Below, piece after piece: positions 1 to 64,000 of a DNA stretch of 64,000 nucleotides; the stretch's first letter is position 1, and the number at the start of each line of letters is the position of its first letter. Source of the stretch: Pandoraea aquatica (GTDB taxonomy: Bacteria; Pseudomonadota; Gammaproteobacteria; Burkholderiales; Burkholderiaceae). The notes below the pieces were generated by a model, which did not search any database, was not told the origin of the DNA, and was given only the letters and a program-made list of their open reading frames with translations. The translations under genes were made by a program, and so were the position numbers. The stretch lies in contig NZ_CABPSN010000004.1 of NCBI RefSeq assembly GCF_902459565.1, positions 558,001-622,000 on the forward strand, read 5' to 3'.

Positions 1-1014
1 TTGCAGGTCGAGGACTCGCATACCGATCACGATGGAGTTCTCCATCGCTCGGCGAAACGATGTCTCATTAAACAGCGCCTGCTGTGCTTCGAACCGCTGG
101 CGCGTGTGTCGCCAGAGGCTCCAGAGGCTCCAGAGCACGAAGCAGGACAATCCGGCAATCAGCCAAACCAGCGTGTTATTGACGAAGTTGCCGACCGCCG
201 GATACGAGTAAATGCGCACGGCAAGACTGTGGCCGGGCGGATCGAGTAGCAACTCGTACGAAACGTCGCGTGGCAGCGGTGGTCGTGTGGACGTCGTCGC
301 CAGCTCGTTGTTGTGCGTGTCGATGAACGACACCTTGAATTTGTCGCCGAGTTCCTGAGGCAACTCGTGAATGAGCAGGCCCTCGACCGAATACACCGCG
401 CTGATCGTGCCGAGAAACTCGCGCTCGCGCAGTACAGGTACCTGAACGACGATGTAGCTGGCCCCCGAGGCGTCGTAGATCAGCGTGGAGTAAGCGGACC
501 GCCGTGAGTCACGCGCTGCGCGAAACGCCACCAACAGCTCGTCCTCCATGGGGTGCTGAGCCGAGCCTTGTAGCCGCGAAGCGAAAGGGGAGTCCGCCGG
601 GACGGCCCACTTCGGCCGTTGCGACGCATCCAGCCAGTTCATGAAGACAATGTCTGCATGATTCTGCATCAGCTCGCTTGCCGTGTTCTGGAAGTGCGCC
701 ACGTCCTGCGGCTTCGCCGCGGTATCGCGCGCGAGCGAACTGATCTGGTCCTGAATGGCCAGCATATTGAGGCGGATCTGCTGCTGCGCCCACGCGACGT
801 TTCGATAAAGCGTGTCCTGCTGCTGCTCCGTTTCGCGACGGTTCAGGCTCCACAGAATCAAACTCATCACCACCAGGAAGATCACAATGGAGACGAGCGG
901 CACCAGCAAGTAGTAGTGCGACTCCGCAAACCCCTGCAACCAACGATTGGAGCGGGCTGGCGTAGCAGCGGACCGGGACGGCGGGGATGAGTTTGCGAGG
1001 CGTGGCGAAAGCAT
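1..1014 (-). CDS. PAS-domain sensor histidine kinase, N-terminal part (runs off the left edge)
   Basis: The reverse strand reads open for 338 codons from the ATG at 1014 to base 1 with no stop, so the C-terminal half lies outside the window. A first membrane helix lies at about residues 34-55 (YYLLVPLVSIVIFLVVMSLI). A periplasmic region of about 220 residues follows, then a second helix near 281-302, then the start of a PAS-like segment (FRRAMENSIVIG) near residue 322. This layout is typical of FixL/DctB-like membrane sensor kinases; the kinase domain itself is not visible. The gene is divergent from aceE across a 342-bp gap, so it may sense a signal linked to pyruvate metabolism, but that is only positional inference. 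A diguanylate cyclase with the same N-terminal layout is an alternative. No strong ribosome-binding site precedes the ATG. Confidence 0.7.
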   Translation of the reverse strand, partial: MLSPRLANSSPPSRSAATPARSNRWLQGFAESHYYLLVPLVSIVIFLVVMSLILWSLNRRETEQQQDTLYRNVAWAQQQIRLNMLAIQDQISSLARDTAAKPQDVAHFQNTASELMQNHADIVFMNWLDASQRPKWAVPADSPFASRLQGSAQHPMEDELLVAFRAARDSRRSAYSTLIYDASGASYIVVQVPVLREREFLGTISAVYSVEGLLIHELPQELGDKFKVSFIDTHNNELATTSTRPPLPRDVSYELLLDPPGHSLAVRIYSYPAVGNFVNNTLVWLIAGLSCFVLWSLWSLWRHTRQRFEAQQALFNETSFRRAMENSIVIGMRVLDLQ

Positions 1015-1356
1015 GGCGAGATTGTAGCGCAGGCCGACCGGTTTCCCGCTGTCCGAGTCAGTCAGGCCTTGCTTTTCGGAAGTGTCCGATCTTTTTGGTA
1101 AGACGGCCGCTCAAATCACCCTTGAGACCGATCGGTACGCCCAAAAATCGTGATCTGATGGTGTCGGCAACCCATTGATTTTATGTGCAGTGCAGCAGAT
1201 TTCCGCATTATGAAAATTGCTATCGTAATCTGAAATTTCGCTTGCGAAGGCGGGAATAACCTTCGTACAATGCCCCGGTAAAAATGCCGGTAGGCCCGTC
1301 CATGAAGCGGGTTACGACCATTACGCCAACCCGCTAACGACAGACAAGGAGACACG
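1015..1356. promoter_or_regulatory. Divergent intergenic region with candidate aceE promoter
   Basis: This gap separates the sensor kinase and aceE. On the plus strand TTGCGA (1242-1247), an 18-base spacer and TACAAT (1266-1271) form a plausible sigma-70 promoter for the pdh operon. The short inverted repeat TTCGC-TT-GCGAA (1237-1248) overlaps the -35 box and could be an operator. An AAGGAG ribosome-binding site lies at 1346-1351, six bases before the aceE ATG. The promoter call is by eye. Confidence 0.45.
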
Positions 1357-4044
<2,688 letters not shown>

Positions 4045-4141
4045 AGGCCGCTGCGTGCGGTGAGCATGCCTGTCAGTCGCCCCCCAGCGACGTACAGGCG
4101 TGTGCCGCACGTCAAGCGCAGCCTCGAGGAGACTGTGGAAA

Positions 4142-5815
4142 ATGAGTCAAGTGATCGAAGTGAAAGTCCCGGATATCGGTGACTTCAAGGACTTGCCCGT
4201 AATTGAAGTGCTGGTGAAGGCGGGCGACAAGATCGACGCCGAGCAGGCCCTGATCACGCTGGAGTCGGATAAGGCCACGATGGACGTGCCGAGCCCGGCA
4301 GCAGGTGTCATCAAAGCGCTGAGCCTGAAGGTCGGCGATGAAGTGTCCGAAGGTTCTGTGATTTTGACGCTCGAGACCGCCAACGGCTCGGGCGCACAGG
4401 CCAATGGTGCAGCTGCCCCGGCCGCTCCGGCTGCAGCACCGCAAGCTGCGGCACCCGCCGCTGCCCCGGCCGCAGCCCCGGCAGCGCCTGCTGCCCCGGC
4501 CGCCGGCGGTACCAGCAAGATCGACGTCAAGGTGCCGGATATCGGCGGCTATGACGACGTGCCCGTGATCGAAGTGCTGGTGAAGGTGGGCGACACCGTC
4601 ACCGCCGAGCAATCGCTCGTGACGCTGGAGTCGGACAAGGCCTCGATGGATGTGCCGAGCCCGGCCGCCGGTGTCGTGAAAGAACTGAAGGTGAACGTCG
4701 GCGATAAGGTCTCCGAAGGTTCGCTGATCGTCGTGCTCGAAGGCGCGGCCGCTGCTCCGGCTGCGGCACCCGCCAAGGCCGCCGCACCCGCCGCTGCACC
4801 GGCACCGGCCGCAGCAGCGCCCGCACCGGCGCCGGCTCCGGCAGCAGCGCCGGCACCGGCTGCTGCACCTGCGGCAGCACAAGGCAGCCAGCCGATCAGC
4901 CACGCCAGTCCGTCGGTGCGTAAGTTCGCACGCGAACTGGGTGTGGATGTCACGCAGGTCAAGGGCACGGGTCCGAAGGGCCGCGTGGTTGTCGACGACG
5001 TGCGCAATTTCGTCAAGAGCGCGCTTTCCGGCAACCGTCCGGCCGCTGCAGGCGCTGCGCCGGCAGGTGGTGGCGAGTTGAATCTGCTGCCGTGGCCGAA
5101 GGTCGACTTCGCCAAGTACGGTCCGGTCGAACCGAAGGCACTCTCGCGCATCAAGAAGATCTCCGGCGCAAACCTGCACCGCAACTGGGTCATGATCCCG
5201 CACGTCACAAACAACGACGAAGCGGATATCGGTGAACTCGAAGCGTTCCGCGTGCAGTTGAACAAGGAAAACGAAAAGGCCGGCATCAAGGTCACGATGC
5301 TTGCGTTCGTCATCAAGGCCTGCGTGCTGGCCCTGAAGAAATTCCCGACGTTCAACGCCAGCCTCGACGGCGACAATCTGGTCTTCAAGCAGTACTTCCA
5401 CATCGGTTTCGCTGCCGACACGCCGAACGGCCTCGTGGTGCCGGTTGTGCGCGACGCGGACAAGAAGGGCGTGTTTGAGATCGCTCGCGAAACGTCGGAA
5501 CTGGCAAAGCTTGCGCGCGAAGGCAAGCTCAAGCCGGACCAGATGCAAGGTGGCTGCTTCTCGATTTCGTCGCTCGGCGGCATCGGTGGCACGACCTTCA
5601 CGCCGATCATCAACGCACCGGAAGTGGCCATTCTGGGTCTGTCGCGTTCGTATCAGAAGCCGGTGTGGGATGAGCGCAAGCAGCAGTTCCTGCCGCAACT
5701 GACGCTGCCGCTGTCGCTGTCCTACGATCACCGCGTGATCGATGGCGCAGAAGCGGCTCGCTTCAACGCCTACCTGGGTCAACTGTTGGCGGACTTCCGT
5801 CGCGCGATGCTGTAA
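4142..5815 (+). CDS. aceF: Dihydrolipoyllysine acetyltransferase, E2 of pyruvate dehydrogenase
   Basis: E2 transfers acetyl groups from lipoyl-lysine to CoA and forms the core of the complex. The ATG at 4142 is preceded by a GAGGAGA box and begins directly with a lipoyl domain, so the longer upstream frame was not used. Two lipoyl domains carry ESDKATMD and ESDKASMD, whose lysines would be lipoylated. They are separated by long Ala-Pro linkers. A peripheral-subunit-binding domain follows (SPSVRKFARELGVDV, then GPKGRV), and then a catalytic acyltransferase domain ending with SYDHRVIDGAEAARF, which holds the active-site His and Asp. At 557 residues it fits a two-lipoyl-domain E2. It lies 97 bp after aceE. 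Confidence 0.97.
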   Translation: MSQVIEVKVPDIGDFKDLPVIEVLVKAGDKIDAEQALITLESDKATMDVPSPAAGVIKALSLKVGDEVSEGSVILTLETANGSGAQANGAAAPAAPAAAPQAAAPAAAPAAAPAAPAAPAAGGTSKIDVKVPDIGGYDDVPVIEVLVKVGDTVTAEQSLVTLESDKASMDVPSPAAGVVKELKVNVGDKVSEGSLIVVLEGAAAAPAAAPAKAAAPAAAPAPAAAAPAPAPAPAAAPAPAAAPAAAQGSQPISHASPSVRKFARELGVDVTQVKGTGPKGRVVVDDVRNFVKSALSGNRPAAAGAAPAGGGELNLLPWPKVDFAKYGPVEPKALSRIKKISGANLHRNWVMIPHVTNNDEADIGELEAFRVQLNKENEKAGIKVTMLAFVIKACVLALKKFPTFNASLDGDNLVFKQYFHIGFAADTPNGLVVPVVRDADKKGVFEIARETSELAKLAREGKLKPDQMQGGCFSISSLGGIGGTTFTPIINAPEVAILGLSRSYQKPVWDERKQQFLPQLTLPLSLSYDHRVIDGAEAARFNAYLGQLLADFRRAML

Positions 5816-5894
5816 TGGTTTTTTGCCGCCGGCGGCGCGTGAGCGCACCGGCGGCATTTGCGCAAGCTTCAGGATTCTGGACGGGGAGGGCATC

Positions 5895-6476
5895 ATGACC
5901 ACCGTGGTAGTCGTCAAGAAGGCAGGGGAAATCGCCATTGCCGCCGATTCGCTCGTGACGTTCGGCGATACCCGGCTGTCGCAATCCTACGAAGAGAACC
6001 GCAAGGTTTTTCTCGTGGGGGATTCCTATGTCGGTCTGGCCGGCACGACGGCACATTTTCCGGTCATGCGTGCCATTCTCTCCGGTATGGCGGATGAGTG
6101 TCGTCTCCATTCGCGAGACGAAGTTTTCCGCACGTTCTGCCGGGTCCATCAGAAGCTTAAGGAAGAGTATTTCCTCAACACCAAGGAAGAGGAAGACGAC
6201 CCGTACGAGTCGTCGCAGATCACGAGCGTGATCGCGAATCCGACAGGGATCTACGGGGTCTATTCCTACCGGGAAGTGTTTGTTTTCGATCGGTTCTGGG
6301 GGATCGGTTCCGGGCGCAATTTTGCGCTCGGTGCCATGTATGCCCTCTACGACCAGGATCTGAGCGCACGTGCCATCGCCGAAGCCGGCGTGAAGGCGGG
6401 GGCGGAATTCGACAAGAGTTCGGCCGGGCCGTATCAGGTGCATGCGTTTCCGATCGATACCACCATCAAGTCATAA
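5895..6476 (+). CDS. HslV-like N-terminal nucleophile hydrolase inside the pdh operon
   Basis: The 193-residue protein starts [19 protein letters not shown], resembling the HslV/proteasome-beta start TTIV..R..G.V.IAGD. Removal of Met would expose Thr as the nucleophile, and the Asp that is residue 17 of mature HslV is conserved at the same position. The lysine corresponding to HslV Lys33 appears three residues later (RKVF). Near the end, [15 protein letters not shown] and [14 protein letters not shown] match the HslV IGSGG..A...A and LSA..IAE.A segments. A GGGGAGGG box precedes the ATG. It sits 79 bp after aceF and 20 bp before lpdA, so it should be cotranscribed with the dehydrogenase. No HslU partner is adjacent. 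Peptidase activity is inferred from the family; substrate and role are unknown. Confidence 0.75.
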
Positions 6477-6496
6477 ATGCGACAGGGAGACCCCGC

Positions 6497-8269
6497 ATGA
6501 GTCTCATTGAAGTCAAGGTGCCGGATATCGGCGCAGAGGGCGTAGATGTCATCGAAGTGATGATCAAGCCCGGCGACAAGATCGCCAAAGATGCGTCGCT
6601 CATCACGCTCGAATCCGACAAGGCTTCCATGGAAGTGCCGTCCGAAGTGGCGGGCACGGTCAAGGAAGTGAAGATCAAAGTGGGTGACAAGGCCAGCGAA
6701 GGAACGTTGATCGCCATCGTGGAAGCGGAAGATGCCGGCGCCGCCAAGGCCGCCGCGCCCGCAGCCGCACCGGCCGCAGCGCCAGCGCCGGCAGCGGCAC
6801 CCGCTGCTGCCGCGAGCGCACCGGCCCCGGTTGCTGCTAAACACAGCGGCAGCGCCGACATCGAATGTGAAGTGCTCGTGCTGGGTGCAGGCCCGGGCGG
6901 ATACTCGGCCGCATTCCGCAGCGCTGACCTCGGACGCAAAACGGTCCTCGTCGAACGCTACGCCACGCTCGGCGGTGTCTGCCTGAACGTGGGTTGCATT
7001 CCGTCGAAGGCGCTGTTGCATACGGCCGCCGTGCTCGAAGAGGCGCAGTCGCTCGGCCATCACGGCATTTCGTTCGCGAAGCCCGAGGTCGATCTCGACA
7101 AGCTGCGTGCGTACAAGGAAAGCGTCGTTGGCAAGCTGACCGGTGGTTTGGCCGGTATGGCGAAGATGCGCAAGGTCGAAGTCGTGACCGGCGTCGGCGC
7201 CTTCCTCGATGCGAATCACGTCGAAGTCGTCGATAAGGACGGCAAGAAGACGGTCGTGAAGTTCGCGCAGGCGATTATCGCTGCGGGCTCGCAAGCCGTG
7301 AAGCTGCCGTTCCTGCCGGAAGATCCGCGCATCGTCGATTCGACGGGCGCGCTTGAGCTGCGCCAGATTCCGAAAAAGATGCTGGTGATCGGTGGCGGCA
7401 TCATCGGTCTGGAAATGGCCACGGTCTACAGCGCGCTGGGCGCGGAGATCGACGTCGTCGAAATGCTCGACGGTCTGATGCAGGGCGCTGACCGCGATCT
7501 GGTCAAAGTCTGGCAAAAGATGAACGACAAGCGTTTTGGTCGCGTCATGCTCAAGACCAAGACGGTGGGTGCGGAAGCCAAGGCCGACGGCATCTACGTG
7601 AAGTTCGAAGGCGAAGCCGCTCCGGCGGAGCCGCAGCGTTACGACCTCGTGCTGGTGGCCGTGGGCCGCAGCCCGAACGGCAAGAAGATCAGCGCCGAGA
7701 AGGCCGGTGTGGTGGTGGGCGATCGCGGGTTCATTTCGGTGGACAAGCAGATGCGCACCAATGTGCCGAACATCTTCGCGATCGGCGACATCGTCGGTCA
7801 GCCGATGCTGGCGCACAAGGCGGTGCATGAGGCGCACGTGGCTGCCGAAGCGGCAAACGGCGAAAAGGCTTATTTCGACGCGATCCAGATCCCGTCGGTC
7901 GCTTACACCGATCCGGAAGTGGCCTGGGCGGGCAAGACGGAAGATCAGCTTAAGGCTGAAGGCGTCAAGTTCGGTAAGGCCGTGTTCCCGTGGGCCGCAT
8001 CGGGCCGCGCAATTGCAAACGGTCGCGACGAAGGTTTCACCAAGCTGCTGTTCGACGAAGAGACGCACCGTATTCTCGGCGGCGCTATCGTTGGCACGCA
8101 TGCGGGCGACCTGATCGGCGAACTTTGCCTGGCCGTCGAGATGGGCGCGGACGCTGTCGATATCGGCAAGACCATTCACCCGCACCCGACGTTGGCTGAG
8201 TCGGTCGGTATGGCCGCTGAAATCTACGAAGGCGTTTGCACCGACGTTCCGCCGCCGCGCAAGAAGTAA
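6497..8269 (+). CDS. lpdA: Dihydrolipoyl dehydrogenase (E3) with N-terminal lipoyl domain
   Basis: This flavoprotein reoxidises the dihydrolipoyl groups of E2 with NAD+. Residues 1-80 form an extra lipoyl domain with [10 protein letters not shown] as the lipoylation site, joined through an Ala-Pro linker to the FAD domain ([13 protein letters not shown]). The redox-active disulfide lies in [13 protein letters not shown], the NAD-binding fold has [12 protein letters not shown], the FAD aspartate is in FAIGDI, and the His-Glu pair is in HPHPTLAE. The length of 590 fits lipoyl-fused E3s of beta- and gammaproteobacteria. It is the last gene of the operon and is followed by a strong terminator. 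Confidence 0.97.
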
Positions 8270-8315
8270 GACTGCGCATTTGGCATACTGCGTTCGCGAG
8301 CACGCAGGAACAAAG

Positions 8316-8349
8316 AACCGCCATTCCCTTGGGAGTGGCGGTTTTTTTA
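8316..8349 (+). terminator. Rho-independent terminator of the pdh operon
   Basis: A 13-base arm (8316-8328) pairs with 8331-8343 with one G-T pair, leaving a two-base loop, and runs into seven consecutive Ts. It lies about 45 bp after the lpdA stop. Confidence 0.9.
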
Positions 8350-8402
8350 TGGGCGTCGCAAGTGGGGGCGTGCCTCGCGCTTTCGCGAATGCGGCAACAC
8401 AA

Positions 8403-8429
8403 AAAGAAAACCCGGCTCAAGGCCGGGTT
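8403..8429 (-). terminator. Terminator of phaP
   Basis: AACCCGGC (8409-8416) pairs with GCCGGGTT (8422-8429). On the minus strand the stem is followed by TTTTCTTTTT, so it terminates transcription coming from phaP. Confidence 0.8.
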
Positions 8430-8534
8430 CGAAAGGTACCTGCGGTACCGAGGAGACAACTGGGTGTTGCTACAACTTGGGGTGCAGCGACAAACGGTTG
8501 GCGTCCCGGGTAACGACTGACAGGACGCTATCGA

Positions 8535-9095
8535 TTACTTCTTGGCGGTAGCAGCACGCGAAGCCTGAGCCGCAGCCTTCGAGGCGACGTTCGTCGCAGC
8601 AGCGAAGTTCGTCTCAGCGATTTCGACGGCTTGCTTGGTGGCCTTCTGGACGCTGTCGAACGCGCTGTTGGCAGCGGACAGAGCCGACTTGGCCAGTGCA
8701 ACGGCGGACTCCGAACCGGCCGGGGCGTTCTTGGCCAGGTTGTCGAACAGCGCTTGCACGTTCTGCGAGCCTTCGGCCAGTTGAGCTTCGGCCACCTTGG
8801 TCACTTCGGCTTGCGTCGACGAAGCGATTTCATACAGGTGACGGCCATACGCGAGTGCCTTTTCGGCAGCCGGCTGAACCAGGTTGGCTTGCAGGGCGAG
8901 CAGCTCTTGCGCGTCCTTCACAGCGAAAGCCTTTTGTGCGGTCGATGCGGACTCGGCCAGCGATGCCTTCACGGCTTGCAGGTTCAGTTCGACCAGCTTT
9001 TCAACGCCTTCGAAGGCTTTGTTGGTCAGACCAAACAGGGTTTCCAGATTGGCTTTGTGTGCGGCGGCGAGTTGCTCGGGGGTCAGAAACGACAT
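8535..9095 (-). CDS. phaP: Phasin family protein (polyhydroxyalkanoate granule-associated)
   Basis: Phasins coat polyhydroxyalkanoate storage granules and control their number and size. This 186-residue, Ala-rich, all-helical protein starts [20 protein letters not shown] and has [20 protein letters not shown], the usual PhaP N-terminal pattern. There is no signal peptide or membrane segment. The Ala-Lys-rich tail (ASRAATAKK) is also typical. An AGGAG box lies eight bases before the ATG. It is convergent with lpdA, and its upstream region holds two perfect palindromes that may bind PhaR. Confidence 0.93.
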
Positions 9096-9210
9096 GGCGT
9101 TCTCCTATGGTGTCATACACAACATATCGACCCACTCCGTGTTCGCTCGTTGGTTCTCACCTTATCCCGGTGAAAACACGGTTGGGGCCTTCTCAGTAAG
9201 TGCGATCTCT

Positions 9211-9282
9211 TTTGTGCATCGCACAAATGCAAGTTTAGAGATATTTTTGTGACTGTCAAGACATTTTTGTGCGTTGCACAAA
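9211..9282. promoter_or_regulatory. Two identical-arm palindromes upstream of phaP, candidate PhaR operators
   Basis: TTTGTGC-ATC-GCACAAA (9211-9227) and TTTGTGC-GTT-GCACAAA (9266-9282) are perfect inverted repeats whose centres are 55 bp apart, close to five helical turns. A further half site (TTTTTGTGAC) lies between them. PhaR repressors of PHA granule genes bind TGC-N3-GCA type palindromes, so these are good candidate operators for phaP autoregulation. Binding is inferred. The rest of 9096-9599 shows no gene. Confidence 0.6.
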
Positions 9283-9599
9283 TTCAACAAAAGCTTACAA
9301 AATCAGTGGCTTGGGATCCCATGACGGATTGGTGACATCGCGTTGCGGCGAACATTCATTAAGACGCAAATCCTGTCGTGGTGCGGCTTTGCACCGTGTA
9401 CGGCATCGGGTTTTGCACCAATTTGGCACCCCGGCGGACCCCGGCGGCCGATGGTACTATCGATTCGTTCCGGCACTGGCGGAGCGGTCACGTGTGTCTG
9501 GCATGCCTGCGTTTGGAGGAATGCCTCGCTACTGCCGTTCTCCAGTGCCGCTGTCATTCAACGCTTTTTCGCGTGCCGTTCCGCCGGCCTCTCGCATCG

Positions 9600-10541
9600 A
9601 TGCAAGCGTTTTACAGCGATCACTTCGTTCTGCCGCTTCCCCCCGGACACCGGTTCCCAATGGAAAAGTACGCTCGGTTGCGCGAACGCGTCGCCGGTGA
9701 GCTGCCGCACGTCGAACTGGCGGAGGCGTTGCCCGCAGATGACGTGATGCTCGGGCGAGTGCACTCGCGGGAGTACGTTGAGCGCGTAAGTGCAGGCGAG
9801 CTGGATCCGAAAGAGCAGCGCAGCATCGGGTTTCCGTGGTCACCGCAGATGGTTGAGCGCTCCCGACGTTCTGCCGGGGCGACGGTGGTGGCGTGCCGAG
9901 CCGCGTTGGCCGATGGCGTGGCGGCCAATCTGGCTGGCGGTACGCACCACGCTTACGCCGATCGTGGGGAGGGGTTCTGTGTCTTCAATGACGCAGCCGT
10001 TGCGGCGCGAACGATGCAGGCCGAACTGGGGCCGGGCACGCGCGTGGCGATCATCGATCTCGACGTGCATCAGGGCAACGGCACGGCCGCCATTTTCGAG
10101 CACGATCCGAGCGTCTTTACACTCTCGCTGCATGGCGAACACAACTACCCGTTTCACAAGGCGACCGGCGACCTCGACGTGGCGTTGCCCGACGGCTGCG
10201 GCGACGATGAGTATCTTGTCGCGCTCGGTCATGCGCTGACGGATCTGTTCGCGCAATTCACGCCGGCGCTCGTCATTTATCTGGCGGGCGCCGATCCGCT
10301 GGAAAATGACAGGCTCGGGCGTCTCTCGCTGACGCACGACGGCCTGCTCGCACGTGACCATCGGGTGCTGACGGCCTGTGCCGAGCGCGGGTTGCCGGTG
10401 GCGATTGCGATGGCAGGCGGGTACGGTCGCGATATCGACCAGACGGTTGCCGCGCATTTTGCAACGATTCGTCTTGCCAGTCGGTTCCAGCGGACTGTTC
10501 GTGGCGGATTTCACGCAAGCGCAGGCGGTGTTCTCGTATGA
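9600..10541 (+). CDS. Histone deacetylase / acetylpolyamine amidohydrolase family protein
   Basis: Bacterial members of this zinc-dependent family remove acetyl groups from polyamines, acetoin-related compounds or protein lysines. The 313-residue frame from the ATG at 9600 begins MQAFYSDHFVLPLPPGH, the normal start for the short class. Active-site signatures are GGTHHAYADRGEGFC (tandem His), IDLDVHQGNGTA (zinc-binding Asp and His) and AGADPLENDRLGR (second zinc Asp). The longer upstream frame has no ribosome-binding site and was not used. Its stop overlaps the next ATG (ATGA), so the two genes are translationally coupled. The substrate cannot be told from sequence. Confidence 0.9.
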   Translation: MQAFYSDHFVLPLPPGHRFPMEKYARLRERVAGELPHVELAEALPADDVMLGRVHSREYVERVSAGELDPKEQRSIGFPWSPQMVERSRRSAGATVVACRAALADGVAANLAGGTHHAYADRGEGFCVFNDAAVAARTMQAELGPGTRVAIIDLDVHQGNGTAAIFEHDPSVFTLSLHGEHNYPFHKATGDLDVALPDGCGDDEYLVALGHALTDLFAQFTPALVIYLAGADPLENDRLGRLSLTHDGLLARDHRVLTACAERGLPVAIAMAGGYGRDIDQTVAAHFATIRLASRFQRTVRGGFHASAGGVLV

Positions 10542-11608
10542 GCGAGCATCGGACGGCCCCACCTGCGCAGCCCCCGTCGGCGACTTCCGCATCGAGTTCA
10601 CCACGTGCGCCAATGGCATCGGCCGGCTCGGTCACGGCGATCTGGAGCGCGACCATGCCGTGGTGGTTCGTGCTGATCTGGAGTACCGGGTTCATCGTCG
10701 CGAAGTACGGCATGCCGAACGCCGAACCGCTGACGTTCCTTGCGTGGCGCTTCGGCTTTACGTTGGTCGTGATGTTGCCCATTGCGCTCCTGACACGCAC
10801 CCCGTGGCCGATGCGCCCGGTCGCCACAACGGGTGACACAACGGGTCACCTAACGCGCGCGTCTGCGACGACCGCGACGAATCCCCAGCGGGTCGACTGG
10901 CCGCTGATCGCACACCTGGCCGTCTCCGGCATTCTGATTCAGGCGGTGTACCTCGGCGGCGTCTGGGCGGCGATCAAGCAGGGTGCGCCCGCAGGATTGG
11001 CGGCGCTGGTCGTCGGCATTCAGCCACTCCTGACGGCGATCTTCGCGCGTGTTGTCGGGGAGCCGGTGTCGCGTCGCCAGTGGCTGGGGCTGCTTTGCGG
11101 TTTTATCGGTGTCGGCCTGGTGGTGGCGAACAAGGTAGGCGTTCGCGGCGTCGGCGCGGGTGCCGTGTTGCTGTGCGTGTTGAGCCTGTTCGCGATTACG
11201 GCGGGCACGCTCTATCAGAAGCGCTTCTGTGCGCATTTCGATTTACGCGTGGGCACCGTCGTGCAGTTCGGCGCGGCCTTCGTGGTGACGCTGCCCGCTG
11301 CGTGGGCGCTGGAGACGATGCAGGTGCGCTGGAATCTCGAGATGATCGGGGCGCTCGCCTGGTCGGTGCTGGCGCTGTCTATCGGTGCGATTTCGCTGCT
11401 TTTTCTTCTGATCCGTCACGGCGCGGCGACCAAGGTCTCCAGCTTGATGTATCTGACGCCCCCGACCACCGCCGTCATGGCATGGCTGTTGTTCGGCGAG
11501 ACACTCTCGCCGCTGAGCGCGGCCGGTATGGTAGTCGCGGCGCTTGGCGTTGCGCTCGTCATCGAGCGGCGGGCGACGACAGCCGCCGCGACGTCGTCGG
11601 GAACGTGA
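10538..11608 (+). CDS. EamA/DMT-superfamily transporter
   Basis: This is a 356-residue inner-membrane protein with about ten hydrophobic helices and two EamA repeats, for example MPWWFVLIWSTGFIVAKYGM near residue 40 and SVLALSIGAISLLFLLIRHG near 275. Such proteins export small metabolites by proton exchange; the substrate is unknown. The first 38 residues are Ala/Ser/Pro-rich and unlike a membrane start, so translation may begin later (MASAGS or MPWWF). The first ATG is kept because it overlaps the stop of the deacetylase gene by four bases. The helical segments end near residue 342, with a short Thr-Ala tail. Confidence 0.88.
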   Translation: MSEHRTAPPAQPPSATSASSSPRAPMASAGSVTAIWSATMPWWFVLIWSTGFIVAKYGMPNAEPLTFLAWRFGFTLVVMLPIALLTRTPWPMRPVATTGDTTGHLTRASATTATNPQRVDWPLIAHLAVSGILIQAVYLGGVWAAIKQGAPAGLAALVVGIQPLLTAIFARVVGEPVSRRQWLGLLCGFIGVGLVVANKVGVRGVGAGAVLLCVLSLFAITAGTLYQKRFCAHFDLRVGTVVQFGAAFVVTLPAAWALETMQVRWNLEMIGALAWSVLALSIGAISLLFLLIRHGAATKVSSLMYLTPPTTAVMAWLLFGETLSPLSAAGMVVAALGVALVIERRATTAAATSSGT

Positions 11609-11680
11609 GCCTCGTGCCTGATGTGATCGTTCCGGGCAGGGCGTCGCCTTCCATTCACGATTTGTAGTGAGCGTATCGCT

Positions 11681-12481
11681 ATGAAGTATGACCCTTCGCG
11701 TGCCGATGGCGCGCCAGCTGCGCCAGCCGCGATATCGGCACCGACGCCACCGGCTGGGGAAAGTACGCATCCCTCGTCTGTCAACGAGAACGCCGGGCTA
11801 AGCGTGAAATATGTCGACGAGGCGATTCGTAGCCGACGTTCGATCCGAGCCTATTTGCCGACGCCGGTACCGCAAGCCACCATCGCGGAGATCCTGTCGG
11901 TGGCATCGCGAGCGCCCTCCGGCAGCAACATCCAACCGTGGCAGACCTACGTGCTCACCGGGCAGGCATTGAAGCGGTTGACGTCGCGTCTGCTGGACGC
12001 GTTCAACGATCCGGCGCAGCGGTTGATGCATCAGGAGGAGTACGCGTACTACCCGCGCGAATGGACCGAGCCGTATCAGGCAAGGCGTCGCAAGGTGGGC
12101 TGGGATCTGTACGGCTTGCTGGGTATCGGTCGCGCCGACAAAGCACGCATGCATGGTCAGCACGCCCGCAACTTCACCTTTTTCGACGCGCCGGTCGGGT
12201 TGCTCTTCACGATCGACCGGCATCTGGAGCAGGGGAGTTGGCTGGATTACGGCATGTTCCTGCAAAGCGTGATGGTCGCAGCGCGGGCGCGGGGGCTGGA
12301 CACCTGTCCGCAGGCGGCGTTTGCCACGTTTCATCAGGCGATTGCTGCGGAGCTGCAACTGCCGGAGACCCGAATGGTCGTGTGCGGCATGGCGATGGGT
12401 TATGCCGACCCTGCTGCCGTGGAAAACGGTCTCGTCACCGAACGCGCGCCGCTCGACGAGTGGGCGCACTTTTTGACCTAA
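11681..12481 (+). CDS. Nitroreductase family FMN oxidoreductase
   Basis: This soluble flavoenzyme family reduces nitro compounds or quinones with NAD(P)H. The core starts at about residue 45 with VDEAIRSRRSIRAYLPTPV, and the FMN-binding SRAPSGSNIQPW follows. The C-terminal half has YGMFLQSVMVAARARGLDTCPQ and a late GMAMGYADP, both classical. The first ~40 residues are Ala-Pro-rich and low-complexity, so a later start is possible, although no ATG lies between residue 1 and the core. Length is 266. It lies 72 bp after the EamA gene on the same strand. Substrate not inferable. Confidence 0.9.
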   Translation: MKYDPSRADGAPAAPAAISAPTPPAGESTHPSSVNENAGLSVKYVDEAIRSRRSIRAYLPTPVPQATIAEILSVASRAPSGSNIQPWQTYVLTGQALKRLTSRLLDAFNDPAQRLMHQEEYAYYPREWTEPYQARRRKVGWDLYGLLGIGRADKARMHGQHARNFTFFDAPVGLLFTIDRHLEQGSWLDYGMFLQSVMVAARARGLDTCPQAAFATFHQAIAAELQLPETRMVVCGMAMGYADPAAVENGLVTERAPLDEWAHFLT

Positions 12482-12669
12482 CGTATATCAAGGGGTTGGC
12501 GTAATTTGGCAAAATTTGGCGGATGTGTAATTTGGCGCGTTGCGCTGCACAAAACTGCCAGATGCCGGTTTAAGTATTTCAGCTAAGTCATTCATATTGC
12601 TTATTTTTTCGGAAGTTACTAAACTTCTCCCAAACTCGTTGCCTGCCAACCTTACGCTACCCCCAATCT

Positions 12670-13938
12670 ATGTACGCGATCACCACCCTTGCGCGTCTGT
12701 GCCGCTCCCGTCTCTGGGGTGCTGCCGTCGTGGCGATCTCGCTCGCCGCCGGTGCCCCGGCAGTCGTTCACGCCGCCGGTAAAACGAGCGAATGCTCGCC
12801 GAAGACGGCCAAGACTGCCGCTCAGAAACGCGCGTGCGCGAATCCCAAGGCGACGAAAGCCGTCGCCACGTCCAAATCCGGTGCCAAACGCGCTGCCGCC
12901 ACACCTGCCGCTCGTGAAACGAAGAGCGCCAAGGCTGGCGGCAAAGCCCGTAAGCTCGCGGCCGTCGAGGATGACGGACCCGCAGCGAAGAAGGTCGCCG
13001 TCAAACGCGTCGTCTACAAGAACGGCAAGCGCCGTGTCGTGACGTCGTATCGCACCGTCAACTTTGCGCCGCAAGCGCCGGAGCGTCTCTCGACGGGCCG
13101 TGCTTTCGGTCTGCATGAAACGCCGGACGCGCTCGCACTCCGTTCCTCGGTCGCCTATGTGGTCGATGAGCGCACTGGCGAATCGCTGTTCGACAAGAAC
13201 TCGCAAGCCGTCCTGCCGATCGCTTCGATCTCGAAGCTGATGACGGCGATGGTGTCGCTCGACGCCGGCGTGCCGATGACGGACGTCATGGAAGTGACGG
13301 ACGAAGATCGCGACTACGAGAAGGGCACGGGTTCGCGCCTGTCGGTCGGCTCGCGTCTGTCGCGCGAAGACATGCTGCACATCGCATTGATGTCGTCGGA
13401 GAATCGTGCCGCCGCAGCGCTGTCGCGTTACTTCCCGGGCGGCCGTCCGGCGTTCCTCGCCGCGATGAACGCCAAGGCGAAGCAACTGGGCATGAACGAC
13501 ACGCATTTCAACGATCCGACGGGTCTGTCGAGCCAGAACGTGTCGAGCGCGCGTGACCTCGTGAAGATGGTCAAGGCGGCTTATCAGTACCCGATGATTC
13601 GTCGTTTCTCGACGGACAGCAATTACGACGTGAACACCGGTCGTCGCGAACTGCACTACGTGAGCACGAACCATCTGATCGGTCATTCGGGCTGGGAGAT
13701 CGGCCTGCAGAAGACGGGTTACATCAACGAAGCAGGACAGTGCCTCGTGATGCAAGCCAACGTCGAAGGTCGTCCGGTGATCATGATTCTGCTGGATTCG
13801 ACGGGCAAGTACTCGCGCTTCGCCGACGCCACGCGCGTTCGCAAGTGGCTGCTGGAAGGCGGCGGCGCTACGCCGCAACGTACGGCTGGCAACACGCCGA
13901 CGGCACAAGTGGCGACCAACAACGGACACGCGCTGTAA
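12670..13938 (+). CDS. pbpG: D-alanyl-D-alanine endopeptidase (PBP7-like serine peptidase)
   Basis: This periplasmic low-molecular-weight penicillin-binding protein (family S11) cleaves D-Ala-meso-DAP cross-links in peptidoglycan. A signal peptide covers about residues 1-36 (AAVVAISLAAGAPAVVHAA). A long basic Ala-Lys-rich region of about 100 residues follows, which could bind the wall or anionic polymers. Catalytic motifs are complete: SISK with the nucleophile at Ser186, SEN in MSSENRAAAALSRYFPGG, and KTG in QKTGYINEAGQC. The catalytic half resembles E. coli PbpG, but the 422-residue length is larger because of the basic linker. A hairpin terminator follows 63 bp later. Confidence 0.92.
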   Translation: MYAITTLARLCRSRLWGAAVVAISLAAGAPAVVHAAGKTSECSPKTAKTAAQKRACANPKATKAVATSKSGAKRAAATPAARETKSAKAGGKARKLAAVEDDGPAAKKVAVKRVVYKNGKRRVVTSYRTVNFAPQAPERLSTGRAFGLHETPDALALRSSVAYVVDERTGESLFDKNSQAVLPIASISKLMTAMVSLDAGVPMTDVMEVTDEDRDYEKGTGSRLSVGSRLSREDMLHIALMSSENRAAAALSRYFPGGRPAFLAAMNAKAKQLGMNDTHFNDPTGLSSQNVSSARDLVKMVKAAYQYPMIRRFSTDSNYDVNTGRRELHYVSTNHLIGHSGWEIGLQKTGYINEAGQCLVMQANVEGRPVIMILLDSTGKYSRFADATRVRKWLLEGGGATPQRTAGNTPTAQVATNNGHAL

Positions 13939-14001
13939 TTCGCGTCACGTTCGAAAATCGCGCGATACGGTTCGATTCGCGTCGCGCGGCAGCGGTAAAA
14001 G

Positions 14002-14028
14002 AAAGGCGCTCCCTCGGGAGCGCCTTTT
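14002..14028 (+). terminator. Terminator of pbpG
   Basis: AAAGGCGCTCCC (14002-14013), a two-base loop, and GGGAGCGCCTTTT form a near-perfect stem that ends in Ts. It lies 63 bp after the stop. Confidence 0.9.
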
Positions 14029-14096
14029 GTTTTATGCGACGGGATCGGCGTCGGCGGCAGGGCGCAAGTGCATCGCGCCCTACAGCTTGCCGCGAA

Positions 14097-14924
14097 TCAC
14101 TCCGCCGTTGCGACCTGCGACAGGCCACCCCCCACATCCGGATTCGGCGAATGAAAGCCGAGCGACGACGAGATTTGCAGCGCCGTCTCGTTCAGATTCG
14201 CCAGCCAGGCGTCTTGCAGACGATCGGCCGGGGCAGAGAGCGAGAGGCCTGCCACGAGCTTGCCGCTGTCGTCATAGATCCCGGCAGCGATGCATCGCAC
14301 CCCTAACTCAAGCTCTTCGTTGTCGCGCGCGTAGCCTGACTTGCGCACGTGCGTCAGCTCGCGTTCGAGCTTTTGCAGATCGGTGATGCTGTTACGCGTG
14401 TGACCCGAGAGTCCAGTGCGCGTGGCATAAGCGCGTACGCGCGATGCTTCGTCGGCCGCCAAAAACAGCTTACCGACCGACGTGAGGTGCAGCGGTGCGT
14501 GGCCACCGATGGCACGCACCACCTGCATGCCGGAGCGCTCGCTGTAAGCACGTTCGATGTAGACGATTTCGTCGCCCTGACGCACCGACAGGTTGACCGT
14601 CTGTCCGGTGATGCGGTGCAGCCCGCGCATGGGCGTGAGCGCGGCGTCGCGTACCGACAGGCGCGCTTTGACCAGATTGCCGAGTTCCAGCAAACGCATG
14701 CCGAGGCGGTAAGTGCCGGGATCGCAGCGATCGACGAAGCGGCACGCCACCATGTCGTTCAGGATGCGGTGCGCGGTCGACGGATGAAGTTCGGTGGCTT
14801 GCGCCAACTCTTTGAGACTCACGGGATCGGCATGTCCGGCAAGGGCGTCGAGCAAACGCATCATGCGCTCGATCACCTGAATGGACGTGCGCGACTCCGC
14901 GCCTTGACTGGTGTCGTCTTTCAT
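14097..14924 (-). CDS. IclR-family transcriptional regulator
   Basis: A 275-residue regulator. The N-terminal winged helix spans roughly residues 14-75 with IQVIERMMRLLDALAGHADP and ELAQATELHPSTAHRILNDM as the recognition segment. The C-terminal effector domain has TGQTVNLSVRQGDEIVYIER, HLTSVGKLFLA and ELELGVRCIAAGIYDDSGK, all typical of IclR. It is convergent with pbpG and divergent from the coiled-coil gene at 15210. Its targets are probably nearby or elsewhere in aromatic or organic-acid catabolism, but nothing in the window identifies them. Confidence 0.92.
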   Translation of the reverse strand: MKDDTSQGAESRTSIQVIERMMRLLDALAGHADPVSLKELAQATELHPSTAHRILNDMVACRFVDRCDPGTYRLGMRLLELGNLVKARLSVRDAALTPMRGLHRITGQTVNLSVRQGDEIVYIERAYSERSGMQVVRAIGGHAPLHLTSVGKLFLAADEASRVRAYATRTGLSGHTRNSITDLQKLERELTHVRKSGYARDNEELELGVRCIAAGIYDDSGKLVAGLSLSAPADRLQDAWLANLNETALQISSSLGFHSPNPDVGGGLSQVATAE

Positions 14925-15209
14925 GAGGTAGGGCCGAGTTTCGTATAGCGTCGATTCTATATCATATGGTGAAAAATTCGCAGGTTTCGCTTAGACACTT
15001 CCTGTAAAAAACCGGGCATCCAATGCCTACCACGCGCACAAAGTGCCTCCCGCCACAACATGCGTTGAGTGACGAGTAGCGTTCATTCGGTGACAGAAAT
15101 CTAAAGTAGGCGGTCGCTCGCCTCATTACGATGCCCTTCAGTTCCACGACGATGTCTGGCCCTTGGTCGCAGTGAGGGAGAGTGCCAATGCCAACGAGGA
15201 GGGGAGTGC

Positions 15210-16685
15210 ATGTATGGCGAATATATAAGTTACCCGGGGTATTCGATCTTCTCGATGTCGGCCGATCAGTCCGCGGTCCCGGAGAGGATGTACAAAAAGG
15301 GCGCATCAATCGCACAGAAGCGCCAGGAAATTGCATCGCAACTCGCGCAAATTCGAAACGCACAGCAAACCATGGGGCTGAGCACCTATGCGGTTGACAA
15401 GCTGTCATCGGCATTCGACAAGTCGTACGCCAAGGCAACGTCCGGATATTGGCGCGGCGGCCTACGGGATCCATTTTGGCGATGCCTCACCGTGCCGGAT
15501 TCACCGGGCTTCTTTTGCTCGATGGTCGCTGACCAGCTCGATGAGCCGTGTGTGGAGCGCATGACGTCATCCGCCAGGCGACTGTTGACGATTCTGACGT
15601 CGCTTAGCGAGGCGCTTGAGCATGAGCAAACGATGTTGCGCGAGTATGCGTCGCTCGCGTCAAACACCGGTGATCTTCAGAACGACGCGCTTGACGGTGT
15701 CATTACCAACTGGGAGGCGTTGGAAGACACAAAACGTATGTGCTCGACGTTCCGCACCCAAACGGCGCCGCTTATTGAGTACATGCGGCGCACCGTGGAT
15801 GCGGCACGCTCAAGTGTGAAGCCAGACAGGAAGCATCACGGCAAGCGCGAAGGGATCAACGGTGCGCTTTACGCCGTTGGGGCGATCGTCTCCGGTATCG
15901 CTTTGCTCGTTTCGGGCTGGGTGGTGGCGATCATTGGCTTTTGCGTCACCATGGTGATTCGGTGTGTCAGCTTGGGGAGTATTCGAGGTTTCGATAGAGA
16001 GAAGGGGTGGAAGGCTGTAGAAGGCCTTCTCGATCAGGCGAAGGAGTTTATCAATAATCAGGAGAGCGCCATGTATTCGACTTTAACCGACAAAATCTTG
16101 ATAGCGCAGTTCGATCAGGACCGATTGGTTTGGCAGCAAGTTCTAAAAAACTCGGTAGCGATACAGCAGAACTCGGAAGATCTGCGCTGCATGAAGGAGG
16201 ACGTCAGTGCGATCAAGCAGGCGGTAGTGCAAACCGCAACGTCGCTGCACGGTGACTTCTCGACGTTGCGCGGCGACGTCTCGACGTTGCGTGGCGACGT
16301 CTCGAGGTTGAACAATGACGTCTCGAAGTTGGGCGGAGACGTCTCGAAGTTGAGCGGAGACGTCTCGAAGTTGAGCGGCGACGTCTCGAAGTTGAGCGGT
16401 GACGTCTCGAAGTTGGGCGGAGACGTTTCGAAGTTGGGCGGTGACGTTTCGACGTTGCGCGAAGACTTCTCGACGATGCGCGGTGACGTCTCGACCTTGC
16501 GCAAGGATTTTGAAGGACTTCGCAACACGATCCTGTTTGATAAATCGTCTCGCCAACCGGGGATTCCGGAGGGAAGGCCCGTGTCGTGTGGTCATGACGA
16601 AGTGCTATCCCGTGCCCCCATGGCGCGTGCTACGTCGCTCGAGACGTACCGTCGACGGCAGTCACCGGCGCAGCCCAAAGCGTGA
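15210..16685 (+). CDS. Uncharacterised membrane protein with long heptad-repeat coiled coil
   Basis: I do not recognise a family. The 491-residue protein has a helical N-terminal half (SIAQKRQEIASQLAQIRNAQ), one strong hydrophobic segment at about residues 218-255 long enough for a hairpin of two helices (ALYAVGAIVSGIALLVSGWV), and a C-terminal coiled coil. Residues 349-432 are twelve seven-residue units of the form DVS(K/T)L(S/G/R)G, encoded by a 21-bp tandem repeat. A GGAGGGGAG box precedes the ATG. The helix-hairpin-helix plan recalls alpha-pore-forming toxin subunits, but I see no specific motif, so this is only a possibility. It stands alone between iclR and lutA. Confidence 0.7.
   Translation: MYGEYISYPGYSIFSMSADQSAVPERMYKKGASIAQKRQEIASQLAQIRNAQQTMGLSTYAVDKLSSAFDKSYAKATSGYWRGGLRDPFWRCLTVPDSPGFFCSMVADQLDEPCVERMTSSARRLLTILTSLSEALEHEQTMLREYASLASNTGDLQNDALDGVITNWEALEDTKRMCSTFRTQTAPLIEYMRRTVDAARSSVKPDRKHHGKREGINGALYAVGAIVSGIALLVSGWVVAIIGFCVTMVIRCVSLGSIRGFDREKGWKAVEGLLDQAKEFINNQESAMYSTLTDKILIAQFDQDRLVWQQVLKNSVAIQQNSEDLRCMKEDVSAIKQAVVQTATSLHGDFSTLRGDVSTLRGDVSRLNNDVSKLGGDVSKLSGDVSKLSGDVSKLSGDVSKLGGDVSKLGGDVSTLREDFSTMRGDVSTLRKDFEGLRNTILFDKSSRQPGIPEGRPVSCGHDEVLSRAPMARATSLETYRRRQSPAQPKA
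16254..16505 (+). repeat. 12 x 21-bp tandem repeat inside the coiled-coil gene
   Basis: Twelve consecutive 21-bp units with consensus GACGTCTCGAAGTTGAGCGG plus one base encode the heptads DFSTLRG, DVSTLRG, DVSRLNN, DVSKLGG, DVSKLSG (x3), DVSKLGG (x2), DVSTLRE, DFSTMRG and DVSTLRK. Because the unit is a multiple of three, unit gain or loss would change coiled-coil length without a frameshift. Confidence 0.9.
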
Positions 16686-16748
16686 CGCGCCGCCGCCCGC
16701 GAGCGGTGAATACGGGAATCCACGCTGGGCCGGTTCGGCCCGGCGACT

Positions 16749-16754
16749 TATAAT
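16749..16754 (+). promoter_or_regulatory. Candidate -10 box of lutAB
   Basis: A perfect TATAAT lies 33 bp before the lutA ATG. No convincing -35 box is visible at the usual distance, so an activator may be needed. AAGAGGA at 16771-16777 serves as the ribosome-binding site. Confidence 0.4.
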
Positions 16755-16786
16755 GGCGCATTATTCCCGAAAAGAGGATTCCCCCA

Positions 16787-17512
16787 ATGCGCGTCGGACT
16801 GTTTGTCACGTGTCTGATCGACATGATGCGGCCGGAGATTGGCTTTTCTACGCTCAAGCTGCTCGAGACAGCCGGTTGCGAGGTCGTGATTCCCGATTCC
16901 CAGACCTGCTGTGGTCAGCCGGGCTACAACTCGGGTGAGCGTGCCATCGCTCGTGACCTCGCCCAGAAATTCCTCGACGAATTCGAATCGTTCGACTACG
17001 TCGTCGTACCGTCCGGCTCGTGCGGCGGCATGGTCAAGGCGCATTACGGCGACCTCTTCGCCGACGATCCCGAACTCATGGGCCGTTACGAGCGTCTGCG
17101 TCCGCGCGTGTACGAACTCACGGACTTCCTCGTCAACGTGCTGCACGTCGACACCGTGCCCGGCGACTATAACGGCGAGGTGACGTATCACGACTCCTGC
17201 TCCGGTCTGCGCGAGCTTGGTGTGAAGACGCAACCGCGCGCGCTGCTCGCCAAAATGCCCGGCGTGAAGATGACGGAGATGAAGGACTGTCAGGCGTGCT
17301 GCGGCTTTGGCGGTACGTTCGCACTCAAGTACGGCAATATCTCGACAGCGATCGTCGACGAGAAGTGCGCCAACATCGCCGCGAGCGGCGCGCCGGCCGT
17401 CGTGCTGGGCGATCTGGGGTGCATGCTCAACATCGAAGGGCGACTGCGCCGCACCGGCGACACGCGCACGCGCGTGCTGCACATTGCGCAGGTGCTCGCC
17501 GGCGATGCCTGA
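16787..17512 (+). CDS. lutA: (Fe-S)-binding lactate utilisation protein LutA/LldE
   Basis: LutA is the cysteine-rich subunit of the LutABC L-lactate oxidation complex, which feeds electrons from lactate into the respiratory chain. The 241-residue protein starts MRVGLFVTCLIDMMRPEIGF. It carries the two CCG-type cluster motifs of the family, QTCCGQPGYNSG near residue 43 and QACCGFGGTFALKYG near 168, plus the conserved SGSCGGMV and DSCSGLRELG. An AAGAGGA box precedes the ATG. lutB follows after an 85-bp gap. Confidence 0.93.
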   Translation: MRVGLFVTCLIDMMRPEIGFSTLKLLETAGCEVVIPDSQTCCGQPGYNSGERAIARDLAQKFLDEFESFDYVVVPSGSCGGMVKAHYGDLFADDPELMGRYERLRPRVYELTDFLVNVLHVDTVPGDYNGEVTYHDSCSGLRELGVKTQPRALLAKMPGVKMTEMKDCQACCGFGGTFALKYGNISTAIVDEKCANIAASGAPAVVLGDLGCMLNIEGRLRRTGDTRTRVLHIAQVLAGDA

Positions 17513-17597
17513 GCGCGCCGCCATCTTCCCGACCTTCAGGCTTGTGCGCGCCGACTCCGTTGTGCGCGCGGGCCGTCATCACTTCACGTGAGTCGCG

Positions 17598-19007
17598 ATG
17601 CAAGTTCAATCGATGCAATTCAAGGCGCGCGCCGGGCAGAAGCTTGCCGACCAGCGTCTGCAAGCCAACCTCAAGAAGCTCTCGACCAAGTTTGTGACGG
17701 CGCGCGCGAGCGCCATGGAAGAGATCGATTTCGAAGCGACGCGTGAGGCGCTCAAGGAGCGTCGTAATCGCGGGATCGAGAATCTCGACGTCTGGCTGGA
17801 GATCTTCGAGCGCGAAGCCACGCGACGCGGCGCAACCGTCCTGTTCGCTGAGTCGACGCAGGATGCCGCGCGTCTGATCGCCGAGATCGCGCGCAAGCAC
17901 GACGTCAAGAAGGTGATCAAATCGAAATCGATGGTCACCGAAGAGCTTCAACTCAACAAGGTGCTCGCCGACATGGGCGTGCAGTCGGTCGAGACCGATC
18001 TTGGCGAGTACATTCTTCAGATCAACGACAACGAGCCGCCGTCGCACATCATCGCACCGGTCGTGCACAAGGATAAGGACGAGGTCGCGGACCTGTTCGC
18101 GCGCGTGCACCAGAAGCCGCGTCTGACCGAAATTCCGTTGATGACCCGCGAAGCGCGCGAGATGCTGCGTCCGCAGTTCCTGTCGGCGGATATGGGCGTG
18201 ACGGGCGGTAACTTCCTCGTCGCAGAGACCGGTTCGGTGGCAGTGGTGACCAACGAGGGCAACGAAGGCATGTGCACGATCATGCCGCGCGTGCACGTGG
18301 CGGTCACCGGCATCGAGAAGGTGCTGCCGACGCTGGAGGATCTCGCCACGGCGATGCGTCTGCTGCCGCGCTCGGCGACCGGGCAGGGCACGTCGAACTA
18401 CTTCTCGTTGCTCACCGGTACGCGTGCCGAGGGCGAGGTCGACGGGCCGGATCACATGTACTTCGTGATTGTCGACGGTGGACGCTCCGGTCTGATCGGT
18501 GGAGCGTTTCAGGAGATGCTGCGCTGCATTCGCTGCGGTGCGTGCATGAACCACTGCCCGGTGTATCAGAAGATCGGTGGCCACGCGTATGGATGGGTCT
18601 ATCCGGGGCCGATGGGGTCGGTGCTCACGCCGAGCTACGTCGGGCTGGAGAAGACGCTCGATCTGCCGCAAGCTGCGACCCTGTGTGGTGAGTGCAATCG
18701 CGTTTGTCCGGTGGGAATTCCGATTTCGGACCTGCTGCGCAAGTTGCGCGAGCGTCAGGTGGATCGCGGTCTGCGCCCGTGGCGCGAGCGGGCGGCGCTG
18801 GCGGCGTGGGCCTTTACTGCACGTCGGCCGCGTCTGTACGCCACGCTGTCGGGAATCGGTTCGTGGGCGTTGAAGCGTATGGGCCGTGATCGCGGAAGTA
18901 TCTCCAAGCTGCCCTTCGCGGGCGGATGGACGGATACGCGCGAGATGCCTGCGCCGAGCGGCAAGACTTTCCGTGCGATGTATCGCGAGCGTCGCGCGCC
19001 GCGCTGA
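17598..19007 (+). CDS. lutB: Lactate utilisation iron-sulfur protein LutB/LldF
   Basis: This is the electron-transfer subunit of the lactate oxidation complex. The 469-residue protein has an N-terminal LUD domain (VIKSKSMVTEELQLNKVLAD, then VTGGNFLVAETGSVAVVTNE). Two ferredoxin-like [4Fe-4S] motifs follow, CIRCGACMNHCPVYQ and CGECNRVCPVGIPI, and then a C-terminal segment ending MYRERRAPR. Length is normal. It is cotranscribed with lutA. A separate lutC (LUD-only subunit) is not found downstream: a terminator follows immediately. Confidence 0.94.
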   Translation: MQVQSMQFKARAGQKLADQRLQANLKKLSTKFVTARASAMEEIDFEATREALKERRNRGIENLDVWLEIFEREATRRGATVLFAESTQDAARLIAEIARKHDVKKVIKSKSMVTEELQLNKVLADMGVQSVETDLGEYILQINDNEPPSHIIAPVVHKDKDEVADLFARVHQKPRLTEIPLMTREAREMLRPQFLSADMGVTGGNFLVAETGSVAVVTNEGNEGMCTIMPRVHVAVTGIEKVLPTLEDLATAMRLLPRSATGQGTSNYFSLLTGTRAEGEVDGPDHMYFVIVDGGRSGLIGGAFQEMLRCIRCGACMNHCPVYQKIGGHAYGWVYPGPMGSVLTPSYVGLEKTLDLPQAATLCGECNRVCPVGIPISDLLRKLRERQVDRGLRPWRERAALAAWAFTARRPRLYATLSGIGSWALKRMGRDRGSISKLPFAGGWTDTREMPAPSGKTFRAMYRERRAPR

Positions 19008-19026
19008 TCGCGTCGACACGCAAATA

Positions 19027-19062
19027 AAAAAGCTGGCCTCCCTCGGGAGTGCCAGCTTTTTT
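19027..19062. terminator. Bidirectional terminator between lutB and the ABC permease
   Basis: AAAAAGCTGGC (19027-19037) pairs with GCCAGCTTTTT (19051-19061), with an inner CTCCC/GGGAG stem. A-rich and T-rich flanks let it act in both directions for these convergent genes. Confidence 0.9.
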
Positions 19063-19096
19063 ACGTCTTGCCGAAGTCGGCGGTGGTCGGCTGTGC

Positions 19097-19756
19097 TCAG
19101 GTACGTGAGGGCAGGGCAAGTCGCTTTTCAATACGACGTTGCAGCGCCGACAGTCCCGTCGACAGGACCCAGTAGATGGCCGCGCACGCGAGGTACAACG
19201 GCAGCGGCTGATACGTCGACGCGATGACTTCCTGCGCCGAGCGCAGCAACTCCGTCACGGTAATCACGGAGACCAGCGACGTGTCCTTGATCAGGCTGAT
19301 GAGGCTGTTGCCGAGACTCGGCACGGCGATGCGCAGGGCTTGCGGCCCGATGATGTAACGCAGCGTTTGCCAGTACGACAGTCCGAGACTGTACGACGCG
19401 AGCCATTGTCCGCGCGGCATGCCTTCGAGCGCACCGCGCATGCTCTCCGAGAGATACGCGCCGACGTTCAGACTGAGCGTGAGCACGCCGGCTGCCGTCG
19501 GTTCAAGCGAAATGCCGACGCCCGGCAGACCGTAATAGATGACGAAGATCTGCACCAGCAGCGGCGTGCCGCGCATGATGCTGACGTAGGCGCGCGCAAT
19601 GGCCCGGAACACGCGCACCTTGCCGATGCCCATGACCGCCACGATGATGCCGATCGCCAGACCGAACACCATCGACATCAATGCGAACTTGATGGTGAGC
19701 ACGGTGCCCTGCAACAGCACTGGCAAGGATTGGGCAGCGAGTTCGAATGGATTCAT
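19097..19756 (-). CDS. Amino-acid ABC transporter permease (cystine/polar amino acid type)
   Basis: This 219-residue inner-membrane permease belongs to the HisM/GlnP class. Helices are seen at about residues 20-45 (LTIKFALMSMVFGLAIGIIV), 55-80, 85-110 and 185-205. The cytoplasmic coupling loop is SYWQTLRYIIGPQALRIAVP, the EAA-type motif, followed by SLGNSLISLIKDTSLVS. It lies 119 bp downstream of the periplasmic binding protein on the same strand. No ATPase gene is present in the window, so the importer must borrow or encode it elsewhere. Confidence 0.92.
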   Translation of the reverse strand: MNPFELAAQSLPVLLQGTVLTIKFALMSMVFGLAIGIIVAVMGIGKVRVFRAIARAYVSIMRGTPLLVQIFVIYYGLPGVGISLEPTAAGVLTLSLNVGAYLSESMRGALEGMPRGQWLASYSLGLSYWQTLRYIIGPQALRIAVPSLGNSLISLIKDTSLVSVITVTELLRSAQEVIASTYQPLPLYLACAAIYWVLSTGLSALQRRIEKRLALPSRT

Positions 19757-19875
19757 GGGGGAGTGTCTTAGGGGGTGTCTTGCGACGGATAGACAACGGC
19801 CGACATCCGCAACGTTGGCGTGATGCCGGCCGTGAGTCCGACGCGATTATCGTCTCTATCGTCGTCGTTACCGTA

Positions 19876-20673
19876 TTACTGCGCCGGCTTGGACGTGTCC
19901 TTGCCGAACCACTTCTGCGCGATCTTGGCGAGCGAGCCGTCTTGCTTCATACCAGTGAGCGCGTCGTCGATGGCTTTGGCGAACGCCGGATTACCCTTGC
20001 GGAACGGAATGCCGACGGCCTGGTTCGTGCCCGGCAATACCGCGCCGGCTTCGAGCGGCAGCTTCGCGTTCTGGAGCAGATACGCCATCATCAGCTGGTC
20101 GTTGAGTGCGGCGTCGACACGACCGGCGGCGAGGTCGGCGAGGTACTCGGGCGCGCCCGGATAGGTGCGCACGTCGATACCCGGCACGGCCTTCGCCATC
20201 TTGTCGTAGTTGCTGCCGAGGCTCACGCCGAGCTTGTGGCCCTTGAGCGCGTCGAGCGTCTTGAATTCGCGCTTGTCGTCCTTGCGACGAATCAGTTGTG
20301 CCGCCGAGTACGTGTAGGGCTCGCTGAAGTCGAGCGACTTCTTGCGCTCGTCGGTGATGGCGACCTGATTGACGATGACGTCGAACTTGCCTGCCTGAAG
20401 GCCGCCGATGATGCCGCTCCATTCGGTCGTCACAAACTGGGGCTTCACGCCGAGGCGCTGAGCGACGGCTTTGGCGACATCGACGTCGAAGCCGTCGAGC
20501 TGACCGGACTTGTCGCGATAGTTGAACGGCGGGTAGGTGCCTTCGATGCCGATCTTCAGCACGCCCGCGGACTTCACGGTGTCGAGCAGGTCAGCGGCGC
20601 GAGCGGGCGACGTGCCGATGAGGGCGGCGGCGGCCAGCGGTACGAGGCAAAGCGTCTTGAGCCAGGATTTCAT
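19876..20673 (-). CDS. Periplasmic amino-acid-binding protein, probably cystine (FliY/TcyJ-like)
   Basis: This family-3 solute-binding protein delivers substrate to the permease encoded next to it. The signal peptide is MKSWLKTLCLVPLAAAALIG with cleavage near AARA-AD at about residue 26. The mature part has VLKIGIEGTYPPFNYRD, LDGFDVDVAKAVAQRLG and WSGIIGGLQAGKFDVIVNQV, the set typical of cystine binders such as FliY. It ends with IAQKWFGKDTSKPAQ. Length is 265, normal for the family. Cystine as substrate is inferred from these motifs. Confidence 0.9.
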   Translation of the reverse strand: MKSWLKTLCLVPLAAAALIGTSPARAADLLDTVKSAGVLKIGIEGTYPPFNYRDKSGQLDGFDVDVAKAVAQRLGVKPQFVTTEWSGIIGGLQAGKFDVIVNQVAITDERKKSLDFSEPYTYSAAQLIRRKDDKREFKTLDALKGHKLGVSLGSNYDKMAKAVPGIDVRTYPGAPEYLADLAAGRVDAALNDQLMMAYLLQNAKLPLEAGAVLPGTNQAVGIPFRKGNPAFAKAIDDALTGMKQDGSLAKIAQKWFGKDTSKPAQ

Positions 20674-20724
20674 GATGTCTGGTTATCCCTGTGTCAAATG
20701 AAGGGGACGCCGACGTCCGGCTTG

Positions 20725-21753
20725 TCAGACCGTACGCAGCGCTTGCACGCATTCTCGCACCAGCTCGGGGCCGCGGTAAATCAGGCCGCTGTACACCTGG
20801 ACCAGACTGGCTCCTGCATCGAGCTTCGCTTGCGCGTCCGCGCCCGACAGAATGCCGCCGACACCGATGATCGGCAGTGCGCCGCCCAGCTCCGTTGCCA
20901 GCGCGCTGATGACGCGATTGGACGCGTTGAACACCGGACGTCCCGACAATCCACCCGTTTCGTTGGCATTCGGCAGGCCCGCGACGGCCTCGCGCGAAAG
21001 CGTGGTGTTCGTCGCGATCACACCGTCGAAGCCATGGCGCGTGAGTGTGCCGGCGATCACCTTGATCTGTTCGTCGTCGAGATCCGGCGCGATCTTCAAG
21101 GCGATCGGCACGTACTTGCCGTGACGGTCCGACAGCGCGCGCTGCTTGTCCTTGAGCTTGCCGAGCAGGGCGTCGAGTTCGTCGCCGCCTTGGAGTTGGC
21201 GCAGGTTCTTCGTGTTCGGCGACGAGATGTTCACCGTCACATAGGTGGCGTACGGATACACCTTTTCGAGGCAGATGAGATAGTCGTCGACGGCGCGCTC
21301 GATGGGCGTATCGGCGTTCTTGCCGATGTTCAGGCCCAGTGGCCCCTTGTATCGCGCGGACTGCACGTTTTGCAGGAATTGCTCGACGCCGCCGTTGTTG
21401 AAGCCCATGCGGTTGATGATGGCTTCGGCTTGCGGCAGACGGAAGATGCGCGGCTTCGGATTGCCTGCCTGCGGACGCGGCGTCACCGTTCCGACTTCGA
21501 CGAAGCCGAAGCCGAGGGCGGCGAGGCCGTCGATGCAGCTACCGTCCTTGTCGAGGCCGGCCGCGAGGCCGACAGGGTTCGGGAAGCGGATGCCCATGAC
21601 CGTGCGCGGCGATTCGGGGAGTGTCTGGCCGACGAGACCGGCCAGGCCGAGCGAGGCAGCGCCGCGCAGTGTGGCCAGCGTCAGATGGTGGGCTTGTTCG
21701 GCGTCAAGGCAGAACAGGGCGCGACGGGCCAGAGGGTAGAGAGGCGCAAGCAC
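20725..21753 (-). CDS. pyrD: Dihydroorotate dehydrogenase (quinone), class 2
   Basis: This membrane-associated FMN enzyme oxidises dihydroorotate to orotate and passes electrons to quinone in pyrimidine synthesis. The 342-residue protein begins with the class-2 N-terminal helix ([20 protein letters not shown]). It has [28 protein letters not shown] and NRMGFNNGG, and the catalytic-Ser region [13 protein letters not shown]. The C-terminal FMN phosphate site is [10 protein letters not shown] and [11 protein letters not shown]. The start codon is GTG at 21753; no in-frame ATG lies upstream. It stands between the ABC operon and bpt. Confidence 0.96.
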
Positions 21754-21915
21754 GATGTCGGGTTCGGCAGAATCGGAAAGTCGCCATTTTACCGGTATCC
21801 CGGGCGCGGAGCGCGTCTTTTTCTACGCTCTGCGTACTCCTGTTTTGCGTGGATGCGGAGGGCGGATGAGCGCGGTGCGCACTGACGTGAGGGGGCAGTG
21901 CGACAGGCGGTCGGG

Positions 21916-22704
21916 CTATTGGCTCGCTGGCTGACCGGCTGCGTCGAGCATGGCCTCGGGCATGTCCTGCCATTGGCCGTCGAGCAGGCCTTGCAGCGGA
22001 CGGAAATTCGCCTTGTAGACCATTTTGCGGCTTTGCTGAATCCAGTAGCCGAGGTACACGTGCGGCAGTCCGAGCGCGCGCGCCTGTTCGATCTGCCACA
22101 GGATGTTGTACGTGCCGTACGACGCCCCTTCGACATCCGGATCGAAGAACGTATAGACCGACGACAGACCGTCGCTCAGGATGTCGACCATGCTGATCAT
22201 GCGCAGCGTGCCGGCGCCCTGATGGCCCGGCGGCTCGCGGAATTCCACCAGACGCGAGTTCACGCGGCTTTGCAGCAGGAACTGCTCGTACTGCTCGCGG
22301 CTGTCGTGATCCATGCCGCCGCCGGCGTGGCGTCGCGACTGGTAGCGCATGTAGAGCTGGTAGTGCTCCTCGGTGTAGTGCAATCCGGAGACGTTGACGG
22401 CCAGTGCCGCGTGGCGCTTCCAGATACGACGTTGCGTGCGGTTGGGGACGAAGCGGGCGATCGGCACACGCACGGGAACGCATGCGCGGCAGCCGTCGCA
22501 ATACGGACGGTACGTGAACACGCCACTGCGACGAAAGCCGGAGCGCACGAGTTCGCTATAGACGTCCGAATTGATCAGGTGACTTGGGGTGGCGACCTGC
22601 GAGCGCGCGGTGTGATTGTCGAGATAGCTGCAGGGATACGGCGCCGTTGCGTAGAACTGAAGGGCGGACAGCGGAGAGAGCGGCAGTTCGTTCGGATGGG
22701 TCAC
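21916..22704 (-). CDS. bpt: Aspartate/glutamate leucyltransferase
   Basis: Bpt adds leucine from Leu-tRNA to proteins with N-terminal Asp or Glu, marking them for ClpSP degradation in the N-end rule pathway. The 262-residue protein shows the family hallmarks PYPCSYLDN near residue 18 and [17 protein letters not shown] near 66. C-terminal [17 protein letters not shown] and [20 protein letters not shown] form the GNAT-like fold. Its start overlaps the aat stop by four bases, so aat-bpt is a translationally coupled N-end-rule operon. Confidence 0.96.
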
Positions 22705-23465
22705 TGCGAAACCTCGTGAGCCTTGTCTGCTGCGTTACCGTAGGCCAGTGCGCTGAGCATCTGTTTGTCCAGACGCCAGACCGGCGCGGGGGCCACGACC
22801 GCCTTTTGCACATGCGCCAGAAAGGCCTGACGGGGGATTTCACCGCCGCCAAGTGACGCCAAGTGCGCGGTACTTTGCTGGCAGTCTATCACCTCTATTG
22901 CGTGTGTGCGTGCAAACGAGACGAGCGCGGCCAGCGCGATTTTCGAGGCGTCGGTGCGTTTGGCGAACATCGATTCGCCGTAGAACATGCGCCCGAGCGC
23001 GACACCGTACAGGCCGCCGACGCGCTCGCCTTCGTAGTACGTCTCCACGCTGTGCGCGAGTCCGGCGTCGTGCAGCGCACGGTAGGCGTTGACGATGGCG
23101 GGCGTGATCCACGTGCCGTCCTGACCGCGACGTGGCGCTTGGGCGCATGCCTGCATGACGGCAGGGAAGTCGACGTCGAGGCGAATTTCCCAGGCGTCGT
23201 CACGCAGCACGCGGCGCAGCAATTTTCGGAAGTTGTGACTGACGACGAAGTTCTCGGGCCGCAGCACCATGCGCGGATCGGGGCTCCACCAGAGTACCGG
23301 CTGGCCTTGCGAGTACCACGGGAAGATGCCTTGCCGATAAGCGGCGAGCAGGCGTTGCGGGGAGAGATCGAGTCCGGCCGCGAGCAATCCCGGCGCGTCG
23401 CTCGATGCGTCGAGCGCTTCGTCCACGGAAGGGAAGGGATCGTTTGCTTCGAGCCAGACGACCAT
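22701..23465 (-). CDS. aat: Leucyl/phenylalanyl-tRNA-protein transferase
   Basis: Aat attaches Leu or Phe to proteins with N-terminal Arg or Lys and works with Bpt in N-degron tagging. The 254-residue protein has the conserved core [20 protein letters not shown] near residues 48-67, then the [16 protein letters not shown] and [14 protein letters not shown] segments. The catalytic region [18 protein letters not shown] completes the signature. Length is normal. bpt overlaps its end. Confidence 0.97.
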
Positions 23466-23542
23466 GACGACGTCAACCTTGCGGGGATTTCGTCGACATC
23501 ACAGGGTAGGTGCAGATGTCGACGCAGCGGGCGACGGTGCGT

Positions 23543-24175
23543 TCAGACACGCAGCATCGGCGTGAGGATGTCCTCGGTGTGCGCCGTGTGCACGGGCAGC
23601 GAGGGGACCGGCGCGCCCGGAACGGCGGCGTCAGCCGAGGCTTCGACGTGTACGCCGAAGGCACCCGCGCGGCGATCTTCGAAGAAGAAGCGTAGCGTTT
23701 TGGCGACCGTCGGAAACGCGATGTCGTCCCACGGGATTTCGTCTTCCGAGAAGAGGGCGACTTCGAGGCTCTCTTCGCCGGCAGCAAACTGCGGCTCGCG
23801 CATCTGGGCCAGATAGAAGATGTGGACCTGATTGACGTGCGGCACGTTGAGCAGCGAGAACAGCGCACCGACTTCGACGACGGCACCGGCTTCTTCCAGC
23901 GTTTCGCGTGCGGCAGCTTGCGACGTCGTCTCCCCGATTTCCATGAAGCCTGCGGGTAGCGTCCAGTAGCCGAGTCTCGGCTCGATGGCGCGCTTGCACA
24001 GCAGCACCTGATCGCCCCACACAGGCACCGTGCCGAGCACGTTGCGCGGGTTCTGATAGTGGATGGTGCCGCAATGGGTGCAGACATGCCGCTCGCGGTT
24101 GTCACCGGGCGGAATGCGCAACTCGACCGTATGGCCGCAGGCGGAACAGAATTGGATGGGAGGACGTCGGTTCAT
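23543..24175 (-). CDS. NUDIX hydrolase with zinc ribbon
   Basis: This 210-residue enzyme probably cleaves a nucleoside-diphosphate-linked compound. A zinc ribbon occupies residues 8-36 (CSACGH ... CTHCGTIHYQNPRN). The NUDIX box is GFMEIGETTSQAAARETLEE followed by AG, matching GX5EX7REUXEEXGU. The zinc ribbon plus NUDIX layout resembles NudC-type NADH pyrophosphatases but is shorter than those, so the substrate is left open. The ATG at 24175 is chosen because the family starts at the zinc ribbon; the ribosome-binding site is weak. It lies 77 bp upstream of aat on the same strand. Confidence 0.88.
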   Translation of the reverse strand: MNRRPPIQFCSACGHTVELRIPPGDNRERHVCTHCGTIHYQNPRNVLGTVPVWGDQVLLCKRAIEPRLGYWTLPAGFMEIGETTSQAAARETLEEAGAVVEVGALFSLLNVPHVNQVHIFYLAQMREPQFAAGEESLEVALFSEDEIPWDDIAFPTVAKTLRFFFEDRRAGAFGVHVEASADAAVPGAPVPSLPVHTAHTEDILTPMLRV

Positions 24176-24368
24176 GGTTGCTGCGAGTGTATCACCGGCG
24201 ACGCGCGCTGTGCGGCGACGCACACCGGGTGCCGGGATAACCCCGGTATTGTCGATGTACGGCGGTTTGCGACGACGTATGCAGGAGGCGCGAACGCATC
24301 ACAGGAAAAATATTCGGCGTGTCATGTTGCACTGCGATGGCAATTGTCATATAATCTAATTCTTCAGA

Positions 24369-24445
24369 CGCGGGGTGGAGCAGTCTGGCAGCTCGTCGGG
24401 CTCATAACCCGAAGGTCACAGGTTCAAATCCTGTCCCCGCAACCA
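24369..24445 (+). tRNA. Initiator tRNA-fMet (CAU)
   Basis: A 77-base cloverleaf starting CGCGGGG and ending CCCCGCAACCA, with anticodon CAT in GGGCTCATAACCC and T-loop GGTTCAAATCC. The unpaired C1-A72 and the three G-C pairs in the anticodon stem mark it as the initiator. CCA is encoded. Confidence 0.97.
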
Positions 24446-24451
24446 AATTTG

Positions 24452-24484
24452 AAAGCCTGATTTCCACAAGAAATCAGGCTTTTT
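24452..24484 (+). terminator. Terminator of tRNA-fMet
   Basis: AAAGCCTGATTT (24452-24463) pairs with AAATCAGGCTTT (24471-24482), followed by Ts, seven bases after the tRNA. Confidence 0.88.
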
Positions 24485-24611
24485 GCGTTTCTGCTTCTGC
24501 TTTGCGTGATGTCCTGCTGTCCTGCGATTCGTCCCGCGACGACGCTGCGGATCGTTGGTAGAACAGCGCAGCACGAACGGTCACGCTAACGAAATCCAAC
24601 TACGGGTCTCT

Positions 24612-25106
24612 ATGTCTGGCATCCACACTCCCGATGAAAACGAATTCGACGCCATCACCGAACTTTGGGAAGCGTCCGTGCGTGCCACGCACGATTTCCT
24701 GGGCGACGAAGATATTGCGTGGCTGCGTCCGCGCATTCGTAACGAGTATCTCGGCGCGGTGACGTTGCGCGTGTTTCGCGATGACGACGGCGTGATTCGC
24801 GGTTTTCTTGGCGTGTCGCCGGGGAATGTGGAGATGCTGTTCGTCGCCCCTGAGGCGCGTCGGCAGGGGATCGGTGCGACGTTGCTTGCGTATGCGGTAC
24901 GTGAGTTGGACTGTGTCGGTGTCGACGTCAACGAGCAGAATCCGCAGGCGCTGGCGTTCTATCGTCGCGAGGGCTTCGAGGTAACGGGACGCTCCGAACT
25001 CGATGGTCAGGGGCGTCCGTTCCCGATCTTGCACATGCGCCTTGCAACGGCAAAACCCACTGCGTCTGCTGGATCTACTGCGACGCCGGCAGCAGACGCT
25101 GTTTGA
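24612..25106 (+). CDS. GNAT-family N-acetyltransferase (YjaB-like)
   Basis: This 164-residue acetyl-CoA-dependent acetyltransferase starts MSGIHTPDENEFDAITELWE. It has the acetyl-CoA loop VEMLFVAPEARRQGIGATLL (motif A, Q/RxxGxG/A) and NEQNPQALAFYRREGFEVTG (motif B). The order recalls E. coli YjaB. The tail after about residue 145 is Ala-Thr-rich. The start is taken at the MSG where the family begins; upstream sequence shows only a weak ribosome-binding site. Its last 32 bases overlap the end of the convergent EamA gene. Substrate unknown. Confidence 0.85.
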   Translation: MSGIHTPDENEFDAITELWEASVRATHDFLGDEDIAWLRPRIRNEYLGAVTLRVFRDDDGVIRGFLGVSPGNVEMLFVAPEARRQGIGATLLAYAVRELDCVGVDVNEQNPQALAFYRREGFEVTGRSELDGQGRPFPILHMRLATAKPTASAGSTATPAADAV

Positions 25107-25959
25107 TCTTTGCGCCGAAGACGTTCACCACGAGGCCTGTCATCACGAGCACGGCACCGGCGATTTGCGGTGTCGTGAGCTGTTCGTCCAGCAGCAACGC
25201 TGCCGACGCCAGGCCGATGATCGGCACCAGCAGCGAGAACGGTGCGACCTGGCTGGCGGGGTAGCGCGTCATGAGACGGCCCCAGAGCGAGTAACCGACG
25301 AGCGTGGCGATAAAGGCCAGATAGGCAATCGCGAAGATCGACGACGCCGAGATGTGCGCGAGGGATTGCGCGATCTGTTGCGGACCTTCGAACCAATAAG
25401 AGAGCAGCAGGAACGGGATCGGCGGAATCAGGCTGGCCCAGACGACAAGTCCGACGAGATCGACCTTGCCGATCTTCTTCGTGACGATGTTGCCGGTGGC
25501 CCAACTGAGCGAGGCGCACAACGTCAGCACGAAACCGATCAGTGTCATGGCACCGCCGCCCTGCATGCCGATGACGGCGAGCCCCGCCGCAGCGATCAAC
25601 AGGCCGATGACGTTTTGCGCACGAAAGCGTTCGCCGAGGCACATCGCTGCGAGCCCGAGCGTGAAGAAAGCCTGCGCTTGTAGCACGAGCGACGCGAGGC
25701 CCGCGGGCATGCCGACGTACATCGCAGTAAACAAGAGGGCGAACTGACCGAACGAGATGGTGGCACCGTAGGCGATCAGCCATCCGAGCGGCACTTGTGG
25801 ACGCTTGACGAAGAAGACCGCGGGAAACGCAGCAAGCAAAAATCGGAGTGCGCCCAGCAACATGGGCGGAACACCATGCAGGCCGACTTTGATGACGACG
25901 AAGTTCACGCCCCAGGCGAGTACGACGATCAGTGCCTGCAAGAGGTCCTTCGGTGCCAT
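25075..25959 (-). CDS. EamA-family transporter, O-acetylserine/cysteine exporter-like
   Basis: This 294-residue inner-membrane protein has ten predicted helices in two EamA repeats. Signatures include LAWGVNFVVIKVGLHGVPP near residue 14, ALRFLLAAFPAVFFVKRP near 38 and the second repeat's LSWATGNIVTKKIG. The order and spacing resemble E. coli EamA (YdeD), which exports O-acetylserine and cysteine, so that is a reasonable but unproved assignment. It is convergent with the GNAT gene. It marks the last ordinary chromosomal gene before the accessory region. Confidence 0.88.
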   Translation of the reverse strand: MAPKDLLQALIVVLAWGVNFVVIKVGLHGVPPMLLGALRFLLAAFPAVFFVKRPQVPLGWLIAYGATISFGQFALLFTAMYVGMPAGLASLVLQAQAFFTLGLAAMCLGERFRAQNVIGLLIAAAGLAVIGMQGGGAMTLIGFVLTLCASLSWATGNIVTKKIGKVDLVGLVVWASLIPPIPFLLLSYWFEGPQQIAQSLAHISASSIFAIAYLAFIATLVGYSLWGRLMTRYPASQVAPFSLLVPIIGLASAALLLDEQLTTPQIAGAVLVMTGLVVNVFGAKIKQRLLPASQ

Positions 25960-26223
25960 GGTGGCGTCTCCTGTGCCCGAATAGTTAATTTGTTATCGAC
26001 GGAAGGCGAAAGTGTACTCCCGGTGCGTCGACCTGTCGTGAGGAAAACCTGTCGAAAGTCTTGCTGGCAGGGCCACGGGTGTAGATTCGCAAGTTGACCT
26101 ACATCGGGTCCGCGACCTCTTCCCAAGCGTCTGCGAAATCCAATAAGTGGCGTTTCGTTCTCAGAAGAGCGTCACCTTATAGTGGTGCACGCTGCAATCT
26201 CCCTCAACCAATGGAGATTGAAC

Positions 26224-26826
26224 ATGGATGTAAATCCGTCCGATGTGGCTGCCATTCAAGGAATGCAAGCTAGCACTGGTACCGAACGCCAGGCACCTCT
26301 CGGGTCAGAAATGGCACTCGCGCTGGAATCTACTAGGCATCGCGCCGTAGATACGTCGTTCGCACAGGAAGAGGGGATGGACCTTGATGGGTGCGCAGCC
26401 AAATACAAAGCGGCATTTCCAGCGAGCGAACTTCACGATATGCACGAGATTCTGAGACGTGTGCATGTGGACGCACATACCTATAAGGATTATCACGACA
26501 ATCCGCCGGGGCTCTCTTATGGGTTCACGGAAAAGGATCGTGACGAAAGGCGTACCATAATTTGGAATAATTTTAAGATTTCGCGCGTCGAAGCGGAACG
26601 AGAGATCGGCAATACTCGGAATACATACTTTCCTGGATTCTCGATCGTCTCTGTTGCGCAGTGGATTTCAACGACATCCGATCCAGTGGTTTCATCCAGT
26701 CCGGTGGATCCAGCCGATCCAGTGGTTATATCCGATCCAGTGGGTCCATTCGATCGTCTCTATGTCGAAGGCGACGTGTATGCGTTCACGCGAGATGCGT
26801 TCGTTGGCAAGACACTTCCCCGGTGA
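26224..26826 (+). CDS. Hypothetical protein, cargo of the degraded left element
   Basis: I do not recognise a family. The ATG at 26224 is preceded by GGAG eight bases away and gives 200 residues, beginning MDVNPSDVAAIQGMQASTG. There is no signal peptide or membrane segment. The middle is hydrophilic (LHDMHEILRRVHVDAHTYKD). Residues about 155-180 contain a DP-V repeat (SDPVV, SSPVDPADPVVISDPVGP) encoded by imperfect TCCGATCCAGTGG repeats. Base composition is clearly lower in GC than the flanking chromosome, which suggests foreign origin. It lies between the EamA gene and the remnant integrase start, so it may be cargo of an older element. Confidence 0.5.
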   Translation: MDVNPSDVAAIQGMQASTGTERQAPLGSEMALALESTRHRAVDTSFAQEEGMDLDGCAAKYKAAFPASELHDMHEILRRVHVDAHTYKDYHDNPPGLSYGFTEKDRDERRTIIWNNFKISRVEAEREIGNTRNTYFPGFSIVSVAQWISTTSDPVVSSSPVDPADPVVISDPVGPFDRLYVEGDVYAFTRDAFVGKTLPR

Positions 26827-26892
26827 ACGTTAACGAATTGACGTGTGGCTTCGGTGGCAATAGTCGTCGAAGCCATTGATTCGGCGCGCTTC

Positions 26893-26960
26893 AGGCGGCA
26901 CTTTGCCGTATAGCCTATACTTTCGCCTTTTCGCTCTCGTACGATGGCACCGATAGGTTT
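26893..26960 (-). pseudogene. Remnant of a second DusA-type integrase, N-terminal codons only
   Basis: On the minus strand the codons for IGAIVRERKGESIGYTAKCR then LKRAE match the start of the intact integrase at 36653 (MGTISVRERKDKSIGYTAQI then RLKRD). The first codon is ATC instead of ATG, and similarity stops at about 26893. Sequence between this remnant and the dusA fragment also aligns with the region upstream of the intact integrase. This indicates an older element, integrated at the same site, that has lost most of its integrase. Confidence 0.75.
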
Positions 26961-27020
26961 GGTCGGTGCTGCCCGTAGCATTCGGGTGCCAAAACGATCG
27001 AAAATCGGCCCTAACACCGA

Positions 27021-27126
27021 GAAATCCGGCACTACGCTTTTCGCTGTAATCGACTGTTTTGTAAGAGATTTTCAATGAATTTACCCTCCCGCCGCGTCAG
27101 CGTCGCACCGATGATGGATTGGACGG
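27021..27126. repeat. Left attachment-site repeat (attL)
   Basis: 106 bp match 36742-36847 with three mismatches (offset 9721). The repeat covers the sequence upstream of dusA and the first 17 codons. Identity ends precisely after GGATTGGACGG, where the left side continues CTTAAAG and the right side continues ATAAGCA. Recombination probably occurred within the conserved ATGATGGATTGGAC codons, the known site for DusA integrases. Confidence 0.92.
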
Positions 27127-27131
27127 CTTAA
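27075..27131 (+). pseudogene. dusA: Displaced 5' fragment of dusA
   Basis: Eighteen codons read MNLPSRRVSVAPMMDWTA and stop. The first 17 are identical in protein to the start of dusA at 36796, with two synonymous differences. This is the start of dusA left behind when the element inserted and replaced it with its own copy. Confidence 0.93.
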
Positions 27132-27180
27132 AGGCGCGTGACGCCCGTCGTTTGGACGTTTCGGGATAGGGCGGTGGTCG

Positions 27181-27200
27181 GTGTAGCACGGATGTAGCAC
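27181..27200 (+). promoter_or_regulatory. Left arm-type integrase sites (GTGTAGCAC motif)
   Basis: GTGTAGCAC (27181-27189) and ATGTAGCAC (27192-27200) lie 55-75 bp inside the left junction. The same motif occurs inverted near the right junction (36666-36702), which suggests arm-type binding sites for the integrase. Confidence 0.5.
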
Positions 27201-27423
27201 TTCGTCGTGCGGTTTGCCGTGCCGTGCGTTCTATTCGGACCTGGCGCATGCGTCAGACACGGCGGCTCAGGATTGCGGGAAAGTTTGAGCATCTGTCTGC
27301 TAGCGTTCTGCATCAGGCGAAGATACAACCCCAGTCGAACGCCCCAAAGGCTGGATGTGCATCCAACTTTCGGGGCGAGGTTCATGCGTCGAGCCTCAGA
27401 CTATTCCGGCTGCCTTGCACGAC

Positions 27424-27684
27424 TCAGTGGCAGAGTTGCTGGCACTCCTTCACGGCCGCTGCCCGGCGGTCGTCGATGTACTTCGCAAGATCCTCCACGT
27501 GCACTCCCTTTGCGCTCTTCTGGGAGCCTTCCATGCGGACTAATGGAAGCGCGATATCGCCTGCGCCAATCTTTCGAGTCAGTTTCTCGGCGCTCAGGTG
27601 AGAGAAGTAGTCTCGACACACGAGGTCGATAGGGACGACCGCGACGGCACCGTACTGAGCCATAAGAAGAAAAGTGGTGTTCAT
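27424..27684 (-). CDS. PrtN-like (pyocin activator) transcription factor
   Basis: This 86-residue protein begins MNTTFLLMAQYGAVAVVPID and contains VCRDYFSHLSAEKLTRKIGA and SSQKSAKGVHVEDLAKYIDD-like sequence (SQKSAKGVHVEDLA). This is the pattern of the PrtN family, which activates pyocin genes in Pseudomonas and is widespread in prophages and islands. A GAGGAGG box lies six bases before the ATG. It starts 11 bp after the rep stop on the same strand, so rep and this gene should be one operon. A role in controlling excision, replication or cargo is inferred. Confidence 0.85.
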   Translation of the reverse strand: MNTTFLLMAQYGAVAVVPIDLVCRDYFSHLSAEKLTRKIGAGDIALPLVRMEGSQKSAKGVHVEDLAKYIDDRRAAAVKECQQLCH

Positions 27685-27695
27685 TGGCTACCTCC

Positions 27696-28496
27696 TCACG
27701 CTTTGCCAGAATCGGTTGGCCGCTCTTTTGTCGCCATCCAAAAGTAGCCGTTGTCCTGACTCCAATACCACGCGTGGTCATCCAGCGTCGCACCGGTCTC
27801 CAGTGCTGAATCGTACGCAGCGACAATAGCTTCGGCGGCGCAATCCGCGAGGAAGTGTTTGACGGTCTCCGATTCAGGGATCGTGATGCCGCGACTCGCC
27901 CAATAGCGCTTCTCGTTCAACTGATGCTCGTCAAAGTTCTTGACGATGTATTTGCCGATGTAGGAAGCGATCTTGTGACGCAGACCCACTTCGCGATTCG
28001 GGTTGCGAACGTCGACGTTGCCGTTGTCCTCGCCGACGACGCGCAGCCACAGCGTCCGCAGCACTCGGTAGTTCTGTCGCCCCTTAACGGCGATGTGGAG
28101 ATGCCACGCACCGCGCTTCTGACGCTCTGCCACCGCGACGTACTGGAAGTTCTGAACCCGGCCTAGGAGGCGTCTCAGCGCGTCGAAATCGCGCTTGAGT
28201 CGTTCCTTGTCCAGCATGTTCTCGCGATAGGTCAGCGTGATCATCCTGTCTGCGCCGATGGCTTTGCAGCGCAGCCGCACTTGCTGTTTCGCCCGCTTGG
28301 CGGCCATCAGCTTGTTCTCCTCCGTAGTCTGCGACTCACCGCGTTTTGCGCGGGGCATGAGGTGAAGCGCTTGCGCCTTCAGGTACTGGTCAAATCGAAC
28401 CGCTGTCGCCTCAACCTGGCCGTCCTCAAACACACGTCGACGGACGATCCATTCGCGACGGAAGGGGGAGTAGTTCAATACGTTCGTGTCATTCAT
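27696..28496 (-). CDS. rep: Rolling-circle replication initiation protein (HUH endonuclease)
   Basis: This protein would nick the element's origin and start rolling-circle replication. The 266-residue frame has the three motifs of single-strand HUH Reps. Motif 1 is RMITLTYRENM at residues 84-94. Motif 2 is GAWHLHIAVKG with metal-binding His132 and His134. Motif 3 is IASYIGKYIVKNF with candidate catalytic Tyr179 and Tyr183 and Lys182. The type is found in small phages, inovirus-like elements and integrated islands. It is the first gene of the rep-prtN operon. Candidate origin hairpins lie 130-180 bp upstream of its start. Confidence 0.88.
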   Translation of the reverse strand: MNDTNVLNYSPFRREWIVRRRVFEDGQVEATAVRFDQYLKAQALHLMPRAKRGESQTTEENKLMAAKRAKQQVRLRCKAIGADRMITLTYRENMLDKERLKRDFDALRRLLGRVQNFQYVAVAERQKRGAWHLHIAVKGRQNYRVLRTLWLRVVGEDNGNVDVRNPNREVGLRHKIASYIGKYIVKNFDEHQLNEKRYWASRGITIPESETVKHFLADCAAEAIVAAYDSALETGATLDDHAWYWSQDNGYFWMATKERPTDSGKA

Positions 28497-29422
28497 CGCC
28501 TTGCCTCAATCACGTTGATCAGGGGTCCCCTTGCGCGGATGGCTTGGGGAGTAAGTGTTCCTGTCGTGCCTTGTCTGGCGTGCGATTTCGAGGACTTATC
28601 GTTAAATGCTAGTGATACAAGTCTATGGGCGCACTTCGTGCGCCCGCCGTCCTCGACCCTGCGGGCGGCGGGCGCTCGCAGTGCTTCCCAGCTGTTATCC
28701 GTAACCCTTCACGAACACGGCGAGCGATAGCGCGCCGTGGGCGACCGAAAGGTTTGGCATGAAGGCCAGAATGCAAAGGTATGAGGTGATGGCGGACGCA
28801 GGAGGTAATACCCGCTGCTCGGTCACGCAAGCCGCGCTGAGCCGCGCGACAACCGCCCGGACTCCGCAAGGCACGCATACGCAACCCTCTCTCCGGGTAC
28901 GGCGCTGACACTCCCGACGCTAGCCGTCCTGAAAGACGACCGGCTTACGGAAGTACAAACGTCAACGAACGAACCAACGGATCAGGTTGGGTTACGACGG
29001 TCTTACCTGCTGGGTGAGAAAGGGAATTTTTTGGATGATGGCCGCAGTACGACGATGGATACTGCCCACGATGGGATCTTGGCCGAGCTCTCGCATAAAT
29101 GCCCCAGCAAACGCCCTTGAGCGCGAATTGACTTCCAGCGTCTGTAGCCGGAAGTGGTGATGCTATGCACTGAACACAATCGGGAGCCACGTATGGAGGC
29201 GTGGCGCGAATGTGGGGCTATTAAAGCAGCGCGCGAACGCACCGTATATGGGGAAATTCCGATTGGCGCGACGGCGAGGGGAGTGATGGCGTGCATGGCG
29301 AAAGGCTTGGCGTGAAATTGAAACAGATCGCGCGCATGAGGGGGGCGCGATGTTGTAGAGACAGCCGAAACATGCGGGGGGCCATGCCGTTGGCAGAGTT
29401 GGATGAACTGCGTCAGGGACGA
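28497..29422. other. Non-coding region upstream of rep with paired hairpins
   Basis: No open frame here has a convincing ribosome-binding site or protein-like composition. GGGCGCAC-TTC-GTGCGCCC (28627-28645) is a perfect 8-bp stem. Its right arm also starts a longer hairpin, GCGCCCGCCG (28640-28649) with CGGCGGGCGC (28666-28675). The two structures are mutually exclusive. This is the best candidate for the Rep origin or for attenuation upstream of rep. Confidence 0.5.
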
Positions 29423-29644
29423 CTACGCGTCGAGACAATCAGCCTTCAACTTGTGGCATTCACAGACGAGTTCGACGGTCATTTCGCCAAGCTCTTCGAA
29501 GATCGCGAGCAGAAACCGGTGAGGTATTTCCTTGCCTGCGTCGGTGTTGGTACACATCGTCAGCGCAAGGATGCGTTCTGAGAGGGTGTTGAGCCTGTCG
29601 ACGGAAGCGTGGACTAAGGAAGCTGCTGGGAGATGAAGCGTCAT
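29423..29644 (-). CDS. Small hypothetical protein of the element
   Basis: A 73-residue frame begins MTLHLPAASLVHASVDRLNT. The ATG at 29644 is preceded by AGAGGTG six bases away, the best ribosome-binding site in the neighbourhood, so I prefer it to the upstream GTG and to the overlapping plus-strand frame. The protein is helical, with an acidic C-terminal half (LLAIFEELGEMTVELVCECH) and no membrane segment. No family recognised. Its position between rep and the membrane genes suggests an accessory role. Confidence 0.45.
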   Translation of the reverse strand: MTLHLPAASLVHASVDRLNTLSERILALTMCTNTDAGKEIPHRFLLAIFEELGEMTVELVCECHKLKADCLDA

Positions 29645-30088
29645 GCGGGGCACCTCTAACTAGCCAATCTGAGATCCCCGCCACCCGCTGCGTTGCGCAG
29701 GGGGTGGGCGGGCACTGGACTAGGTTTGCGAACCGCTGATGACTCGGATTTGGCGGCACGCCCGAAGGCGTCCCAATCCAGGCCCGCCCATTGAGGCAGG
29801 AAACGCAAAGGTACGCGCACACAGAAGCCGCAAGAATCGCGGCTGTGTGCCCGAGAGATCATCATTCGGGTCGCAAAACCCGGTCGCGTTTGGGGCGCGA
29901 CGGGAACAAGATTACCGACCCGACTTCGAGGGCACCACGCGTTCGGAGTCGCATTCTAGGTCACTCGTTGAGATTCAGATCATTCCGATGCCTCAATAGG
30001 GATTCTCCTTGGTCGACACAGACGTGATGAGTGCCCAGAAACGAAAACGGAGCCGAAAGGCTCCGTTGACTTGTGTGCGCAGGTGACT
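29645..30088. other. Intergenic stretch with terminator
   Basis: I see no supported gene here. The right end holds a 9-bp stem terminator (30046-30067) for the minus-strand membrane genes. Confidence 0.5.
30041..30067 (-). terminator. Terminator of the small membrane-protein genes
   Basis: AACGGAGCC (30046-30054 region) and GGCTCCGTT form a 9-bp stem with a GAAA-type loop. On the minus strand it is followed by TTCGT after a short T run, 22 bp past the stop at 30089. Confidence 0.75.
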
Positions 30089-30361
30089 TTATCCGTACCG
30101 CTTTACCAGCAGCCCACTACCAATGAGACCCGCGATCATTGCGCCTATCGTAACGATGACGCTGGGCGTGAGAAGCGCCACAGCAAGGCCGACTGCAGTC
30201 CCACCGCTGAGAGTGGATGCGAACTTGATCATCCCGCTAGCAGCTTGGGAGCGATGCGAATTCGCGGGAATGGTTCGGCCGTGAGCAAGACGCATCTTCT
30301 TGATGGAACGCGCCTTCGATGCGCTAGCTGCAAGTCTTTTCCGCGTCGGTGTGGCTGACAT
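30089..30361 (-). CDS. Small membrane protein of the element
   Basis: The ATG at 30361 follows GGAG six bases away and gives 90 residues. The N-terminal half is strongly basic (MSATPTRKRLAASASKARSI). The C-terminal third contains two adjoining hydrophobic stretches (GGTAVGLAVALLTPSVIVTI and GAMIAGLIGSGLLVKRYG), so it should be a helical hairpin in the inner membrane with a basic cytoplasmic tail. It overlaps the preceding gene by 38 bases. No family recognised. A coat-like protein, an immunity protein or a small toxin would fit equally well. Confidence 0.6.
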   Translation of the reverse strand: MSATPTRKRLAASASKARSIKKMRLAHGRTIPANSHRSQAASGMIKFASTLSGGTAVGLAVALLTPSVIVTIGAMIAGLIGSGLLVKRYG

Positions 30362-30788
30362 CAAATACTCCATTGGCTAATGTCACCTCTTGGACCGTGT
30401 GCGCAGCAACCACAATCACGATCATCAAGAAGCATGTGGATACTAGCATGACTGCTGGCGGCTTCCATTCGTGATCCTCCCCGCGTGCCATCATGGCTGC
30501 GGACAAGAGGATGCCGCATGCGATTGCCGCGATAAAGCAAATCCAGACAACGACGAGATGTGGTCCTGTGTCAGCGACCTCGTAACCTCTAATTCCCGCC
30601 TGAACGGCAAGAATTACTCCGCCATACAACCAGCCCATCGAGTCGAACGCTTCGCCCCAAGCCCATGTCACTCGCTTGGTTGCTGGCGTCACCAGCCATC
30701 TTGCTACGCCAAAGAATCCATAAATCAAACTCGCTCCGAAGAGTGGTAGCAACGCTTCAAGCAGTACCCATTTAGTTGCGGGAGACAA
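30324..30788 (-). CDS. Four-helix membrane protein of the element
   Basis: The frame starts with TTG at 30788, preceded by GAGGA seven to eight bases away. It encodes 154 residues with four hydrophobic segments, at about 8-30 (LLEALLPLFGASLIYGFFGV), 50-68, 78-100 (VVVWICFIAAIACGILLSAA) and 110-130 (AVMLVSTCFLMIVIVVAAH). No motif or family recognised. Translation of the following 90-residue gene is probably coupled, because the reading frames overlap. No in-frame ATG exists in the first third, which supports the TTG start. Confidence 0.6.
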   Translation of the reverse strand: MSPATKWVLLEALLPLFGASLIYGFFGVARWLVTPATKRVTWAWGEAFDSMGWLYGGVILAVQAGIRGYEVADTGPHLVVVWICFIAAIACGILLSAAMMARGEDHEWKPPAVMLVSTCFLMIVIVVAAHTVQEVTLANGVFDVSHTDAEKTCS

Positions 30789-31447
30789 GTGTGCGTTCCT
30801 CGTCGTTTATCAAAACTCCTCCTGCGGACTTGCCGGCATCTCCCGGTTGATATGGGCGCGGATTGTACGTCAGCAATCTAGCGTTGAGTCGATGGCTGAA
30901 GGGCGTATCCAGCGTGGATAATCGCTTCTTTGCCTATCCCGCTTGCGGTTGCCGAGAGGCTCGGAGGGTATTGGCTAGGGCAGATATAAGAGTCCGCCCA
31001 AATAGACGGTACCGCGATACGCTTTCGTTCCCGCTCGGGAACGAAAGCCTGCAAGCCGAAGAGGTTTGGGAGTTTCGTATACGAGCGGGAACGAAATCGG
31101 TCTTCGGTTCCTCGTGGCACGGCTTTGGCGAGCGGTGAACGTGGGCGGTCCATACCCCAATCGAGGAATGCGGCTGTCCGTTAGCTCGGAACACTGCCGT
31201 TGAGCCCACATGTATTGACCGCCCGCGACTGGGCGAGAACTGAACCTCGCTAACGGCCGAAGTCGGCCAGGAGGGGACATCAAAATCGGTCGAGCGCACG
31301 GCCGAGCTCAAGGCATCGGCTGATGGTTGCGCCGATCGCGCCAGATACGCGGCGAAAGGCGTTTGTAACTTGCCCTGTGCCACAATACGCTATGGAACAT
31401 ACTAGAAAATTCGTGGATCCGGCGCCACTGTTTATAAAGAAAAAATC
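30789..31447. other. Intergenic region before the defence genes, with a 13-bp palindrome
   Basis: No supported gene. GCTTTCGTTCCCG (31021-31033), CT, and CGGGAACGAAAGC (31036-31048) form a perfect inverted repeat. A third copy of the half site (GCGGGAACGAAA) lies at about 31085-31096. The arrangement could be an operator or part of a transcript. No clear ribosome-binding site precedes the next ATG at 31448. Confidence 0.5.
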
Positions 31448-32620
31448 ATGACACAGAAAGCTGAGGCCTTGCGTTTGCTTGAAGAGACTTTGAAAGAGCT
31501 CGAGTCACAAAAGGGTTCTGTTTTTGCGGCAATACAAAAACTCTCACGAGCAGCAACATTGCTCGGTAATGAAGATGTTCAGATTTGGTGTGCCATTCAA
31601 TTTGCTGATTCTCGCTATGTTCCAGAGCTGGAGAATTTGATAAAACTCGCAACAAGCAACGACGACCAAGCGTCGAAAAAATTTCAAAGTGCTTTAGACG
31701 TGATTTTTGAGAGGCTTAAGGCCATTGGGTTAAAGCATGAAATTCATTTCACAAATGATGAGCTGAGCCAAAAGGCGAGTCAAAGTGGTGGTGGATATGT
31801 GAGCGTCGGATTTATTGAGGAACGTTATGCTGACCTCGTTCGAACTAAACGAGGAAACGATGGAACTTACTACAAAAACAACCTATACAGCCACCTTGGC
31901 TACGTCAGAAATAGAGCGCACGGTTTTGCGTCAGATTTATTTAATCAGCTCAAATTCTCCGACACTGTAAGCAATAGTTTTGATGTGCTTAAAGCTGCGG
32001 TCGACGACAAGCTGCTGGACTTGAATCCAGTTCTCGCCGAGCAACTTATGCTGGCATTTCGGGGGGTGTCAAGCTCAAAGGACGAGGAGTGGTCACAAGC
32101 GCTAACGACTTGTCGGCGTTTGCTTGAGGGGATCGCCGACCACTTGCATCCGGCAGATACTCAGCCAGTCAAAGGGCGGGTTTTGGGGAAAGCTCAGTAT
32201 GTGAATCGGCTGTGGGCGTTTATGGATAGAGCCATTGAGTCCGAGAGTAACCGCGAGCTCGCAAAGGCGCACGTCGATTTCTTGGGGTCATGGATTGAAA
32301 AGACAAACAAGATAACAAATAAAGGTGTTCACGCCGAGGTTGGGCAACTGGAGGCAGTCAAAGCAGTATTCCATACATATCTTGTCGTCGCGGATTTGCT
32401 TGATTATCTTGATTCTGGAAAGACATCGAAGCCAAAATCCGATATCAATACCGCAACAATCGACGAACTGGAAGCGTTGCTCGATATCAGTAGGGCGACC
32501 GCGAAGGAGATCGTCAAGGCCCGAGTGCAATACGGCAAGCTCGACAAACTTCTACTCTCGAAGATCCGTGGTGTAGGTCCAAAAACAGTTGAAAAGGCCG
32601 TAGCCGCTTTCGCCCTTTGA
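31448..32620 (+). CDS. AbiTii-like protein with C-terminal helix-hairpin-helix domain, candidate defence factor
   Basis: A 390-residue soluble protein. The N-terminal 70 residues (ALRLLEETLKELESQKGSVF, LSRAATLLGNEDVQIWC) resemble the AbiTii domain found in abortive-infection proteins. A central helical part includes EEWSQALTTCRRLLEGIADH and NRLWAFMDRAIE, a segment seen in predicted defence proteins. Residues about 332-389 are two helix-hairpin-helix units (DINTATIDELEALLDIS, then LSKIRGVGPKTVEKAVAAF) of the ComEA type, which bind DNA without sequence specificity. Codon use and GC differ from the chromosome. Neighbours are TIR and SIR2 genes read toward it. A DNA-sensing abortive role is inference. 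Confidence 0.7.
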   Translation: MTQKAEALRLLEETLKELESQKGSVFAAIQKLSRAATLLGNEDVQIWCAIQFADSRYVPELENLIKLATSNDDQASKKFQSALDVIFERLKAIGLKHEIHFTNDELSQKASQSGGGYVSVGFIEERYADLVRTKRGNDGTYYKNNLYSHLGYVRNRAHGFASDLFNQLKFSDTVSNSFDVLKAAVDDKLLDLNPVLAEQLMLAFRGVSSSKDEEWSQALTTCRRLLEGIADHLHPADTQPVKGRVLGKAQYVNRLWAFMDRAIESESNRELAKAHVDFLGSWIEKTNKITNKGVHAEVGQLEAVKAVFHTYLVVADLLDYLDSGKTSKPKSDINTATIDELEALLDISRATAKEIVKARVQYGKLDKLLLSKIRGVGPKTVEKAVAAFAL

Positions 32621-32948
32621 CTACGACCAAGCGCTGTATTGCGTTGCAAGCCTACAGAAGGCCGCAAATGGAAATGATGAGCCGAGATTGGTCGGCTCTG
32701 AAAGTCGAGTAGCAGCCGGGGTTCGGCGACTACTCGTCGTCCGTTGCGCACTCTAGATTCAACCGGTCAACGCATAGCTTATTGCAATAGTGACGGCCGG
32801 ACGTGGTCGTCGCCTATCGGCCAACAAGCGAGCTGCACCGATAACCTTCAAGATGCTTGAGCGTCCGCCGCGTTTTGTGGTCGGACATTTTGTTATGGTC
32901 TACGCCGCCGTTCTTCGGTCGCTTTGCGTGGAAGTCGAAGAACTCCCG
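32621..32948. other. Convergent intergenic region between AbiTii-like and TIR genes
   Basis: No gene seen. Two short stem-loops, GAGCCGA/TCGGCTC (about 32680-32700) and CGAGTAG/CTACTCG (about 32707-32737), lie where transcripts from both sides would meet. Neither has a clear T run. Confidence 0.4.
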
Positions 32949-33758
32949 CTATGAACTCAGCTTCCGCCTAATTGCGTTCCCAAGTTCAGGGAGCCCCCTC
33001 CCATCGTTCCAGTCCAGATAACGGTAGGCTTTCATCATCGAGTCTATTTTTCCAGGGTCTACCCCAGCATTCAGCATGATCACTTTTTTGCTCCCTCTCA
33101 TTAATTCCATGAAGAATGTTGAGAACTCAGTAATTGGCCATCCGCTTGAGCTATCAAAGAAATTGTTTGTCAAGATGAAGACTCCAACCTCGGATTTTTC
33201 GATTCCTTCATTAACCTTAACGTAGATGTTGTCCCCATAGTCAATCTCGTAGCTGTCGAGCCAAGTGGCAATCCCTTGCGCTTGCAAGTATGCATTAATC
33301 GGGTTAACGATAAGATCTTTATCTTTCGAGGAGTGACTTATAAAAACTCGCGACTGCTCAGGCTTCATTGGTTTGTATTGAGGGTGATTGGATTCTAAGA
33401 GATCTTTTTCGATCCAATGGAACAGTGGGCCACCCCCCTCCTCAACAAGTACCAGATCGACCATCGTCTCATCGATGAATGTCATCAAGTTAAATGACAG
33501 CAATGCATTGAGAAAGATATTGTGTCTCTTAAGTTTCTCTGGATAATTGTCTCTCACCCATTTTTCGAATTTTTTGGGGTCATCCTGCAAGTTGACAGTG
33601 ATGTAGAACTCCAGGCTGTACGGATTGTTGTTGACCATTGCGCCAACCATCGTGACGTAATCTTTGTCAAAATTCCGAAGAATATCTTTTATGAACCCTC
33701 TTTCCTTTGTGCGTGACCCGTAATCGCATTCAAAAACATAAATGTAGTTATTTGTCAT
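32949..33758 (-). CDS. TIR-domain protein, candidate NADase of a defence pair
   Basis: A 269-residue protein. Residues 137-265 are a TIR domain: RVFISHSSKDKDLI (box 1), GIATWLDSYEIDYGDNI (box 2) and VGVFILTNNFFDSSSGWPIT. Glu211 in WPITEFSTFF is at the position of the catalytic glutamate of NAD-cleaving TIRs. The first ~130 residues are a separate region without a family I recognise (YIYVFECDYGSRTKERGFIK). The likely role is NAD+ cleavage, or a cyclic ADP-ribose-type signal, after phage sensing. It is the second gene after the SIR2-like gene on the same strand, 211 bp apart. Lower GC than the flanks. Confidence 0.82.
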   Translation of the reverse strand: MTNNYIYVFECDYGSRTKERGFIKDILRNFDKDYVTMVGAMVNNNPYSLEFYITVNLQDDPKKFEKWVRDNYPEKLKRHNIFLNALLSFNLMTFIDETMVDLVLVEEGGGPLFHWIEKDLLESNHPQYKPMKPEQSRVFISHSSKDKDLIVNPINAYLQAQGIATWLDSYEIDYGDNIYVKVNEGIEKSEVGVFILTNNFFDSSSGWPITEFSTFFMELMRGSKKVIMLNAGVDPGKIDSMMKAYRYLDWNDGRGLPELGNAIRRKLSS

Positions 33759-33969
33759 TTGTCTTCCTGCGGTGGGTTTAATTTGGATTTGTTTATTTGG
33801 ATGTGGGCGGTAACAGCAAAGGCTCGCTGGCGAGCATCGTCGATTTCAGCCTGGCAGATGGCTCGCTTTTTTTCGATTCAAGAAGCGCGACTTTTAATTC
33901 GCTCACTCTGACGTCCGAGCGCTATCACAGCACGACGAGCCTGCCACGATCGAGGGTTATCTATTTTCG

Positions 33970-35145
33970 TCACGCGACGCGCGGTTGATTGAATAGGAAC
34001 TCAAGTGAACCTTCCCCGAAGCCCTCAAAGAAGAAGCGCGAACGATCTGCGCCGGCAAAGCGGTACCGCTCGACGTAGGCGTCCCTCTCTGGTTGGCTCG
34101 GTTTGTAGTCGACGAAACGTGCATAGTCCTTAAGCAGGCCGCCCAACATCGGCGAGTCCCACCATGATGAATAGTTACTCAACATTTGGTGCAGCCCAAT
34201 GCGGATGTACTCATCATGCGGTGGCAGCGAAAATCCGATAACTGACACGCCCAGGTTGTACCCGCCGCTGCGCCCGAGTCCGTTCCACAGGCTCATGATG
34301 GGCGAGGCGTATACGAACTTCACATGCGAGGGAGACAGGATAAAGGGCGCATTGAAGCCACCGTCTTGACTGTAATAGCGTGCGACGTTCTGTATGGCAT
34401 GGAGGTGAACTAGCGGATCCTCAGGGGGCAGCAGACCATCGACCAGTGGTTTTGTACCGTACCTCGTCGGGTCATCGAACACGCTGTGCAATCTGGATTT
34501 GTCTAGCCCTTGGGCCTGAAGCGCGGCTCGCAGCTCCAAGAAATGACTATCGTCAAACCAGTCTAGCGACCCGTGCAGCTTAAGGAGGACTATTTCCTCG
34601 GTATCAGAATCGAGGACACCACCGTGCGTGTTAACCGACTTGAAACGATGGGGGAACCGCCGAAATCGCTTGCCGACGTGGGTGAGCGCGGCTTCGAGCA
34701 CTAAATCGTAGTTGAACGTTAGGACGATGTCCCTCGGCGACAGCAGATCGGCGAACTTATAGTAGCAGTCGGGAAGTTTGTCGGCAGCGGGGGTGCCATC
34801 GTGGATCACCTTGCCGATTGCTTTCCGGATCATTAGCTGCGACTCATTGCCCTCGCTGCTCCAGGTGTCGCTGCCCCGCAGTCTCAGGTAGTGCTCGATG
34901 TCCAGGTAAGACATGAACAGCTCTAGGTCCAGTGCATCTTTGGTCTGCCCAGTAACACCACAGTCATTGCAATACGACAGGTAGTAGGTCAAGTCGCGGT
35001 CGAACTTCGTATCGGTACCGTGCTTCTCCTCGATCAGCGACTTGACCGCGGGATACAACGCACTCGCCAGCGGCAGCCCCGCCGGGCGAGAGAAGCCCGC
35101 GCCGAGAATGAAGATGCGAAAACCTGGATGTGTTGGAGTAATCAT
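33970..35145 (-). CDS. SIR2-like domain protein, candidate defence NADase
   Basis: A 391-residue protein of the SIR2-like defence families. The nucleotide-binding start is FILGAGFSRPAGLPLAS (residues 12-28). Asn145 and Asp147 lie in VLTFNYDLVLE and His191 in LLKLHGSLDWFDD, the SIR2 NAD-binding and catalytic motifs. A late IGFSLPPHDEYI is also characteristic of this group. No SLOG, APAZ or Argonaute segment is seen, so it is neither ThsA nor a SPARSA subunit. The C-terminal ~100 residues could be a sensor. It is the upstream gene of the SIR2-TIR pair. NAD+ depletion is inferred from related proteins. Confidence 0.82.
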   Translation of the reverse strand: MITPTHPGFRIFILGAGFSRPAGLPLASALYPAVKSLIEEKHGTDTKFDRDLTYYLSYCNDCGVTGQTKDALDLELFMSYLDIEHYLRLRGSDTWSSEGNESQLMIRKAIGKVIHDGTPAADKLPDCYYKFADLLSPRDIVLTFNYDLVLEAALTHVGKRFRRFPHRFKSVNTHGGVLDSDTEEIVLLKLHGSLDWFDDSHFLELRAALQAQGLDKSRLHSVFDDPTRYGTKPLVDGLLPPEDPLVHLHAIQNVARYYSQDGGFNAPFILSPSHVKFVYASPIMSLWNGLGRSGGYNLGVSVIGFSLPPHDEYIRIGLHQMLSNYSSWWDSPMLGGLLKDYARFVDYKPSQPERDAYVERYRFAGADRSRFFFEGFGEGSLEFLFNQPRVA

Positions 35146-35549
35146 TTGTCGGGAAGCTGTCTCTTCTGCGATTGTCGGAATCTCGGGAAGCAGAGGGCTG
35201 CCGTCGAGTCATCCGGACATTTTCCGGGACCGCTGACTTGTACTCTCCACTGGGGAGTCACCTTGATATTCCATTATGCGGGTTCGACCGGCTACTTTGT
35301 TGAGATGAAATTAGGATAGCGAATGTTTCCTCGGGTTGTGGATTCAACTGGTCGAAAGTCGCCATTGCGGAGTTCTCTTTTTCGATCTGTGTATCCGCCG
35401 ACATCCCCCGCTACCCCCCAATCCCCCTCCACAAAAATCAAAGACTTACCCTCCCCACGTAACTCCTCAAAATAGTAAGCCCCCCAACTTGCCCCTCCTA
35501 CCAGACAAGCTTCCCAGCCAACCCTGCCCTAGGTTGATAGCCTGTCGAG
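35146..35549. other. Intergenic region between the integrase end and the SIR2 gene
   Basis: No gene supported. It contains the promoter region of the SIR2-TIR genes and a C-rich tract on the plus strand from about 35397 to 35530, which makes its base skew unusual. Confidence 0.4.
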
Positions 35550-36653
35550 TCAAATTTCGGCGCAATGCTCCGGTGCCGGGGAGGGAAGCAGTCTCGTAAG
35601 CCACGGCCAGTCAGCGAATCGATTGCCGGTCTCGCGGATATGTGTGTATCTCTTTAGGCTCGCCCAGCTTCGGTGGCCGGTTACCGCTGCTACACGAGGT
35701 ATCGACAGGCCTTGCTCGAACAGCCAACTGGTGCCTTCGTGGCGCAGGTCGTGAAATCTCAGATCCTGAATTTGCAGGAACTGGCATGCGCGAGTGAATG
35801 CCGCGCCGACGGCGTCGGTGGTGTGGGGGAAGATTCGGTCTTCGCCTTCGTGTTGGGGGATCGCGGACAGAATCCGCATTGCTTCCGGGGGAAGGTCGCA
35901 CCAGACGTCGTTGCCGATCTTTTGTCCTGGGTGCTTCATGTCACGAACGAGTATCCGTGACCCATCCTTATCCAAGTTCGACCACTTAATCGTCACGATC
36001 TCCTCCTGGCGTCGCGTCGAAAATATCGCGAACGGGATGATGTAGTGCATTGGCGCGCTTTTCGGATGCCGTTTGCGAATCCCTACGAAGTGTTCAAGCA
36101 GTAGGTCTAGCTCGGCAAAGCTTGCACGTCTTTCCCGTTTGGCTGACTTGGCCGTATGACCGAGGTGGGACAGCACTCGTCGCGCATCCCTCAAGGCTTG
36201 CTCAGACAGTGGATATCCCCAAGCCGGGCGAGCGACGTTGACGACCGCCCCGATGTGAGACATATAGTTGCTCGCGGTTTGAGGAAGTACGTCTAGGCTC
36301 TTGGCGAAATCAACGTAATCGGTGCTTCCCAACTGGCTGCAACGCTTCTCCCCGATTGGCGCTCGCGCGACAGCGTTCAATACTTGGGCCTTCGTCCGCC
36401 CGATTTTCTTGATCGATTCGTCGACGTACTTCTTAATCACCTCACTAAATAGAGGGTCGACCACCGCAGCGGCCTCTATGCCCCCCGGACGCGCCAGCTC
36501 CTTCTCCCTCTTGACGATCCACGCCGCAGCAGCCTGCCTACGGTCAAACGTCTTCGCCTCGGTGTAGGCCACCCGGCCGTCCCGCTTCAGGCGGATCTGA
36601 GCCGTATACCCTATACTTTTGTCCTTTCGTTCCCGTACTGAGATTGTTCCCAT
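35550..36653 (-). CDS. int: Tyrosine recombinase, DusA-type integrase
   Basis: This 367-residue enzyme integrates and excises the element at dusA. The N-terminal arm-binding region (ISVRERKDKSIGYTAQIRLK) is followed by a core-binding region around residues 64-165. The catalytic domain has Arg214/215 (FSTRRQEEIVTIKW), Lys240 region, His301 and Arg304 (FHDLRHEGTSW), His327 (VTGHRSW) and nucleophile Tyr336 (SLKRYTHIR). Its gene starts 142 bp from dusA and is divergent from it. Candidate arm sites (GTGCTACAC) lie just upstream of its start. The placement in dusA and adjacency to the attachment site fit the known DusA integrase family. Confidence 0.95.
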   Translation of the reverse strand: MGTISVRERKDKSIGYTAQIRLKRDGRVAYTEAKTFDRRQAAAAWIVKREKELARPGGIEAAAVVDPLFSEVIKKYVDESIKKIGRTKAQVLNAVARAPIGEKRCSQLGSTDYVDFAKSLDVLPQTASNYMSHIGAVVNVARPAWGYPLSEQALRDARRVLSHLGHTAKSAKRERRASFAELDLLLEHFVGIRKRHPKSAPMHYIIPFAIFSTRRQEEIVTIKWSNLDKDGSRILVRDMKHPGQKIGNDVWCDLPPEAMRILSAIPQHEGEDRIFPHTTDAVGAAFTRACQFLQIQDLRFHDLRHEGTSWLFEQGLSIPRVAAVTGHRSWASLKRYTHIRETGNRFADWPWLTRLLPSPAPEHCAEI

Positions 36654-36665
36654 AGGTTTTCGTCG

Positions 36666-36702
36666 GTGCTACACGGCTTTTTTCGGTGCTACACCGTAGC
36701 AC
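36666..36702 (-). promoter_or_regulatory. Right arm-type integrase sites (GTGTAGCAC motif)
   Basis: GTGCTACAC occurs at 36666-36674 and 36686-36694, spaced 20 bp, followed by GTAGCAC at 36696-36702. They lie between int and the right repeat and may also regulate int transcription. Confidence 0.5.
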
Positions 36703-36741
36703 TTGGGTGCTAAAACGAGCCTGAATGGCGTCTAAAATTGG

Positions 36742-36847
36742 GAAATCGGGCACTACGCTTTTCGCTGTAATCGACTGTTTTGTAAGAGATTTTCAATGAA
36801 TTTACCCTCCCGCCGCGTTAGTGTCGCACCGATGATGGATTGGACGG
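36742..36847. repeat. Right attachment-site repeat (attR)
   Basis: Matches 27021-27126 with three mismatches. It supplies the ribosome-binding region and first 17 codons of the working dusA. Confidence 0.92.
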
Positions 36848-37809
36848 ATAAGCACTGTCGCGTCTTCCACCGTCAGCTTTCGCGTCACACGTGGCTGTAT
36901 ACCGAGATGGTGACGACCGGTGCGCTGTTGTACGGCGACGTTGCGCGTCATCTCGATTTCGATGCAGTGGAGCATCCCGTCGCATTGCAACTGGGCGGGA
37001 GCGAGCCGCAGGATCTGGCGCGCGCGGCGAAGTTGGGCGAGCAGTGGGGGTACGACGAGATCAACCTGAATTGCGGTTGCCCGTCGGAGCGCGTGCAGCG
37101 CGGTGCGTTCGGTGCGTGTCTGATGGCTGAGCCGGCGTTGGTGGCGGATTGCGTGAAGGCCATGCGCGACGTGGTGCAGGTGCCGGTGACCGTCAAGCAT
37201 CGCATTGGCATCGACGATGTCGAGTCGTTCTCGTTCGTCGAGGACTTCGTGGGCAAGATCGCGGAAGCCGGATGCTCGACATTCATCGTCCACGCGCGCA
37301 ACGCGATTCTTAAAGGCCTGAGTCCGAAAGAGAACCGTGAGATTCCGCCGCTGAAATACGACTATGCCTACCGTCTTAAGCAAGCGTTCCCGCAGCTTGA
37401 AATCCTGATCAACGGTGGCGTCAAAACACTCGATGAAGTCGAGCTGCACTTGCAGCATGTCGATGGCGTGATGCTCGGCCGCGAGGCGTATCACAACCCC
37501 TATGTACTTGCTGAGGTCGACGCACGCTTTTATGGCGACGCGTCGCCGGTGAAGTCGCGTGAGGAAGTGGAAGATGCGTTGATCGAATACGCCGCGTCGC
37601 AAGTCGAGAAGGGCCAGTATCTCGGCGCGATCACGCGTCACGCGCTGGGCTTGTATCGTGGCGTGCCGGGCGCACGTGGATGGCGTCGCGTGTTGTCGGA
37701 TCCGAAGCGTTTGAAGGCTGGCGTGAGTGCGTTCGAAGACGCGCGCGCTCAGCTACGTGCAGGCGCATTCTCCGAACGTGACGAAACGCAATCGATCGTT
37801 GCTGTGTGA
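36796..37809 (+). CDS. dusA: tRNA-dihydrouridine synthase A
   Basis: This FMN enzyme reduces uridines 20/20a in tRNA D-loops. The 337-residue protein starts MNLPSRRVSVAPMMDWTDKH and has the catalytic-Cys motif INLNCGCPSERVQRG and FIVHARNAILKGLSPKENRE, followed by ILINGGVKT and VDGVMLGREAYHNP. Length is normal. Codons 1-17 come from the element's attachment site, and the two differences from the displaced copy are synonymous, so function should be preserved. The start lies inside the right repeat. Confidence 0.96.
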   Translation: MNLPSRRVSVAPMMDWTDKHCRVFHRQLSRHTWLYTEMVTTGALLYGDVARHLDFDAVEHPVALQLGGSEPQDLARAAKLGEQWGYDEINLNCGCPSERVQRGAFGACLMAEPALVADCVKAMRDVVQVPVTVKHRIGIDDVESFSFVEDFVGKIAEAGCSTFIVHARNAILKGLSPKENREIPPLKYDYAYRLKQAFPQLEILINGGVKTLDEVELHLQHVDGVMLGREAYHNPYVLAEVDARFYGDASPVKSREEVEDALIEYAASQVEKGQYLGAITRHALGLYRGVPGARGWRRVLSDPKRLKAGVSAFEDARAQLRAGAFSERDETQSIVAV

Positions 37810-37996
37810 CATATAGCGTGTATGAGGCGACGTTCAGCGATGAGCGTTCGCCGCGCGAGATGACGATGTCGCGCATCGATCGTGCACGCGAGAGAAGAAA
37901 TATTTCGAAGAAGTGAAAAAAGAGTTGGCAACGCGATAAAAACGTCGCTATAATCTTGTTTCTGTTCAGCGAGCAAGTCAAAGCGCTGATCACGGC

Positions 37997-38073
37997 GGTG
38001 GCCGTAGCTCAGTTGGTAGAGTCCTGGATTGTGATTCCAGTCGTCGTGGGTTCGAGTCCCATCGGTCACCCCA
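37997..38073 (+). tRNA. tRNA-His (GUG)
   Basis: A 77-base cloverleaf that includes G at -1 and encoded CCA. Anticodon GTG lies in CTGGATTGTGATTCCAG. The acceptor stem GTGGCCG pairs with CGGTCAC, with one G-T pair, and C73 opposes G-1 as required for HisRS. T-loop GGTTCGAGTCC. Confidence 0.97.
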
Positions 38074-38427
38074 AAATCCCCTTGTAGTTCTCAGCGTTAC
38101 ACGTACTTCATCTTCCCGTTCCGGGAAATTCTCCTGATAAAAATCTAGCTCACTCGGTAGTCGACGCGCGTTTTGCTCGATGACGGTGCTTGTGCATTGT
38201 CGAGGCCTTAGCCTGCGCAGCCTCCTCTGGGAAGCGCCGGGATGGCATCTGGATCTTTTCGCATTCGCGGACATACTCGCCTGACGCAACGCGTCGCTAG
38301 TCCGCCGTCATTGATTCGTTCTCCCAACCCTCTGGCCTCACACTTTTTGACCTGTCTGGGACTAACACGGGGGCCATGTGTCGCTTACGCTTGGCGGTTT
38401 GAATCAGCCGACAAATGGAGATAACGC
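38074..38427. other. Intergenic region after tRNA-His
   Basis: I see no supported gene; frames here are spurious extensions across the tRNA. A GGAG box at its right end belongs to the following GNAT gene. Confidence 0.5.
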
Positions 38428-38892
38428 ATGACCGAATCGACGCTTGAAGTTCGCGCCGTCGCGCCAGAAGATTACGACGCATGGCGTCCCCTGTGGGACG
38501 GCTACAACCGTTTCTATGGCCGCTTCGATGCAACCGCGCTTCCGGAGCACATCACGCGCACGACCTGGTCGCGTTTCTTCGACGGGTATGAACCCATGCA
38601 CGCGATCATCGCCAAGCGTGGCGAACATATGCTCGGGCTCGTGCACTTCCTCTATCACCGCAGCACGACGATGGAAGGGCCGACCTGCTATTTGCAGGAC
38701 CTCTTTACTGTCGAAGCGGCGCGAGGGCAGGGGGTCGGCCGTGCGTTAATAGAGGCCGTGTATGCGCACGCGAAGGCATCCAATTCGTCGCGGGTGTATT
38801 GGCATACGCATGAAACGAATCGCACCGCCATGCGGCTTTACGACGATGTCGCAGAGAAGCCGGGCTTCGTGATGTATCGCAAGAACATTTGA
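38428..38892 (+). CDS. GNAT-family N-acetyltransferase
   Basis: A 154-residue acetyltransferase. It begins MTESTLEVRAVAPEDYDAWR. The acetyl-CoA loop is LFTVEAARGQGVGRALIEAV, and the C-terminal motif is WHTHETNRTAMRLYDDVAEK. A GGAG box lies about nine bases before the ATG. FDGYEPMHAIIAKRGEHMLG forms the central strands. The HETNRTAM pattern is common in uncharacterised GNATs, and the substrate is unknown. It stands alone, convergent with hicB. Confidence 0.9.
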   Translation: MTESTLEVRAVAPEDYDAWRPLWDGYNRFYGRFDATALPEHITRTTWSRFFDGYEPMHAIIAKRGEHMLGLVHFLYHRSTTMEGPTCYLQDLFTVEAARGQGVGRALIEAVYAHAKASNSSRVYWHTHETNRTAMRLYDDVAEKPGFVMYRKNI

Positions 38893-38987
38893 AGTCGCTC
38901 ATGCGAGATCGACAGCCGAAGGTCGGTCATTGACCGAATCTTCGCGTGCGCATCGAAAATGCTTTCACAAATGGGATATGCGGACGT

Positions 38988-39383
38988 TCAGACGCGCTGC
39001 ATTTCGTGCTGCGCCGCAAGGGCGAGGAAAGCGGAGCGCGACATGTGGCGTTTTTCGGCCGTAGCATCGATTTGCTGAACAAGACGCTCGGGCAGGCTGA
39101 TGTTCAGTCGAATCGCCCGATGGCTGAATTTCGACAGGTCGATATCGATGAACATCCAACTGCCATTGCCATCATTGACTTCGTGAGCGTGAAGTTTGCG
39201 TAGATCGTATGTCGGTGCCGGGATGGCCTTGTCGCCGTCCGCGTACATAAGCTCGACAGCCTCCTGGGCATTGCGCTCCAGTTCATCCAATGTGTCGGCG
39301 GCCGTGTGGACACCCGGCAAATCCGGGAAGACCGCACCAAAGGCACTGTCGCCTTCTTGCCATACGTAAATCGGGTATTTCAT
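38988..39383 (-). CDS. hicB: HicB-family antitoxin-like protein, orphan
   Basis: A 131-residue protein from the ATG at 39383 (GGAG six bases before; the earlier in-frame ATG lacks this). The N-terminal HicB domain reads MKYPIYVWQEGDSAFGAVFP then DLPGVHTAADTLDELERNAQ. The C-terminal ribbon-helix-helix is IRLNISLPERLVQQIDATAE then KRHMSRSAFLALAA, which binds operator DNA. The usual HicA toxin (~60 residues, dsRBD fold) is not found on either side, so it is an orphan repressor or a remnant. A perfect 9-bp palindrome 61 bp upstream is a likely operator. Confidence 0.88.
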   Translation of the reverse strand: MKYPIYVWQEGDSAFGAVFPDLPGVHTAADTLDELERNAQEAVELMYADGDKAIPAPTYDLRKLHAHEVNDGNGSWMFIDIDLSKFSHRAIRLNISLPERLVQQIDATAEKRHMSRSAFLALAAQHEMQRV

Positions 39384-39443
39384 TCGCTTCTCCAATCGAT
39401 CCCCGCTTGATGATGTCTGCGCTTTTCATTGAGGAAAGTGAAT

Positions 39444-39463
39444 TTTACACAATGTTGTGTAAA
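39444..39463. promoter_or_regulatory. Palindromic operator upstream of hicB
   Basis: TTTACACAA-TG-TTGTGTAAA is a perfect 20-bp inverted repeat, 61 bp upstream of the hicB start. It fits autoregulation by the ribbon-helix-helix domain. Binding is inferred. Confidence 0.65.
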
Positions 39464-39701
39464 TAGTTGGGCCGATTGGGTGAGCTAACTACGACGCCGG
39501 TGCGGGGCGTCAGTTTTTCCTAAAGAGCACCACGCACCTTCGACAGCGACCTGGCACCCGATCAACCCAAAGTTTGATCTATATCTAATTCCCCGCTCGA
39601 CGGGCGACGCCGGGCCGGACAGGGCCGTCCATAATGGAATCGTCATGTTTTCATGACCCTGTCTTCCCGGTGCCCATGGTGCCCCATGCGTCCCGGTTTT
39701 G
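39464..39701 (+). ncRNA. Candidate small RNA ending at an orphan terminator
   Basis: The plus strand between the hicB operator and the terminator at 39702 has no supported frame, yet it ends in a strong rho-independent terminator with no plus-strand gene upstream. This suggests a short transcript. No promoter is clear; GATCTATATCTAAT near 39575 is a possible -10 area. No known RNA family recognised. Confidence 0.3.
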
Positions 39702-39731
39702 AAGCCCGCCTCCCTCAGGCGGGCTTTTTTT
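39702..39731 (+). terminator. Strong terminator without an upstream plus-strand gene
   Basis: AAGCCCGCC (39702-39710) pairs with GGCGGGCTT (39718-39726), followed by a run of Ts. Confidence 0.85.
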
Positions 39732-39858
39732 ATGTCCCGGACGATCCGGAATGTGCGCTTTGCGTAACGCTACGATGTCCCCTATGAAATTCGAACGTGC
39801 TACGATTTTTGGCATCGCAGGGTGATTTTTCGACTTTCAGGACAGTGTGGAGACAGCA

Positions 39859-40113
39859 ATGAGTATCTTTTTGCACGGTGGCCTCGGCTTGGGGAGTGAC
39901 GGCGAGTCCGTGCGTTTCAATGTGCATGTCGACGGCAAGGTCTGGACATGCCAGATCGGTCGTGCGGCGCTCAATCGCCTGTCAGGCATCGATGCCGGGA
40001 GCGAAGCGCTGTTCGATCAGTTCGTCGACTTCGAAGACGAAATCGTCGACCTCGCCGCAGCGGCGATTGCGCAGGGCGCTAACGTCGAACCGATCGAAGT
40101 CGGCACGCAGTGA
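39859..40113 (+). CDS. Small conserved protein, DUF1488-like
   Basis: An 84-residue soluble protein beginning MSIFLHGGLGLGSDGESVRF. VHVDGKVWTCQIGRAALNRL resembles the core of the DUF1488 family (F..DG..V.C.I...AL). The C-terminus has DQFVDFEDEIVDLAAAAIAQ, a helix. GGAG lies seven bases before the ATG. Another small gene follows 68 bp later on the same strand. No function is known for the family. Confidence 0.7.
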   Translation: MSIFLHGGLGLGSDGESVRFNVHVDGKVWTCQIGRAALNRLSGIDAGSEALFDQFVDFEDEIVDLAAAAIAQGANVEPIEVGTQ

Positions 40114-40181
40114 GCGTTTGATTTCCATCCAGAACGTTGCAGCAAGACAGCATCCCGCTAACCGGAAACACGGAGTCCTTC

Positions 40182-40430
40182 ATGAGCTACGCATCGCATG
40201 AGCAGGTCTACGATTACCGCGCAGGCTATCGAATTCGCGTTCAGGCGTTTCAGAACGAGTACGCCGGCCCGTGGGACTATCTGGTGCAAGTGCTACGGCA
40301 CGACAAGCCGGAAGGGCCGGAAGTGCGCTCTCCCGACGGTCATCGCGACAATCGGCTCGACGCCGAAATGGCCGGACGCAAGGCCGGCGAGCGCATCGTC
40401 GACGAACTGCTCGGTGACGGGGACGCGTGA
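40182..40430 (+). CDS. Small hypothetical protein
   Basis: An 82-residue, hydrophilic protein beginning MSYASHEQVYDYRAGYRIRV. The ATG at 40182 follows GGAG seven bases away. Aromatic residues (YRAGYRIRVQAFQNEYAGPW) form a beta-rich half, and EMAGRKAGERIVDELLG a helical tail. No signal peptide, membrane segment or recognised family. It ends 37 bp before the convergent NUDIX-MBL gene, and may be cotranscribed with the DUF1488-like gene. Confidence 0.65.
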   Translation: MSYASHEQVYDYRAGYRIRVQAFQNEYAGPWDYLVQVLRHDKPEGPEVRSPDGHRDNRLDAEMAGRKAGERIVDELLGDGDA

Positions 40431-40467
40431 CCCTGCGCTCACCCTTTGCGCGCCCCCTCGCGCGCGC

Positions 40468-42234
40468 TTAGCCAGCGTCCGTCTCACCACGCAAACGCCA
40501 TACGCCATCCGTTGAGAGAACGGCGCGTCCGTCTTCTGCGAGCTTATCCAGATGCGCGCGCAGCGAACGTCTCGCGACACCGTGCCGCGTCGTCGGCACG
40601 TCCGCATAAACCACAGGCGTGAGCGTGTCGATGCTCGCTGGCCCGACGTCCGCGAGCGCCGCCAGCGTCCTCGCTTCTCGCGCAAGCCGATGTGCGACCA
40701 ATCGCGCGATGCGCTGCGCCGGACGGTCCATCACAAAACCATGCCCCGGTGCGAGCCACTGCGGCGCTAACGCGGCCAGCTTTTCCAGCGACGCCAGATA
40801 GGTCGCCATATGGCCATCCGGCGGGTTGATGACGACCGTCGAGCCTTGCATCACATGGTCGCCGGTGAAGACAAGCTTCGCGTCGTCCAGCGAATAGCAC
40901 AGATGATTCGCCGCATGCCCCGGCGTATGGATGGCGCGCAGCATGCGTCCGTCCGGCAGCGTCACTTCGTCGTCGTCGAAGAGGGCAACGTCCGGCACGA
41001 ACGCCGTGTCTTGCCCTTCGTCATGGCGCGCTTGCATGCCATACGTCACAGCACCGGTCTTTGCTTTTAGCAACCGTGCACCCGGCGAATGATCGCGGTG
41101 TGTATGCGTGACGAAAATCTGTCGGATGACGCCCGGCACCGCACGCAGGATCGTCTCGGTGTGCGCGGGGTCGTCGGGACCGGGGTCGATGACCGCCCAT
41201 TCGTTCTTCGGCCCGCCGCCAATCAGATAGGTGTTGGTGCCGGGGCCGGTCATCATCCCGGGATTCGACGCGGTGACGCGCAGTACGCCGGGCATGAGCG
41301 TCACAACGTGTCCCGGCACGATGTCGTAGCTGCCGTTGCCTTGCTCGTGGGGATCGGTCAGCGTGAGTTCTGCCCACGCGGGTTCGTCCGGTGTGACGGG
41401 CCAGCGGCCGCGTTTGCCATTGGCAAGGCGCGGCTGGATACGTGGTATTTCGTGCCGTGCGGCCAGTGTCGATGCCGTTGCCATCGCCCGCTCGGCAGTG
41501 CCCATGCTTTCGAGCCACTGGAGGAGTTTGCGCGTGGGCGGCAGCAGACGCAGTTGGTCCGCGTGCGTCAGCGCATAGTTCGGACGCATCCAACGGTGCG
41601 CAGCCGTCTCGATCTGATCGACTTCGACGGATTGGCCTTCAGGGAGCATCGCCAGAAAGAAGCGCGTGTCGAAGCGCTTCGGCAGCGCCAATGGCGTGAC
41701 CCAATGACTCAGATAGTGCAGACGGTCGGGCGTGAGCCGAACGTTGGACGTTTGGCAAAGCGATGCGATATCGATCTCGCCGTCGTGCAGCGCGTCACGT
41801 TGCGCACGCATGGCGTCGAGATGGGCCGCGTCGATGGGCAGACCCGCAGCGTCGACCGCGAACAACACCCCCGTTTCTTCGAAGCATTCGCGCATCGCTG
41901 CGACGTAATAGTCGAGGCCGCCATTGAGGCCATGATCGGTGAGTTGGAGACGTTCGCTCGCCGTGGCGTCATCCAGCCCGATGCACACGGCGTGCCCGTG
42001 CCGATCGCCTGCGTCGACGACACCGCCGGGAAAAACGTAGGCATCGGAGCTGAAGTCACCGGCCCGCACGGCACGCCGCAACAGCAGCACTTCCAGACCG
42101 CTCGGGCGCTCGCGCAAGACGACGAGACTCGCCGCCATCCGCAGGGACGTTGGCGCGCGCTGTGAGGGCGGCTGGGCAGCAGAGGAATGCTGGCTGTCAG
42201 GCGTAGACGATGGCGCTTCGGGACGATCTGCCAT
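40468..42234 (-). CDS. Fused NUDIX and metallo-beta-lactamase-fold hydrolase
   Basis: A 588-residue two-domain protein. Residues ~30-260 are NUDIX-like: MAASLVVLRERPSGLEVLLL, YVFPGGVVDAGD, and VAAMRECFEETGVLF as a divergent NUDIX helix (R-E-x-x-E-E). Residues ~300-530 are an MBL domain of the glyoxalase II/LACTB2 type: PGMMTGPGTNTYLIGG, VTHTHRDHSPGA (HxHxDH), AIHTPGHAANHLCYSL and TGDHVMQGS. A C-terminal winged-helix-like part (VARRSLRAHLDKLAEDG) resembles that of LACTB2 proteins. Substrate unknown. It may hydrolyse a nucleotide or thioester conjugate. Confidence 0.85.
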   Translation of the reverse strand: MADRPEAPSSTPDSQHSSAAQPPSQRAPTSLRMAASLVVLRERPSGLEVLLLRRAVRAGDFSSDAYVFPGGVVDAGDRHGHAVCIGLDDATASERLQLTDHGLNGGLDYYVAAMRECFEETGVLFAVDAAGLPIDAAHLDAMRAQRDALHDGEIDIASLCQTSNVRLTPDRLHYLSHWVTPLALPKRFDTRFFLAMLPEGQSVEVDQIETAAHRWMRPNYALTHADQLRLLPPTRKLLQWLESMGTAERAMATASTLAARHEIPRIQPRLANGKRGRWPVTPDEPAWAELTLTDPHEQGNGSYDIVPGHVVTLMPGVLRVTASNPGMMTGPGTNTYLIGGGPKNEWAVIDPGPDDPAHTETILRAVPGVIRQIFVTHTHRDHSPGARLLKAKTGAVTYGMQARHDEGQDTAFVPDVALFDDDEVTLPDGRMLRAIHTPGHAANHLCYSLDDAKLVFTGDHVMQGSTVVINPPDGHMATYLASLEKLAALAPQWLAPGHGFVMDRPAQRIARLVAHRLAREARTLAALADVGPASIDTLTPVVYADVPTTRHGVARRSLRAHLDKLAEDGRAVLSTDGVWRLRGETDAG

Positions 42235-42392
42235 GAGACGTGCGCACGGAGGCGCGCGATATCGGAAAGTCCCTAGTGTGCCATCGGAACCAAGACGCCG
42301 CAGGCGGGGCGATCCCCAACTTGCGGCGTGATGTGCGTTACGTCATCGAAGAGGAGAGGTCGGGACGAGCATCGTGATGCTTTTCGCGACGA

Positions 42393-43412
42393 TCAGGCTG
42401 CGTCGTTTGCGGCGTGTGTCGACACCGTCGTCACATCGTGACGGGGGCGATAGTTCTGTGCGGACGGCATGCGCGCAGCGACCTCACGTAGCCATTGCGC
42501 CGTCAGCTCGGGTTGCGTGACGGGAAGCATGTGGCCACCGTCGACGAGCATCAGTTGCGCACGTGGGCTCGCGACCGGCAGTGTCTCGCCTTGCTGACGG
42601 TAGTCGAGCACACGGTCGCTGCGGCCGTACAGAACATCGACGGGCACAGTCAGGTCGCCATATCTCGCCGCCAGCCCGGTCATGTCGCGCTCTGCGGCGA
42701 GGATGTCGACGCTGCCCGATTCGAAGTTGCCCGGACGATAGCCCAGTACACCGCCGCCACGGATGAGAAAGTCTTCGGGCGCTTGCTCTGGGCCGAAGAC
42801 GTACGCGAGCGTGGTGCGTCCCGTCATCATGCCGATCGGCACGGCGAGCGTGCGTCCGACCCAGCGACGCCACCACGCACTTCGAATGGCGAGCGCACGA
42901 AAGGCGGCCGGCACTTCGGACACCGGTTGCGTCAGCGGCGCGATCAGCGCGAGCGCACCCACACGTTGCGGATGGTCGAGCGCCAGCGCCAGCGAAACCG
43001 CACCGCCCAACGAATGCCCGACCACCAGCGGACGGTCCAGCGTAAGGGCGTCGATCAACTGCGCGACGACTTTCGCCTGCCATGCGATGGCGGCGTCGTG
43101 CTGCGGGCCTCGTGTCGAATAGCCCGAGCCGGGGCGGTCGACGAGCACGACACGATGCGTGCGCGCCAGCGCTTCGAGCGGCAAATAGGCGAAGTTGCGC
43201 AACTGTCCGCAGAGCCCGTGAATGAACACGATGGCGGGGCCGTGTCCGAAATCGACGTAATGTAGCTGTTCGCCGTCGATGTCGAGAAACTGTCCGTCCG
43301 GCGGCACGGCCGCTTCGGCGCGCCTGGCGACGCGACGCGTAAAGCGCATCAGCACGATCACCACAGCGGCGAAGGCGATGACGAGACAGGCGAGCAAGTA
43401 GACGATGAGCAT
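42393..43412 (-). CDS. Membrane-anchored alpha/beta hydrolase
   Basis: A 339-residue protein starting MLIVYLLACLVIAFAAVVIV, an N-terminal membrane anchor. The alpha/beta hydrolase core has HYVDFGHGPAIVFIHGL, the oxyanion-hole HG, the nucleophile elbow VVGHSLGGAVSL with Ser, LYGRSDRVLDY (Asp) and VDGGHMLPVTQ (catalytic His). The first upstream start in frame is TTG without a ribosome-binding site, so ATG 43412 is used. It is third in the SDR-FMO-hydrolase operon and could cleave an ester formed by the monooxygenase. Confidence 0.87.
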   Translation of the reverse strand: MLIVYLLACLVIAFAAVVIVLMRFTRRVARRAEAAVPPDGQFLDIDGEQLHYVDFGHGPAIVFIHGLCGQLRNFAYLPLEALARTHRVVLVDRPGSGYSTRGPQHDAAIAWQAKVVAQLIDALTLDRPLVVGHSLGGAVSLALALDHPQRVGALALIAPLTQPVSEVPAAFRALAIRSAWWRRWVGRTLAVPIGMMTGRTTLAYVFGPEQAPEDFLIRGGGVLGYRPGNFESGSVDILAAERDMTGLAARYGDLTVPVDVLYGRSDRVLDYRQQGETLPVASPRAQLMLVDGGHMLPVTQPELTAQWLREVAARMPSAQNYRPRHDVTTVSTHAANDAA

Positions 43413-43460
43413 GGTGTTGTTTCGAAAAGCAGGCAAGGGAAGACGCGCGACACGCGTGCG

Positions 43461-45032
43461 TCAGGACGCATCGTAGCAAGGTGCCGCGTCGCCAGTCGCT
43501 CGCGGCGGCTGTGCGGCCTGCGTCGCACGACGCTCGAAACGCATCGCCCCGTCGTCGACGCTGCCCCAGCGCATCAGTCGCAGGTCGCGCAGATAGTTCT
43601 GATAGAACACCCACGGCTTGCGGCCACCTTGCCGGGGCAGTGTGCCGGCGGCGCGTTGGATGTACCCCGACGTCAGACCGATCGCGGGCAACTCGCCGTG
43701 TTCACCCTCGCGCAGATAGGGGACGCACGTGTCGGCGTCATGCGCATTCATATGGTTGATCAGACGGCAGACGTACTGCGCGATCAGCTCCGCCTTGAGT
43801 GTCCACGAGGCATTCGTATAGCCGAAGACCGACGCGAGATTCGGCACGCCGCTGTACATCATCCCCTTGTAGGCCACCGTGTCGGAGAGTGTCACGGGCT
43901 GGCCGTCGACTCGCAGGCGCGCACCGCCCATCAGTTGCACACGCAAGCCGGTCGCCGTCACCACGATGTCGGCATCGAGCGTCTTGCCGCTCTTGAGCGC
44001 GAGACCGGCAGGGGTGAATGCCGAGATTTCGTCGGTGACGATATCGGCACGCCCGCTGCGCAACGCCTTGAAGATGTCGCCATTCGGTGCGAGGCACAAC
44101 CGCTGATCCCACGGGTTGTAACGAGGCGTGAGATCGCGTTCGACGTCCGCATGACCTTGCGCCTGTTGTGCCGCACGCCTGATCAATACGCGACGGATGG
44201 CGTTCGGCCAGCGTCGCGCTGCGTTGTAGAAACCGAGCGTGATCAGCACGTTCTTCGTGCGCACGAGCCGGTGAGCGACACCTGCGGGCAGCCATTTGCG
44301 CAGCCGTTCGGCAACGCCGTCGCGCTGCGGCATCGACAGGATGTAGCTTGGCGAGCGCTGCAACATCGTGACGTGCGACGCGCTCGTCGCCATGCTCGGC
44401 AGCAGGGTGACAGCCGTCGCGCCGCTGCCGATGATGACGACGCGCTTGTCGCGATAGTCGAGATCGGCAGGCCAGTGCTGCGGGTGGACCACGGTGCCGC
44501 CGAATGTCTCCATACCGGGCCAGGTGGGCGCGTGGCCCGCGTCGTAGGCGTAGTAGCCGCTGCACATGAAGAGGAAGCGGCACGTGAGCGTCTCGGTGTC
44601 GCTGCGACCGTCCTCGTGCGTGCGCTCGACGTCGAGCGTCCATCGGGCGATGCCGGAATCCCAGTGCGCTTCGCTCACCTTGTGCCCGTAGCGGATCGCC
44701 TCGTCGAGACCTTCCGCGTGGACCGTTTCCTTGAGATAGTCGAGAATCTTGCCGCCGTCGGCGATGGCCTGATCGCTGGCCCACGGACGGAAGCTGAAGC
44801 CGAGCGTGTACATGTCGGAGTCGGAGCGCACGCCGGGGTAGCGGAACAGATCCCACGTGCCCCCCAGCGACTGACGGGCTTCGAGCATCGCGAATCGGGT
44901 GCCGGGGCAGCGCTCGCGCAGATAGTGCGCGGCAGCGATGCCCGAGAGGCCTGCGCCCACAATGATGACGTCCAGATCCTTGCGTGCGCGGGACGCGCTC
45001 GCAATATCGGACACAGTCGTGTTTGCGGTCAT
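43461..45032 (-). CDS. FAD-dependent monooxygenase, Baeyer-Villiger type
   Basis: A 523-residue flavoprotein that probably oxidises ketones to esters with NADPH and O2. It starts MTANTTVSDIASASRARKDL with AGAGGA seven bases before the ATG. Motifs are DVIIVGAGLSGIAAAHYLRE (FAD), GGTWDLFRYPGVRSDSDMYT (family pattern), KRVVIIGSGATAVTLLPSMA (NADPH) and VVTATGLRVQL. The pattern is shared by class B monooxygenases of the EthA/ketone monooxygenase group. It lies 25 bp after the SDR gene, in one operon with the hydrolase. Confidence 0.93.
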   Translation of the reverse strand: MTANTTVSDIASASRARKDLDVIIVGAGLSGIAAAHYLRERCPGTRFAMLEARQSLGGTWDLFRYPGVRSDSDMYTLGFSFRPWASDQAIADGGKILDYLKETVHAEGLDEAIRYGHKVSEAHWDSGIARWTLDVERTHEDGRSDTETLTCRFLFMCSGYYAYDAGHAPTWPGMETFGGTVVHPQHWPADLDYRDKRVVIIGSGATAVTLLPSMATSASHVTMLQRSPSYILSMPQRDGVAERLRKWLPAGVAHRLVRTKNVLITLGFYNAARRWPNAIRRVLIRRAAQQAQGHADVERDLTPRYNPWDQRLCLAPNGDIFKALRSGRADIVTDEISAFTPAGLALKSGKTLDADIVVTATGLRVQLMGGARLRVDGQPVTLSDTVAYKGMMYSGVPNLASVFGYTNASWTLKAELIAQYVCRLINHMNAHDADTCVPYLREGEHGELPAIGLTSGYIQRAAGTLPRQGGRKPWVFYQNYLRDLRLMRWGSVDDGAMRFERRATQAAQPPRATGDAAPCYDAS

Positions 45033-45057
45033 GACGAAATCCTCTGGCCGGAAGTCT

Positions 45058-45960
45058 TCAGTGGGTGGATGACTCGGTCGCGGCGGCGCGTGCGCTCCCA
45101 GCGTCCGCAGACCGCTTGCCTGACATGGCCGAGCGCCGGTAGAACCAGACGACCATCGCCTGATAGCGCGCGCCGAGCAGGCGGGCGAGCTTGTCGACGC
45201 GGCGGGCGTCCGCACCCACGAGTACGCGTCGTGCATTGCGCTGGACCCCTGCGAGCATCTGACGCGCGGCCGCGTCGGCGCTCGTCACGTCGATCAGCTT
45301 GTTTGCGCGTCGGCGATGCGTTTGCGCGTCGATGCCGGTGAACGCGGCAATGCTGTCGTCGATGCGCGACGCCGTCACGATATTGGTGGCCACGCCCCCC
45401 GGATGCACGCAGGTGCACGACACGGGGGAGCCCGCCAGTTCCAGCTCCATGCGCAGCGCTTCGGTGAAGCCGCGCACGGCGAACTTGCTGGCGTTGTAGG
45501 CCGATTGCGTCGGCATGGCGATGATGCCGAACAGGCTCGATGTGTTGACGATATGACCGTCACCGGAGGCGGTGAGGTAGGGGAGGAACGCCTGTGTGCC
45601 GTGCACCACGCCCCAGAAGTTGATGTTCATCAGCCACTCGATGTCCTCAAGACGCGCGGTCGCCACCGGTACGGACAACGACACGCCCGCGTTGTTGAAG
45701 ACGAGGTTGACCTTGCCGTGTGCGGCGGCGGTGTCGCGCGCCCATGCAAAGACAGCATCGCGATCGGCGACGTCGAGGCGTTGCGACGTCACGCGCGCGC
45801 CGAGTGCCCGGCAGGCGATGGCGGTGTGAGTCACGCTCGCTTCGTCGATGTCGGATAACGCGAGATGCGCACCCTGGCGCGCCAGTTCGAGCGCGAGTGA
45901 GCGTCCCATGCCCGATCCCGCGCCCGTGATGGCCGCCACCTTGTCCGTGAACGTCTTCAT
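45058..45960 (-). CDS. Short-chain dehydrogenase/reductase
   Basis: A 300-residue NAD(P)-dependent oxidoreductase. It has the Rossmann TGAGSGMGRSLALELARQG near residue 13, NNAGVSLSVP, the catalytic Ser in NTSSLFG and YNASKFA (Tyr-x-x-x-Lys). Length slightly exceeds the classical 250, with a C-terminal extension. First gene of the operon with the monooxygenase and the hydrolase. It may oxidise an alcohol to the ketone used by the monooxygenase. It is divergent from the TetR regulator. Confidence 0.93.
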   Translation of the reverse strand: MKTFTDKVAAITGAGSGMGRSLALELARQGAHLALSDIDEASVTHTAIACRALGARVTSQRLDVADRDAVFAWARDTAAAHGKVNLVFNNAGVSLSVPVATARLEDIEWLMNINFWGVVHGTQAFLPYLTASGDGHIVNTSSLFGIIAMPTQSAYNASKFAVRGFTEALRMELELAGSPVSCTCVHPGGVATNIVTASRIDDSIAAFTGIDAQTHRRRANKLIDVTSADAAARQMLAGVQRNARRVLVGADARRVDKLARLLGARYQAMVVWFYRRSAMSGKRSADAGSARAAATESSTH

Positions 45961-46111
45961 CGTGCCGTCTCCCTGTCTCCCCTGGGGGATGCTTGTCTCG
46001 CGTCGCCTTTATGTGTTTTTCAAGTCGTCTTGCGGCGGCGCTCGCGTTGCCTATAATGAGGCCACGCAAATTTGGTGTTGCGTGTCACCACTTTAGTTTT
46101 CCGTTAAGGTG

Positions 46112-46789
46112 ATGTCAAATAGCGAAATGGAACAAGGACTCGAATCGAAGGATGTCGCGCCGATGGCCCGGGAGGGCGGGCGGCGCTATGGCGGCGTGGC
46201 CCAGGCGCAGCGGGAGCAGGCGCGTCGCGCCGCGCTGATCGACGCCGCCACCGAGGTGTTCGGCACCCATGGCTTTCGCCGCGCCACCGTGCGCTCGGTG
46301 TGCGGTCTGGCGAAGCTCAACGACCGGTACTTTTACGCGGCGTTCGACAATATGGAGCATCTGCTGCGAGCGACGTATGCGCATCACGCGCAGACGCTGC
46401 TCGAACGGTTGCAGGCCGCCATCGCCGATAGTGCGCCGACGCTCGACGCGCGGCTCGACGCCGGTCTGAACGCTTTCTTCACGTTCCTGCGTCAACCGCA
46501 TGCGGCGCGTGTCTTGCTGCTCGAGGTGATGGGCGTGAGCCCGGAGACGGATCTGACCTATCAGCGCTACATCTTCGAATTCGCGAAGTTGATTCTCGCG
46601 ATGGCCAACTCGATGGACGAGCCACCGCCGACCGGTGACGACGCGCAGGCACAGGCCCGGATCGTCGGGCTGGCGCTGGTCGGCGCGATGACCAACGCGG
46701 GAACGGCGTGGGTGCTCATGGGCTATCAGGATACGCAGGCGTGCATGGTGGCGAGCTGCCGGCGCGTGCTGCGAGGCGCGCTCATCTGA
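46112..46789 (+). CDS. TetR-family transcriptional regulator
   Basis: A 225-residue repressor. The DNA-binding helix-turn-helix spans roughly residues 35-80 with RRAALIDAATEVFGTHGFRR and ATVRSVCGLAKLNDRYFYAA. The ligand domain follows. The ATG at 46112 directly follows AAGG, so a GTG one codon earlier is also possible. It is divergent from the SDR-FMO-hydrolase operon across 151 bp and probably represses it. GGTG-N8-CACC in the intergenic region is a possible operator. Confidence 0.87.
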   Translation: MSNSEMEQGLESKDVAPMAREGGRRYGGVAQAQREQARRAALIDAATEVFGTHGFRRATVRSVCGLAKLNDRYFYAAFDNMEHLLRATYAHHAQTLLERLQAAIADSAPTLDARLDAGLNAFFTFLRQPHAARVLLLEVMGVSPETDLTYQRYIFEFAKLILAMANSMDEPPPTGDDAQAQARIVGLALVGAMTNAGTAWVLMGYQDTQACMVASCRRVLRGALI

Positions 46790-46897
46790 CGGCACGGCTC
46801 GCTACAATACGACTTTCGCGTACGACGGCAGTGAAGTGGCTGAGCGCTCGCCATCCGCCGTCGTCCTCCCTAATTTCTCACTCTCCAAAGGTCGCAA

Positions 46898-48100
46898 ATG
46901 ACCACTATCGGAACCCCGCTGTCGCCGAGCGCGACGAAGGTCATGTTGTTGGGCGCTGGCGAACTCGGCCGTGAAGTGCTGATCGCCTTGCAGCGTCTCG
47001 GTGTCGAGACGATTGCCGTCGATCGCTACGAGAACGCGCCTGGTCAGCAGGTGGCGCATCATTCGCGCACCATCGCGATGACCGATCCCGAACAGCTCAA
47101 GGCACTGATCGAAGCCGAGAAGCCCGATCTCGTCGTGCCGGAAATCGAGGCCATCGCCACGCCGATGCTCGAAGCGCTGGAAGCGGACGGCGTGGTGCGC
47201 GTGATTCCGACGGCGCGCGCGGCGCGTCTGACGATGGATCGCGAGGGCATTCGTCGTCTGGCCGCCGAGACGCTGGGCCTGCCGACGAGCCCGTACGAGT
47301 TCTGCGATTCGCTGGAGGAACTGCAAGCCGCCATCGACGGCGGCATCGGCTATCCGTGCATCGTCAAGCCGGTGATGAGCAGTTCGGGCAAGGGGCAGAG
47401 CAAGATCGACAGCGCGGCTGACATGAAAGCCGCCTGGGACTACGCCATGGCGGGCGGACGCGTGAGTCACGGCCGCATCATCGTCGAAGGTTTCATCGAC
47501 TTCGACTACGAGATCACGCTGTTGACCGTGCGCGCACGGGGCGCCGACGCGCAGGTCGAGACGCACTTCTGCGCACCGATTGGCCACAAGCAGGTCAGTG
47601 GCGATTACGTGGAGAGCTGGCAGCCGCATCCGATGTCGTCCGTCGCACTTGAGCGTGCGCGTGTCATTGCACGTGAGGTGACGAACAACCTGGGCGGGCA
47701 GGGCCTCTTCGGTGTCGAGCTGTTCGTGAAGGGCGACGACGTGTGGTTCAGCGAAGTCAGTCCGCGTCCGCACGACACGGGCATGGTGACGATGATCACG
47801 CAGTGGCAGAACGAGTTCGAGCTGCATGCGCGCGCGATTCTCGGTCTGCCGGTGAACACCACGCTGAAGACGCCGGGCGCGAGCGCGGTGATCTATGGCG
47901 GGGTCGATGCCAAGGGCATTGTGTTCGACGGTGTCGATCAGGCGTTGCAGGTGCCGCAGACGGACATTCGTCTGTTCGGCAAGCCGGAGAGCTTCGTGAA
48001 GCGCCGCATGGGTGTGGCGCTCGCGTACGACGCGAACTTGGACGTCGCGCGCAGCAATGCCGTGGAAGCGGCGAGCCGGGTGAAACCGCGCGCTGTCTGA
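46898..48100 (+). CDS. purT: Formate-dependent phosphoribosylglycinamide formyltransferase
   Basis: PurT makes formyl-GAR from GAR, formate and ATP, replacing PurN in purine synthesis. The 400-residue protein starts [20 protein letters not shown]. It has [36 protein letters not shown], the ATP-grasp [20 protein letters not shown] and [17 protein letters not shown]. Length and motif order match purT. A weak CTACAAT -10 box lies upstream. A terminator lies 30 bp after the stop. Confidence 0.97.
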
Positions 48101-48128
48101 GCATCCATCCGGTTGCATCCCACAACGA

Positions 48129-48155
48129 AAAAACCCCGCCTTGGCGGGGTTTTCA
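48129..48155. terminator. Terminator after purT
   Basis: AAACCCCGCC (48131-48140), a TT loop, and GGCGGGGTTT form a perfect 10-bp stem flanked by As and Ts, so it can work in both directions for purT and the convergent cold-shock gene. Confidence 0.92.
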
Positions 48156-48234
48156 GTTCGGGCAGTCGCTAGGGTTCAGCGTACTGCCCGAGGCGCGTCG
48201 GTCGCGTTAGCGACCGCTCAGCGAATCACAGACC

Positions 48235-48438
48235 TTAGATGGGCTGGATGTTGCTGGCTTGACGGCCCTTCGGTCCCATCTTCACTTCGAAGCTGACCTT
48301 CTGGTTTTCTTGCAGCGACTTGAAGCCCTTCGCTTGGATTTCCGAGAAGTGAGCGAAGAGATCTTCACCGCCTTCGTCCGGCGTAATAAAACCAAAACCC
48401 TTGGCGTCGTTGAACCACTTGACGGTACCAGTTGCCAT
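48235..48438 (-). CDS. cspA: Cold-shock protein
   Basis: A 67-residue single-stranded nucleic-acid-binding chaperone. It starts [20 protein letters not shown] with RNP1-like KGFGFITP and RNP2-like DLFAHFSEI, then [19 protein letters not shown] and ASNIQPI. Length and motifs match CspA/CspD of Burkholderiaceae. Paralogues are usual, so the exact gene name is uncertain. The upstream region (48439-48560) may be a cold-responsive leader. Confidence 0.96.
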
Positions 48439-49360
48439 TTCTTAAATCCTTAAAGTTTTCAAATGAGCGAGCGAGATGCTCAGCGAGCGCATGACATTAA
48501 AGCTGATCAGGTACAACCGAGTTGACGCAGAGGGCGACATTAGATGACACAAGACTCGCCATACAACGTTCATGCACCCGTTTTTTTACGGGAAAGGTGG
48601 GAAGGTGTCAAGCAGGGAAACTGTGGGATTGTTGATCCACGCCAGTTTCCAGCCGATTTTCGCTGCGTTGCGACATGCAATCGGTCATGCCGGACGGCCG
48701 GACGTCGTGCTTTGCGTCATCCTTCCATCTCGTTCCATATGGCACCAGGATCCACGTTGAAGCCACTCGCGTTCGCGTAATCCGGATTCTGAATCATTGG
48801 GTTGCGAGTCGACGCGTTTTGCATGGTCGGCAGATGGACTGTTCCCGTTTGCCGGGAAGTTCGGCGATTGAAGTGAGAAGCGCGCGACACCGATACGCGT
48901 TTCATCAAAAGTCCCATGCATTCGATCAATACCCCTTTCGATAGGGGGCATGTGGCGCGGGCACAACGGGTACGTGACGTCACCCGGTGTCACCGCGCCG
49001 TCACCGAGCTATGCGCCCGGCGCAACCGCCCGATAAGTTGCGATCAGACGCGCGCCAAACGAGACGCGGTCGGCCGCCCGCCCGGAAATTCCATATAGGC
49101 CGGATGAGGGTTTTGTGCGCCGCGGCAGGGCCCTCATATGAAGTAGGTATTTTCCCTAGTCAGACAGAAACCGCGCGCCAGTGCTCGCTTTCGAGACGTC
49201 AAAATAGATTCTCATTACCCTCAGTTTTGGTAAACGCCTGCCGTTAACGGCCTCATGGTCGCCTCACGACGGCGTTGCAACACGCGCATTTGCGAGGCCA
49301 TCATCGTGGGGCAAACACGCTAGGCGGCCGCGCAGTGCCGCGTGTCTTTCGAGACCTTAC
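48439..49360. other. 922-bp region without supported genes between csp and the GGDEF gene
   Basis: Several short frames overlap on both strands, but none has a good ribosome-binding site or protein-like composition. The left end is the leader and promoter of cspA. CATTACCC near 49214 and the AT-rich stretch before 49361 probably hold the promoter of the cyclase gene. An unrecognised RNA could be present. Confidence 0.4.
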
Positions 49361-50443
49361 GTGGCAACCAATCAGGCACCGACGCTCGACTCTTTGCAAT
49401 CGCTGCTGGCGACCGTCCAGCGCAACGAGCGCTCGCTAAAACGTTTTCAGGACATCGAACTGGCGCTCATGGGCGCGCCGGACTTCGGTCAATTCCTGGA
49501 AGTGGTGCTCAATCGTCTGCGCCACGACTTCGACCTGTCGGGTGTGCGTCTGATGCTGGCCGAGGTCGACGATACCCTCCGCGATCTGATCGACACGGCC
49601 GAAGGCATCCGCGCTCTCGATGGCGGTCTGTGCATCGCCCAGGACACCGGGACGTTTTCCGCCGTGTGCGGCAACGGTCAGCTCTGGATCGGCGCACCGC
49701 GCGAGCGTCACGCAGCGCTGTTCGGTGCGCGTGCGCCGGCGAGCGCCGTCGTCATGCCGCTGGCGCGTAACGGACGTTACATCGGGGTGATCGCACTGGG
49801 CAGTCGCGACGCACGTCGCTTCGCCCCCGACATGGCCACCGACTTCCTCGAACGTTTCGGCGCAGTCGTCGCTGTGTGTCTCGAGAACATGTGGAACCGC
49901 GAGCGCCTCAAGCGTATTGGTCTGACGGACCCGCTGACGGGCTTGTCCAACCGTCGCTACTTCGATCAGCGTCTGCGAGAGGAAGTCATCCGGGGTGCCC
50001 GCTATGGTGCGCCGCTCGCTTGCCTGCTCATCGACATCGACCATTTCAAGCGCGTCAACGACAGCCACGGTCACGCGACCGGCGATCGCGCGCTGCGTGC
50101 GGCGAGTGTCTGCATGCGTGCGCAATTGCGGGTGACGGATACCCTCGCGCGATACGGCGGGGAAGAGTTCGCCGCACTCCTGGTGCAGACCGAGCAGAAC
50201 TGGGCGGGGACGGTGGCCGAGCGGGTGCGTCGTGCGGTGGCGCGGCTGGAGGTGCCCGACGACGACGGGATTCTCGTGCCGCTCACCATTTCGATTGGCC
50301 TGGCCAGCGTCGATCCGCGTGACATCGCCGATCCGGAATCGCTGCCCATGCGCCTGCTGGGCGCAGCCGATGCTGCGCTCTACGCCGCGAAGCGGTCGGG
50401 ACGCGACCGCGTGGTCGTCGCCCCGACAGCAAGCCTGCGGTAG
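49361..50443 (+). CDS. Diguanylate cyclase, DUF484/GAF-GGDEF
   Basis: The enzyme makes cyclic di-GMP. It starts at GTG 49361 (gtg gca acc). The N-terminal half (LLATVQRNERSLKRFQDIEL, FGQFLEVVLNRLRHDFDLSG) resembles DUF484/GAF sensor domains. The GGDEF domain begins near DPLTGLSNRRYFDQRL. Gly266-Phe270 are GGEEF, the active signature. Arg257 and Asp260 (RVTD) lie five residues before it, an intact inhibitory RxxD site. It is 360 residues long and lacks membrane segments. Downstream AEC genes are on the other strand. Confidence 0.92.
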   Translation: MATNQAPTLDSLQSLLATVQRNERSLKRFQDIELALMGAPDFGQFLEVVLNRLRHDFDLSGVRLMLAEVDDTLRDLIDTAEGIRALDGGLCIAQDTGTFSAVCGNGQLWIGAPRERHAALFGARAPASAVVMPLARNGRYIGVIALGSRDARRFAPDMATDFLERFGAVVAVCLENMWNRERLKRIGLTDPLTGLSNRRYFDQRLREEVIRGARYGAPLACLLIDIDHFKRVNDSHGHATGDRALRAASVCMRAQLRVTDTLARYGGEEFAALLVQTEQNWAGTVAERVRRAVARLEVPDDDGILVPLTISIGLASVDPRDIADPESLPMRLLGAADAALYAAKRSGRDRVVVAPTASLR

Positions 50444-50488
50444 TCGACCGAATCCCTGCATCGATTCGGTCCGGCTTGCGCCGAGCCG

Positions 50489-51436
50489 CTATCTCACGCT
50501 GAACCAGCCGATCAGCAACGATACCGTGACCACCGACAGCACCGTCGAAATCAGGATGGCGCGCGAAGCCACAGCCGCCTCGCGTCCGTACAACTGCGCC
50601 AGCATGAACGGCCCGGTGCCGATGGGCAGTGCCGACAGTAGCAACGCGCTGTGCGCCCAGATCGTCGGCAGATCGAACACGCGAAACGCCAGGAACGCGG
50701 TAATCGCCGGTTGAAAAATCAGCTTGAGCCCGACGAGACGTCCCACGGCGCGCGCGATCCGTGGCTCTTTTGCTGCGCCCGAGCTTTGCGCGAGGAACAT
50801 GCCGATGGCCACCAGCGCGCACGGGCTCGCAGCACCGCCGAGCAACGTCGTGAAGTGAAGCACCGGGGCGGGGAGCGTGATGCCGAACGCCGCAAACGCC
50901 ATACCGGCGAACGGCGAGACGACCAGCGGATTGCGAATGAGCGCACGGGCAACGAAGCCTGCCGTGCGACGCCAGTTCGGCGTGGCTTGCAGATCCGTTT
51001 CGATGATCCCGATGGAGATCGCGAAGAGCACCGTCGCCGTGAGCAGCATGGCGACGACCACGGCCGGCACGCTCGCCGGACCGAAGGCGACGAGGCACAG
51101 CGGCAGCCCCATGAAGCCCGCGTTCGGGTACGCCGCGCCCATGCCTTCGATGCTCGCGTCGGTCAGGCGGCCGCGCACCGTCCGGTCGAGCAGGAAGGAC
51201 AATGCGAAAGTCGCGGCCATCCCGCCGCCGAACGCGCCCAGAAAGCCGGGATTAACGAGTTCGGCCCACGTGATCTGCGCCATCGACTGGAACAGAACGG
51301 CGGGCAACGCAAGGTAGACGACGAAGCGATTGAGCGCATCGAGCGCGGCATCGCCGAGCCAGGCCCGGCGGGCGCAGAGATACCCCAGAAAGATCAGCCC
51401 GAAGACGGGCAGGGCGGCAGAGATAACGGCTTGCAT
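50489..51436 (-). CDS. AEC-family (auxin efflux carrier-like) transporter
   Basis: This 315-residue inner-membrane protein belongs to the AEC/bile-arsenite superfamily and probably transports a dicarboxylate such as malonate. It begins MQAVISAALPVFGLIFLGYL and has helices throughout. Two halves carry the characteristic YPNAGFMGLPLCLVAFG and ASPCALVAIGMFL patterns. It lies 19 bp downstream of the GntR regulator on the same strand, so the two are an operon. The substrate is not inferable from sequence. Confidence 0.9.
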   Translation of the reverse strand: MQAVISAALPVFGLIFLGYLCARRAWLGDAALDALNRFVVYLALPAVLFQSMAQITWAELVNPGFLGAFGGGMAATFALSFLLDRTVRGRLTDASIEGMGAAYPNAGFMGLPLCLVAFGPASVPAVVVAMLLTATVLFAISIGIIETDLQATPNWRRTAGFVARALIRNPLVVSPFAGMAFAAFGITLPAPVLHFTTLLGGAASPCALVAIGMFLAQSSGAAKEPRIARAVGRLVGLKLIFQPAITAFLAFRVFDLPTIWAHSALLLSALPIGTGPFMLAQLYGREAAVASRAILISTVLSVVTVSLLIGWFSVR

Positions 51437-51455
51437 GGGGGGCTTCGTCAGTTCG

Positions 51456-52232
51456 TCAGTTTGATTGCGCGAGACGGATCAGCCATTCGCGACGTGCATT
51501 GCCACCGTCGGCTTCCGTATGTTCGCGGGCGGCGGTTTCGGCACCGTTGGCGTCGCCGGCCGCAATGCGTGCGACGATTTCCCCATGCTCATGCCAGACG
51601 ACTTCCTGCATCGGCATCGCACCCAGCGTGGCAGCCATTGCGCGCATGATGTGTGGCCACTGTGGCGCCACCGTCTGTGCGATCAGCGGGTTGCCCGAGG
51701 CGTCGTGCAAGGCCGTGTGGAAGGCGACTTCGATGCGTACCTGTCGCGCCACCGGCGTCCCTTTGGTCATGGCCATGCCAGCGGCGACAGCGTCTTGCAA
51801 ACGGCGCAGTGCATCGTCCGGCAACGTGCCTTCGGCGCGGCGCATGGCAGCCAGCCGCGCGGCCAGACTGTCGAGCGCCGTGCGCACCTGATAAAGCTGA
51901 CGCAGATGGTCCGCATCGATCGGGGCCACTTCGAGCCCCTGACGTCCGCTGTCGCACACCAGCCCGTCGCGCTTGAGCAACTGTAGCGCGTGGCTCACGG
52001 GTTGACGCGACACCCCCAGCGAGTCGGCTAGTTCGGCCTGACGGATGCGCTCGCCGGGCGGGAGGGTGAGGTCGGCGATGGCGTCGCGCAGCCGCGAATA
52101 CACCTGGTCGATGAGCACCGGCGTGCTGGCGAGCGGCGCAAGCGGGGCCATTGGCGATGGCATCGCGGCAGCCGTTGGGGCGTCGATGGTATCCGTGGGG
52201 GATGAGACCGAAGATGAACCGGGGTGTGGCAT
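51456..52232 (-). CDS. GntR/FadR-family transcriptional regulator
   Basis: A 258-residue repressor. The winged helix spans residues 40-110 (DQVYSRLRDAIADLTLPPGE, ELADSLGVSRQPVSHALQLL). The FCD ligand domain follows with LYQVRTALDSLAARLAA and EVAFHTALHDASGNPLI, where His and Asp coordinate a metal. The first 35 residues are Ala-Pro-Ser-rich and low complexity, so translation could start at one of the MPSPMAP codons. First gene of the operon with the AEC transporter, which it probably regulates. Confidence 0.9.
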   Translation of the reverse strand: MPHPGSSSVSSPTDTIDAPTAAAMPSPMAPLAPLASTPVLIDQVYSRLRDAIADLTLPPGERIRQAELADSLGVSRQPVSHALQLLKRDGLVCDSGRQGLEVAPIDADHLRQLYQVRTALDSLAARLAAMRRAEGTLPDDALRRLQDAVAAGMAMTKGTPVARQVRIEVAFHTALHDASGNPLIAQTVAPQWPHIMRAMAATLGAMPMQEVVWHEHGEIVARIAAGDANGAETAAREHTEADGGNARREWLIRLAQSN

Positions 52233-52419
52233 GGCATTCCGGCGTCGGCCGGTATCCGTGATATCTGGAATTCCGAATTCTACGCCCGATGGCGGAGGTC
52301 GACACGGTTTATTTCCATGGACGTCCGTTTGGGGGGAAGTCGCCGGAGGAGAGAGGGCAAGAAGCGGGAGGGAAAGAAGCTCGGCAGCGAGACGGCGGTG
52401 CGCCGCCGTACTCGCGAGG

Positions 52420-52713
52420 TCACTCGCTCGGATCGAGTTCCGGCGGTGAGACGGACGTGGCGCGCGCGGGCGTCTGAAGCAGCGTCTGCATGGTGATGCG
52501 GGTGCGCTGGAGACGCCGGGCCAGTGCCCAGGCTTCGGCTTCGGTCTCGAACAGGCCCACGATCAGATGCGGTTCGGCGGCGAAGCCATCTGAAAACAGG
52601 CCGATATTCTTGGCGATCATCTCACTCGCCCGCTCGACCGAGACAGTGTACTGACGCGGCGAACGGTACTGGTTGACGACAACGGCGAAGGCGCGGGAGA
52701 ACGCGTCGGACAT
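52420..52713 (-). CDS. Small hypothetical protein
   Basis: A 97-residue protein. The ATG at 52713 follows GGAGG, about seven bases away, giving MSDAFSRAFAVVVNQYRSPR. It has a beta-alpha pattern (YTVSVERASEMIAKNIGLFS) and a helix EAEAWALARRLQRTRITMQT. No membrane segment. No family recognised. It is on the minus strand upstream of the GntR gene, which starts 188 bp later. Confidence 0.65.
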   Translation of the reverse strand: MSDAFSRAFAVVVNQYRSPRQYTVSVERASEMIAKNIGLFSDGFAAEPHLIVGLFETEAEAWALARRLQRTRITMQTLLQTPARATSVSPPELDPSE

Positions 52714-53181
52714 TCGGAAACCTCCTCTGTCTGCGTGGCGTGACACCCCGGCGTCTCACGCCGGAGGCACGCACATGGCGTTGCACTTCCGGTGATTGTA
52801 GGCGATGGGGCGACGCGTGTCGGGGCAAAACGATGACGGTGGAAACACTGAGGAAACAGACCGTCGATTCCCCCGGACATTCCCATAAAAAAAGCCGCCG
52901 AGCGGGTCGGCGGCGCAACAGAGAGGGTGACAGCGCAACCGAAGTTGCCGTAACTCAGATTAGATCGTGGCGATGACAACGCCATGACCGCCGCACGGGC
53001 GTGAACGGCCGACGGCGCGCGGGCATCGATAGCGCGCGCGTTTCACGTCGCAAACCGTAGTCGGCGAGTGACGGGGTAGCGAGGAACGAGGTTGGGAAAA
53101 TTTCGGAGGAAAAACCACCCACGGCGCGCGAAGCGCACCTCTGGCCCTGCCTCGTTCGATGCTGGCTGAAGCGTGCGCCGG
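52714..53181. other. Intergenic region with a minus-strand terminator
   Basis: No supported gene. GCCGCCGA (52894-52901) pairs with TCGGCGGC (52907-52914). On the minus strand it runs into a stretch of Ts (52887-52893), so it ends minus-strand transcription, presumably from the small membrane-protein gene at 53182. The 270 bp between that gene and the stem are unusually long for a 3' end. Confidence 0.5.
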
Positions 53182-53370
53182 CTACACGAGCACGGGCAGC
53201 GCCTCCACCACAAGGAACGCAACGAGCGCCCCAGCCACCGCACCGACGGCACGCAGACCGTAGCGCGTCGAGCGCGTGGCCACGGGGATGCCGCCAACGA
53301 GTAGCGCACCGGCCACTGCCATCGGCAGGAACAAGGTCAGGTCGTAGAGATTGAAGTGGATTGCGGGCAT
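53182..53370 (-). CDS. Small membrane protein
   Basis: A 62-residue protein starting MPAIHFNLYDLTLFLPMAVA. The ATG at 53370 follows a clear GGAGAGGAG. Two hydrophobic stretches, LFLPMAVAGALLVGGIPVAT and GAVAGALVAFLVVEALPVLV, suggest two membrane helices. No recognised family. Its upstream neighbour on the same strand (53464-53670) may be cotranscribed. Confidence 0.6.
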   Translation of the reverse strand: MPAIHFNLYDLTLFLPMAVAGALLVGGIPVATRSTRYGLRAVGAVAGALVAFLVVEALPVLV

Positions 53371-53463
53371 CTTTCTTATCTCCTCTCCTATGTGCCTTTC
53401 CACTATAGGACGGTCTTCAGAGATGCCCAAATTTGGTGCAACGCAGCATGTTGCTGCGATTAT

Positions 53464-53670
53464 TCAGTCTTCCTGACGGACGGCGTGCATCTTGCGACGC
53501 GCATTCCACATCGCCATGTCCTTGCGGGTGCGGATGCGTTCGCCGACATTGATGCCCGCAGGCTGCGAGCGCGATGAAGAGGCGGCAACTTCGTTGGCTT
53601 CGCTGCGCGCCTGTACCATCATGACGAGCGTAAACAGCGAGGCGGCAAGCGCCAGCAGGATCAGTTTCAT
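53464..53670 (-). CDS. Small secreted or membrane-anchored protein
   Basis: The ATG at 53670 gives 68 residues starting MKLILLALAASLFTLVMMVQ, a signal peptide or N-terminal anchor. GGGGG lies six to ten bases before it. The rest is polar and basic (GINVGERIRTRKDMAMWNAR). No family recognised. It is 93 bp upstream of the small membrane-protein gene on the same strand. Confidence 0.55.
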   Translation of the reverse strand: MKLILLALAASLFTLVMMVQARSEANEVAASSSRSQPAGINVGERIRTRKDMAMWNARRKMHAVRQED

Positions 53671-54069
53671 ATGGCCCCCGGTCAATCTCTGGTGAATCTG
53701 GTCTGTCTTTTGTTTGTCGTACGCCGTTGCCATCGTCCTGACCGGCTCTCGCTAGGGAGCCGTGCCGGCGATCAAGCCACGACGCTTCTGTCATGCACTG
53801 CTGAGGGACTTCGGTGCCGCAACTGCCTGATGGGGCGGGGGCCTCGGGACGTCTCGCATCGACGGCATCATAGTCTGCCAATGTGACAACTTTCCCGGAC
53901 TTCCCAAACTCAGGGCGTGCAGCGGCGCAGCATGCCCTAAAACGTATAGCGACACGCGCAGCGAAAAGTTTAGAAATCGTGACATTTTTTTGTCGACACG
54001 GACCGATGGCGCGCCTGCGACGTGCCTCCGGTCCGTGCCAACCCCGGTCATGCATGGTGAGAGTGAGGC
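53671..54069. other. 399-bp intergenic region
   Basis: No supported gene. It contains an AT-rich patch near 53940-53995 and a small palindrome (TGTCGACA at about 53991), probably promoter sequence for the 53670 gene. Confidence 0.4.
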
Positions 54070-54270
54070 TTACGGTTGCCGGGAAATGCCGTCGTTCGGG
54101 CGAGCGCGCACCGCGTTCTCCGGCAGCGCCATGGCCGCGAGCGACGCCAGTGCCGCCCCCGCCTGCGCCAGTTCATGCATGACGTCGGGCGATGTGCCGA
54201 GCGAGACGGCGAGGCCCGTGAGGCCCGCCCACGTCGACGGTTCCAGCAACCGGGACAAGAGAAAGCGCAT
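54070..54270 (-). CDS. Holin-like small membrane protein coupled to the chitinase
   Basis: A 66-residue protein, MRFLLSRLLEPSTWAGLTGL then AVSLGTSPDVMHELAQAGAA. A start of the form LL.PSTW.GL.GLA..LG and a second hydrophobic helix (AGAALASLAAMALPE) resemble small phage holins. Its ATG begins two bases after the chitinase stop (TGA-TC-ATG), so translation is coupled. Holin-assisted export of chitinase is known from Serratia (ChiWXYZ), which makes an export role here a reasonable inference. No endopeptidase partner is adjacent. Confidence 0.55.
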   Translation of the reverse strand: MRFLLSRLLEPSTWAGLTGLAVSLGTSPDVMHELAQAGAALASLAAMALPENAVRARPNDGISRQP

Positions 54271-54272
54271 GA

Positions 54273-55880
54273 TCAGTCCCCCGTCGACGTATCGTCCAGC
54301 GACGTCTTCCCGCTGAAGTAAAACGGCGTCATGTCGATATGCGAGGCGGTCGCTTTCTGCCCAAGCCCCTCACGTGCCGCATTCGCCAGCACGCCGTTGT
54401 CCTGATCGATGGTCCAGGTAAACAGGCCGCCAAGCCCGTTGCGCTTGACGTAATCGCCCTTGGCCCGCACGGTGCGCGGCGTATCGAGCGACATGAACAT
54501 GCCCGTCGACGGTTGGTACAGGAAGTCGGCGTCGGCCACCGTATCGGTGTACAACACGAAGCCGTTGCGCGCTGCACCGTGTTCCAGATCGAGGTAATTG
54601 CGCAGCACGTCGTAATACTCCGTTGTGCCCGATTCGAACGTGCCGGTGGTGATGTCATCGCCCGCAGCGTAGGTGCCGGAGAGCGCTGCGACCTGTGCAA
54701 TCTGCGCCTGAAGCGCGTTGCGCGAGTACGCCGCGTAACCGATGTGCACCTTCGCGAGCGGAACGCCTGCCTGACGCAACCAGTTGACTGCGCGGTCGAT
54801 CGAGAAGCCGTCGGGCGCAGCCGGATCCGTGTCGTGAAGATTCGTGTGATGGGCGAGGGTGGGGGCCCACGGCGTGCCGAAGAAGTCGTACGTCATCAGA
54901 TTCAGCCGCGAGACCCCCGCAGCGATCAGACCCGGCAGATTGGCCTTCTGCATGTCGGCCACGTTGGCCGACGCTGCAATCGAGATGTCGACGTCCTTGC
55001 GTCCGGCGGCCACTAACGCTTTCTTCAGATCGCTCACGAGCGCTGCGTAGTTCGGTCCGTCCGTGTCGTCGTAGACGTTGCCGTCGTCACCCGGCGAGCC
55101 GGGATACTCCCAGTCGATGTTGATCTCGCTGAACATCGGGAAGCGGCGCAGCAGATCGACGACGCTCGCGCAGAACGTTTTGCGTCGCGCGCTGCTGCCG
55201 GCCAGCCCGTGAAAGGCCTGACTCATCGTCCAGCCGCCGATGGCGATGGCGAGCTTCAATGCCGGGTTTTTCGCGTGAAGCAGACGCAACCCGCCGAGTA
55301 CGCCCTGTGCCCGCGACTGCTGGAACATCGGCATCACGTCGTTGCTCATCCAGCCGGGAAAGCCGCAGTTGCGATAAGAGAGCACGTCGCCCCAACTGTC
55401 GACGAAGGTGGCCTGATCCGGCTTGCGTACGAAGTCGGTGGCCGCACGGGCGATGGTCTGCGCCTTCTCGCCCTGATCGCCGACGATGCCTGCGAAACCG
55501 ATGATCAGCCGGTCGTAGGCAAACGGATCGAGCAGCATCAGATCGACGCCGCGTCCGGCCGCGTCGTTGCTGAAATCGCCGTCGAGGCGTCCGTCATATT
55601 GCGACCAGTCGGTGTAATAGCCGGAGACTTCGAGCGCGTTCTTCGCGTAGCGGTTGTAGACGCGCTTGGCGACACGCGCCGATGTGTACGACAGCTGCGT
55701 TGTGCTCGTTGCCGGATCGAACCCGTTCTGTGCATAGGTGGTTTCCGTCGCGCCGTCGAGCGGATCGGTGGGGTAGATGAGTTCGCTGGCGGCGTCGGTG
55801 GTGGGCGTAGCAGACGTAGTCGACGTAGCGGATGCGGTAGACGAGGAGGACGAGGACAACGAATTGCGCGGTGCAGTCAT
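54273..55880 (-). CDS. Glycoside hydrolase family 18 chitinase
   Basis: A 535-residue enzyme that hydrolyses chitin-like beta-1,4 linked N-acetylglucosamine. The N-terminal ~45 residues are Ser-Thr-rich and lack a signal peptide. The GH18 barrel includes LKLAIAIGGWTMSQAFHGLA (SxGG-like) and FSEINIDWEYPGSPGDDGNV, whose IDWE holds the catalytic Glu in DxxDxDxE context. Later come LNLMTYDFFGTPWAPTLAHH and a C-terminal GLGGLFTWTIDQDNG. The missing signal and the coupled holin-like gene suggest non-Sec release. It follows the winged-helix regulator by 94 bp. Confidence 0.9.
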   Translation of the reverse strand: MTAPRNSLSSSSSSTASATSTTSATPTTDAASELIYPTDPLDGATETTYAQNGFDPATSTTQLSYTSARVAKRVYNRYAKNALEVSGYYTDWSQYDGRLDGDFSNDAAGRGVDLMLLDPFAYDRLIIGFAGIVGDQGEKAQTIARAATDFVRKPDQATFVDSWGDVLSYRNCGFPGWMSNDVMPMFQQSRAQGVLGGLRLLHAKNPALKLAIAIGGWTMSQAFHGLAGSSARRKTFCASVVDLLRRFPMFSEINIDWEYPGSPGDDGNVYDDTDGPNYAALVSDLKKALVAAGRKDVDISIAASANVADMQKANLPGLIAAGVSRLNLMTYDFFGTPWAPTLAHHTNLHDTDPAAPDGFSIDRAVNWLRQAGVPLAKVHIGYAAYSRNALQAQIAQVAALSGTYAAGDDITTGTFESGTTEYYDVLRNYLDLEHGAARNGFVLYTDTVADADFLYQPSTGMFMSLDTPRTVRAKGDYVKRNGLGGLFTWTIDQDNGVLANAAREGLGQKATASHIDMTPFYFSGKTSLDDTSTGD

Positions 55881-55974
55881 GATGTGGCTCCTGAGAGTGA
55901 ATGGACAGGTGCCGTTGCCGGGCGATGAAACGTGTGGCTCGCGACGACATCGGCGTGACCAGCGTCGCGTTCGC

Positions 55975-56868
55975 TCAGCGGTGTCGCCAGCGCAAATGAC
56001 GTGTCAGCGTGCGCAGGGCGTGCGGGAGCGTCGTCGGCAGCCAGTTCCGAAGGCGAGTGGGCCTGGCAGTCGACGCGCCGGGCGCGGTGGATGCCGATGA
56101 CGTCAATGACGTCTCGGGTGCCTCGGGCGGGGCCGCAGTGTCAGCTTCGACGCAAGGCTCGAACCGATAGCCGATGCGTGGCACCGTCACGATATGGCGA
56201 TGCAATCCGAGCGGAATCAGCTTGCGACGAAGGCGCGAGACCACCTGCATCAGATTGGTGTCGTCCTGATCGGGACGCGTCGGCCACAGCATCGCGATCA
56301 GCGTACGTTTGTCATGCGCGACGTTGGCGGGCGAGCGCAATGCGCACAGCAAGCGGTACTCGATCTGCGGAATCCGGACGATCACGCCGTGCCGCCGCAC
56401 CTCGCCGTGCCCGTCACACGCGACACCATGCGAGAGCGGCGGTGCGCACGACGCGGATGCCGTGGCATCGACGACGGTCACGCCGTCGTGGGGGCTGTGT
56501 GCGGACACCGGCACGCTGTCGTGCACTACGCCATCAGCGGGATGAGTATCCGAAGCGGTCTCGGCCGCAGACGCCGGGACGTCGAAGCGGTAGCCGACGC
56601 GCGCGACCGTCACGATGGCGCGTTGCAGGCCGAGCGGGGCGAGCGAGCGGCGCAGACGGGAGACGAGTTGCACGAGCGCGGCGTCTTCCATCCACTGCGC
56701 GCGGTTGCCCCACAGGGCCGACATCAGCGCGTGCTTGTCGAGTGCGGTGCCGGCACGGGCGACGAGCAGGACCAACAAACGCTTTTCCTGCTCCGACAGG
56801 CGCGCGGCAATGCCGTCGCGTTGTACGAGATTGGTGACGTCGTCCAGGTCGAACGGTGACATCGGCAT
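55975..56868 (-). CDS. Regulator with two tandem OmpR/CadC-type winged-helix domains
   Basis: A 297-residue protein from the ATG at 56868 (AGGAG seven to eight bases upstream). Residues ~8-100 are one winged helix (LSEQEKRLLVLLVARAGTAL, LVQLVSRLRRSLAPLGLQRA, VARVGYRFDVP). Residues ~155-245 repeat the fold (IPQIEYRLLCALRSPANVAH, LMQVVSRLRRKLIPLGLHRH, VPRIGYRFEP). A Ser-Ala linker joins them, and there is no receiver domain or membrane helix. A Thr-Ala-Pro-rich tail follows. It lies upstream of the chitinase on the same strand and probably controls it. Confidence 0.85.
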   Translation of the reverse strand: MPMSPFDLDDVTNLVQRDGIAARLSEQEKRLLVLLVARAGTALDKHALMSALWGNRAQWMEDAALVQLVSRLRRSLAPLGLQRAIVTVARVGYRFDVPASAAETASDTHPADGVVHDSVPVSAHSPHDGVTVVDATASASCAPPLSHGVACDGHGEVRRHGVIVRIPQIEYRLLCALRSPANVAHDKRTLIAMLWPTRPDQDDTNLMQVVSRLRRKLIPLGLHRHIVTVPRIGYRFEPCVEADTAAPPEAPETSLTSSASTAPGASTARPTRLRNWLPTTLPHALRTLTRHLRWRHR

Positions 56869-57088
56869 GGGGTGCTCCTGGTATCGAATACGGGAGGCCC
56901 ACCGTAGCGACGCGTGCTCACCTGTCACAAGAAGACAAGCGACGACAAGCGCAGACAAGCGCAGACAAGCGCTACATAGCCGTCGCCGTCCGGTACGTAG
57001 TTCGGTGAGATGCGCACGTTGCGTGCCTAGCCAATGTCACGCGTCACATCGCGAGGTAAGATAGCAGCCACATTTCCCGGATTTCGCC

Positions 57089-57943
57089 ATGCTCGAACTC
57101 ATTTCCGAACACCGCTGCTTCGGTGGCGTGCAGCGCTTCTATCGCCACACTTCGTCCGTGATCGGTCTGCCGATGCGCTTTTCGGTGTTTGTGCCGCCGC
57201 AGGCGCGTGACGGACGCGCCGTGCCCGCGCTGTTCTATCTCGCGGGCCTCACGTGTACGGAAGAAACGTTCATGATCAAGGGCGGCGCGCAGTGGCTGGC
57301 CGCAGAACACGGGGTGGCGCTCATCACCCCTGACACCAGCCCGCGAGGCGCGGGCGTGCCCGGCGAGACCGACGCGTGGGATTTCGGCGTCGGTGCAGGT
57401 TTCTATCTCGACGCTACGCAAGACCCGTGGTCGAAGCACTACCGGATGTACAGCTACATCGTCGACGAACTGTACGGCCTCGTCACGCAGTCGCTCCCCA
57501 TCGACGCCGAACGTATCGGCATCTTCGGTCACTCGATGGGCGGACATGGTGCGCTGACGCTCGCGCTACGTAACCCGGACAAGTTCCGCTCGGTGTCGGC
57601 GTTCGCACCGATCGCCGCGCCGATGCATTGCCCGTGGGGCGAAAAGGCATTCACCGGCTATCTGGGGGCGGACCGCGAGACGTGGCGTCAGTACGATGCC
57701 AGCGAACTGATCGCGAAGGCAGGGACGGTGGTGTTTCCGGGCGGCATTCTGATCGATCAGGGCCTGAACGACCAGTTCCTCGAAGCGCAGTTGCATCCTG
57801 ACATCTTCGAGCGTGCCTGCCAGAAGGCGGGGCAGCCGTTGAATCTGCGCCGTCACAACGGCTACGATCACGGCTACTACTTCATCCAGACGTTCATGGC
57901 AGATCATCTGTCGCATCACGCCGAGCATCTGCGCGCGTACTGA
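57089..57943 (+). CDS. fghA: S-formylglutathione hydrolase
   Basis: This serine hydrolase (esterase D) releases formate from S-formylglutathione in glutathione-dependent formaldehyde detoxification. The 284-residue protein starts MLELISEHRCFGGVQRFYRH. It has the nucleophile elbow GIFGHSMGGHGALTLAL with Ser, the AGLTCTEETFMIKGGAQ segment, PDTSPRGAGVPGETDAWDFG and the C-terminal GYDHGYYFIQTFMADH with catalytic His. Length matches. The partner dehydrogenase (adhC/frmA) is not next to it. Confidence 0.96.
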   Translation: MLELISEHRCFGGVQRFYRHTSSVIGLPMRFSVFVPPQARDGRAVPALFYLAGLTCTEETFMIKGGAQWLAAEHGVALITPDTSPRGAGVPGETDAWDFGVGAGFYLDATQDPWSKHYRMYSYIVDELYGLVTQSLPIDAERIGIFGHSMGGHGALTLALRNPDKFRSVSAFAPIAAPMHCPWGEKAFTGYLGADRETWRQYDASELIAKAGTVVFPGGILIDQGLNDQFLEAQLHPDIFERACQKAGQPLNLRRHNGYDHGYYFIQTFMADHLSHHAEHLRAY

Positions 57944-57975
57944 TCTGCCGTCTTCCTTTCAATCGTGATGTGACG

Positions 57976-58833
57976 TCACACCGCCCGCGCTTCGTAATGG
58001 CGCGGCGGCGTGACGATCTCGTCCTGTGCACGCACGATCTCCAGTTCGTAGCGTCCCGCTAGGTGCGTGACCGACAGTACCGCATCGACCGCCGCGAGCG
58101 TATGTTCGAACGCTGCCCGCACCGTATCGCCTTTGAGCAGGCGGGCCAGAAATACGCCCGATGTCAGATCGCCAACGCCGACCGGGTGACGTGAGAAAGG
58201 GTAAAGCGGACGCGAGCCATGCCACGCTTCGTCACGCGTGACCACCAGCATGTCGAAGCGATCGGCAGGCTTGCCTGCGTACTCCAGATGCTTGACGAGC
58301 ACCATCTTCGGTCCGCGTGCGAGCAGGGCGCGGCACGCGGCAACGGCGTCGTCGAACGAATCGATGGGATGCTGCGAAAGCTTTTCGAGTTCGAGATGGT
58401 TGGGCGTCATGATGTCCGCGATCTCGGGCATGTGCTCGACGAGATACTGTTCGATGCCCGGCTTGACCTGACATCCTTTCTCCGGATGGCCCATCACCGG
58501 GTCGCAGAGATAAATCGCCGCCGGATTGGCCTGCTTGACGCGTTGCACCGCTGCGCGCACGTAGCCCGCCTGTTCCGGTGCGCCGAGGTAGCCCGAGAGC
58601 ACAGCGTCGCAGTTGCCCAGCTCGCCGATGTCGGCGATGCCTTCGACCAGTCGCAGAATCTCGTCGCTCGGCAGCGCCTGTCCCGTCCATTTGCCGTATT
58701 GCGTGTGGTTCGAGAACTGAACGGTGTTGATCGGCCAGACGTTGACCCCGAGACGCCGCATCGGAAACTCGGCGGCGCTGTTGCCTGCATGGCCAAAAAC
58801 GACGTGGGACTGGATGCTGAGGACGTTTTTCAT
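57976..58833 (-). CDS. pdxY: Pyridoxal kinase
   Basis: PdxY phosphorylates pyridoxal in vitamin B6 salvage. The 286-residue protein starts [20 protein letters not shown], the exact family start. It has [60 protein letters not shown] and the ATP-site [19 protein letters not shown]. The ATG 58833 is chosen for the family start although the ribosome-binding site is weak. It is convergent with fghA. Confidence 0.95.
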
Positions 58834-59113
58834 ATTGACGGGGAGAAGCGATGTAAGCGGGGTAGCGAGGGCGCGCGAGGTGAGCGGCGCTAAGTACGCC
58901 AACAATACCCGGAAACTACGCAGAATGGACAACGCCCGCAAGCGGCACGTCTCGCATCAGTAAAGACGGGGGCGTGGGCATTGCGGGCGAGGCTTGAGCG
59001 TTGGGAAGCGCTGGAAAGCGTTGGGTTGTCGAGTGTGCAACTAGCGGCAAGCGCGTGGCGCGAGGCCATCGCACTTGCCATCGATGCTCGTCGACGCGCT
59101 TGCGTCGAACGGC

Positions 59114-61210
59114 CTACTTCTTCGACGTCATGACCGCTTCGGCCACATTCTTCGGGGCTTCGGCGTAGTGCTTGAACTCCATGGTGTACGTGGCGCGTCC
59201 TTGCGTGAGCGAGCGCAGCGACGTCGAGTAGCCGAACATCTCCGAGAGCGGCACCTCTGCGCGTACGATCTTGCCACCCCCCACGATGTCGTCCATGCCT
59301 TGCATGATGCCGCGACGCCCTGAGAGGTCGCCCATCACGTTGCCCATGAACTCCTCGGGCGTCTCGACTTCCACCGCCATCATCGGTTCGAGCAGCACCG
59401 GCTCGGCGCGGCGCATGGCTTCCTTGAAGGCCATCGAACCGGCCATGCGGAACGCGTTTTCGTTCGAGTCGACGTCGTGGTACGAACCAAATGTGAGCGT
59501 GACCTTCACGTTCACGACCGGGTAGCCAGCGACCACACCGTTGTTGAGCGTCTCGCGAATGCCCTTGTCGACTGCCGGGATGTACTCGCGTGGCACCACG
59601 CCACCCTTGATGGCGTCGACGAATTCGTACGGCTTTTCCTTGTCCGGTTCGAGCGTGATGACCACGTCGCCGTACTGGCCGCGTCCGCCCGACTGCTTGA
59701 CGAACTTGCCCTGCACGTCTTCGACTTTCTTGCGGACGGTTTCGCGATACGCGACCTGCGGCTTACCGACCGTCGCCTCCACGCCGAACTCGCGGCGCAT
59801 GCGGTCGACCAGAATTTCGAGGTGCAGCTCGCCCATGCCGGAGATGATCGTCTGGCCCGATTCTTCGTCGGTCTGCACACGGAACGACGGGTCTTCCTGC
59901 GCCAGACGGTTGAGCGCGAGGCCCATCTTTTCCTGATCGGCCTTGGTCTTCGGCTCGACCGCCTGCGAGATCACCGGCTCCGGAAACTCCATCTTTTCCA
60001 GAATGATGATGTGGTTCGGATCGCACAGCGTATCGCCGGTCGTTGCTTCCTTCAGGCCCACGGCGGCCGCAATGTCGCCCGCGCGCACTTCCTTGAGTTC
60101 CTGACGCGTGTTCGCATGCATCTGCAAGATGCGCCCCAGACGCTCCTTCTTGCCCTTGAGCGGGTTGAGCACGGTGCCGCCCGACTCGATCACGCCGGAA
60201 TACACACGGAAGAAGATCAGCTGACCGACGAACGGGTCCGTCATGATCTTGAAGGCGAGCGCCGAGAACGGCTCGTCGTCCGACGGATGACGCTCGATCT
60301 CTTTGTCGTCCTCGTCGTGACCGGCGATGGCGGGCACGTCGACAGGCGAGGGAAGGTACTCGATCACAGCGTCGAGCATGGCCTGCACGCCCTTGTTCTT
60401 GAAGGCCGTGCCGCACAGCATGGGCACGATCTCACCGGCGACCGTGCGCTTGCGCAGCCCGGCCTTGATCTCGTCCTCGGTCAGCGTTTCGCCGCCCAGA
60501 TACTTTTCGAGCAACGTCTCATCGGCTTCGGCGGCAGCCTCGATCATCTTCTCGTGCCACTCTTGCGCGAGGTCCTTGAGGTTGTCGGGGATATCGATGT
60601 ACTCGAACTTCACACCCTTCGATTCTTCGTCCCAGACGATGCCTTTCATCTTCACAAGATCGACGACGCCCTGGAAATGATCTTCGGCACCGATGGGGAT
60701 CTGCAGCGGCACGGCATTGCCGCGCAGACGTTCGTGAATCTGCTTGTGCACGCGAAAGAAGTCGGCGCCCACGCGGTCCATCTTGTTGACGAACGCAATG
60801 CGCGGCACCTTGTACTTGTTGGCCTGACGCCAGACCGTTTCCGACTGCGGCTGCACGCCACCGACCGAGTCGTAGACCATGCAGGCACCGTCGAGCACGC
60901 GCATCGAGCGCTCGACTTCAATGGTGAAGTCGACGTGTCCCGGCGTGTCGATGATGTTGATGCGGTGTTCGGGGAAGTTGCCAGCCATGCCGCGCCAGAA
61001 GCAGGTCGTCGCGGCGGACGTGATCGTGATGCCGCGCTCTTGTTCCTGCTCCATCCAGTCCATCGTGGCAGCGCCTTCGTGGACTTCGCCCAGCTTGTGA
61101 TTGACGCCCGTGTAGAACAGGATCCGCTCGGTCGTCGTTGTCTTGCCAGCGTCGATGTGAGCGCTGATGCCGATATTTCGGTAGCGCTCGATGGGGGTCT
61201 TTCTGGGCAC
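59114..61210 (-). CDS. fusA: Elongation factor G, copy outside the str operon
   Basis: EF-G is the GTPase for ribosomal translocation. The 698-residue protein starts at GTG 61210 after AGAGGTGT and reads [21 protein letters not shown]1 is AHIDAGKTT, switch I is [11 protein letters not shown]3 DTPGH and G4 NKMD. Domains II-V follow with [11 protein letters not shown] and the C-terminal [16 protein letters not shown]. Length is canonical. Neighbours are pdxY and a chemoreceptor instead of rpsL-rpsG-tuf, so it is probably a second fusA. Confidence 0.95.
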
Positions 61211-61365
61211 AGTACACCTCTTTTCAGACGGTGAGGAAAAAGCACAGGAGCAGCCATCATACTCCAATGTCCCGATACCTCGCTGGCGGTCACATCGTCC
61301 GCAAGTCCAGCGCAGACGGGGCTTTGCGGCGAAGGCGCGGTGACGTGTCGCACCGAGTCCGAGCG

Positions 61366-61403
61366 CAAAAAAAGCAAAGCCCCGGCGTGAGGGCCGGGGC
61401 TTT
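61366..61403 (-). terminator. Terminator of the chemoreceptor gene
   Basis: AAAGCCCCGGC (61376-61386) and GCCGGGGCTTT (61393-61403) form an 11-bp stem; on the minus strand a TTTGCTTTTTTT run follows. Confidence 0.85.
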
Positions 61404-61472
61404 GGCGGTGACGGCAAAGTTGACGTCTAAGTGACCGCTAATACAGCAGGGTCTGCCGCAGAGAACGCGACG

Positions 61473-63119
61473 TCAGGCAACCTGCCGCTCACGCGAAAAA
61501 GCCAGCACAGCACCGCGCGGGCTATTGGACGCGATACCGGCATCGTCGTCGTAACCGGTGCTTGCAGTATCGCCGCCGGGCAGACGAAAGACCGCCACGG
61601 CCTCACGCAGATTGCGCGCCTGATCTTCGAGCGAGCCAGCGGCTGCCGTCGCTTCCTCGACCAGTGCGGCATTTTGCTGCGTGACCTGATCCATCTGCAT
61701 CACGGCCGTGTTGACCTGCTCGATACCACCCGACTGCTCGCTCGATGCGGCCGAGATTTCGCCCATGATGTCGGTCACGCGCTGCACCGCCTGCACAATT
61801 TCCGTCATCGTGCGGCCGGCATCGCGCACTTGCGACGAACCGTCTTCGACCTTGCCCACGGACGTCTCGATGAGCGACTTGATCTCCTTGGCTGCCGCAG
61901 CGCTGCGTTGGGCGAGCGTACGCACTTCACCGGCGACGACGGCGAAACCGCGTCCCTGTTCACCGGCACGCGCCGCTTCGACGGCCGCATTCAGTGCGAG
62001 GATGTTGGTCTGGAAAGCGATGCCGTCGATCACGCCGATGATGTCGTTGATCTTCGTCGAGCTGGCCGCGATTTCCTGCATGGAACTCACAGCACGTTCG
62101 ACCACGCGGCCGCCTTCGCCCGCGATCTCCGAGGCGTTCGACGCGAGTTGGCTCGCCTGTCGCGCGTTGTCGGCATTCTGTTTGACGGTGGCCGTCAACT
62201 GCTCCATGGACGATGCCGTTTCTTCGAGCGACGCGGCTTGCTCCTCCGTACGCGACGAAAGGTCGGTGTTGCCCGCCAGCAGTTCGCCCGAGGCTGATGC
62301 GATGGCGGCAGTGCCGCTGCGCACGCGACGCACGATCTGATCGAGGCTTTCGTTCATGTGTTTGAGGGCCGCCATCAGTTGGCCGGTCTCGTCGCGGCTG
62401 GTGACTTCGATGCGGCTCGTGAGATCGCCTTGCGCGACGCGCTCGGCCACTTCGACGGCGCGCGCGATCGGGCGCGTGATGCTGCGCGTGACCGAGTACG
62501 CCGCGCCGATACCGATGACCGTCGCGATAACGCCGATCGCGACCAGCAGCCATTTGGCGAAGGCGATGTCGGCGGCCGTGGCAGCCCCCGTGTCGTCGAC
62601 GATCTTTTGCTGGAGCGTGACGAGGTCGGCGGCCTCGGCCTGCATGGCGTCGAGCGTGGGCAGCGCTTCGCGTTCCACGAGACCGATGGCGTCCGCACGC
62701 TGGTCGGCATTCAGGTCGGCGATGACCTTGTTGCGCGACGCCTGGAATGCATCGTTGTGCTTACGCAGACTCGCGATCAATTCCTTGCCGCGTCCCGACG
62801 TCACATATTTGTCGAGCACTGCCTGCGCCGCCGCAATGCGACCCAGATTGACGTCGATGCGTTCATTAAAGGCTTTACGTTGCGCAGGGTCTTGCGCGGT
62901 AGCGACTTCGAGCATGCGACGGCCGTTGCCGCGCACCATGGCGTCGATACTGTGCGCGGCGTCGGCTTTCGCCCAGGCGCGGGTGAGCAACTCTTCATTG
63001 GAGCGTTCGATGGCGATGAAGCGCACCAACGAGATGACCAGCATGGTGAGAAGTAGCAACAGCAGGGTGCCGAAGCCGATGGCCAGCCGGGTTCGGATCT
63101 TCAGGTCGGCGATTCGCAT
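61473..63119 (-). CDS. Methyl-accepting chemotaxis protein
   Basis: A 548-residue chemoreceptor. Membrane helix 1 covers residues 11-33 ([20 protein letters not shown]). The ligand region of about 150 residues is four-helix-bundle-like (4[25 protein letters not shown]). Helix 2 lies at about 188-210 ([20 protein letters not shown]) with HAMP ([20 protein letters not shown]). The signalling tip is conserved: [20 protein letters not shown] with [17 protein letters not shown]. No C-terminal CheR pentapeptide is seen. AGGAG precedes the ATG by nine bases. The ligand is unknown. Confidence 0.94.
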
Positions 63120-63524
63120 AGGGAGAGACTCCTTGTAGTGATTTGATGCCAGGACAACACGGGTGACGTGTAACTGTCGGCGTTTTCGAGGAGTGGTCGC
63201 CGGTCTGCTGCGTATAAGCATCGATGCCCGGATCAGGCGCGACGCGACGCAGCTCACGCGCCGGGAGCGACACGTGTGACATGTCCGGCGACGCGTGACG
63301 GGGGGATTCGATGAAGCCAGTCCGTCTGATTTCGTATACGACCGGAAATATGCGAACTGAAGGCTACTTTTGTCGCGAAGGGGTAAACGACGAGTTGAGC
63401 AACAAAACGAGACGCGCGGCGCGCGACGCACGCGATGACGCAGAACGCGACGATTCAGCCGACGTGATGCAATGTGGCCGCCGAATTCGTGCGCATCGGC
63501 GCGCCTGCGTGCGAGTTAGAGCGC
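63120..63524. other. 405-bp gap between the chemoreceptor and the BNR-repeat gene
   Basis: No supported gene. It holds the promoter region of the chemoreceptor; an AT-rich part lies near 63330-63370. Confidence 0.4.
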
Positions 63525-64000
63525 TCAGACAAAACGTACGGCATAAATCGGCGGCAAGTGCGCCGACAGCGATTGCCATTGTTCGCCCGCGTTGTCGCTG
63601 ATCCATAGCGCACCGGTGGTCGACCCCATCGCGAGCGTGCGGCCGGTGGCGTCGATGTCGAGTCCGTGCCGGTAGATCAGATCGTAGGAGGGGGTCTCGG
63701 GCAAGCCATGCGAGAGCGAGGTGAACGTCTCGCCGCCATCGCGTGTGCGTGTGACGACGAGACGCGCGTCGACGGGAATGCGGCACGCGTCGCGCTGCGC
63801 GGGGGCAAACCACGCCACGTCGGGGTCATGCGGATCGACGGCGACCGCGAAGCCGAAACTCGACGGTGCAGCCTGAATGCGTCGCCACGTGGTGCCGTAG
63901 TCGAGTGTGCGGAAGATGCCATTGTGATGCTGGGCCCATAGCGCGTTCGGGGCGTCGCGGCACTGCACGAGGCGGTGAACGTCCTGCGCGTTCGGATCGA
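63525..64000 (-). CDS. BNR/sialidase-like beta-propeller protein, C-terminal part (runs off the right edge)
   Basis: The minus-strand frame is open from the window edge to the stop at 63525, giving about 158 C-terminal residues. Blades carry the BNR/Asp-box pattern: GIFRTLDYGTTWRRI, VTRTRDGGETFTSL and LWISDNAGEQWQSL. Such propellers occur in exo-sialidase-like or photosystem assembly-like proteins of unknown role. Catalytic residues would lie outside the window. The frame ends SAHLPPIYAVRFV. Glycosidase activity cannot be claimed from this part. Confidence 0.75.
   Translation of the reverse strand, partial: DPNAQDVHRLVQCRDAPNALWAQHHNGIFRTLDYGTTWRRIQAAPSSFGFAVAVDPHDPDVAWFAPAQRDACRIPVDARLVVTRTRDGGETFTSLSHGLPETPSYDLIYRHGLDIDATGRTLAMGSTTGALWISDNAGEQWQSLSAHLPPIYAVRFV

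Follow-up and report, generated by a model that had tools for sequence, protein, structure and literature searches.

Adjacent SIR2-like and TIR-domain genes on a dusA-integrase island of Pandoraea aquatica: probably two independent single-gene defence modules

Organisation of the locus

The genes described here lie in a 64-kb stretch of DNA (the window) from the 5.96-Mb genome of Pandoraea aquatica. The initial annotation of this stretch named a SIR2-like gene followed on the same strand by a TIR gene, and both open reading frames were confirmed (Table 1), with SIR2 upstream and TIR 211 bp downstream. They are situated between a tyrosine integrase gene and a convergent gene encoding a helix-hairpin-helix protein. 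The catalytic-type motifs were likewise found intact: residues Gly15, Asn145 and His191 of the SIR2-like protein, and Trp207 and Glu211 within the WxxxE motif of the TIR protein, are all present, and we take these to be the catalytic positions of the two families. The genes differ in GC content, at 56% for SIR2 versus 43% for TIR.

Table 1. Coordinates of the genes and repeats of the island within the window.
Feature	Position	Strand	Remarks
Direct repeat, left copy	26973-27126		Likely left border of the island
AbiTii-like/helix-hairpin-helix gene	31448-32620	plus	Convergent with TIR gene; N-terminus weakly similar to AbiTii (E 0.0059), C-terminus with helix-hairpin-helix
N-domain + TIR gene, 269 aa	32949-33758	minus	TIR domain at residues 138-253, with W207/E211; top PADLOC model PDC-S66
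Spacer, 211 bp	33759-33969	minus	Homology to SIR2 carrier ends inside, at 33874; homology to TIR carrier begins at TIR ATG
SIR2-like gene, 391 aa	33970-35145	minus	Predicted NADase; residues 3-387 align with a SIR2-type fold
Tyrosine integrase	35550-36653	minus	Island integrase; adjoins dusA
Direct repeat, right copy, 154 nt, 88%	36694-36847		
dusA (tRNA dihydrouridine synthase DusA)	36796-37809	plus	NCBIfam 3.4e-167; first 52 bp within direct repeat

The direct repeat, which includes the start of dusA, likely marks an island of roughly 9.7 kb. An integrase at the 5′ end of dusA and flanking direct repeats are both found here, as in the dusA-integrase island family described in PMC4482086. Next to the left repeat, at that border of the island, a partial sequence similar to the N-terminus of the island integrase (26760-27032 and 26882-26942) would fit a tandem insertion of two elements that target dusA. 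A rolling-circle replication initiator (27696-28496; PHROG 3419, 2.6e-104) is perhaps the remnant of a filamentous phage, and a stretch 73% identical to it occurs near the island in the contig of locus L005. The C-terminus of the convergent gene is a ComEA-like helix-hairpin-helix, and this gene is possibly a third defence gene. It was rejected as a third part of the pair, being convergent and having relatives, all of them weak or partial, in just 14 of 298 other genomes.

The SIR2-like and TIR proteins

Against a relative of 90% identity the SIR2 gene has a dN/dS of 0.081, and against a copy of 98% identity 0.132; the TIR gene has a dN of 0.055 relative to an 88%-identical gene, at a dS near saturation (2.0). 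Given these low values, both genes are real rather than chance open reading frames, and both are under purifying selection with intact frames and conserved residues.

Pfam SIR2_2 matches the SIR2-like protein at 3e-5, its 24.6 bits being barely above the cut-off of 24.5. Residues Asn145 and His191 are invariant across 31 aligned rows, where L046 is represented by the 323-aa open part that follows the stop in an interrupted gene. Alignment A2 was made without L005, L063 (an open frame of only 219 aa) and L103 (on the same contig as L042), and alignment A6 additionally without L008. Loci L066-L100, which are weak or partial matches of 23-40% identity, and L007, a fragment of the L006 type, were not counted as members of the family. 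The closest fold to the predicted structure is the SIR2 subunit of SIR2-HerA (PDB 8sub, 8w9l and 8uae), with moderate Foldseek TM-scores of about 0.5. In this alignment the SIR2-type fold spans almost the entire protein (Table 1), and thus leaves little space for a separate ligand domain. In agreement with the initial annotation, neither SLOG nor APAZ appears among its Pfam matches up to E 1.

The TIR protein matches Pfam TIR_2 over its C-terminal domain at 4.5e-16. Residues Trp207 and Glu211 are invariant in two alignments, of six and four TIR rows, and a TIR fold that retains the WxxxE glutamate is a feature of TIR NADases, from which NAD+ cleavage is predicted. The N-terminal domain was described as unfamiliar, and indeed no Pfam family reaches its cut-off there, while a PDB profile search with this domain returned nothing up to E 10. 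Within the TIR family it carries a conserved DYG...NN(N/D)PYxLE pattern. The structure model is mediocre (pLDDT 69.3), with weak stretches at residues 78-87 and 107-135; in fold searches with it, the PDB lists were filled by the TIR domain and the viral list was uninformative.

Separate occurrence of the two families

Counting how often homologues are adjacent, as the initial annotation had advised, placed SIR2 and TIR side by side in two of 33 distinct SIR2 loci among the matches listed: the window and the 98%-identical copy. In a tblastn search of all listed loci, TIR adjoins SIR2 only in the window, in loci of its own genome and in that copy (L005/L010). No TIR match was obtained by tblastn in the DNA of the other 31 distinct loci of the SIR2 family among the matches listed. 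Downstream sequence of 1.2 kb or more is available for 29 of these loci, and 24 reach this length on both sides; the flank is shorter downstream in two and upstream in five. Many of the genomes compared are metagenome-assembled and may be incomplete.

Two close relatives show the same separation. The 90%-identical SIR2 relative of Bordetella pseudohinzii (L037) has no TIR gene in 15.7 kb, and the 88%-identical TIR relative (L101) has no SIR2 gene in 19.9 kb. At the DNA level the former is homologous over 33936-35244 and 33874-33938, ending short of the TIR gene, and the latter over 32920-33758, from the TIR start codon onwards.

Whole-genome searches gave a similar picture. When 29 genomes with a SIR2 relative were searched with the TIR profile, six matched, all from profile position 109 or later, so that no match in the 29 reaches the main N-domain. 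Conversely, a SIR2-profile search of seven genomes or records with the TIR family gave no match, and two SIR2 records included alongside were matched. With the window's own genome counted, SIR2 was found in three of 398 related genomes and TIR in 24 of 396, five of the latter spanning the N-domain; nearly the same genomes were searched, and the window's own is the only one common to both lists. A phylum-wide TIR-profile search matched 24 genomes besides that of the window, none from before position 89. The phage collection held no SIR2 match and four partial TIR-domain matches, and the plasmid collection held one SIR2 match (L008) and 133 TIR records, none of which covers 80% of the query. Clustering the neighbours at 38 loci revealed no partner: apart from SIR2, TIR and the cluster that includes the integrase, no family occurs in more than three loci.

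Judged by these sequence comparisons, the SIR2–TIR pair is not a conserved unit, and since homologues are not found together beyond the 98%-identical copy among the matches listed, a two-gene system is not supported. The initial annotation had put forward a new two-component system and took co-occurrence of homologues as one measure; on that measure the proposal fails. Its fallback, that these are simply two independent defences, gains support from the separate occurrence, the separate blocks of homology and the differing GC content. A likely false lead is thereby removed, and two single-gene candidates remain.

Mobile settings of the SIR2 and TIR genes

Integron cassettes usually hold one gene, and integrons have been treated as defence libraries in recent papers. 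In eight of 31 loci among the matches listed (L042, L044, L048, L051, L052, L053, L055 and L056), the SIR2 gene has an attC-like site no more than about 100 bp away, and in L048, L051 and L053 the SIR2 gene stands alone between two such sites. These sites were called by a strict pattern, by spacers read by eye and by a covariance model with an author-supplied structure, which replaced a first model of only six pairs. The strict pattern matched in seven of 33 loci, four times beside SIR2 and three times elsewhere; a relaxed pattern was rejected as too loose, as it matched 487 of 3000 random segments. The model was trained on nine sites from seven of the eight loci, L056 having supplied none, and its scores for those seven loci are circular because their own sites trained it. 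At E ≤0.01 it gave 22 matches in 41 sources (563,825 bases), comprising the nine training sites, three L103 duplicates of L042 and ten independent matches, which fall in L042, L043, L051, L053, L056 and L104. The control of 35 distant-SIR2 loci (451,514 bases) gave two matches, both of which may be real sites.

Counted at genome level, an integron integrase above the curated cut-off is present in four of the eight genomes with an attC-adjoining SIR2 gene, as well as in those of the TIR relative L104 (G284) and of L043 (G780), and in none of 14 control genomes. L104 has two attC-like sites, one after the TIR gene (E 0.023) and one after the gene that comes next (E 0.003). The covariance model found no attC match in the window. 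The SIR2 family occurs in several phyla and is probably larger than the loci listed; its gene is seen as a probable integron cassette at loci in Proteobacteria and one Nitrospirota assembly. Titles and opening abstract lines of papers on integrons with SIR2 or antiphage content hold no description of this family.

Some relatives adjoin restriction-modification or Abi genes, or lie in IMG/VR viral contigs. At L058 9122-10417, L060 9187-11115 and L045 4782-7880, no more than 60 bp separates SIR2 relatives from an HNH gene, a type I methylase gene and an Eco57I-type restriction gene. A SIR2 relative (L006, 4857-6173) and a TIR relative (L009, 4756-5562) lie in different viral contigs that have three homologous adjacent genes in common, presumably tail-baseplate-like.

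Interpretation of the gene pair

It is very probable that the locus holds two independent single-gene NADase defence modules of abortive-infection type, which a dusA-integrase island carries as neighbouring cargo genes and which are adjacent seemingly by chance. NAD+ cleavage, the trigger, oligomerisation and protection from phage are predicted from knowledge of the two families. By analogy with SpbK, the N-terminal domain probably serves the TIR protein as a sensor for some component of the phage, after which the TIR domains would probably self-associate and cleave NAD+; this sensor role is assigned by analogy because the model of the protein is mediocre. Like other defence SIR2 enzymes, the SIR2-like protein probably cleaves NAD+ once triggered, and would do so without HerA, SLOG or Argonaute.

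Among the alternatives, a role outside defence (for example in ADP-ribosyl metabolism or in maintaining the element), or loss of expression, is improbable. Promoter and terminator scans gave fewer sites than the shuffle means, which would suit silent genes but is uninformative; the intact frames, conserved residues, purifying selection and the restriction-modification, Abi and viral settings of some relatives argue against this reading.

There is also little likelihood that the TIR protein makes a cyclic ADP-ribose-type signal to which the SIR2 protein responds, as in Thoeris. The shared strand, the order of SIR2 before TIR and the presence of both in the 98%-identical copy would suit such signalling, and PADLOC ThsA models are matched by as many as 13 of the 31 members of the SIR2 family among the matches listed (best 9.3e-7). 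However, the window protein itself matches no ThsA model up to E 1, lacks a SLOG match and has little room for a ligand domain, and the two genes, with their differing GC and separate homology blocks, are not found together beyond that copy among the matches listed. A recent functional link is possible given the common strand, the 211-bp spacing and the joint presence in the copy, and it is just as doubtful that the genes were joined recently in this lineage, one NADase priming or feeding the other, as a young two-enzyme system that postdates assembly of the island.

Comparison with known systems

The defence HMM search suggested with the initial annotation returned PDC-S66 for the TIR protein and Aga_SIR2 for the SIR2 protein as best PADLOC models, both as partial matches. 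The expectation that the pair would fit neither Thoeris nor short Argonaute systems holds as tested. Thoeris (ThsA/ThsB) pairs the same two enzyme types, and the likeness lies in their adjacency; the pair described here differs in having no SLOG match, an extra N-terminal domain on the TIR protein and no conserved linkage found. Membership of Thoeris was rejected on the SLOG and ThsA results and the extent of the SIR2-type fold. The Aga_SIR2 model, which like the ThsA models stands for the SIR2 component of a partnered system and so speaks against a gene that acts alone, is matched by 31 of 31 SIR2-family members among the matches listed, and in the window protein it covers residues 141-201 only, which is the SIR2 part. 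Despite this best model, short pAgo systems (SPARSA/SPARTA) were rejected, as no APAZ or Argonaute Pfam match occurs in seven proteins of the region.

PDC-S66, a PADLOC phage defence candidate, is the best model for the window TIR protein (2.4e-21) and for seven of seven relatives, and resembles it in placing a TIR domain similarly in a protein of similar length. The match takes in profile positions 140-237 of 282 only and begins at residue 127, so that the N-domain lies outside the match and only the TIR part is included. PDC-S66 is called uncharacterised in PMC12482510. SpbK of Bacillus subtilis ICEBs1 is described in PMC11984713 and PMC12847820 as a stand-alone TIR NADase with an N-terminal domain and a C-terminal TIR domain on a mobile element. 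The likeness is one of architecture: the PADLOC spbK match is weak (residues 122-204, 1.7e-5; 89-199 in one relative), and the comparison is by build, not by homology of the N-domain. With its undescribed N-terminal domain, the TIR family is a concrete single-gene candidate.

The SIR2-like protein shares with SIR2-HerA (Nezha) a SIR2 fold in which Asn and His are conserved. The difference is that no HerA gene was found beside SIR2, which in three relatives stands alone between attC-like sites. Pfam detected no HerA-type family in the seven region proteins or in ten large neighbours of relatives (10 of 100 listed neighbours, three of the ten having no Pfam match at all), and membership was rejected on this ground. 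The family combines the shape of a HerA-linked enzyme with a setting in which no HerA gene was found alongside; if active alone, it would reveal how a HerA-type SIR2 acts without its partner.
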